Assembly: GCA_013375485.1 (NCBI GenBank)
Contig: JABXKB010000010.1
Coordinates: 1-35,027 of the forward strand
Direction: 5' to 3'
Origin: Promethearchaeota archaeon
GTDB taxonomy: Archaea; Asgardarchaeota; Lokiarchaeia; Sigyniarchaeales; SOKP01
DNA: 35,027 bases
Shown: one piece after another, positions 1-35,027 of the stretch
Layout: each line of letters starts with the position of its first letter
Position numbering within the stretch: position 1 is the first letter of the stretch
Translations under genes and position numbers: made by a program
The notes under the pieces: generated by a model
Seen by the model: the letters and a program-made list of their open reading frames with translations, nothing else
Database searches by the model: none
What the model was told of the DNA's origin: nothing

Positions 1-674
1 CCATAAGAATTATGATACAACCAAGCTATTTGTTCAGTGGCACATTTTGAAATCCCATAAACACTTCTTGGGCGAAAAGGATTCTTTTTTATATCCTCAG
101 TAACAGGAACTTCATTTGGATCAACTAAACCATATTGTTCACTGCTGCAAGCCACTTGGATACTCTCTAAATTACTATCAAAACGTCTTGCTGCCTCAAA
201 AAGTTTAATAGTTCCAATAATGTTATTATGAGCAACTCTTGCTGGTTCTCTAAATGAAGTTGGTATAAATGATTCAGCTGCAAGATGAAATACAGCATTT
301 GGTTCAATTTTCTCAAAAATTCTTAAAATCCTTTCTGCACTTGTAATATCAGCTTCATGTAAATTAATTTTACCCCTTAAATGTTCAATATTTTCATGCA
401 TTGGGACCGCATGTCTACGGATTGTTCCATGAACTTCACATCCTAAATCTAATAACTGTTCAGCTAAATGACTTCCAGCAAAACCACTTATTCCAGTTAT
501 TAAGACTCTTTTTTCCTTCCAAAAATCTTCATTTGGTAATTTTGTATTCCGATTTTTGAAACTATTTAAATAATTATCAATTTTTTCAGGATTAATGATA
601 AAACCTTGTTCTTCTAGCTCTTTAACACGAATATTATATTTTATTACCTTCTCAATAGGGATAAGATCAAGCAT
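1..674 (-). CDS. GDP-mannose 4,6-dehydratase-like SDR (C-terminus cut off by window edge)
   Basis: This is an extended short-chain dehydrogenase of the nucleotide-sugar 4,6-dehydratase/epimerase type. The frame is open from the ATG at 674 to the left edge (224 codons). Visible motifs are the Rossmann glycine motif GISGFAG (residues 61-67), HLAAES in the middle, SSEQYG, and the active-site YGISK; the RxPARVAHNNIIGT-type stretch and the NPFRPRSVYG context resemble Gmd. About 55 residues precede the Rossmann motif, unusual because such enzymes normally start within ten residues of it; no later ATG lies before the motif, so the extension appears real. The substrate cannot be fixed from sequence; GDP-mannose or an NDP-heptose are both possible in this locus. 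It is transcribed divergently from the glycosyltransferase at 905. Confidence 0.85.
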   Translation of the reverse strand, partial: MLDLIPIEKVIKYNIRVKELEEQGFIINPEKIDNYLNSFKNRNTKLPNEDFWKEKRVLITGISGFAGSHLAEQLLDLGCEVHGTIRRHAVPMHENIEHLRGKINLHEADITSAERILRIFEKIEPNAVFHLAAESFIPTSFREPARVAHNNIIGTIKLFEAARRFDSNLESIQVACSSEQYGLVDPNEVPVTEDIKKNPFRPRSVYGISKCATEQIAWLYHNSY

Positions 675-742
675 AATTGTATTTATAAATAATATATAAT
701 TTAATTTTAACTTAATTAAGTAAAAATTGACACCATTTTAAT

Positions 743-767
743 TAAGAAATAAAAAATTTCTTAGAAA
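743..767. repeat. Inverted repeat TAAGAAAT/ATTTCTTA between divergent genes
   Basis: TAAGAAAT (743-750) and ATTTCTTA (756-763) form a perfect 8-bp inverted repeat around five A residues, and the right arm continues as TCTTAGAAA (759-767). It lies between the divergent Gmd-like and GT4 genes. The same core recurs in the inverted repeats at 2004-2024 and 10270-10305, so it may be an operator or an RNA hairpin. Function is not known, and such A/T-rich repeats can also arise by chance here. Confidence 0.35.
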
Positions 768-868
768 AAAGCAAACAATATTATTCTAACATAATTTAGA
801 TAATAAGGATTATTTTAATTATTTAATGTTAGATTTTTTTTGAATAAATTCATCCTTGTATTTACATA

Positions 869-878
869 TTTATATAAA
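869..878 (+). promoter_or_regulatory. Archaeal-type TATA box for the 905 gene
   Basis: TTTATATAAA lies 27-36 bp before the ATG at 905, with no ribosome-binding site between them. In archaea transcription starts roughly 25-30 bp downstream of the TATA box, so the transcript would begin at or next to the start codon (leaderless). Confidence 0.5.
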
Positions 879-904
879 CGGGTATTTCTTGTATATTTGA
901 GAAA

Positions 905-1972
905 ATGGAAATAAAAACTTTTATTGGACGAAAATTATCTTATATTAACGGGATTTTAAGAAGACAGATTGAACTTGATAGATACTTAATGAACCTCGAA
1001 GATGTAAAATTGACTTATGAATACTATAATCCCCCAAAGAATCTAATAGATTTTATATCAAAAAGATATTTTCTTTATCCATATTATAGTAAAAAAAATG
1101 ATAAAAACAAGAATACTATAAATCACATTACTTTTCAGTACATTGGAGATTTAGGTCATTATTTAGATAAGTCCAGAACTATAATTACATGCCATGATAT
1201 CTTTACATTTTTAGAGAGAAATAACTTTACGAATCCTTACTTTGTGCAAAAATACTCAGCTAATGGAATGAAGAAATGTAGGTTTATCATTGCGATATCT
1301 AAATTTACTAAAAACGAATTAATTTATAGATTAAAAATACCAAAAGATAAAATCATAGTAATCAAAAATGGAATAAATCGTGATATGTTTTTTCCAATAA
1401 TTAGTAGCGAATTTGATAATATTGAACCTTTATACCCAGAACATAAAAAAATATTACATGTTGGGTCCGAGGTAAATAGAAAGAATTTTTTGACATTATT
1501 AAAAGCATTTTATTTAGTTAAGAAAAAAGATAGGAATTTTAAACTCATAAGAATCGGTAAACCTGCTTATAAAGGTTTTATTAAAACATTAGGTTTACAA
1601 AAAGATGTTATATATTTAAATAATATTAGCAATGAACGATTGAGAGAAATTTATAACCTAGTAGATTTTTTTGTTTACCCATCAACTTATGAAGGATGGG
1701 GGGCACCTGGCTTAGAAGCAGCCTCTTGCGGAACACCAGTGCTATGTTCAGACATAACTGTTTTTAGAGAAGTATACAGAGATTTTCCTATATATTTTCC
1801 TCCTCAAAATTTTAAACAACTAGCAAGGATTATTTTAGAAAATATTAATAATGAAGTTTTAAAGCGTGAAATGGGTAGAAAAGGCATTCAAGTTGCGAGT
1901 AATTATTCTTGGGAAAAATCTGCAAGAACTTATCTGAAATTTGCAAAATTCCTGATTGAAAGTCAAATATGA
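905..1972 (+). CDS. GT4-family glycosyltransferase
   Basis: A retaining glycosyltransferase of the GT-B fold (CAZy GT4), predicted to act in the cytoplasm on a lipid-linked or growing glycan. The C-terminal nucleotide-sugar domain starts near residue 180 (KKILHVGSEVNRKN). The family EX7E motif is seen as EGWGAPGLE (residues 263-271), followed by ASCGTPVLCSD, the usual contact region for the sugar nucleotide. The N-terminal acceptor half (1-175) is diverged. Length (355 aa) is normal for the family. There is no signal peptide or clear membrane segment. The start is supported by the TATA box 27 bp upstream. The donor sugar cannot be told from sequence. Confidence 0.9.
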   Translation: MEIKTFIGRKLSYINGILRRQIELDRYLMNLEDVKLTYEYYNPPKNLIDFISKRYFLYPYYSKKNDKNKNTINHITFQYIGDLGHYLDKSRTIITCHDIFTFLERNNFTNPYFVQKYSANGMKKCRFIIAISKFTKNELIYRLKIPKDKIIVIKNGINRDMFFPIISSEFDNIEPLYPEHKKILHVGSEVNRKNFLTLLKAFYLVKKKDRNFKLIRIGKPAYKGFIKTLGLQKDVIYLNNISNERLREIYNLVDFFVYPSTYEGWGAPGLEAASCGTPVLCSDITVFREVYRDFPIYFPPQNFKQLARIILENINNEVLKREMGRKGIQVASNYSWEKSARTYLKFAKFLIESQI

Positions 1973-2003
1973 AAGATCATTTATAAGATTTATATGAGTT
2001 AAA

Positions 2004-2024
2004 TTTTAGAAATTATTTCTAAAA
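2004..2024. repeat. Perfect 9-bp hairpin downstream of the GT4 gene
   Basis: TTTTAGAAA (2004-2012), a TTA loop, then TTTCTAAAA (2016-2024). It sits 32 bp after the stop of the 905 gene and 113 bp before the next ATG. It could be a transcript 3' hairpin or an operator; the TTAGAAA core is shared with the repeats near 743 and 10270. Confidence 0.4.
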
Positions 2025-2136
2025 CAATTATAGATCTTGTCATTTCAATAAACTATACAAAAAAATATATTAAAAGCTAGATTTTGTCATCTAATAGTTA
2101 TGACTCAAACTCTTTATTATATTTGGTAATATTTTC

Positions 2137-3375
2137 ATGGATTTAATAAGTTGGACTCTAAGATTATTTAAATATTTCTTAAATTTTATAAGTTCAATCC
2201 AAATAATTTTACTGACTATATTTCTCATTATTCTTTATCATACTTTATTTTTTCTTTTAGTAGATAGTAGAAGTATTAAAGCTTTTAAAAAAGATATAGA
2301 TCCAGATTCAATCTCTATAGATGAATTAAAAAGTATTCCATTAGTAAATATCATAGTACCTGCGTGGAAAGAAGGAAAAGTATTTAGAGAGTGTTTATTA
2401 TCAATTAAAAATTTATCCTATCCAAAAATAAGGGTTATTGTTAACGCTGGAGGCAATGATGAAACTATTGATATAGCTAATAGTTTTAAGGAATATGAAA
2501 ATTTTCTGATATTGCGACAAAAAGGAGGTAAAAGTAGGCCATCCTTAGGAAAGGTTAAAGCAATTAACGAATGTTTATCATATATTGAAGAGGGTTTAGT
2601 ATATTTTATCGATGCAGATGCCCTTATCACGGATGAAATCCTTCTAAGAGTTATTTATCCTCTCGTAAATCTAAATAAAGATGTTGTGGCTGCTGGAAGG
2701 CGTCCCTTAAAATCAAAAGAAGATAATGATCTAACTAAATATCTAATTATTAATCGTGCAGGTTTTTTAAGATTTAAATTTTCAAGGGAAGATTTCGAGG
2801 TGATCTCTGGTTCTAACACCATTGTGAAATTTAAAGTTATAGAAGCCATAGAAAGATTTTCTGAAAACAAGAAATTTGCGACTGATCGATCAATGGCTAG
2901 TGATATTAGAGACAAGGGATTCAAAATATATGTATTGAAAGATTATCGTGCTAATATGTATGACGCAGGATTACCTTATAATTTTAAAATGTTTAAACAT
3001 CAAAGAATTGTGTGGATAACGAATTTTCTAATATATTCTCATAAATCCAAAAAAATAGCAAATATTTTGAAATTTTTACTTTTAATTTTCGTTTCATTAT
3101 ATGTCATTATTTTTCCAATTTTATTATTTCTTAATTTTAGTTTATTTTTAATAGGTATCTATTTCTTAACTTGGATTTATTTTAAGAAAATGAGACGGGT
3201 TATTTTCCATAAACTCATTATGGATAAAAGGTTTTACAAAAGGTTAAACTTTAGATTCTTCATAAAAATAATATATTTTATATATATGGAATTCTTCATT
3301 AACATTATTTTAGTTTTTGACTTAATGAAATATCTGAGAAAATTAAGAAATTCAAAGAATTTTATGCTCTTATAA
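2137..3375 (+). CDS. Membrane-bound GT2-family processive-type glycosyltransferase
   Basis: An inverting glycosyltransferase of family 2 with the cellulose/hyaluronan-synthase-like layout. An N-terminal membrane segment (about 19-42) is followed by the GT-A domain: NIIVPAWKEG (71-80), the metal-binding DAD (159-161), an acceptor-site TD (249-250), and HQRIVW (288-293), which corresponds to the Q-x-x-R-W motif. Two or three membrane segments follow (about 311-348 and 375-397). It probably sits in the cytoplasmic membrane and may add sugars while pushing the chain outward, although single-addition enzymes share this layout. Its last bases overlap the decayed reading frame at 3362-3726 on the other strand. 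Donor unknown. Confidence 0.88.
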   Translation: MDLISWTLRLFKYFLNFISSIQIILLTIFLIILYHTLFFLLVDSRSIKAFKKDIDPDSISIDELKSIPLVNIIVPAWKEGKVFRECLLSIKNLSYPKIRVIVNAGGNDETIDIANSFKEYENFLILRQKGGKSRPSLGKVKAINECLSYIEEGLVYFIDADALITDEILLRVIYPLVNLNKDVVAAGRRPLKSKEDNDLTKYLIINRAGFLRFKFSREDFEVISGSNTIVKFKVIEAIERFSENKKFATDRSMASDIRDKGFKIYVLKDYRANMYDAGLPYNFKMFKHQRIVWITNFLIYSHKSKKIANILKFLLLIFVSLYVIIFPILLFLNFSLFLIGIYFLTWIYFKKMRRVIFHKLIMDKRFYKRLNFRFFIKIIYFIYMEFFINIILVFDLMKYLRKLRNSKNFMLL

Positions 3376-3726
3376 TTTCATTTACTGTTGTTTCATCCAA
3401 AATCCAATCTTTTTTATAAAAAAACTTTAATTCTAACGGGTAAGCACTAAATGAAGGAGACTTTTTTTCCTTAATATCCAATCAAGACCTCCTCCATCAA
3501 TACACAATACTATATTTTTTATTAAATTACACCATATAGTGTTGATTTAGAAATACAATTATAGTCAAAAAGAATATCACCAGGAGTTAAATTTTTTTCT
3601 TTAGAAAAAATACACTTAAAGATATTTTCACTTGATTAAATCTTTTAATTTTTTTCTTGAGATTATTTCTTGAAAAGGATCGCTCATTCTTTGCTAATCC
3701 AAGATTTTTTTTTTAATTTTTTCCAT
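3362..3726 (-). pseudogene. Decayed gene of unknown family (multiple frameshifts)
   Basis: This 425-bp gap between genes holds protein-like pieces in shifting frames on the minus strand, in order: an ATG at 3726 with a lysine-rich start running into an A10 tract, LGLAKNERSFSRNNLKKKIK, SENIFKCIFSKEKNLTPGDI followed by LFDYN, then IVLCIDGGGLDWILRKK, and SPSFSAYPLELKFFYKK, ending at the TAA at 3362-3364. Joined, they would give a protein of about 120 residues. I do not recognise the family. The order and the breaks at homopolymer runs suggest a once intact small gene, or a tract of sequencing errors. No other feature was seen between 3727 and 3800. Confidence 0.4.
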
Positions 3727-3800
3727 CTTAAAACTAAAATTAAATTATAAGGATTGTGGAATTTGATAATTTAAGCACATTGTTTGGAAAAAAACAAAGA

Positions 3801-4580
3801 TTACAGTCTACTTTTTAAAAGGCCTATACCCCATAAACCTTGATTTAAATCATCAATAATCTCTTCATAATCATAATTTCTTTTAATTTCATTCCAATAT
3901 AGATTTACTTTTGAATTGGGGTGCATTGGATGTGGTACAATATCGTGAAAAGCAATTTTTCCGTTTTCTTTCACTAAAGGGCTATACATTTCAAAATCTT
4001 GTCTCACTCCGTTATATGTATGATCACCATCAATGAATAAAAAATCTATTTTTTTGCCTTTCAGTATCGCTTTTATTCTATTTAAAGTTGATATAGTATG
4101 TGAGTCATCTCTAATCAAATATATTTTCTGTTTGGGGCGAGCAAAAGCTTTATATAATGGAATTTTCCATTTTGGAAATCCTCCTCCAAATATTCCCCCA
4201 GGTAAATCTATACTTATGATAAGCCCATCTTCAGCGATCACTCTTGTGAATAGAAATAATGTACCTCCTGATGCAGTTCCAATTTCTAATATACACTTAG
4301 GTTTATCATTTTTCAAAATTTTAAGAAGTTTCAATAATTCCTTTTTGTTTTGTAAAGGTTTAATCAAACTTTCCTGGCTTAGGTTTACATAATCAATTAG
4401 ACTTTCTAAATTATAATTACCATGAAGTTTTTTGACTTTTAATAAAGCATATCGTACATACAAAAATTTTTTTACCTTTCTAAAAGGTCTTTTAATAAGA
4501 GGGATGAGACCTTCTTCTTTAATTATTTCCGGAATTCTTTTTTTAGCTTTATTTAAAATAAAAATTAGTAAACTACTCAT
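3801..4580 (-). CDS. Class I SAM-dependent methyltransferase (Methyltransf_24/CmcI-like)
   Basis: A Rossmann-fold methyltransferase, probably decorating a sugar hydroxyl of the glycan. Seen are ILEIGTASGGTLFLF (SAM motif I), SIDLPGG (motif II region), FLFIDGDHTYNGVRQDF and KIAFHDIVPHP. The IDGDHxYxGVxxDF pattern is characteristic of the cephalosporin-hydroxylase/Methyltransf_24 group of O-methyltransferases. It has a close paralogue at 17400-18206, which shares the same C-terminal NEIK...WGIG block. About 85 basic residues precede the catalytic domain. It is the last gene of the rfbF operon, 16 bp after the GT2 gene. The exact methyl acceptor is unknown. Confidence 0.85.
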   Translation of the reverse strand: MSSLLIFILNKAKKRIPEIIKEEGLIPLIKRPFRKVKKFLYVRYALLKVKKLHGNYNLESLIDYVNLSQESLIKPLQNKKELLKLLKILKNDKPKCILEIGTASGGTLFLFTRVIAEDGLIISIDLPGGIFGGGFPKWKIPLYKAFARPKQKIYLIRDDSHTISTLNRIKAILKGKKIDFLFIDGDHTYNGVRQDFEMYSPLVKENGKIAFHDIVPHPMHPNSKVNLYWNEIKRNYDYEEIIDDLNQGLWGIGLLKSRL

Positions 4581-4596
4581 GATATTTCCATTTATT

Positions 4597-5592
4597 TTAG
4601 ATTTTCATTAAAGACTTTTCTAATGTTGTAGATTTTTTCATTAAATTAAGTATGAAATTATCATCTTTAATTCTATTTAGTGATATAAATTGCCTATTTT
4701 TTAGAAGTGAACGAGTATGAATAATATTCCAAAAAATTGCTTTAATATAAACATAAAGATGAATGATTGCTGAAATATCGAATTTTAAAACCTTCTTTAC
4801 GATTATACCCATTCTTTTACCAAAATATATGGGCAGGATAATGAATAGAGTTTTTAATTCATAATTCTTTAACAATGTTCTTAATCGATTTTTTTCACTT
4901 AAAAACATTTTTCTTGGAGATCGCGGTCCTAAGATTTGCCCTATTTTATGATAAATAAATGATGTTGGCACATACACAACTTTATATCCTATTAGCCATG
5001 TTCTCCAAGATAAGTCAAGATCTTCACAATAAGCATAATATAATGGATCAAATAGACCTATTTTGTTATATAATTCACGTTTAATTAAAATTGCTGCTCC
5101 GCAGGCAAAAAATACTTCCATTTGGATACTAAATGATTTATTATCTCTTTTATTATCTCCAATGTGAACCCCCTTTAAATATTTATCACAGCTTCCCCCA
5201 GCATAGTTTATTATGTCTTTATTATGATAATAGTACATTTTACTTACTGTAATTCCAATTTTATCAGATTTCTCAGCTACTTTCACTAATCTTGTTAGCC
5301 AATTTGCATCTACTACTGTATCAATATTTAAAAGAGCAATATATTTTCCTTTAGCATAAGTTGCTGCTATATTATTTGCTTTTGAAAAACCATAGTCTTT
5401 TTTATTCTCAATTATTTTAACATTTGGATAATTTTTTCTCACAAATTCTATACTTTTATCTTGAGAGTTGTTATCGATAAAAATTATCTCAAAATTTTTG
5501 TAATTTAATTTTAATAAAGAATCAAAGCATTCTTTTATGTGTATAAGGCCATTATAATTGCTTAAAATAATTGAGGTAAAAGGTTCTTCCAT
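4597..5592 (-). CDS. GT2-family glycosyltransferase (rhamnosyltransferase-like)
   Basis: A GT-A-fold inverting glycosyltransferase resembling the WbbL/rhamnosyltransferase group. Motifs seen are SIILSNYNG at the N-terminus, FIDNNSQDKS, LLNIDT (the DxD region), and the conserved late block GLFDPLYYAYCEDLDLSWR, in which ED is the predicted catalytic-base region. The last 90 residues are basic and hydrophobic and may lie along the membrane. Its ATG is one base after the TAA of the reductase gene, so the two are probably co-translated. By position it most likely transfers the 6-deoxy sugar made by the preceding five genes; this is inference from context. Confidence 0.87.
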   Translation of the reverse strand: MEEPFTSIILSNYNGLIHIKECFDSLLKLNYKNFEIIFIDNNSQDKSIEFVRKNYPNVKIIENKKDYGFSKANNIAATYAKGKYIALLNIDTVVDANWLTRLVKVAEKSDKIGITVSKMYYYHNKDIINYAGGSCDKYLKGVHIGDNKRDNKSFSIQMEVFFACGAAILIKRELYNKIGLFDPLYYAYCEDLDLSWRTWLIGYKVVYVPTSFIYHKIGQILGPRSPRKMFLSEKNRLRTLLKNYELKTLFIILPIYFGKRMGIIVKKVLKFDISAIIHLYVYIKAIFWNIIHTRSLLKNRQFISLNRIKDDNFILNLMKKSTTLEKSLMKI

Positions 5593-5593
5593 A

Positions 5594-6460
5594 TTAAATA
5601 TCTTGATTATTCATAGTTAAGATTTTCTTTAATTTTGTATTATCACCCCAAAAAGCCATTGGTTCATAATCTGGATATGGATAATATCCCAAATTCAATT
5701 TTATATTTATCTTTCGCTTATTCAAATGGTTTTCTACAAGTTTTTTTATTGAAATAGGTTCTCCACTACAGCAATTAATTATTCCATTAACATTATTTTG
5801 AAGTGAAATCTCTACAATATATTCTGCCACTTTTTCAACAGGGAGATAATCTCTTAATTGATCTCCCTGAGACATATTAAATATCACCTCATTATTATCC
5901 AATGCTCGATCCAATTGAGGTAATAGCGATTTAGGGTTTTGGCCTTTCCCATAAACATAAAAAAGCCTTATCCATTTATAATTGAATTCAAATGTTTTAT
6001 TTAACTCTTCAATAAATTTCCGTAATGTGTCTTTTGCTAATCCATACGCAGTTATAGGATTAGTGACCATATTCTCAGATAAAGAACCTTCTTGCATTCC
6101 ATATTCCAAACATGTTCCTATTAAATTTAAATTCTTTAATCCATTTTTTATGATATTTTTTATAAAAAAATAATTAGTAAAGAGATTTCTTTCAATGTGA
6201 AATAAACTTTTGTAATTTGGTAAACTCTGCCACGACAAATGAATTAATATATCTGGATTTTCAAAAAAAGCGAAGTAGTCCTCTTTAGATTTATTTAAAT
6301 CTTGAATTATGTATTTAACATCTTTAAACCATTCAAAATTTTTTACTTTATTAAGAGGATCTAATGATGTTGCAATAATTTCAAATAAATTTCGTTTTAC
6401 AAGTTCCTTTATGACATAGTTACCAATGAATCCAGTTGCCCCAGTTACTAATATTTTCAT
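5594..6460 (-). CDS. NAD(P)-dependent sugar epimerase/4-ketoreductase (SDR)
   Basis: An extended SDR expected to reduce the 4-keto group of the CDP-6-deoxy-4-ketohexose made upstream, as CDP-abequose synthase does. Seen are LVTGATGFIG near the N-terminus (NAD(P) binding), the catalytic YGLAK, and the substrate-side LRDYLPVEKVAEYI. At 288 aa it is the short reductase size. The start overlaps the methyltransferase stop by 4 bp (ATGA), implying translational coupling. As the last sugar-modifying enzyme before the glycosyltransferase, a reductase role is the natural reading. An epimerase role cannot be excluded. Confidence 0.82.
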   Translation of the reverse strand: MKILVTGATGFIGNYVIKELVKRNLFEIIATSLDPLNKVKNFEWFKDVKYIIQDLNKSKEDYFAFFENPDILIHLSWQSLPNYKSLFHIERNLFTNYFFIKNIIKNGLKNLNLIGTCLEYGMQEGSLSENMVTNPITAYGLAKDTLRKFIEELNKTFEFNYKWIRLFYVYGKGQNPKSLLPQLDRALDNNEVIFNMSQGDQLRDYLPVEKVAEYIVEISLQNNVNGIINCCSGEPISIKKLVENHLNKRKINIKLNLGYYPYPDYEPMAFWGDNTKLKKILTMNNQDI

Positions 6461-7689
6461 ATAATTTCCATCTTAGGGATTGGTATTACAAATTTACAAT
6501 TCCATTTATTTACATACTCTAATTGTTTCATAATTTCATCTTTAATGTTCCAAGGTAGAATAATGATATAATCAGGTTTAATTTCTTTAATGTAACTTTC
6601 ATTTACAATTGGAATATGGCTTCCTGGTAAAAATTTTCCTTGTTTATATGGAGATATATCTACAACAATTTCAATTAAATCTTGTTTTATCCCACAATAA
6701 TTTAAAAGAGTGTTTCCCTTAGCAGCAGCTCCGTATGCTATTACTTTTTTATTCTCTTTTTTTTGTTTAATTAAAAATTCAATTAATTTGTACTTTATTT
6801 TATTTGCTTTTTTTTGGAAATCTTTATAGTATTCAATAGTGTTCATCTTTTTAGAAATTTCTAAATTAAGAAGATCTTGTACATTACGTGATTTCTCTTT
6901 AGTTTCATCCTCTTTATGTTTAGCATAAATTCTTAGAGAACCACCATGTGTAGATATTTGATCAACATCAAATAACTCAAGCTCATGAGCTTCAAATATT
7001 GATCTAATAGTTAAAAATGATAAATATGAGAAATGCTCATGATAGATCGTATCAAATTGATTGTTTTCTATTAACTGCATTAAATGTGGGAATTCCATAG
7101 TAATTACACCACTTTCACCTAAATATAACTTTAATCCCCTAACAAAATCCTTAATGTCTGGTACATGAGCTAATACATTGTTTCCAAGTATTAAATCTGG
7201 TTTTTTTGTATTCAAGGATAATTCTTTTACCATACGAACTCCGAAAAAATCTTCAATAACATCAATACCTCTTTCCTTTGCAACAGCGGCTGTGTTCAAA
7301 GTAGGCTCAATTCCTAGACAAGGGATGTTCAATTTTTTAAAATACTGTAATAGATAACCGTCATTAGATCCAATTTCAACTACAAAAGAGTTTTCATTTA
7401 ATTTTAATCTTTTTGTTATCATGTCTACATATTTTTTTGAATGTTCTAACCAACTTTTAGAAAAAGAAGAGAAATATGCATATTTTTCATTAAAAATTTC
7501 ATCTGATTTCTTGTATTCGTCAATTTGTACTAAAAAACATTTATCACACAAAAAAATTTTTAAAGGAAAATAAGCTTCTGGCTCATTTAGTTCTTTTTTT
7601 GTTAAATTTGAATTTGACGGTGGAGAATTTACTAAATCAATAAATTCAATTGTTAATTCATTATTACAAAATCTACAGTTCATAGTCAT
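6457..7689 (-). CDS. Nucleotide-sugar C-methyltransferase (TylCIII/NovU/EvaC family)
   Basis: The three-domain layout of SAM-dependent 3-C-methyltransferases that act on 4-keto-6-deoxy sugar nucleotides is seen. There is an N-terminal zinc-binding domain (CRFC near residues 5-8, CDKC later), a Rossmann SAM domain with VVEIGSNDGYLLQYF, and the catalytic YHEHFSYLS motif, followed by the C-terminal domain ending in the GxHIPI and ILPWN region. In this family the Tyr/His pair takes part in abstracting the C3 proton. Length (410 aa) is normal. The start overlaps the epimerase stop by 4 bp (ATGA). Because CDP-glucose genes flank it, the substrate is predicted to be CDP-4-keto-6-deoxyhexose, giving a branched sugar. 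Confidence 0.88.
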   Translation of the reverse strand: MTMNCRFCNNELTIEFIDLVNSPPSNSNLTKKELNEPEAYFPLKIFLCDKCFLVQIDEYKKSDEIFNEKYAYFSSFSKSWLEHSKKYVDMITKRLKLNENSFVVEIGSNDGYLLQYFKKLNIPCLGIEPTLNTAAVAKERGIDVIEDFFGVRMVKELSLNTKKPDLILGNNVLAHVPDIKDFVRGLKLYLGESGVITMEFPHLMQLIENNQFDTIYHEHFSYLSFLTIRSIFEAHELELFDVDQISTHGGSLRIYAKHKEDETKEKSRNVQDLLNLEISKKMNTIEYYKDFQKKANKIKYKLIEFLIKQKKENKKVIAYGAAAKGNTLLNYCGIKQDLIEIVVDISPYKQGKFLPGSHIPIVNESYIKEIKPDYIIILPWNIKDEIMKQLEYVNKWNCKFVIPIPKMEII

Positions 7690-8231
7690 ATTCCATTAAA
7701 ATCATTTGGTAATAGTTCATAACTTTTGTCTTTTTTCGAGATATCAGCTATCTTTAATGGCCATTGAATATTAATTAAAGGGTCATCATATTTTATACCT
7801 CCTTCATGTTTTGGGCTATAATATTCAGTGTGGGAATATAATAATTCTGAATTTTTTTCTAATGTTTGAAAACCATGTGCAAATCCCTTAGGTATGTACA
7901 TCATTTTCAAATTTTCAGCAGATAAAATCTCACCATACCAATGTAATAGAGTAGGAGATCCTTTTCGTATATCAATTGCTACATCATATACAGCCCCCTT
8001 AAGACATTTAACCATTTTAATTTCTGACATAGGGGGATATTGAAAATGCATTCCTCGAATTGATCCTTTTTTTATAGTTTTCGATTGATTAATTTGAACT
8101 ATTTCTCCATGCAGATTTATTTCTTTCAGTTCATTTTTACAAAACACTCTATAAAAATGGCCTCTTTCATCTTGAAAAGGTTCAAATTGTATAACAAATA
8201 AATCTTTTAAATTGGTCTTATTGAATTTCAT
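7686..8231 (-). CDS. dTDP-4-dehydrorhamnose 3,5-epimerase-like (RmlC family)
   Basis: A cupin-fold epimerase that inverts C3 and/or C5 of a 4-keto-6-deoxy sugar nucleotide. Seen are RGMHFQ (family catalytic His region), KGAVYDVAIDIRKGSPT, YIPKGFAHGFQTLE and YYSPKHEGGIKYDDP, all standard RmlC landmarks. Length (181 aa) is typical. No rmlA, rmlB or rmlD is in the window, and the neighbours use CDP-glucose, so a CDP sugar is the likelier substrate than dTDP. It lies 11 bp after rfbG and overlaps the methyltransferase start by 4 bp. Whether it acts at C3, C5 or both cannot be told. Confidence 0.87.
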   Translation of the reverse strand: MKFNKTNLKDLFVIQFEPFQDERGHFYRVFCKNELKEINLHGEIVQINQSKTIKKGSIRGMHFQYPPMSEIKMVKCLKGAVYDVAIDIRKGSPTLLHWYGEILSAENLKMMYIPKGFAHGFQTLEKNSELLYSHTEYYSPKHEGGIKYDDPLINIQWPLKIADISKKDKSYELLPNDFNGI

Positions 8232-8242
8232 TAATATTCGAA

Positions 8243-9322
8243 TTATCTTTTAATTTTTTTAAAATAATTATTTATTTGCATAACATCGAATTCATAATTA
8301 ATTACCTCTTCCATATACCACTTGCATAAAAAATCAATAGTATCATCAATAGACAACTCATTTTTCCAGCCTAAATATTTTTTAGCTTTGTTACTATTAA
8401 GTATCAATAATTTTGTTTCATGCAATTCCTCAGAATTTTGATTTAAAGCAATTTTATATCGACCCTTACCTAAATATTTAATAATTTTTGTGATAATATC
8501 ACTAACTTTAAAAATTAGATTATTATCTGGCCCAAAATTCCATGCACTCGAAAAAAGAGGGTCACCTTCCCACATCTTTACAGTGAGTGTAAGTAATCCT
8601 CGAATTGGTTCCAGAACATATTGCCAGGGTCTAATAAAATCAGGATTTCTTATATATATCTCTTGATCTACTAGAATTGCTCTCATACAATCAGGAATTA
8701 ATCGATCTTCTTGCCAGTCTCCTCCACCAATAACGTTTCCGCATCTTATTGATGAAACATATTTAGGTTCAATGTTCTTTTTTGGATTAAAAAAAGAGCT
8801 TCGATAAGCTGATGTAATTAGTTCTGAACAAGCTTTACTTGAACTATAAGGATCATATCCTCCAAGTCTTTCATTTTCAGTATAACCTCTTTCGATTTCA
8901 AAATTCTCATATACTTTATCAGTCGTAAAATTAATCAATATTCGAGATGATTTTGATTTTCTAAAAGCCTCAAAAATATTTAAAGTTCCTCCAACGTTAA
9001 CTTCATAAGTTTCTTTTGGGATTTCATATGCTTTTCTCACAATTGGTTGAGCCGCTAAGTGTAAAATTATGTCTGGATCATAAGTTTTAAATACACGTTT
9101 TATTTTATCAAAATCTCTGACATCCCCAATAATATGTGTAATCTTATTTGCGAGGTTTGTAACTACAAAATTATCTTTAGCTGTATAGGGAGGAAGGGCA
9201 TAACCAATAACTTTGGCTGATAATTCATGAAGAATTATTGCCAACCAAGAGCCAATGAATCCTGTGTGTCCTGTTATTAAGACCTTTTTTCCATCAAAAA
9301 AATCTTTAAAATATTTAATCAT
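8243..9322 (-). CDS. rfbG: CDP-glucose 4,6-dehydratase
   Basis: An NAD+-dependent SDR converting CDP-D-glucose to CDP-4-keto-6-deoxy-D-glucose, the entry to CDP-linked deoxy sugars. Seen are LITGHTGFIGSW (cofactor binding), LHLAAQPIV, TTDKVYEN, the RfbG-specific GYTENERLGGYDPYSSSKA with the YSSSK catalytic pair, and RCGNVIGGGDWQEDR. I place the start at the ATG at 9322, because it forms a TAATG stop-start junction with rfbF and leaves the usual short leader before the Rossmann motif; an in-frame ATG at 9337 would add five residues. About 359 aa, normal for RfbG. Confidence 0.94.
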   Translation of the reverse strand: MIKYFKDFFDGKKVLITGHTGFIGSWLAIILHELSAKVIGYALPPYTAKDNFVVTNLANKITHIIGDVRDFDKIKRVFKTYDPDIILHLAAQPIVRKAYEIPKETYEVNVGGTLNIFEAFRKSKSSRILINFTTDKVYENFEIERGYTENERLGGYDPYSSSKACSELITSAYRSSFFNPKKNIEPKYVSSIRCGNVIGGGDWQEDRLIPDCMRAILVDQEIYIRNPDFIRPWQYVLEPIRGLLTLTVKMWEGDPLFSSAWNFGPDNNLIFKVSDIITKIIKYLGKGRYKIALNQNSEELHETKLLILNSNKAKKYLGWKNELSIDDTIDFLCKWYMEEVINYEFDVMQINNYFKKIKR

Positions 9323-10095
9323 TACCAAATCTTCCAAAATGCTAGGTTATTATTCCATAATTTATTTAAATAATCGAAATCCCTTTCATGATCCATACAT
9401 GCCCAATTACCTTCATGTTTATAAACCATAACTTCTCCCTTAGCAGTTAATTCATCCAATATCCCATATTCTAAATCACAGTTCTCATCGGGGGTTATAT
9501 AATCCAAAAATTTATTATTAAAAACCATAAAACCACCATTTATTAATCCTACTGATGTTTGTGGTTTTTCTTTGAATGATATTAATTCTCCATTTTTCTC
9601 AATTAGTTCTCCAAAACGTGCAGGAGCATGAACTCCTGTAATGGTAAAGATTTTACCATGAGACTTATGAAATTCGACTAATTCGTTGATGTTAATATCA
9701 GCAACTCCATCTCCATATGTAACCATATTATAATCAGGATCTAAATATTTTTCTACTCTTTTTATCCGACCTCCTTTTAAAGTATTTACTCCAGTATCAA
9801 CTAGAGTGACTCTCCAGTTTGTCTCCTGACGATTATCAAGAAATTCAACATTATTATTGGATAAATCAATGGCAAAATCGCTATTTTTCATTTCATAATT
9901 ATAAAAATAATCCTTAATTACTTCACCTTTCACACCTAGACATATTATAAAATCATTATAACCAAATTTAGAATAGATATTCATTATATGCCATATCATG
10001 GGTGTATTTCCAATTTTTACCATTGGTTTCGGTATTAATTCAGTTCTACGGCTAAGTCTTGTACCCCATCCTCCAGCTAAAATTATTACTTTCAA
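9322..10095 (-). CDS. rfbF: Glucose-1-phosphate cytidylyltransferase
   Basis: Joins CTP and glucose 1-phosphate to CDP-glucose plus pyrophosphate. Seen are ILAGGWGTRL (nucleotide-binding signature of sugar nucleotidyltransferases), IPKPMVKIGNTPMIWHIM, MVTYGDGVADIN (metal and nucleotide region), and the family C-terminal DHERDFDYLNKLW. The length of 257 aa is that of RfbF. The predicted start is TTG at 10095: there is no ATG before the signature, and AAGGAAA lies a few bases upstream. It is first in the minus-strand operon and is followed by rfbG through a TAATG overlap. The match is to RfbF rather than to the heptose-1-phosphate guanylyltransferase HddC. Confidence 0.94.
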   Translation of the reverse strand: MKVIILAGGWGTRLSRRTELIPKPMVKIGNTPMIWHIMNIYSKFGYNDFIICLGVKGEVIKDYFYNYEMKNSDFAIDLSNNNVEFLDNRQETNWRVTLVDTGVNTLKGGRIKRVEKYLDPDYNMVTYGDGVADININELVEFHKSHGKIFTITGVHAPARFGELIEKNGELISFKEKPQTSVGLINGGFMVFNNKFLDYITPDENCDLEYGILDELTAKGEVMVYKHEGNWACMDHERDFDYLNKLWNNNLAFWKIW

Positions 10096-10477
10096 TATAA
10101 TTTCCTTTTTTTCAAATATCTTATCATTCTATTAAATAGCTTCTTTATTATTTATTATAATTTTCACTTAATTAAATTAATTACATCAATTTTATTTATT
10201 AATTTAAAAATATCGAAAAATTGGATATTGAATTATAGTAAGAATTATCTTTTCTATTAATATTCTTAATCTTAGAAAAATGGGCTCAATCCTGAGTTTC
10301 TAAGAAAAAAAATAACTAATTAAATATTTTGATAAAAATAATTAAAATTAGAAATATTTAAGATTATAGAATTCACTTGATTATAAGAATGGCATAAACT
10401 AAAAATTTAATATGAATATTTCAATTTTTTATTTAAAAAATTACTATAACTAAATATCATCTTGAATTGATCCAAGA
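10096..10477. promoter_or_regulatory. Divergent intergenic region with a structured inverted repeat
   Basis: This 382-bp gap separates the divergent rfbF operon and flippase gene and must hold both promoters. The clearest signal is an inverted repeat: TCTTAGAAA (10270-10278) and TTTCTAAGA (10297-10305), with an inner CTCA/TGAG stem, so that the whole could fold as a hairpin with a 6-nt bulge. TTTAAAAAA at 10432-10440 is a possible TATA element for the flippase gene. No open reading frame of note was seen. Confidence 0.4.
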
Positions 10478-12124
10478 ATGGAAAGTAATGATAAAAAAAT
10501 AAATAGAATTAGTAAGGATCAAAAAATACTTGCTAAAAATTCATTTTATTCTTTTTTAAATAGTTATAGTGGTTTCATTTTTGCCACAATTACTTCTTTC
10601 TTAACTGCAAGAATGATTTCTCAGGAATTATGGGGAATTTTTATACAAGCTTTAGCTTATCTTGCTACTTTTTACCTAATTTCGGGATTTTTACCACCAA
10701 GTTTAGATTCCTCGCTGAATTATTATCTGCCCAAATATAGATCTCTTAGACAAAATAATTTATTAATTATCTTTATAAAACATTCGATGATTTCAAGGAT
10801 TTCTTTTTTATTTCTTAATTTTATCATTAGCAATGTTATATTTATTTTATTTATTGGCTTGTTTAAAATAAATTTAGAGAACTACTATTATTTACTATTT
10901 TTATTAGGACCACTCATTCTGATAAATAATATAGACAGTTTCATTGCCAATGTTAATCGTAGTCTTAATTACTTTAATATCGTATATCTAATTTTAATAA
11001 TTCGAAATTTGCTTAATATTGGAATACTAATCTATTTCTTTATTTCAAAGGGTAATTTAACAATGAATCAATTAGTCCAAATTAATCTATATTCAGCTTT
11101 GATCCCTTTCCTAATTCAAGGAATTATTACATATATGCTTTTAAAATTTAGATTTAAAAAAACTGAAGAAAGTGGAGTACCATTTAAAGAAAATTTTAAA
11201 AATTTTTTTAAATATGGATCATATTTAAGTATTAGCAGTGTTTTACTTGGTTTTTATAATAATCTAAGAATTCTATCTATTGGATCTTTTGAATCAGCTG
11301 AAATGGTTTTAGGTTATAATATAGCTGATCATTACAGACAAGTCTCTTCGCAGGCTGTTGTTTCTTTAAATCAACCTTTAATGATCTCATATTCTAGTCT
11401 ATATAGTAATGGTAAACATATGCAAATAAAAAAAATAACTGATGTTTTTTTAGATTATTCGATTTTTTTAATTCTGTTAATTACAGGTTTCCTATATTTT
11501 TTTGCTGATCTTTATTTATTTTTAATATATGGAGAATCTTACTTGATTTTCTCTCCCATTCTAAAACTGATGCTTATTAGTATAATCTTTGGAGTACAAG
11601 GAATATTTTTTAGTAGTCTTTTAGCTGCCAGTGGTAAGGTAAAGCAAACTGTACCCATTACAATAATATTAATCCTAATATATACAACTTTTTTTTTGAT
11701 AGGATTAATTTTTTTCGGGATTATAGGCTTCCTCATTGGAACTATTATTAGCAGTGTTATAGGGTTTATATATTCAACTATAATGAATTTTAAAATGTTT
11801 AATATCAGATTAAAAATCGGAAAGATTTTTTCACTATATTCATTTTTTTTTATAGCTTTAATTCTTTCATGGATAATAGAAGTTGCTTTTTTGAAAGACC
11901 TTAATTTTTTAATTCTACAAAGTCTAAATTTATTAATATTCGAGAAATTTCAATTTTTATCTTTATTATCATTTTTATTTATTTTTCTAATTTTAGTTAT
12001 AGTTTTTAAAATTATTTCACGAGGTGACCTTGAAATTATTGAAGCCTTTTTCGAAAAAGATAATTTTTTTCATAAAGCTTTACGCAAAGGATTAAATGTA
12101 TTAAAAAAATTTCTAAGAAGCTAA
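10478..12124 (+). CDS. Wzx-type polysaccharide/oligosaccharide flippase
   Basis: A polytopic membrane protein of the MOP superfamily, predicted to flip a lipid-linked oligosaccharide across the cytoplasmic membrane. It starts with a basic cytoplasmic stretch followed by KNSFYSFLNSYSGFIFATI, a layout typical of Wzx N-termini. I count about 12 to 14 hydrophobic segments over 548 aa, including a long one near residues 100-150 and the C-terminal pairs near 395-440 and 455-515. There is no catalytic motif, as expected. It is the only exporter candidate in the window, with no ABC transporter or Wzy polymerase recognised. The ATG follows the divergent region holding the 10270-10305 repeat. Confidence 0.85.
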   Translation: MESNDKKINRISKDQKILAKNSFYSFLNSYSGFIFATITSFLTARMISQELWGIFIQALAYLATFYLISGFLPPSLDSSLNYYLPKYRSLRQNNLLIIFIKHSMISRISFLFLNFIISNVIFILFIGLFKINLENYYYLLFLLGPLILINNIDSFIANVNRSLNYFNIVYLILIIRNLLNIGILIYFFISKGNLTMNQLVQINLYSALIPFLIQGIITYMLLKFRFKKTEESGVPFKENFKNFFKYGSYLSISSVLLGFYNNLRILSIGSFESAEMVLGYNIADHYRQVSSQAVVSLNQPLMISYSSLYSNGKHMQIKKITDVFLDYSIFLILLITGFLYFFADLYLFLIYGESYLIFSPILKLMLISIIFGVQGIFFSSLLAASGKVKQTVPITIILILIYTTFFLIGLIFFGIIGFLIGTIISSVIGFIYSTIMNFKMFNIRLKIGKIFSLYSFFFIALILSWIIEVAFLKDLNFLILQSLNLLIFEKFQFLSLLSFLFIFLILVIVFKIISRGDLEIIEAFFEKDNFFHKALRKGLNVLKKFLRS

Positions 12125-12127
12125 TTC

Positions 12128-12150
12128 AATTTTATAATTTATATAAAATT
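12128..12150. terminator. Possible bidirectional terminator hairpin
   Basis: AATTTTATA (12128-12136), loop ATTTA, then TATAAAATT (12142-12150): a perfect 9-bp inverted repeat in the 28-bp gap between the convergent flippase and GT4 genes. Its place fits transcription termination from both sides, although the stem is all A/T and archaeal termination relies mainly on T-tracts. Confidence 0.35.
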
Positions 12151-12152
12151 TA

Positions 12153-13409
12153 TTAATTTAATGTACTTTTAAAAGCTTCAATATAATCATCAATAATGTT
12201 ATCCCAATTAAATTCTGCAATTACTCTTCTATAACCATTTTCTCCAAGTATTTTTCTTTCTTCTTTATTCTTATATAAAAAAGAAATTTTATCAACTAAA
12301 TCATTTAATTCATTTGGGCGTATTAATAAACCAGTTTTACCATTTACAATAGCTTCTATAATTCCTCCTGAATAAGAGCCTATAACAGGAATCTTGTAAT
12401 AATTTGCTTCTAAAAACACAATACCAAAACCTTCAATATTTTTTTTTTCTGTAACTGATGGCATGATAAATACATCCGATAATTTATATAACTTATTTCT
12501 AAGTGTTGCATCACATTGTCCTAAAAATGCTATAGAATCTTCTAGTTTTAATTTTTTTGTTAAATTTTTCAATTCAGATGTCAATGGTCCACTACCTATT
12601 GAATAATATTTAATATTCATTAATGGGTCTTTCTCTTTCAATTGTTTAATTGCTTTTATTATTAACCCAAAATTTTTTCTAGATATATGACGCCCAACAC
12701 TTAATATAACAAAAGTGCTTTCTGAAATATTTAATTGGGTTCTTAATTGACTTTTGGATTCTTTTATATCATACTCCTTTAAATTTAAACCACGGTGGAT
12801 GATAATAATACGATTTTCATCTACTTTTTGGATTTTTATTAATAATCTCTTAATCCAATTACTACTTACAATGAATTTATCAATATTCTTAAAATAAAAA
12901 TGTTTTAGGGAAAAATAACTATTTATAAGAAAATCGAGACCATGAGCCATTGAAATGATTTTTATATTAAATATACGTGATAATATAAAAGACAATGGTA
13001 AAATTTTACCTGAATGAGCAGAGAGAATTAAATCAATTTTAAATTCTTTAAGGTGAAGAGAAATATTAAAAATATTATTTATCGTTTGAAACAAAAGGTT
13101 TGGTTTAGAAATAAGATATAAAATTAAATTTATTCTATGAAATAAATTGATTTTTTTGTCTTGATAGATTTTTAAAAAAGAATACAATAAGGTAAAAACT
13201 CTTTTCTTGTTTTTAAAAAGCCTTAAAAAATCAATTAAGTTATGATTTTTTTGTTCAAATATGTTAAAAACGTCTTTTGCTTTATAATATGGATTAACGA
13301 TGTATAGTTTATGCTCTCTACTGCGAAAATATTTACAAAGAGTAGTTATTGTATGAGCAATTCCTGCTTTAGATGGATAGAAATCATCTGTTATTACTAA
13401 AATATTCAT
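12153..13409 (-). CDS. GT4-family glycosyltransferase
   Basis: A GT-B retaining glycosyltransferase. The N-terminus MNILVITDDFYPSKAGIAHT is the typical first strand plus glycine-rich loop of GT4 acceptor domains (PSKAGIA resembles P-x-x-G-G). The donor half holds VILSVGRHISRKNFGL and the EX7E motif EGFGIVFLE, followed by YSGGIIEAIVNGKTGLL. I place the start at 13409, where the first beta strand begins; an in-frame ATG at 13424 would add five residues, and neither has a convincing ribosome site. Only this gene and the decayed methyltransferase behind it are on the minus strand in this part of the locus. Sugar specificity is unknown. Confidence 0.88.
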   Translation of the reverse strand: MNILVITDDFYPSKAGIAHTITTLCKYFRSREHKLYIVNPYYKAKDVFNIFEQKNHNLIDFLRLFKNKKRVFTLLYSFLKIYQDKKINLFHRINLILYLISKPNLLFQTINNIFNISLHLKEFKIDLILSAHSGKILPLSFILSRIFNIKIISMAHGLDFLINSYFSLKHFYFKNIDKFIVSSNWIKRLLIKIQKVDENRIIIIHRGLNLKEYDIKESKSQLRTQLNISESTFVILSVGRHISRKNFGLIIKAIKQLKEKDPLMNIKYYSIGSGPLTSELKNLTKKLKLEDSIAFLGQCDATLRNKLYKLSDVFIMPSVTEKKNIEGFGIVFLEANYYKIPVIGSYSGGIIEAIVNGKTGLLIRPNELNDLVDKISFLYKNKEERKILGENGYRRVIAEFNWDNIIDDYIEAFKSTLN

Positions 13410-13519
13410 ATATTCATTAAACATGGCAAGATTTAATTATTTTTTTACATATGATTTAAAATCTACAGAAATAAACCAAGTTGAACTAAATTGAATCTTA
13501 ATCAAACTGATTATTTGGT

Positions 13520-13993
13520 TCAAAAAGAATTATTAATAATAGAAAGTATACGAGAATATTTGGTTTTTAAAGTTTTAACCTTGAATTTCTTACCTAATAA
13601 ACTCCTTATTATCGCAAATAAATTAATTAACCTAGTTTTATAAGCAAATGAAATTAGGTAGATCAGTAATCTATATTTTGGTTTATTTTTATTTCTAATT
13701 GTTTTATTTGCATTTAATGGTAAAGGAACATCAACTATTCTTAATTATAATAAAATATCGTTTATGTATTCTTTTGATATCTTTAGAATATGTAATTTTG
13801 ATGATTTTTGAAACACCGCAATAATATCCTCATTTCCCGCGATAAATTTAAAGCCATTTCTCATAATAATTTTTTTCAATAATAATAATGTAAAATAATA
13901 TAAGTGCTCAATAACAAAATAAGGTTGGAGACTTCCATACACTTGGCTTTTACCATCGTTTTTATATCGCAATGATAAAAAATGTTTAGTCAA
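13520..13993 (-). pseudogene. Decayed class I SAM-dependent methyltransferase (C-terminal part, in-frame stop)
   Basis: The 817-bp stretch 13425-14241 has no intact gene. On the minus strand from 13993 a frame reads through PYFVIEHLYYFTLLLLKKII and NGFKFIAGNED, matching the EHL-x-YF...L...GF block near the C-terminus of Methyltransf_23-type enzymes. It meets a TAA at 13745-13747 and then continues in the same frame as LRIVDVPLPLNANK and onward for about 70 codons to a TGA at 13520. The SAM-binding half expected upstream is missing; only a TTG, not an ATG, opens the frame. This is therefore a truncated gene with at least one in-frame stop. The rest of the stretch (13994-14241) shows no other gene. 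Confidence 0.6.
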
Positions 13994-14241
13994 AAGAAAT
14001 CTTTATAATATTAATTACTATTAAACTTGTAAATTTTTCTGAGAAAATAAAAGTTTTCAAATATCGAGATATTAATTATATTCAAATCTTTTTATATAAA
14101 CTATTTTTTAACTATTCTATTCAATTTTGTAACATATTTGTTTCGATTTGTTTTCTTATATTGGATATTATAATAAATCATTAAAATTAAATTAAAGAAT
14201 TCATTAAAAAATTTATCATTTGGAAAGGTTAAACAAAATTC

Positions 14242-15117
14242 ATGCAAGATCTTTCATTTTATTTGAAAAATATAGGCTTTCTAACAAAAAAACCTCTTAT
14301 CCGTAAATTTATATTTAAATATTTAAAATTAAGGAATCCTATTACGCTTAAAGGTCTTAATTTTCAACCAAAATATTCTAATACATATGCATTAATTTCT
14401 GAAAAGAATTCTGAGAATTTTAAAAGAATTATGAATAGATTAGAATGTTATATTGGAAGTGGACCCATTGGACCAAATAAATATTGGGAATATCCTTGGG
14501 TTTTAGCTAATCTTAGGTTAAAAAAAGAGATATCAATATTAGATGTAGGTTGTGGGAAATCGCCTATTCAATTTTTACTTTCAGATTTAGGGTTAAATGT
14601 TTATGGTGTAGATTCTGGTGAAAATGTTCAATGGCATGGGATAAATCGCAAATTAGCTAAAAGTTATGGTTGTAGAATCGAATATCGCCACGAACGTGGT
14701 GAAGCATTGAGTTTTAGGGATAATTTTTTTGATAGAGTTTGTTGTGTATCTGTAATTGAGCATTGTAGGGCAAAAAAAGTAGATATTGAACAAATGACTC
14801 CTCTAACGCACGACGATCTCTATTTACAACAAAAAATTGTTAAAGAAATGATAAGAGTTTTAAAACCAGGAGGGATATGTGTTATTACAGTGGATTTTTT
14901 TATTCCTCGAAGAAATGTGTTGTTAGAATCTAATGTTGATATTACTCATTTGATTAATGTTGAAGGTGTGAAATTAATAGGAAAAAAAATAAATGAACTC
15001 TTTCCTGGAGAACAAAATTTTAATTATATTAATTTGATTGAGAATCCAGATATTGATATTTATAATTATAAAGATTTATTACAAACATCTATAGGATTGA
15101 CTTTGAAAAAAATTTGA
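14242..15117 (+). CDS. Class I SAM-dependent methyltransferase (Methyltransf_11 type)
   Basis: A cytoplasmic methyltransferase. Seen are ISILDVGCGKSPIQFLLSDL (SAM-binding motif I), VYGVDSGENV (acidic residue of motif II), EYRHERGEALSFRDNFFDRV with CCVSVIEHC (motif IV region) and RVLKPGGICVITVDF (motif VI). The glycine/aspartate pattern is complete, so it should be active. About 85 residues precede the core and may bind the acceptor. A weak ribosome site (GGAAAGGT) lies upstream of the ATG. It opens a plus-strand run of four genes with two glycosyltransferases and another methyltransferase, so a glycan acceptor is likely but not shown. Confidence 0.85.
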   Translation: MQDLSFYLKNIGFLTKKPLIRKFIFKYLKLRNPITLKGLNFQPKYSNTYALISEKNSENFKRIMNRLECYIGSGPIGPNKYWEYPWVLANLRLKKEISILDVGCGKSPIQFLLSDLGLNVYGVDSGENVQWHGINRKLAKSYGCRIEYRHERGEALSFRDNFFDRVCCVSVIEHCRAKKVDIEQMTPLTHDDLYLQQKIVKEMIRVLKPGGICVITVDFFIPRRNVLLESNVDITHLINVEGVKLIGKKINELFPGEQNFNYINLIENPDIDIYNYKDLLQTSIGLTLKKI

Positions 15118-15182
15118 TGAAATAGGAAGAAAAAAATATTTATAAATTAAAAAATAAAGAAATTGATTTTGATATCAAGATT

Positions 15183-16238
15183 ATGAAGTTATGTTTTTTT
15201 GTTGATGATTCCTTCGCTCCGTTTGCGTTATCTTTCAATAAAGAAGGACATGATGTAATAATTAATAAATTTTCAATAGATTCAGACGTAATTATTTCTG
15301 AATCTTATTTTTACATGTATGAAATTCTTAGAAATCTAAAGCAAATTAAAAAAAATAATATTAAAATAATTAATTTTATATTAGATATACCGCCATGGCG
15401 TTTGAAGAAATCCCTAGATATTTATTCATTAGTAAAGTATATCAAGCAACTAAATTATCATTATTCCCATAGAGCTCCTAATATTTATAATATCCTTAAT
15501 GATTATTTAAAAAATATGAAAAAAACAAGAGCAGGAAAAATCAATAAACAACTTATTAATAAGATATTTAACACCTATTACAACAACTATATTAATTATC
15601 AGAAAAATTATAGAAGTTTTTTAAAAAAAAATGATATAGTTTTATCAATTTCAAGAAATACTCAATATAGTGCGAAGAAATTTTTAAATATAGATTCAAA
15701 AATTTGTTATTTTGGAGTCAATTCTGATCTTTTATCAAAAATACCAGAATATCCTATAAAATATGACGTTATCAATATTAGCAGAGTTGTGAAAACTAAA
15801 AGGCAAAATTTAATTGTGGAAGCTGCTAAAAAACTAAATTTAAAAGTAGCAATATTTGGTAAATTACAAGATAAGACTATTAAGTTAGATTGCCCAGTCT
15901 ATTATTTCCCTAATCATATAGATGTTTTGAAAGAATTAAATAAAACTAGATTTTATGTAGATGCCTCAATTTTTGAAGGATTCGGAATGACTCCATTAGA
16001 GGCTGCTTTTTTAAATAAAATAACTATTGCATCTGATACATTCGTTCATAAAGAAATTTTAGGCGATTATCCATTGTACTTTAAAAGAGATAATCTTAAA
16101 GATTTAGTTGAAAAAATGAAAATGGTATTAAATGGTGATTTTATTTTAAATGAAAAGACAATCAAAATATTAAGAAATAAATTTTCATTTGAACGATGTA
16201 GAAAAAACTTATTATCTCATATTGAGTCTTTATTTTGA
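15183..16238 (+). CDS. GT4-like glycosyltransferase
   Basis: A GT-B glycosyltransferase with a weak N-terminal half and a clear donor half. Seen are VINISRVVKTKRQNLIVEAA (the usual start of the C-terminal Rossmann domain), EGFGMTPLE (EX7E motif) and IASDTFVHKEILGDYPLYF, the last resembling the equivalent stretch of the 905 gene (SDITVFREVYRDFPIYF), which suggests the two are related. Length is 351 aa. The first 130 residues are rich in Asn, Lys and Tyr and give no further hint. TTTATAAATT at 15139-15148 is a possible TATA element. Substrates are unknown. Confidence 0.82.
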   Translation: MKLCFFVDDSFAPFALSFNKEGHDVIINKFSIDSDVIISESYFYMYEILRNLKQIKKNNIKIINFILDIPPWRLKKSLDIYSLVKYIKQLNYHYSHRAPNIYNILNDYLKNMKKTRAGKINKQLINKIFNTYYNNYINYQKNYRSFLKKNDIVLSISRNTQYSAKKFLNIDSKICYFGVNSDLLSKIPEYPIKYDVINISRVVKTKRQNLIVEAAKKLNLKVAIFGKLQDKTIKLDCPVYYFPNHIDVLKELNKTRFYVDASIFEGFGMTPLEAAFLNKITIASDTFVHKEILGDYPLYFKRDNLKDLVEKMKMVLNGDFILNEKTIKILRNKFSFERCRKNLLSHIESLF

Positions 16239-16384
16239 ATTAATCTTGTAGGTAGCATTATGCTATTAAAAAATAAAATCAATTATATAGTAAAAAATTA
16301 ATTGCTTCAAAAATTACTAAGAACAAGTAAAGATCATTAATATATTATCCTAATTTATTTGATGTACAATTAAGCAGAGTTATT

Positions 16385-17383
16385 ATGTCAAAGGTTATTT
16401 TAAGCATCTGTATTCCTACATATAATCGATCAAAAATAATAATAAAGAATTTAAAACATTTAATTCAATATCCTGATGAAGAAATTGAGATTGTTGTTAG
16501 CGATAATGCGTCCCCAGATGATACTGAATTTGCTGTAAAAAGTATCAAAGATCCAAGAATTAAATACTTTCGAAATAAGAAGAATTTTGGAGTAGATACA
16601 AATATAATTAAATGTGTTGAAAGAGCAAATGGAGAATTTATTTGTTTTATTACAGATGAAGATATTATTAAGTTAATGGAATTACCATGGATAATCAAAA
16701 ATGTTAAAGAAAATAAAGATTTAAGTCAAATTATTGGTTCTGTGGTCGATTTGGGAGGAGGAAAAAATGAAATCATATGTAATTTTGGAGATAGGATATT
16801 AAAACCAGGTATTGAATCAATTACAGAGTTATTTTTCAAAAATGGTTATCTTGCTGGACTCATTTTGAAAAGAGAAACATTAAATCCAAAAGAAGCTAGA
16901 AAATTTATTGGATGTATATACATCCACCAGGTTTTTATGCTTCAAGCAATGAAAAAAGGTTATACTTTATGTACATCAAAAATTTTGTGTTATATGCCCA
17001 AAAAGGAAGCAAAATCTGAGATCTTTATGTTTAAATCTTATTGTGCAGGGGAACGTTATCATTCTCCTTTAGGTTCATTGTCTCAATTAGAAGATAGATT
17101 GTTGATTATTGATAATTTATTGAAGAGTTATCCCAAAACTCAGGAAATACTCTTAGAACGGGAAATGAAGCAATGGGCAGTAATTTTAGCAAGATCAGTT
17201 TTAGATAATTTAAGAACCCTCCTAAAAATTATTATCATAATCAAGATAATTATTAAAAATAAAACAATTTTAAAATCTTCTGTATTTTGGGTAAATCTAT
17301 CAAAAGAGTTTTATAAAAGAGTTAGATCTCATTATTATTGGATTAGTACACTGCAAAAAATAAGAAGAAAAATAAAATCATAA
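16385..17383 (+). CDS. GT2-family glycosyltransferase
   Basis: A GT-A inverting glycosyltransferase. The N-terminus ILSICIPTYNRSKI and VVSDNASPDDTE are hallmark GT2 strands, NKKNFGVDTNI follows, and ITDEDII gives the metal-binding D-x-D position. The C-terminal third is basic with a short hydrophobic stretch (LLKIIIIIKIIIKN) that may dip into the membrane, but there is no full transmembrane bundle. At 332 aa it is a single-domain enzyme. It is 16 bp before the methyltransferase at 17400, so the two are probably cotranscribed. Confidence 0.87.
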   Translation: MSKVILSICIPTYNRSKIIIKNLKHLIQYPDEEIEIVVSDNASPDDTEFAVKSIKDPRIKYFRNKKNFGVDTNIIKCVERANGEFICFITDEDIIKLMELPWIIKNVKENKDLSQIIGSVVDLGGGKNEIICNFGDRILKPGIESITELFFKNGYLAGLILKRETLNPKEARKFIGCIYIHQVFMLQAMKKGYTLCTSKILCYMPKKEAKSEIFMFKSYCAGERYHSPLGSLSQLEDRLLIIDNLLKSYPKTQEILLEREMKQWAVILARSVLDNLRTLLKIIIIIKIIIKNKTILKSSVFWVNLSKEFYKRVRSHYYWISTLQKIRRKIKS

Positions 17384-17399
17384 GTAGGTCATATTATTA

Positions 17400-18206
17400 A
17401 TGCAAATTTTAAAACTTATTAATACTCTAATTGAAAATATCCAAAGAAAATCATATTTTTTTCACAAAATTTACATTATATTTTATAGACAATTTATAAA
17501 AACAGTTACTACATTATTAGCTGCAAAAAAGCTCAAGAAATTATGTAAAAATTGTAAGAGTTTAGATGATAATGTAAACATTGCACTATCATATACGTAT
17601 TCTCTTTTTGAAGGATCTCCATATAAAGTTGTTCTAAATTCTCTACAAAACAAGGTGGAATTACAAGAATTTATTAAACTGGTAGCAAAAAATCGTTCGA
17701 GAATAATTATTGAAATCGGAACTCATTTTGGTGGAACACTTTTTTTATTCTCTAGGTTTGGGAGCCATGATGCCCTTTTAATTAGCATAGATTTGCCCAC
17801 ATGGAATCTAAAAGGGGGATATGGTCGTTTAAGATCGTTTTTTTATAGATCCTTTAGATCAAAACATCAAAAGATGATTTTTGTTGCCCAAGATTCACAT
17901 CACCCATCTACTTTAAAAGAAGTAAAAAATCATTTAAAAAATAAGGAAATTGACCTCCTTTTTATCGATGGTGATCATTCTTATGAAGGAGTAAAAAAAG
18001 ATTTTGAGACGTATAGCCCTTTAGTTAAAAATGACGGAATGATAGCTTTTCATGATATTGTTGTTCACGATCAAGGCGAAAATTGCGAAGTTAATAAATT
18101 TTGGAATGAAATTAAAGAAAAATTCGAATATAAAGAGATTGTGGAAAATTGGTATCAAAAACATTGGGGAATTGGAGTTATAATAAATAAAAAAGGGTAT
18201 AAATAA
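17400..18206 (+). CDS. Class I SAM-dependent methyltransferase, paralogue of the 3801 gene
   Basis: The core matches the methyltransferase at 3801-4580 block by block: IIEIGTHFGGTLFLFSRF, ISIDLPTWNLKGGYG, QDSHHPSTLKEVKNHL, DLLFIDGDHSYEGVKKDF, SPLVKNDGMIAFHDIV, WNEIKEKFEYKEIVE and HWGIGV. This is the Methyltransf_24/CmcI-like group. The 90-residue N-terminal part has diverged more than the core. The two copies lie in separate transcription units, each right after a GT2 gene, which suggests that each methylates the sugar added by its neighbour. That pairing is inferred from position. Confidence 0.85.
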   Translation: MQILKLINTLIENIQRKSYFFHKIYIIFYRQFIKTVTTLLAAKKLKKLCKNCKSLDDNVNIALSYTYSLFEGSPYKVVLNSLQNKVELQEFIKLVAKNRSRIIIEIGTHFGGTLFLFSRFGSHDALLISIDLPTWNLKGGYGRLRSFFYRSFRSKHQKMIFVAQDSHHPSTLKEVKNHLKNKEIDLLFIDGDHSYEGVKKDFETYSPLVKNDGMIAFHDIVVHDQGENCEVNKFWNEIKEKFEYKEIVENWYQKHWGIGVIINKKGYK

Positions 18207-18254
18207 TTATTATCAATAAATAATTGATTAAATATTAGCTTATATTATTCTTTA

Positions 18255-18290
18255 TATTAAAAAACTCTTTATAAATAGAATTTTTTAATA
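18255..18290. terminator. Inverted repeat between convergent genes, possible terminator
   Basis: TATTAAAAAA (18255-18264) and TTTTTTAATA (18281-18290) form a 10-bp inverted repeat around a 16-nt loop between the convergent methyltransferase and aminotransferase genes. On either strand it yields a run of six T residues, the kind of tract at which archaeal polymerase stops. The right arm lies in the last codons of the aminotransferase. Confidence 0.35.
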
Positions 18291-19390
18291 ATATCTGTAA
18301 TATATTTTATTTCTTCTTCTTTTTGAAAAGAGTAAATTGGAAGACTAAGTAACTCGTCAGCGTATTGGAGTGTATTTTTATTATCATTAACATCAAGATA
18401 TTGAAATGGAGTTGTTTTTTGAATTGCTATTGGATAATGTATTATAGTAGGGATTTGATTTTTCCTTAAAAATTTTTGAAGTTCGTCTCGTTTTTTGACT
18501 CTAATTGCATATATATGACAAACATTTTTATTTACGTATGATGCTGTTTTTGGTGTAATTATAGTATTAAGATTATCTAATAAGTCATTATAAATTTTTG
18601 CTATTTCGATTCTTTTTTCATTCCATTCATCTAAATACTTTAATTTCTCATTTAATATTATTGCTTGTATTGTATCAAGTCTATTGTTCCACCCTCTATA
18701 ATCATAATAATATTTTTCGCGAGACCCGAAATTTTTAAGTGATTGTGCTTTATCATACAGAACTTCATCATTAGTAGTGATTATTCCTGCATCTCCACAT
18801 GCACCTAAATTCTTGCCAGGATATAATGAAAATGCTGACATTTCTCCAAACACTCCAACTTTTTTATTTGAAACCATTGCTCCATGGGCTTGAGAAGAAT
18901 CTTCTAAGACAATGCAATCGAATTTATTTGCTAATTCCATAATAGGTTCTATATTAGAAGGATGGCCGAAAAGATGCACTGGTATTATAACACAAGATTT
19001 CCATTTTTTCCTATTTTCTTTTAAACATTTTTCTAACAGATCTACATCCATTTGATAATAAATATCACAATCAATGAGTTTTAATTCAGAATTCAAATTA
19101 CTTAAATAAGTGATTGCTAAAGCCGTAGCAATATAAGTATTTGCGGGGATTATTACTCCACAGGGAGATTCTAAATTGAATGAAGCCAAGCATATTTTTA
19201 AAGCATCTGTTCCATTCGAAACACCTATAGCATATTTAGTACCAATATAATCAGCAAAATTTTTTTCAAATTCTGCAATAGCTTTCCCACCGATAAAATC
19301 TGAATTTTGAAAAAGTAGGTTAAGCTTAGGAGTTACATCTTCTTTAATAACATCCCACTGTTTTGATATATCATTAAATTTTATCTCCAT
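18269..19390 (-). CDS. DegT/DnrJ/EryC1/StrS-family sugar aminotransferase
   Basis: A PLP enzyme that aminates a keto-sugar nucleotide. Seen are VSNGTDALKICL (residues 58-69), IPANTYIATALA (81-92), EDSSQAHGA (163-171, PLP ring region) and SLYPGKNLGACGDAG (188-202), in which K193 is the predicted Schiff-base lysine. Length (373 aa) is normal for the family. It follows the Gfo/Idh oxidoreductase by 4 bp and the acetyltransferase before that; the trio matches the logic of WbpB/WbpE/WbpD, where a 3-keto sugar is formed, aminated and acetylated. FdtB/QdtB-type 3-amino-3,6-dideoxyhexose synthesis is the alternative, but no keto-isomerase is seen here. Confidence 0.9.
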   Translation of the reverse strand: MEIKFNDISKQWDVIKEDVTPKLNLLFQNSDFIGGKAIAEFEKNFADYIGTKYAIGVSNGTDALKICLASFNLESPCGVIIPANTYIATALAITYLSNLNSELKLIDCDIYYQMDVDLLEKCLKENRKKWKSCVIIPVHLFGHPSNIEPIMELANKFDCIVLEDSSQAHGAMVSNKKVGVFGEMSAFSLYPGKNLGACGDAGIITTNDEVLYDKAQSLKNFGSREKYYYDYRGWNNRLDTIQAIILNEKLKYLDEWNEKRIEIAKIYNDLLDNLNTIITPKTASYVNKNVCHIYAIRVKKRDELQKFLRKNQIPTIIHYPIAIQKTTPFQYLDVNDNKNTLQYADELLSLPIYSFQKEEEIKYITDIIKKFYL

Positions 19391-19394
19391 TTAT

Positions 19395-20285
19395 TTACAT
19401 CTCTAAAATTTTTATTGTTTCGATTGTCAATTTTTTTTGTTTTATCATTTCTTTTTCTGAAAAAGAAAAAAATGAATTTATTGAATTTATTAAGGGTGAG
19501 CTATACTCACTGCAAGGATAACTTAAATTACCTGAATATATCGGAAAAGTAATATTTTTTGAATCTTCATATTGCAGAAATCTTTTAAAATCATCCCAAA
19601 TGATGAAGTAATTTTCAAATTCAAATACGCATTCTCTTACTTTTTTATGATAATACCAGCTAGTGTTAATCGTTGTTGTAAAATTCTCGAATTCTATTAA
19701 ACCTAAAGAACTATCATCTTGTTTGGATTTTTTATTTCTTTTATAATCAGTCCATTTTACATTAACTGGTTTTTCTGAAAAAAGATATTGAATTATTGAA
19801 ACATCATGAGATGCTAAATCCCAACGAGCATTTACATCAAATCTTTCTGGTCCTAAATTTAATCTATTCATCAAAATACTTCTTATTTTCCCCAATTTTC
19901 CACTTTCATAATCATTTTTAATAGTCTTGATGTGAGAATTAAATGTAAAAATCCAATCCGTAAAAAGAATTATCTCATTAGTAAAAGCGATATCATATAG
20001 AGTTTCTGCCTTCGAAGATGAAACAGTTAGAGGCTTTTCACAAAATATGTTAACCCCTTTCTCTAAAAAATATTTACAAATTTCAAAATGAGTCGATGTA
20101 GGAGTTGATATAAATATATAGTCACAATCTAGTTGTTTATAATCCTTAACATAGCTATAATTTTGATATAACTCATTTTCAACAAGAGAGAGATCACATA
20201 ACACAATATCTCTCTTTCCCGGTCTTATTAAATTTTTTAGAATTATATCTCCCCAATAACCTAAACCAATTATTCCAATTTCCAT
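19395..20285 (-). CDS. Gfo/Idh/MocA-family NAD(P)-dependent sugar oxidoreductase
   Basis: Seen are the N-terminal Rossmann motif GIIGLGYWG (residues 4-12), ISTPTSTHFEIC (59-70) and CEKPLTV (82-88), where EKP is the family signature with the catalytic-lysine region. The C-terminal substrate domain includes NARWDLASHDVS, in which the His is a common active-site residue. Length is 296 aa, a little short for the family. Between an acetyltransferase and a DegT aminotransferase it probably oxidises C3 of a nucleotide sugar so that the amine can be placed. It starts one base after the acetyltransferase stop. No UDP-GlcNAc 6-dehydrogenase lies in the window, so the uronic-acid version of the pathway is not proven. 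Confidence 0.87.
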   Translation of the reverse strand: MEIGIIGLGYWGDIILKNLIRPGKRDIVLCDLSLVENELYQNYSYVKDYKQLDCDYIFISTPTSTHFEICKYFLEKGVNIFCEKPLTVSSSKAETLYDIAFTNEIILFTDWIFTFNSHIKTIKNDYESGKLGKIRSILMNRLNLGPERFDVNARWDLASHDVSIIQYLFSEKPVNVKWTDYKRNKKSKQDDSSLGLIEFENFTTTINTSWYYHKKVRECVFEFENYFIIWDDFKRFLQYEDSKNITFPIYSGNLSYPCSEYSSPLINSINSFFSFSEKEMIKQKKLTIETIKILEM

Positions 20286-20286
20286 C

Positions 20287-20724
20287 TTAATCCCCTAATT
20301 TTCTTAATATTTTTGCTGGGTTTCCAGCAACGATACAATTAGGTGGAACATCTTTTGTTACCACCGATCCAGCACCAATTATACTATTATCTCCAATCTT
20401 TACTGGTAAAATAGTGGTATTTGAACCTATCCTAACATTATCTCCAACATAGGTTTTCCGCATAATCCAGCTGTTAATATCCGGTGAATCAAATAAATCA
20501 TTGGTAAACATTGTTCCATGACTTATGAAACTATTTTTACCAATTGTTACACCCTCACAAATAAAACTATGACTTTGAATTCTTGAAAAATCTCCAATAT
20601 AGGCATTCTTTTGAATTTCAACAAATGGACCAATAAAACAATTATTCCCAATTTTACAATTATATAAATTAACGGGTTCAATAATGTTTACATTTTTTCC
20701 TAATTGACAATCTTTAACAACCAA
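20287..20724 (-). CDS. Hexapeptide-repeat sugar N-acetyltransferase
   Basis: A left-handed beta-helix acyltransferase (LbetaH, WlbB/WbpD-like). The 145 residues are almost all hexapeptide turns such as CKIGNNCFIGPFVEI, VTIGKNSFI and VKIGDNSIIGAGSVVTKDV, followed by the family ending IVAGNPAKILRK. SHGTMFTND supplies the usual catalytic His region. The start is a TTG at 20724; an in-frame stop lies three codons upstream and no ATG precedes the repeats. It is first of the acetyltransferase-oxidoreductase-aminotransferase trio and most likely acetylates the amino group made by the aminotransferase from acetyl-CoA. Confidence 0.88.
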   Translation of the reverse strand: MVVKDCQLGKNVNIIEPVNLYNCKIGNNCFIGPFVEIQKNAYIGDFSRIQSHSFICEGVTIGKNSFISHGTMFTNDLFDSPDINSWIMRKTYVGDNVRIGSNTTILPVKIGDNSIIGAGSVVTKDVPPNCIVAGNPAKILRKLGD

Positions 20725-20890
20725 TTTTATTCAACAATAAGAAACATATTATTTTCTTTTGTATTTTTCAAATCTTGTTTAACTTAAAGTTTAATTAATA
20801 ATCTAAACCAGATCAAAAAAGATTTAATTTGATAATAACTCATTTTAAAAAAAATTTATTATTTAAATTATATAAGTTATTTTTTATCTA

Positions 20891-21907
20891 CTAATTTCTA
20901 CTAACAATTTGAATTAATTTCTCAATAGTTCTAGTCCATGTAAAGTTCTCCAGAACGTAATTATAACCCTCGTTAGAAATTTGTTCCCTTATATCCTCAT
21001 GTTCCAAATAAAATTTAATCATATCTAAACATTCTTCTGGTGTTCTAAACCAATCCAAATGAATCCCTCGTTTAAATACTCTCTCTAAATCTGAACAATA
21101 TTTGCTAAGTAAAAATGTTTTAGTCCCAATTGCTTGAAATACTCGATCTGAAAAACCTGAATCTTGTCTTGGAAAATTAAGTATGATTTTTGATTTTCTA
21201 TATTTATTTACTAATTTTTTTAAATATATAGGCTTATTCTCCCACCCATTTCCATAACATTCAACATTAATTTTATTGTTTCTCAAGTAATTAATATATT
21301 TTTCTCGTATGGAATTTTTAGACCCTACAAAAATAACATCCAATTCTTTATGATTGTTTTCTTTTTTTGGATTGAAAATATTTTCATCAAATCCTTCTAG
21401 AATATAATGTGAATCAGCTCCTTTTTTTTTAAATAAATTATTCATAGCTGTAGTTGAAGCACTGCTCCATGTACATAATGATGCATACTTATACGCTCTT
21501 AAACTATGAGCAATTTCTAATGGATCCATAAAATAATAAAAAGTTTTAGAAAATTTGTTAATTATGGGAATTAATTTATAATTTATTGTACCTGCTTTAG
21601 CTAAAATAACCAAATCGTAATTAGTTTTTATAACTTCAGAAAGTAATAAATTATTCATACCCTTATTTCCTAATACATAAAATTTGAATTCCTTTATTTC
21701 TTTTGGCAAGAAATACATAATATTTGATTTATAGATTAAAAAAGTCATTAATTTAATATAGAAAGAAAAATCAAATTTCCTGAATTTTAATGGAATTGAT
21801 CTATAATCAAAGGTTTTAACATAATGATCTTTTTTTCTTAGTTCCTCTACTAAAGGAATATTGGATGACCAAGGTTTGTTAAAGATTCCTACAAATAAAA
21901 TCTTCAT
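20891..21907 (-). CDS. CgeB-like glycosyltransferase (Glyco_trans_1_2 type)
   Basis: A GT-B glycosyltransferase of the group often annotated as CgeB or glycosyl transferase family 1_2. The N-terminus MKILFVGIFNKPWSSN is a first Rossmann strand. The C-terminal half has LDVIFVGSKNSIREKYINYL, KIILNFPRQDSGFSDRVFQA and FLLSKYCSDLERVF, then EECLDMIKFYLEHEDIREQI and a closing FTWTRTIEKL helix, all typical of this group. It lacks a strict EX7E glutamate pair; the FSDRVFQAIGT segment takes its place. It is 166 bp upstream of the acetyltransferase on the same strand and may share its transcript. The acceptor is unknown. Confidence 0.82.
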   Translation of the reverse strand: MKILFVGIFNKPWSSNIPLVEELRKKDHYVKTFDYRSIPLKFRKFDFSFYIKLMTFLIYKSNIMYFLPKEIKEFKFYVLGNKGMNNLLLSEVIKTNYDLVILAKAGTINYKLIPIINKFSKTFYYFMDPLEIAHSLRAYKYASLCTWSSASTTAMNNLFKKKGADSHYILEGFDENIFNPKKENNHKELDVIFVGSKNSIREKYINYLRNNKINVECYGNGWENKPIYLKKLVNKYRKSKIILNFPRQDSGFSDRVFQAIGTKTFLLSKYCSDLERVFKRGIHLDWFRTPEECLDMIKFYLEHEDIREQISNEGYNYVLENFTWTRTIEKLIQIVSRN

Positions 21908-22278
21908 TCGATCACTTTACATTATTCAGTTCTTTTATAATCCTTAATTAATTAATAAAAATAATAAATATTGAAAAATTTTTTATAAAATAATTTATTT
22001 ACCAAATGATTATTTACATTTTACCTTTTTCTCCTGATTTTATAATTGTAATCGAGATACTATAAATGATAGAATGTAATATATCCCCCAAATAAGAGTA
22101 AGGAATTATAATTATTTTTAAAATTTTAAATAACTAACTAAAATCAAATTCTGCCTGCTTTGTAACAGATTTTAATTTTTATAATATTAGTTAACACATA
22201 TATTTTGAATTAAAAATAAATATTTATAGATTTTAGAATAACTTTTTTAAAGCTTAAAAATCCTTTATAGATATTCTG
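21908..22278. other. 371-bp AT-rich gap without a recognised gene
   Basis: This region separates the minus-strand CgeB-like gene from the plus-strand FkbM gene. I see no convincing open frame on either strand. AATATTTATA around 22220-22229 is a possible TATA element placed about 50 bp before the ATG at 22279. Nothing else stands out. Confidence 0.4.
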
Positions 22279-23229
22279 ATGAAGAAAATTATTCTTAAAA
22301 AGAATGGTTTATTTAAATTTAAAGATAAAATTTCTTTAGCACATTAAATCAATTCTTTTTTTTTAGTAACTAAATTTAGAGGATCTGAGTATTTCAGAAA
22401 ACTAATATCTCGTATTTTAATACCGGCACCACCAAAAAATACTATAATTTGTCCTACAATTTATGATTTTTCAATAATTCCATATTTAAAAAATAAGAAT
22501 ATAATCGAACATCAGGTATATCGATTTGGGACATATGAAGCGGGAGTTATTAATGTTTTAAAATATTTTTTAGTATCGGGTGATATCTTTCTCGATATTG
22601 GAAGCAATATTGGTATAATTTCTTTAGCAGCTTCAAAATATGTTGGAGATAAAGGGCTTGTATATTCGTTCGAACCTGAGCCTACAATTTTTAATCATTT
22701 TAAAAGAAATATTAAACTTAATAAAATTAATAATATCAGAGCTTTTAATTTTGCTTTGGGCTCTAAAAAAGAAAATTTAAAAATTTATTATCATAAGGAT
22801 TTTGGAAATGCAACCTTTCAAAAATTCGATATTTATAAATCAATAGAGAAAGAAACTACAATTGAGAGATTAGATGAGGTTATTAAAAGTAACAACATTA
22901 CAAATGTTAAAATGGTTAAAATTGATGTGGAAGGTTGGGAATTAGAGGTTTTACGAGGTGCTAAAAATCTATTAAAGTCAAAAAATGCTCCTATAATTTG
23001 TATTGAATATTTTTCTAAAAATATTATGAAGAATGGAAAACCTTCTGATATTATTGATATTATTTTGTCTTTAAACAATTATAAAATCTATAAATTAATT
23101 AGAGGTAAATATTTCATATCCGATCTTATAGAAATTAAAGATGCCGATGATTTGCCAAAAGGAAATGATAATTTATTTTTCTTCTTACCTTCTCATATTA
23201 AAAATTTTAATAGAAATTTAAAAAAATAA
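22279..23229 (+). pseudogene. FkbM-family methyltransferase interrupted by an in-frame TAA
   Basis: The frame opens with ATG at 22279, runs 22 codons (ending KISLAH), meets TAA at 22345-22347, then continues in the same frame without another stop to 23229. The part after the stop is a complete FkbM SAM-dependent O-methyltransferase: EHQVYRFGTYEAG, DIFLDIGSNIGIISLAA (motif I), VYSFEPEPTIFNHFKRNI, and VKIDVEGWELEVLRGAKNLL, the FkbM hallmark. There is no ATG, GTG or TTG between the TAA and codon 22756 (TTG), which lies after SAM motif I, so the whole domain cannot be made from a normal downstream start. It is a young pseudogene, a readthrough case or a base-call error. Confidence 0.75.
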
Positions 23230-23311
23230 TAAATTTTAAGCTGAATCTTAATAAAAATTGTTTTGTTAAAATTTACTTTTATGAATAAACATAGAAAATC
23301 TATAATTTTTA

Positions 23312-23360
23312 TTAATTTTATTAATAAGATTTAATTATATTTAATTAAACTTAATTAAAG
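23312..23360 (+). promoter_or_regulatory. Array of TTAAT repeats phased at 10 bp, probable RHH operator
   Basis: TTAAT begins at 23312, 23321, 23331, 23341 and 23351. The last four are exactly 10 bp apart, and the final two are the full palindrome TTAATTAA. The array ends 17 bp before the ATG of the ribbon-helix-helix gene. RHH proteins commonly bind tandem half-sites on one face of DNA at about one helical turn, often at their own promoters. The phasing is seen directly; the binding is inference. TTAATTAA also occurs elsewhere in this AT-rich DNA. Confidence 0.5.
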
Positions 23361-23376
23361 AAAAATATGAAGTATT

Positions 23377-23616
23377 ATGTCTAAAGAAGAGCATAAGGTT
23401 GAATATTCTACTGTTTCAATTCCTAAACCACTTGTAGAAAAAGTAAAGGAACGAATGAAGGGAACGGGTTTTTCTTCCGTTTCTAGTTATGTAACCTATG
23501 TATTAAGACAGGTATTATCTTCTATTGAAGAAGAAGATCGATCAAAACAGGCATTCACTAAGGAAGAGGAAGAAAAAGTAAAGCAACGGTTAAGAGACTT
23601 AGGGTATATTGATTGA
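23377..23616 (+). CDS. Ribbon-helix-helix (CopG/Arc-like) DNA-binding protein
   Basis: A 79-residue protein with the RHH fold: a short strand STVSIPKPLVEKV that pairs in the dimer to enter the DNA groove, a helix VEKVKERMKGTG, and a second helix SVSSYVTYVLRQVLSS. A charged tail (EEEDRSKQAFTKEEEEKVKQ) follows and ends in DLGYID. It is 48 bp upstream of sat in the same direction, and the phased TTAAT array covers its promoter, so it probably controls itself and the sat-phosphatase-cysC genes. The ligand or signal, if any, is not evident. It could instead be an antitoxin, but no toxin gene adjoins it. Confidence 0.75.
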   Translation: MSKEEHKVEYSTVSIPKPLVEKVKERMKGTGFSSVSSYVTYVLRQVLSSIEEEDRSKQAFTKEEEEKVKQRLRDLGYID

Positions 23617-23664
23617 TCTTTGAATTGTATTGAAAGCAAAATTTAAAAGAGGTTTTCAGATTAA

Positions 23665-24813
23665 ATGATTAAGCCACATGGTGGAACATTAATCAACAAA
23701 GAATTACCAAGAATCGAAAAAGAAAGAATAAAAGGAGAAATTAACGAATTTGAGAAAATAGTTGTTAGACCAGAAACTCTTAAAGTAATTAAAAATATTT
23801 CTTTTGGAGTTTTTAGTCCCTTAGAGGGATTCATGAATGAAAATGACTACCATTATGTATTAGATACTATGTACTTAGAAAGTAATTTTGCCTGGCCATT
23901 TCCAATTACTCTGGATGTCTCAGTAGATGAAATCAATAATATTAAAGCTGATGATAAAATAATTCTCACAAATAGCAATGGAACTCCTATTGCATTAATG
24001 AACATAGAAACAATTTATAATTATAAGAAGAATCAATATGCTGAAAAAACATATGGTACATTAGATAAAAATCATCCAGGAGTAATGAGTGTTTTTAATT
24101 ATAAAGAAAAACTCATAGGAGGAGAAATCTTCTTAATTAACGAGCCTAAACCAACTTTTCCAGATTTAGATTTAAAAGCTGTTGAAACAAGAGTTTTATT
24201 TAAGGAAAAGGGTTGGGATAGAGTTGTAGCATTTCAAACAAGAAATCCTCCTCATTTAGGTCATGAATACGTTCAAAAAGCAGGATTAACTTATGTAGAT
24301 GGTCTATTTATCAATCCTGTTATTGGAAAGAAAAAAAAAGGGGATTTTTTAGATATTGTAATTATTGAGGCATATAAATCACTTATAAAAGAGTATTATC
24401 CTAAAAACAGAGTTGTGTTAAGTACATTTGAAACGGAAATGAGATATGCTGGACCTAAAGAAGCTATTTTCCATGCTATAACAAGAAAAAATTTTGGATG
24501 TGATCATATTATTATCGGTCGAGATCATGCGGGAGTTGGTGATTATTATGGACCTTATGATGCTCATGATATCTTCGATAGATTTCCTGATTTAGGTATT
24601 GAACCAATAAAATTTAGATCCTTTTCAAAGTGTAGTAAATGTAATGCTGTTGTTAATGATAAAATTTGTCCCCATCCTCCTGAAATGCAAAACTATTTTG
24701 CAGGAAGAGAGATAAGGGCAGCTTTACAGGCAGGAAAGCCACCTAGCAACCAAGTTATGCGGCCTGAAGTTGCTGAAGTTATCCTAAGATATAAAAATCC
24801 ATTCATAGAATGA
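23665..24813 (+). CDS. sat: Sulfate adenylyltransferase (ATP sulfurylase)
   Basis: Makes adenosine 5'-phosphosulfate (APS) and pyrophosphate from ATP and sulfate. Seen are a PUA-like N-terminal domain with SFGVFSPLEGFMNENDY (46-62), the ATP/sulfate site QTRNPPHLGH (191-200), GRDHAGVGDYYGPYDAH (285-301), and a zinc site formed by C323, C326, C335 and H337. REIRAALQAGKPP (348-360) corresponds to the closing block of the catalytic domain. It has no fused APS-kinase domain, and its 382-aa length fits the single-domain archaeal/Gram-positive form. GAGGT at 23649-23653 is a good ribosome site. With cysC two genes downstream, the route goes to PAPS for sulfation rather than to dissimilatory reduction. 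Confidence 0.95.
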   Translation: MIKPHGGTLINKELPRIEKERIKGEINEFEKIVVRPETLKVIKNISFGVFSPLEGFMNENDYHYVLDTMYLESNFAWPFPITLDVSVDEINNIKADDKIILTNSNGTPIALMNIETIYNYKKNQYAEKTYGTLDKNHPGVMSVFNYKEKLIGGEIFLINEPKPTFPDLDLKAVETRVLFKEKGWDRVVAFQTRNPPHLGHEYVQKAGLTYVDGLFINPVIGKKKKGDFLDIVIIEAYKSLIKEYYPKNRVVLSTFETEMRYAGPKEAIFHAITRKNFGCDHIIIGRDHAGVGDYYGPYDAHDIFDRFPDLGIEPIKFRSFSKCSKCNAVVNDKICPHPPEMQNYFAGREIRAALQAGKPPSNQVMRPEVAEVILRYKNPFIE

Positions 24814-24861
24814 TTTATATTAAAAATAAATTTCAAATGCTTAATTTTGAAGATAAATCTC

Positions 24862-26244
24862 ATGAACAAAAAGAAATTAATCATTATTGGTTTAGATTGT
24901 GCTACACCAAGAACTCTATTTGAAGAATTCATTGAGGATTGTCCTAACATAAAAAAATTGATGGAATCGGGAGTTTATGGAAAACTTAGAACTTGTGATC
25001 CTCCAATAACAATACCCGCTTGGTTAGTAATGGCAACGGGTAAGAAAGCAGGCACTTTGGGATTATATGGTTTTAGGCATAGAAAAGCGAATTCCTATGA
25101 TGATTTCTGGATAGCCACATCTTACAGTATAAAAGAACCAAAAGTATGGGATATAATAGCTAAAAAAGGTTTAAAATCGTGTGTTTTGGGACTACCACCG
25201 ACTTATCCACCTCAAAAAATAAATGGATGCCTAGTTACAGGATTTATTACTCCTGACAGCACTACAGCATTTACATATCCTCCAGAACTCAAGGAAGAGA
25301 TCATAAAGAATATAGGAGATTATCTCTTTGATGTTAATTTTAGAGTTGATAAGAAAGAGATTTTGTTAAAAGAAATCTACGAAATGAGTAAGATTCAATT
25401 CAAAACAATAAAATATTTGATGGAAAATAAAGAATGGGACTATTTTAAATTTGTAATAATTGGATTAGACAGATTTCACCATGCATTTTGGAAATATTAT
25501 GACAAAAAACACGACAAATATGAACTAGATAATCCTTTCGAATTTGAAATGAAAAAATATTATCAATATTTGGATACTAAAATAGGAGAACTTCTAGATA
25601 TATTAGATGATGATACAATTATAATGATCGTGTCAGATCATGGCGCAAAAGCAATGAAAGGATTAATTTGTGTGAATATGGCACTTGAACAGTTGGGACT
25701 TTTAAAATTCAAAACAAAACCAAAACCGAGAACAAGAATTGGAGATGCGGATATCGATTGGGAAAATACTTATGCATGGGGATGGGGAGGATACTATGCA
25801 CGAATATTTTTAAATTTAAAAGGAAGAGAACCAAATGGAATTATAGAAAAAGAAGATTATGAAAACTGGCGAGATGAAATCAGAGAAAAAATAAAATCTA
25901 TCAAAGATCACAACGGTAATCAAATGAATACTAAGGTCTATAAACCAGAAGAATTATTTGAGATTATTCGGGGAGATGCTCCTGATTTAATGGTATATTT
26001 TGATGATTTAAATTGGAGGTCGGCAGGAACCGTTGGATATGAGTCAATGTACTTGGATGAAAATGATACAGGTCCTGACGACGCTGTTCATGATTGGTAT
26101 GGTGTATATATAATTTTTGATCCAAAAAAGAAAATAGGAAAAAATTTAGGAGAAAAAAGCATTCTTGACATAGCACCTACTTCTCTCAATATTTTGGGAT
26201 TAGAAATTCCTTTTGATATGGAAGGTCATATTATTAAATTTTAA
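24862..26244 (+). CDS. Alkaline phosphatase superfamily protein (type I phosphodiesterase/nucleotide pyrophosphatase-like)
   Basis: A metal-dependent hydrolase or transferase of the Phosphodiest group. Seen are IIIGLDCATP with metal-ligand D12, PPITIPAW with T50 as the predicted nucleophile, GLDRFHH (201-207, second metal site), VSDHGA (257-262), and the late AVHDWYG His. The metal and nucleophile residues thus seem complete. No signal peptide or membrane anchor is seen, so it should be cytoplasmic, unlike most sulfatases. I prefer the ATG at 24862; a TTG at 24847 would add five residues. It lies between sat and cysC, 17 bp before cysC, so it should act on APS, PAPS, PAP or a sulfated sugar. 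Which of these is not known. Confidence 0.82.
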   Translation: MNKKKLIIIGLDCATPRTLFEEFIEDCPNIKKLMESGVYGKLRTCDPPITIPAWLVMATGKKAGTLGLYGFRHRKANSYDDFWIATSYSIKEPKVWDIIAKKGLKSCVLGLPPTYPPQKINGCLVTGFITPDSTTAFTYPPELKEEIIKNIGDYLFDVNFRVDKKEILLKEIYEMSKIQFKTIKYLMENKEWDYFKFVIIGLDRFHHAFWKYYDKKHDKYELDNPFEFEMKKYYQYLDTKIGELLDILDDDTIIMIVSDHGAKAMKGLICVNMALEQLGLLKFKTKPKPRTRIGDADIDWENTYAWGWGGYYARIFLNLKGREPNGIIEKEDYENWRDEIREKIKSIKDHNGNQMNTKVYKPEELFEIIRGDAPDLMVYFDDLNWRSAGTVGYESMYLDENDTGPDDAVHDWYGVYIIFDPKKKIGKNLGEKSILDIAPTSLNILGLEIPFDMEGHIIKF

Positions 26245-26261
26245 ATAAAAAGGTTAAAAAA

Positions 26262-26804
26262 ATGGAACATAAAGGATTTACATTATGGTTTACTGGACTT
26301 CCATGTTCAGGTAAAAGCGTGCTTGCAAACTCAATTGCAGAGGATTTAAGGAATAGAGGAATGAAAGTAGAGCGTCTTGATGGTGATATAGTAAGAAAGA
26401 GTTTAACAAGAGATCTAGGATTTACAGAAGAAGATAGAAATATGAACATTGAAAGAGTAACATTTGTAGCTAAATTATTAACTCGAAATGGCGTTGCAGT
26501 GCTTGCTTCTTTTGTATCACCATATAATAAGATCAGAGCTTATTCACGGGAAGAAATTGGAGATTATATACTTGTGTATGCAAAGTGTTCTCTTGAAGAA
26601 TGTGAAAGAAGAGACGTAAAAGGGATGTATGCAAAAGCAAGAGCAGGAGAAATAAAAGATTTCACAGGTATAGATCATCCTTTCGAGGAACCTGATATAG
26701 TTGATATCATAGTAGAAACCGATAAACAAACAGTTGAAGAAAGCAAAGAAATTGTTTTGAAAGCTTTAGATAAAATGGGATATTTAGATAACAAACATAA
26801 ATAA
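26262..26804 (+). CDS. cysC: Adenylylsulfate (APS) kinase
   Basis: Phosphorylates APS at the 3' hydroxyl to give PAPS, the universal sulfate donor. Seen are the P-loop GLPCSGKS (residues 12-19), RLDGDIVRKSL (38-48) and DLGFTEEDRNMNIERV (51-66) for APS binding, and FVSPYNKIR (84-92). The lid region KGMYAKARAGEIKDFTGID and the HPFEEPD block are typical of CysC. Length is 180 aa, a stand-alone enzyme. AGGT just upstream is a weak ribosome site. No PAPS reductase and no classical P-loop sulfotransferase is seen in the window, so the user of the PAPS is either elsewhere or not of a recognised kind. Confidence 0.95.
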   Translation: MEHKGFTLWFTGLPCSGKSVLANSIAEDLRNRGMKVERLDGDIVRKSLTRDLGFTEEDRNMNIERVTFVAKLLTRNGVAVLASFVSPYNKIRAYSREEIGDYILVYAKCSLEECERRDVKGMYAKARAGEIKDFTGIDHPFEEPDIVDIIVETDKQTVEESKEIVLKALDKMGYLDNKHK

Positions 26805-26839
26805 AGAATTATTGGTAAATTGAAATAATAATGTAAAAA

Positions 26840-27766
26840 TTAAGTAATAATTTTTTTTATTTGCTCTAAAATTTCTCTTTGATTTATATTATAAGCGTCT
26901 AATAGAGTCTCTCTTTTTCCTGATTGACCAAATGAATTATTTATTCCGATGAATCTCATAGGTTTCGGATAATTTTCAGAAATAATTCGTGCAATTATAC
27001 TTCCAAACCCACAATAGATATTATGTTCTTCTATAACAACAATACCTTTAACATTATATACCTCATTCAATAGAGATTTATCATTTATCGGTTTAATACT
27101 TGGAAGATTAATTACTTTAATAGATATTTTTAACTTTTTTTCAATGGCTGGAGCAGAATTAATAGCTAAAATACTACCATATCCGGTTCCTATTAAACAA
27201 ATATCAGCTCCATCCTTTAATATGTCTGGTTCTCCAATAATAAAATTATAATTGTCATTATGAATTTTAGGAAAAGAACCCCTTGGTAATCTGATGTAAA
27301 ATGGTCCTTTTGTATTAAAGCTATATTCCAATATTCTTACAAGCTCAACATTATCGGAAGGAACTAAAACATTTAAATTTGGGAGAGTAGCCATTAAGCT
27401 AAGATCTTCCAATGCATTATGGGTGCTACCATCTTCTCCTACAAAACCACTATGTGTTGTTATAATTTTTAAATTTAAATTGTCATGACAAGCGAACCTT
27501 ATGAATTCCCATGCTCTTCCAGTTGTAAATATAGAAAATCCACTTACTATCGGAGTTTTTCCAGAAATTGAAAACCCCAACGCAGTTCCTACCATATTTT
27601 GCTCTGCAATTCCCATATTAAAGAATCGATTTGGAAATGTTTTAGCAAATTTAAATGTTTTTGTAGATAATGATAAATCAGCATCTAAAACTACAATATT
27701 CTTATTTTTATGACCTTTTTCAACTAAGAAATCTCCAAAAGTATCTCTGAGAGAAGGTTCTGACAT
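26840..27766 (-). CDS. Transketolase, C-terminal subunit
   Basis: The pyrimidine-binding and C-terminal domains of transketolase on a separate chain, as in many archaea and some bacteria. Seen are LDADLSLSTKTF, FFNMGIAEQNMVGTALGFS (with the Glu that activates thiamine diphosphate), THSGFVGEDGSTHNALEDL and FYIRLPRGSFPK, then the C-terminal Rossmann-like part with GTGYGSILAI and VVIEEHNIYCGFGS. Length is 308 aa. It begins 4 bp after the N-terminal subunit and ends the operon, convergent with cysC. In this operon its job would be to make erythrose 4-phosphate and xylulose 5-phosphate, or sedoheptulose 7-phosphate directly. Confidence 0.92.
   Translation of the reverse strand: MSEPSLRDTFGDFLVEKGHKNKNIVVLDADLSLSTKTFKFAKTFPNRFFNMGIAEQNMVGTALGFSISGKTPIVSGFSIFTTGRAWEFIRFACHDNLNLKIITTHSGFVGEDGSTHNALEDLSLMATLPNLNVLVPSDNVELVRILEYSFNTKGPFYIRLPRGSFPKIHNDNYNFIIGEPDILKDGADICLIGTGYGSILAINSAPAIEKKLKISIKVINLPSIKPINDKSLLNEVYNVKGIVVIEEHNIYCGFGSIIARIISENYPKPMRFIGINNSFGQSGKRETLLDAYNINQREILEQIKKIIT
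26851..26858 (+). terminator. T8 tract after cysC, possible archaeal terminator
   Basis: Eight T residues on the plus strand begin 47 bp after the cysC stop, within the last codons of the convergent transketolase subunit gene. Archaeal RNA polymerase commonly terminates at such tracts without a hairpin. No stem precedes it. Confidence 0.35.
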
Positions 27767-27770
27767 TGAG

Positions 27771-28625
27771 CTAATTACCTCTTTTTAATTTCAATTTTAT
27801 ATCTTCAATTTCTCTAAGAGCTATATTGTATTCCTCTTCATTTGGTGCTCGTCCATGATATTCTTTAGTATGTTGCATAAATGAAACATCAGCTCCTTTG
27901 ATTAGAAAAGAAATAATTACCTTAGGCTTACCAATTATAGATTTAGTTCTTTCAAATCCTTGAAGTGTTTCTTTCAGATTTGATCCATCTACTTCAATAA
28001 CTTCCCAACCAAAAGCTCTCCATTTATCTACTAATGGTTCTAAAGCCATAATCTGTTCTGTTGAGCCATCTATTTGAATACCATTACGATCTACAATTGC
28101 AACTAAGTTATCTAATTTATAATGACTAGCGGACATAGCGGCTTCCCAAATAGCCCCTTCATTTAACTCTCCATCTCCTAATAAAACATAAATAATTTTA
28201 TCTTTGTTATCTAATTTAGCACTTAAAGCGCATCCAACTCCAATTGATAATCCCATTCCTAGTGATCCTGTGGATATTTCTATACCAATTTCTTGATTTT
28301 TAACAGGATGTCCCTGTAATATGGAACCATATTTTCTTAATGTAAATAGATCATCTCTTTTTATAAAACCAAATTTTGATAAAACAGCATATAATGCTGG
28401 CGCTGCATGTCCTTTACTCAATATAAAAATATCTCTCTCTTCCCAAGTAGGATCTCTGTAATTTATTTTCATTATATTATTATAAAGAAGATATATAATA
28501 TTAGCACATGATAATGAGCCTCCAGGATGTCCTGATTGGGCTTTATATATCATCCTTAAAATGTCCTTTTTGATATCCAGAATATCACTTAAAATTCTTT
28601 GTTCTTCAAGTTTAGATAATTCCAT
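27771..28625 (-). CDS. Transketolase, N-terminal (thiamine diphosphate-binding) subunit
   Basis: Carries the diphosphate-binding half of transketolase. Seen are AQSGHPGGSLSCANIIYLLY, LSKGHAAPALYAVL, TGSLGMGLSIGVG, and the thiamine-diphosphate motif GDGELNEGAIWEAAMSA ending in VDRNG. QHTKEYHGRAP near the C-terminus holds a conserved His region. Length is 284 aa. It pairs with the gene 4 bp downstream to form the full enzyme. Many archaea lack transketolase, so its presence next to sedoheptulose-7-phosphate-using enzymes points to a dedicated supply of that sugar. Confidence 0.92.
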   Translation of the reverse strand: MELSKLEEQRILSDILDIKKDILRMIYKAQSGHPGGSLSCANIIYLLYNNIMKINYRDPTWEERDIFILSKGHAAPALYAVLSKFGFIKRDDLFTLRKYGSILQGHPVKNQEIGIEISTGSLGMGLSIGVGCALSAKLDNKDKIIYVLLGDGELNEGAIWEAAMSASHYKLDNLVAIVDRNGIQIDGSTEQIMALEPLVDKWRAFGWEVIEVDGSNLKETLQGFERTKSIIGKPKVIISFLIKGADVSFMQHTKEYHGRAPNEEEYNIALREIEDIKLKLKRGN

Positions 28626-28646
28626 TCTAATATTTATAAAAGTGAA

Positions 28647-29645
28647 TTACGTTTTATGAATTATATTTAATATAAAATCCAGCAATTTTTTTACTCCATA
28701 AAATTCTACAGGGGGGAGTGATGCTGTAAGAGCAGCAGCAAAAAGTGATATTTTTACTCCATCATTTACTGATAATCCAGAAGCAAATGATAATCCTAAC
28801 ACAGCCATAATAACACTTCCAACGGCTACATAACTTCTAACCGGTTGTTGTAGAATAGGATTAAATTTTTCTACTTTCTCATCCTCTCTTGAAAATAAAT
28901 AAGATTCTAATTCCAGGTAATTTAACAGAATATTTTTACATTTGGAAGAATTTAAAATCCTTTTTCCGGCAATTGTAATGCTTGTTTCATTACAACAATC
29001 GATTGAAAAGGTATCTAAAGCTTTCTGAAGATTTATCTTTATTAAATCTACATTTTCATAAAGATAATAATTGAATTTTGTAGGACGTACAATTATAGGA
29101 ACATTTTTATAGTTTTCTTTTAAATCTCGCAATAAATTTTGAATAAATAAATCCTTAAATATTCCTTTTAAACCATAATCCAAAATTAGTATAGCGCCTA
29201 TATCTTGAGACTTATTATTTATTAGATCTTTAAACTTTTCTATTATAGATTGAGATATATCACCATTGTAATCGGTTTCTAAACGTAAAAGATGTTGATT
29301 CATTGCTTTTATTCGAGTAATTTGAGGTGTTCTTAAATTTTCATCCACCAGAATACCATTAGAGTTAATATTCAACTCTTTTATCTTTTTTAAATAAAAA
29401 TCGCCCTCAAAATCATTACCAACAATAGTGTATATTTCGGGAATTCCTCCCAAAGATTGAATAAATTGAATTACTAATCCAGCTGCCCCAATATAAACAC
29501 TACTTTTTTCAATTTTTACATTAGGGACAGGAGCATCAGGAGAGATTTTGTCAGTATATCCAAAAATATACTTATCTATTAAAGCATCTCCAATAATTAG
29601 TACTTTCTTACCATTCCATTTGGAAATTTCATCAACAAGAGCCAT
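28647..29645 (-). CDS. RfaE1/HldA-like PfkB-family protein with degenerate active site
   Basis: The N-terminal half clearly follows heptose-7-phosphate kinase RfaE1 (HldE domain 1): VLIIGDALIDKYIFG (residues 15-29), KISPDAPVPNVKIE (33-46), TIVGNDFEGDFY (73-84), RLETD (121-125) and ILDYGLKGIF (154-163). The C-terminal half has lost the family's key features. Where the catalytic GAGD and anion hole should be, the protein reads SYVAVGSVIMAVLGL (271-285), with no Asp; the substrate-side GGAAN reads GAAGL (53-57); and the usual TRGExG segment is not recognisable. It is probably not a working kinase and may bind a heptose phosphate or serve as a subunit or regulator. The frame is intact with no stops, so it seems maintained. 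Spacing is 9 bp after tal and 21 bp before tktN. Confidence 0.8.
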   Translation of the reverse strand: MALVDEISKWNGKKVLIIGDALIDKYIFGYTDKISPDAPVPNVKIEKSSVYIGAAGLVIQFIQSLGGIPEIYTIVGNDFEGDFYLKKIKELNINSNGILVDENLRTPQITRIKAMNQHLLRLETDYNGDISQSIIEKFKDLINNKSQDIGAILILDYGLKGIFKDLFIQNLLRDLKENYKNVPIIVRPTKFNYYLYENVDLIKINLQKALDTFSIDCCNETSITIAGKRILNSSKCKNILLNYLELESYLFSREDEKVEKFNPILQQPVRSYVAVGSVIMAVLGLSFASGLSVNDGVKISLFAAALTASLPPVEFYGVKKLLDFILNIIHKT

Positions 29646-29654
29646 TATACAGAT

Positions 29655-30311
29655 TTATTTTTTTAATTCTCCTTGTAATTTTTCCCAATCTTTAAGAAAT
29701 GCTTCTAATCCTTGATCAGTGTTTGGATGTTTAAACATTTTTTCAAGAACACTAAAAGGGATCGTAGCGATATGTGCACCCATTTTTGCGGATTCAATAA
29801 CGTGTCGGGTATTTCTAATAGAAGCAACGATTAATTCGGATTTAAAATCATAAGCGTTAAGAATTTCCATTGATTCCCAAAGCATATCAATTTCATTTTG
29901 ACCATTATCCATCAATCTTCCTATGAAAGGACTTATATATGAAGCTCCAGCTTTTGCTGCAATTAAAACTTGATTTTGTGAAAATACAAGAGTAACATTT
30001 GTTTTAATCCCTTCAGGTTCGAGTATTTTGACTGCTTTAATCCCATCCTTTGTAAAAGGAATCTTTACAACAATATTTGGGGCGATTTTAGATAATTCAC
30101 GAGCTTCATTAACCATTTCTTCAGTGGTTAGTCCTATAACTTCTCCACTAACAGGTCCATTAACAAGTTCACAGATTTTTCTTAATTGTTCAACAGGTTC
30201 AGCTCCTTCTTTGGCTAAAAGAGTAGGATTTGTAGTTACTCCGTCAATTATGCCTAATTCTTGCATTTCTTTTATTTGATCTAAATTAGCAGTATCAATA
30301 AAAAATTTCAT
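29655..30311 (-). CDS. tal: Transaldolase (TalC/MipB small type)
   Basis: A TIM-barrel Schiff-base enzyme moving a dihydroxyacetone unit: fructose 6-phosphate plus erythrose 4-phosphate to sedoheptulose 7-phosphate plus glyceraldehyde 3-phosphate. Seen are [11 protein letters not shown] (3-13), [14 protein letters not shown] (23-36), and [12 protein letters not shown] (79-90) with K83 as the Schiff-base lysine. Residues that separate true transaldolases from fructose-6-phosphate aldolases in this family read as transaldolase: E57 (PVSGEV; Gln in FSA) and F129 (ISPFIGR; Tyr in FSA). Length (218 aa) is standard. It is placed between gmhB and the RfaE1-like gene, in line with a role in feeding GmhA. 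Confidence 0.92.
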
Positions 30312-30355
30312 AATATCTCACGAGTATATTTAAGTGATTATAATAATTATTTGTT

Positions 30356-30898
30356 TTATATATTTATAGCAAATTCTCTTAAATTTTTAAATATCATGTC
30401 CGGTGTTATAATACCTATCTTTTTTTGTTCCTCGTTTCCATATCCCGTTAAGACCAAAACTGTTTTGCACCTCGCTACTATACCTGTTTGAATATCATTC
30501 AATGTATCTCCAACCATGTAGGATTTAGTTAAATCAATATTATGTTTAAACTGCGCTTTTAAAATCATTCCTGGATTTGGCTTCCTACAATCACATGAAC
30601 CAGTGAATTTGGGATGGTGAGGACAATAATAAATATCATCTAACTGTATATTATTTTTCTTTAATATATAATTCATTTTATCATGGATTGCTGTTAGAGT
30701 CTCTTCTGTAAAAAAACCTCTAGCTATACCCGCTTGATTGGTAATAATAATTAACAAGAATTTTTTTTGTTTAAGAATTTTTAAAGCTTCAATTGAACCT
30801 TCAATAAATTCAAAATTTTCCGGATCTGAAAGATAACTAACTTCTTTATTTATCACACCGTCTCGATCTAAGAAAATTGCCTTGTTTTGGTTAGTCAT
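30356..30898 (-). CDS. gmhB: D-glycero-D-manno-heptose 1,7-bisphosphate 7-phosphatase
   Basis: A HAD-superfamily phosphatase that removes the 7-phosphate from heptose 1,7-bisphosphate. Seen are FLDRDGVIN with nucleophile D11 and acid/base D13, [13 protein letters not shown] (motif II), the zinc-binding loop CPHHP...CDCRKPNPG, and [12 protein letters not shown] (motif IV). I place the start at 30898, where ATG overlaps the rpe stop (ATGACTAA) and leaves five residues before the first strand; an in-frame ATG at 30949 would add 17 residues inside rpe. Related histidinol-phosphate phosphatases share this motif set, but the neighbours gmhA and hddA decide for heptose. Confidence 0.93.
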
Positions 30899-31526
30899 TA
30901 GAATCAGATTCTTTAAATAGTTTAATAATTTTGTTGGGATTTTTAGCATGCAAAATAGTGCTGGAGCTAGATAAAATATCTGTTTTTTTCAATAATTTTG
31001 CATTTGTTAGATTAATCCCACCATCAACATCAATAAGAAAGTTATAATTCTTTTTATACTCAGCCAACTGATTTACTTTATTTACTGTCTCTGGAATAAA
31101 TTTTTGTCCTGACCAACCAGGATTAACACTCATTATTAAGACAAGATCGATTTTTTCTAGATATGATATAATCTCAGAAATATGAGTCTCTGGATTTATA
31201 GCAAAGCCAACCTTTTTATTTTCATTTCTAATTTCTTTGATTATATTGGCTTTATCGTTATTTGTTTCAAAGTGAAATAAAAATATATCAATAAATTTAA
31301 TAATCTTTTTAATGTAATCAAAGGGATTTATAACCATTAAATGGGCAATTATAGGAGTTTTATAAATTTTTTTTAAAGCCTTAAAGACATTTAGATTATT
31401 ATTTGTATTATTTACAAATTTACCATCCATAACATCCACATGGATGTAATCGTAACTTTCTAATCCTTTTAAAATATCCGTTGTGAAGTTTTCTGTTGCA
31501 TGTATAGAAACTGCGACTTTTTTCAT
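30891..31526 (-). CDS. rpe: Ribulose-phosphate 3-epimerase family protein
   Basis: A TIM-barrel metalloenzyme interconverting ribulose 5-phosphate and xylulose 5-phosphate. Seen are the start [20 protein letters not shown] (metal-binding His and catalytic Asp), [12 protein letters not shown] (second His), [19 protein letters not shown] (phosphate loop) and [10 protein letters not shown] (second catalytic Asp). The metal and acid/base residues are all present. I prefer the ATG at 31526, 10 bp after gmhA; a TTG at 31544 would add six residues and overlap gmhA. In this operon it would balance the pentose phosphates left over when transketolase and transaldolase make sedoheptulose 7-phosphate. 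Some divergence (such as SSSSTIL near the C-terminus) leaves room for another ketose phosphate. Confidence 0.88.
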
Positions 31527-31536
31527 GAAATACCAG

Positions 31537-32103
31537 TTACCCAAAAAGTTCCTTCTCTACTAAATAACAAATAATATGTCCAACGGTTATGTGTCCTTCT
31601 TGAATTCGCGGTGTATCGGTTGATGGTATTTTTAAACAAATATCTGTAATCTCCTCAACTTTACTTTTTTTTTGACCTGTAAAACCCACAGTTATAGCAC
31701 CCTTTTCTTTAGCTTTTATCAAGCCTTTTATTACATTTGGAGAATCTCCAGATGTACTAATTCCAATCGCAATATCTCCTTCATCTACGAATGATGACAC
31801 TTGTCTTTCAAACACCAAATCATAGCCGAAATCATTAGCTATTGCTGTGAGCACTGATGTATTTGTATGAAAAGCAAGAGAAGGAAGTGATTCTCTATCT
31901 TTATAAAATTTTCCAACAAATTCAGCAGCTATGTGTTGTGCATCTGCTGCACTTCCTCCATTACCAAATAGAACAACTTTTTTTTTATTTCTGTAAGCAT
32001 TTATTATTTTCTCCGAGATTTTTGCAATAATTGGAGTTAAATTTTTTATCGCTTCTTTAACTTTAATACTCTCATTCAAAATTACAATTATTTCATTTTC
32101 CAT
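31537..32103 (-). CDS. gmhA: Sedoheptulose-7-phosphate isomerase
   Basis: A SIS-domain enzyme converting sedoheptulose 7-phosphate to D-glycero-D-manno-heptose 7-phosphate, the first committed step of heptose synthesis. Seen are [20 protein letters not shown] (45-64), [19 protein letters not shown] (73-91), [12 protein letters not shown] (114-125) and [14 protein letters not shown] (166-179). H57, E61, Q168 and H176 keep the spacing of the E. coli GmhA zinc and catalytic residues (61, 65, 172, 180). Length (188 aa) is standard. AAGGA lies a few bases before the ATG. It is the second gene of the operon, 32 bp after hddA. Confidence 0.96.
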
Positions 32104-32135
32104 ATTAATATCCTTTTCTTTAAATTATATTAATT

Positions 32136-33146
32136 CTATTTAACTTCCCACACTTCAAGTCCTTTTGGGTTAAAATGAAAATTAACAATTTGTCCACCAA
32201 TTTTTTCCAATTCTTGAATTACTACATGTTTCTTACTGGAATCTGAAAAAAGTAATAAATGCCCTCCACCGCCAGCGCCAAGTAATTTTCCACCAAGAAC
32301 CCCAAACTTCCTTGAGGTTAAATAAAAATTCTCTATCTTTTTATTTGAGATTTTAGTACTTAAACTCTTTTTTGCTACCCATCCTTTATGTAAGAGATTC
32401 CCAAATTCATTTAATCTGCTTAAATTGTTAGATTCCACAATATTTCTCATAGAATGGGCTACATCTTTTAAATCTTGCATTGCTTCCATATAGGATTTCT
32501 TTTCAATTTCATACCCCTTTAATACCTCATCTTGGATATCAGACGAAAAATGAGAACCTCCTATATAACATAATATTAAACAAAACTGGAGTTCATTTAT
32601 CATTTCCACACTGGTATTTATAGGAAGCACTTTAACAACATCAGTAAATTCAATAAAATTAAAACCTCCATAAGTAGCAGCATATTGATCTTGATATCCC
32701 CCTTTCTGTTTTAATTCGATTCGCTCAATATCGTAAGCTTTTTGGGCAATTTCATGTTTTGAAAACCCTAAATTATAATATCTATTTAAGGCGCCAATTA
32801 AGGCAACAGATAAGGATGATGAGCCTCCCATTCCAGAACCCGCAGGAAGTTCTGAGTAAATAAATATATCCAATCCATCCTTTACATTTAGAACATTAAA
32901 AATTCCTTTAACTAATTCAAAATCAGTTGAATAATCTTTATCTCCAATATTAAAAAGGTATTCTTTATTAGGATTAATGGAATTAATTCTGATCTTTTTA
33001 TCGTTCCTTGGTTTTAGAGTTAGATAGACATGTCGATCAATCGTAGTACTAATTACACAACCTCCATGATCGATGCAATATGGAGCCATGTCTGTTCCTC
33101 CTCCACCAAAGCTTACTCGAAACGGTGCTTTTGAACGAATAATCAT
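32136..33146 (-). CDS. hddA: D-glycero-alpha-D-manno-heptose 7-phosphate kinase (HddA-like GHMP kinase)
   Basis: A GHMP-family kinase phosphorylating C1 of heptose 7-phosphate to the alpha-1,7-bisphosphate. Seen are the N-terminal RSKAPFRVSFGGGGTDMAPY (4-23, substrate strand shared by HddA and fucokinase relatives), the ATP-binding ELPAGSGMGGSSSL near residues 99-112, IELKQKGGYQDQYAATYGG, and the C-terminal GGKLLGAGGGGHLLLF (motif 3). Length (336 aa) is that of HddA. HddA belongs to the GDP-alpha-heptose route known from S-layer glycans; here it opens the operon together with gmhA and gmhB. No HddC nucleotidyltransferase was recognised in the window. Confidence 0.92.
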   Translation of the reverse strand: MIIRSKAPFRVSFGGGGTDMAPYCIDHGGCVISTTIDRHVYLTLKPRNDKKIRINSINPNKEYLFNIGDKDYSTDFELVKGIFNVLNVKDGLDIFIYSELPAGSGMGGSSSLSVALIGALNRYYNLGFSKHEIAQKAYDIERIELKQKGGYQDQYAATYGGFNFIEFTDVVKVLPINTSVEMINELQFCLILCYIGGSHFSSDIQDEVLKGYEIEKKSYMEAMQDLKDVAHSMRNIVESNNLSRLNEFGNLLHKGWVAKKSLSTKISNKKIENFYLTSRKFGVLGGKLLGAGGGGHLLLFSDSSKKHVVIQELEKIGGQIVNFHFNPKGLEVWEVK

Positions 33147-33378
33147 AATAATTCATCTAAATAATAATATCCTTCATTATCAAATTACTTCATGTAAAAT
33201 CATTAAAAAATTTGATTGTTGTAAAATTGTAGGACCTTTTTGTTTTAAATAGACCTTTTCATTAAGTTTTATAATTAATCTATGAAAAATATCAATTGAG
33301 TCGATTTATAATATTCTTTAATTTAAATAAATACTTATGAACTATTAAAATATTCAAATTGAGGCTTATTGACCTCTT

Positions 33379-34512
33379 ATGTCAAAAAAGATATTAATTA
33401 CTGGCGGGGCAGGATTTATTGGTTCACATTTAGCTGATAAATTAATCAAGCAAAAGGATTATGATGTAACCATTCTTGATATTTTAGATGAACAAGTTCA
33501 TGGAAAGTTAGGTAAACTCCCAGAATATTTAAATAAAAGAGCAAAATTTATTAGAGGTTCTGTCACAGATTATAAGAAATTGGAGGATTTAGTAAAACAA
33601 AATGAGATTATCTTTCATTTGGCTGCTAAAGTTGGTGTAGGACAATCAATGTATCAAATAGAAAAATATGTTAACAATAATATACTTGGATTAGCAAACT
33701 TACTTGATATTTTGGTTAATAGTGAACATAATATAGAAAAAATTGTAATTGCATCATCAAATACCGTATATGGAGAAGGTAAATCTCAATGTAATAAGTG
33801 TGGGGTGATTATTCCAAAGTTGAGATCACTTAAACAATTAAAACTTAAAGATTGGGAGCTTAACTGCCCTAAATGTGGATCTAAGGTTAAACCTCTCTTA
33901 ACTGATGAAAACTCACTATTAAATCCAAGTTCAATATATGCCTTTTCAAAACAGGCACAAGAAAAAATGGGTTTATTAATTGGTAATACATATGGAATTA
34001 ATACAACAATATTAAGATTTTTTCTAGTTTATGGTACGAGACAGGCTCTATTAAATCCTTATACTGGAGTTTGTGCAATTTTTGGTATTAGAGCACTTTA
34101 CGGAAAACCTCCAATTATTTTTGAGGATGGTGAACAATCACGAGATTTTATACATGTAAGTGATGTATGTCAAGCTTTAGTTCTTGCTATGGAAAAAATG
34201 CTTGCTAATGGTGAGATTTTCAACGTTGGTACTGGAATTCCAATAACTATAAAGGAAGTAGCAGAAACTATTACTCAAAAAATAAATCCAAAATTAAAGC
34301 CTATCTATAATCAACAATTTAGAATTGGTGATATAAGACATTGTGTAGCAGATATTTCAAAAATAAAAAATAAACTAAAATTTTCACCAACATTAGTTTT
34401 TAAGGAAGGTATAGATGATTTAATAAATTGGATCAAAACTCAAAAAGAAATTGTTGGGAAACTTTCTCAGAAAGCAATGCAAGAATTAATAGAAAAAGGA
34501 TTATTAAAATAA
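33379..34512 (+). CDS. NAD-dependent nucleotide-sugar epimerase with zinc-ribbon insertion
   Basis: An extended SDR. Seen are LITGGAGFIGSHLAD (6-20), FHLAAKVGVGQSMYQ (79-93), SSNTVYGEG (126-134), and the catalytic YAFSK (187-191). Between the last two sits an insertion with C138, C141, C163 and C166, a Cys4 zinc-ribbon pattern. I recall such an insertion from the dTDP-L-rhamnose 4-epimerase (WbiB-like) group, so C4 epimerisation is likely. RDFIHVSDVCQAL and FNVGTGIPITIKEVA are standard substrate-side blocks. Length is 377 aa, the extra length being the insertion. It is divergent from hddA with 232 bp between; TTTAAATA at 33322-33329 may be its TATA element. The exact sugar is unknown. Confidence 0.87.
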   Translation: MSKKILITGGAGFIGSHLADKLIKQKDYDVTILDILDEQVHGKLGKLPEYLNKRAKFIRGSVTDYKKLEDLVKQNEIIFHLAAKVGVGQSMYQIEKYVNNNILGLANLLDILVNSEHNIEKIVIASSNTVYGEGKSQCNKCGVIIPKLRSLKQLKLKDWELNCPKCGSKVKPLLTDENSLLNPSSIYAFSKQAQEKMGLLIGNTYGINTTILRFFLVYGTRQALLNPYTGVCAIFGIRALYGKPPIIFEDGEQSRDFIHVSDVCQALVLAMEKMLANGEIFNVGTGIPITIKEVAETITQKINPKLKPIYNQQFRIGDIRHCVADISKIKNKLKFSPTLVFKEGIDDLINWIKTQKEIVGKLSQKAMQELIEKGLLK

Positions 34513-34544
34513 ATCAATTTAATATAAATTAATTTGAGTTTAAT

Positions 34545-35027
34545 ATGAAAACAATACTTATTACGGGAGTTAATGGTTTCTTAGGATCACATTTAACTGA
34601 TTTTTGTATCAAGCAAAGTAAAAAAGTATATGGTATAGATCTTCCAAATCGTCCTTTACAAAATTTATATCACTATACTAATGGACAACTTATTTTCTCT
34701 TCAGAAGAGAAACAAAAAGCTTTTAATGCTTCTATTCAGATACCAACTACAAATGAAAATTTTATATTTTTAGAATGTGACTTGAATAATACCAGTTTAT
34801 TGGAAAAAATAATAGTAAAAGTTAAGCCAAAATACATTTTTCATTTTGGAGCACAACCACTTGTTATACCTTCTTGGGAAGACCCTGTTGCTACAATTAA
34901 AATAAATGTTATAGGAACTATTAATATTTTTGAAACAATTAAAAAGCATAAATTGAAAACGAGAGTTATTGTAGCTTGTACAAGCGCTGAATATGGAACA
35001 ACAACATCGTCAATCAATAGACCATTA
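34545..35027 (+). CDS. GDP-mannose 4,6-dehydratase-like SDR (C-terminus cut off by window edge)
   Basis: The frame is open from the ATG at 34545 to the right edge (161 codons). Seen are ILITGVNGFLGSHLTDF at the N-terminus (NAD(P) binding), IFHFGAQPLVIPSWEDPVAT, IKINVIGTINIFETI, and ACTSAEYGT, the Ser/Thr part of the active site; the YxxxK pair lies beyond the edge. The PSWEDP...N..GT.N.FE pattern resembles the Gmd-like dehydratase group. It follows the zinc-ribbon epimerase by 32 bp, probably in one transcript. Because it adjoins the heptose operon, an NDP-heptose dehydratase role (DmhA-like) is possible but not shown. Confidence 0.85.
   Translation, partial: MKTILITGVNGFLGSHLTDFCIKQSKKVYGIDLPNRPLQNLYHYTNGQLIFSSEEKQKAFNASIQIPTTNENFIFLECDLNNTSLLEKIIVKVKPKYIFHFGAQPLVIPSWEDPVATIKINVIGTINIFETIKKHKLKTRVIVACTSAEYGTTTSSINRPL

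Follow-up and report, generated by a model that had tools for sequence, protein, structure and literature searches.

What does a sugar kinase do in a metabolic operon once the residues needed for phosphorylation have gone? The question is raised by psK, a gene in the window analysed here (the whole stretch of 35,027 nucleotides), which belongs to a lokiarchaeal genome of 4.6 Mb in 457 contigs. The initial annotation described psK as an RfaE1-type kinase homologue that has lost its catalytic GAGD motif, and proposed that a pseudokinase had been kept in the operon as a partner of transketolase or transaldolase. The comparisons described below, which draw on sequence and on a predicted structure, give good support to PsK as a conserved archaeal PfkB pseudokinase, and they bear unequally on the two candidate partners.

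The operon and its genes

The eight genes of the operon are transcribed in the order hddA-gmhA-rpe-gmhB-tal-psK-tktN-tktC:

hddA, 32136..33146, minus strand: GHMP-type heptose-7-phosphate kinase homologue (NF049969 235 bits, below the equivalog cut-off of 600)
gmhA, 31537..32103, minus strand: sedoheptulose-7-phosphate isomerase homologue
rpe, 30891..31544, minus strand: ribulose-phosphate 3-epimerase family (NF004076 above cut-off)
gmhB, 30356..30949, minus strand: heptose 1,7-bisphosphate phosphatase (TIGR00213 and NF006506 above cut-off)
tal, 29655..30311, minus strand: small transaldolase / fructose-6-phosphate aldolase family (TIGR00875 above cut-off)
psK, 28647..29645, minus strand: predicted RfaE1-derived PfkB pseudokinase of 332 aa, in which AVGS (residues 274-277) replaces GAGD
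tktN, 27771..28625, minus strand: transketolase N-terminal (TPP-binding) subunit
tktC, 26840..27766, minus strand: transketolase C-terminal subunit

The psK frame is open, as had been claimed, on a strand (minus) that the annotation left unstated, and the gene order is conserved among relatives, in line with the description of psK as kept in the operon. Judging from the family assignments, transketolase, transaldolase and the epimerase would convert fructose-6-phosphate and pentose phosphates into sedoheptulose-7-phosphate, which GmhA, HddA and GmhB would carry on to heptose-1-phosphate. The annotation had credited HddA with heptose-7-phosphate kinase activity, and a GHMP-type homologue does head the operon; its product would carry out the phosphorylation for which PsK is no longer equipped. 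HddA-type kinases serve the same pathway step as the ancestor of PsK, on the other anomer, but their fold is unrelated to that of PsK, and hddA is a separate gene in this operon. A literature search on archaeal heptose operons returned bacterial heptose work only and turned up no description of the operon from Lokiarchaeota.

Genes for ATP sulfurylase, a conserved protein and APS kinase (23665-26804) adjoin the operon convergently and recur there in many relatives, which suggests a supply of PAPS for sulfated surface sugars. The conserved protein (24847-26244) had no NCBIfam match at E 1e-10 and looks like a member of the alkaline phosphatase superfamily. Elsewhere the same genome has another small gene of the transaldolase family (G000:C266:3889-4530), which is 44% identical to tal, and distant copies of this family were also found in genomes G025, G027 and G030.

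Across 65 genomes of one family, the operon was present or absent as a unit. psK was found in 25 of them, in eight of the nine genera, operon-type hddA (66-100% identical) in 24 and tktN in 25; psK and tktN occurred together in 24 genomes (Fisher p ~1.5e-15 with genomes treated as independent, which they are not). Both exceptions involve contig ends. In G020 psK is cut by one, and in G026 the apparent operon without psK is explained by short hddA and tkt contigs (4535 and 4577 bases), which end before the expected psK. The transketolase N-half was not found in the other family genomes, which lack psK, and therefore the split enzyme of the operon appears to be the only transketolase of these Lokiarchaea. 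Within the family the split transketolase (26840-28625) is confined to genomes that have the heptose operon, suggesting that their sedoheptulose-7-phosphate is made mainly for heptoses.

Descent from RfaE1 and state of the active site

The annotation had recognised RfaE1 blocks in the N-terminal half of PsK, and the homology proved to extend well beyond it. TIGR02198 matched residues 7-306 with E=6.8e-43, scoring 147 bits where the cut-off is 345; the top score among the homologues was 165 bits. Apart from the RfaE1/HldE models, ribokinase was the best-matching kinase family, at E=0.076. An AlphaFold model obtained from a 25-member alignment (pLDDT 87.9, pTM 0.89) had Burkholderia HldA (4e84) as its nearest solved structure by fold (E=2e-24, TM 0.78/0.82), the same protein that was closest in a sequence-profile comparison, and the 50 best Foldseek matches of the model were all ribokinase/PfkB-family kinases. 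By sequence and model, PsK descends from a PfkB protein of the RfaE1 (D-glycero-beta-D-manno-heptose-7-phosphate kinase) type and has retained its fold, its clasp/lid and the residues on the sugar side.

The register of the GAGD motif was established by two methods: a MAFFT alignment with E. coli HldE (MG1655 record) and five GAGD-containing PfkB paralogues from the same genome, and an hhalign comparison of the 25-member psK profile with HldE. Both place Ser277 at the position of the catalytic Asp, which rules out an Asp hidden by misalignment. In this register the S-Y-V-A-V-G-S of the psK family aligns to D-V-T-G-A-G-D of HldE, and SYVAVGSVIMAVLGL of PsK stands where HldE has DVTGAGDTVIGVLAA. 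In PfkB kinases the Asp of G/AXGD is the catalytic base, and its change to Asn in E. coli Pfk-2 strongly reduced activity and mildly affected substrate binding (PMC5405513). Ser occupies this position in all 25 psK homologues, with no Asp in any of them, and the loss of GAGD asserted in the annotation stands.

The other PfkB motifs have roles connected with ATP, Mg and the anion hole, and they too have changed. The sugar-binding GGAAN, annotated as GAAGL, reads IGAAGLV in PsK in place of GGAANV in HldE, and G(A/G)(I/A)GL in the family; only 12 of the 25 homologues retain the GG of this signature, and the Asn of GGxxN is gone from every one. DPKG has become RP(T/N), TPNLSE has become (K/R)xNLQK, without the Glu of NxxE, and the ATP-loop motif VTRSEQGM has become LNYLExES, in which T..G is replaced. 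Arg stands at the position of HldE Asp177 in 25/25 homologues and Lys at that of Glu198 in 23/25. The former Mg/ATP site has instead acquired a set of invariant or near-invariant residues (Arg187, Asn192, Tyr193, Glu197, Lys/Arg203 and Ser277), and with Arg187, Lys/Arg203 and Lys208 it would be more basic than before.

The substrate side has been retained. Asp24, Arg121 and Glu123 are present in all homologues and Asp156 in 24 of 25; the ISPDAPVP clasp and TPQITRIKAMNQHLLRLE persist across them, the RfaE1-specific clasp RISPDAPVP and an RNQQLIRL-like block being conserved in PsK. With RfaE1, HldA and domain 1 of HldE (TIGR02198; 4e84) PsK has in common full-length homology, the predicted fold, the RISP(E/D)APVP clasp and the TKLR..RNQQLIRL block, but it scores below the cut-off, has lost the catalytic Asp and the GGAAN, DPK, NxxE and ATP-loop motifs, and is encoded in an operon that has an HddA-type kinase. 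Relative to the RfaE1 equivalog, it is thus the score and the catalytic Asp that are wanting, while the clasp and the substrate-side blocks are in place. Similarly, PsK passes the gathering score of PF00294 (31.2 versus 25.8 bits) and has a predicted ribokinase-like fold, yet carries neither the GG nor the G/AXGD signature of PfkB proteins in functional form.

The C-terminal half also contains conserved cysteines, C217 (24/25), C218 (21/25) and C236 (19/25), which are possibly a thiol or metal site.

Distribution and selection

The 25 full-length homologues, all from Lokiarchaeia, are 51-94% identical and conserved in length. When the class (83 genomes) was searched with a profile, no member beyond those of the family appeared; a scan of species-representative contigs matched solely Lokiarchaeota records, and a separate scan of viral contigs gave no match. 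In eight close pairs (Nei-Gojobori) omega (dN/dS) of psK was 0.054-0.207, values for tkt, tal, gmhA and hddA spanned the same range, and both halves of the protein, the C-terminal one included, were constrained. With Ser in every homologue and omega at 0.05-0.21, a recent isolated loss is ruled out. No RfaE1 above the TIGR02198 cut-off was found in 228 genomes of the phylum, so psK is no redundant duplicate of a functional RfaE1.

The loss of catalytic residues is conserved across orthologues under purifying selection, which is the pattern by which a pseudokinase is recognised. On this comparative evidence PsK very probably lacks kinase activity and is preserved for a function, and the pseudokinase of the initial annotation has held up against the homologue search and the structure prediction that it called for. 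The known parallel is found in plants: the FLN proteins also have the PfkB fold, show no detectable fructokinase activity and are needed as subunits of complexes (PMC5405513, PMC4036507). They differ from PsK in being fructokinase-derived rather than descended from RfaE1, eukaryotic, and part of a transcription complex instead of sugar biosynthesis. Our literature search for PfkB pseudokinases found this plant precedent only and none that is prokaryotic, although its thin coverage of subscription papers makes it a weak basis for a claim of priority.

Candidate partners and alternative roles

In each of the 23 loci with both genes, psK precedes tktN by 6-37 bp. The pairwise distances of psK correlated with those of tktN at 0.90 and of tktC at 0.86 (tktN with tktC, 0.88), against 0.74-0.80 for tal, gmhA, gmhB, rpe and hddA, although gene adjacency alone can raise such values. 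In the 15 shared genomes the contrast was 0.94/0.95 for tktN/tktC versus 0.73-0.80 for the others. When genomes were resampled, the lead of tktN over every other gene was reversed in 0-0.6% of cases; that of tktC was reversed in 3.9% against gmhA and in 9.8% against hddA, which is not clearly separated. Within the genus the psK-tal correlation was nearly as high, 0.91, and those with hddA, gmhA and gmhB were 0.50-0.60.

Transaldolase had been named as the other possible partner. G023, G030 and G031 all have psK but no tal in the operon, and in G023 and G031 tal was not found in a genome-wide search either, which disfavours an obligatory role for it. Together with adjacency and distance correlation, this favours transketolase over transaldolase among the two partners originally proposed.

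One locus does not fit so simply. Genome G002 has, besides a complete operon copy, a second, decayed one (L049; G002:C140:63600-83500), in which tal and psK are intact and four genes survive as remnants left by deletions: hddA residues 1-140, gmhB 129-197, tktN 1-35 and tktC 199-307. The estimated contamination of this genome is 9%. The locus may be a relic, or it may hint at a separate use for tal and psK, and it counts against a role confined to the adjacent transketolase because psK stays intact beside truncated tktN and tktC.

The likeliest reading, to which we give about even odds, is that PsK works with the split transketolase without catalysing a reaction itself: its pocket would bind a heptose or heptulose phosphate, and it would modulate TktN/TktC or hold them together. 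The old substrate pocket would receive the C7 sugar phosphate, binding would modulate or organise the two subunits, and the supply of sedoheptulose-7-phosphate would thereby match demand. That the function is exerted on transketolase falls just short of an even call. A more specific version, in which PsK is an allosteric third subunit and heptose-phosphate sensor, so that the sole transketolase is devoted to heptose synthesis and feedback-controlled by it, is tentative and on balance doubtful.

The alternatives, from more to less likely, are that PsK senses the heptose branch, that it has gained a new catalytic activity, or that it is a kinase of an atypical sort. In the first, PsK would be a sensor or scaffold for HddA, GmhA or GmhB, or for the whole pathway, rather than for transketolase. 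An RfaE1 ancestry means a pocket made for heptose-7-phosphate, and psK co-occurs almost perfectly with operon-type hddA; we nevertheless find this reading rather unlikely. The distance correlations with hddA, gmhA and gmhB are the lower ones, overall and within the genus, psK remains beside tkt in G018 and G037 although their hddA is several kb distant, and HddA has the GHMP fold, hence PsK is no paralogue of it.

In the second, PsK would have become an enzyme that acts without ATP on a heptose or heptulose phosphate, for instance by hydrolysis or by helping the interconversion of anomers that leads from the GmhA product to the HddA substrate. We know of no precedent for such chemistry in a PfkB fold and regard it as improbable, even though the new residues at the former Mg/ATP site are as expected for a re-tooled pocket. 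WcbL, a relative of HddA, seems to take the alpha anomer (PMC4691232), whereas RfaE1 acts on the beta anomer; but anomers interconvert spontaneously and GmhA appears to make the specific anomer that fits WcbL (PMC4691232).

Still less probably, PsK is a working kinase whose atypical active site dispenses with the Asp or uses a different donor, for example pyrophosphate. The strength of purifying selection and the intact predicted fold would suit this, but the ATP, Mg and anion-hole motifs are all replaced in every member, and the operon already encodes a kinase. A pseudogene-like relic, open by chance, would account for the lost motifs, but with 25 open homologues of conserved length down to 51% identity, and with omega no higher than in the functional genes around it, its likelihood is negligible.

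Returning to a partnership with transketolase, the strict preservation of psK beside this enzyme suggests that a dead kinase has been re-used as a regulatory or structural partner, and is not a decaying gene. Descriptions of non-catalytic proteins in the PfkB sugar-kinase family are rare, and here clean comparative support and a defined eight-gene operon make the job of a dead kinase in a metabolic operon directly testable. For these Lokiarchaea, whose archaeal lineage is the nearest to complex cells, the finding suggests that transketolase and sedoheptulose-7-phosphate serve surface heptoses and not central metabolism.
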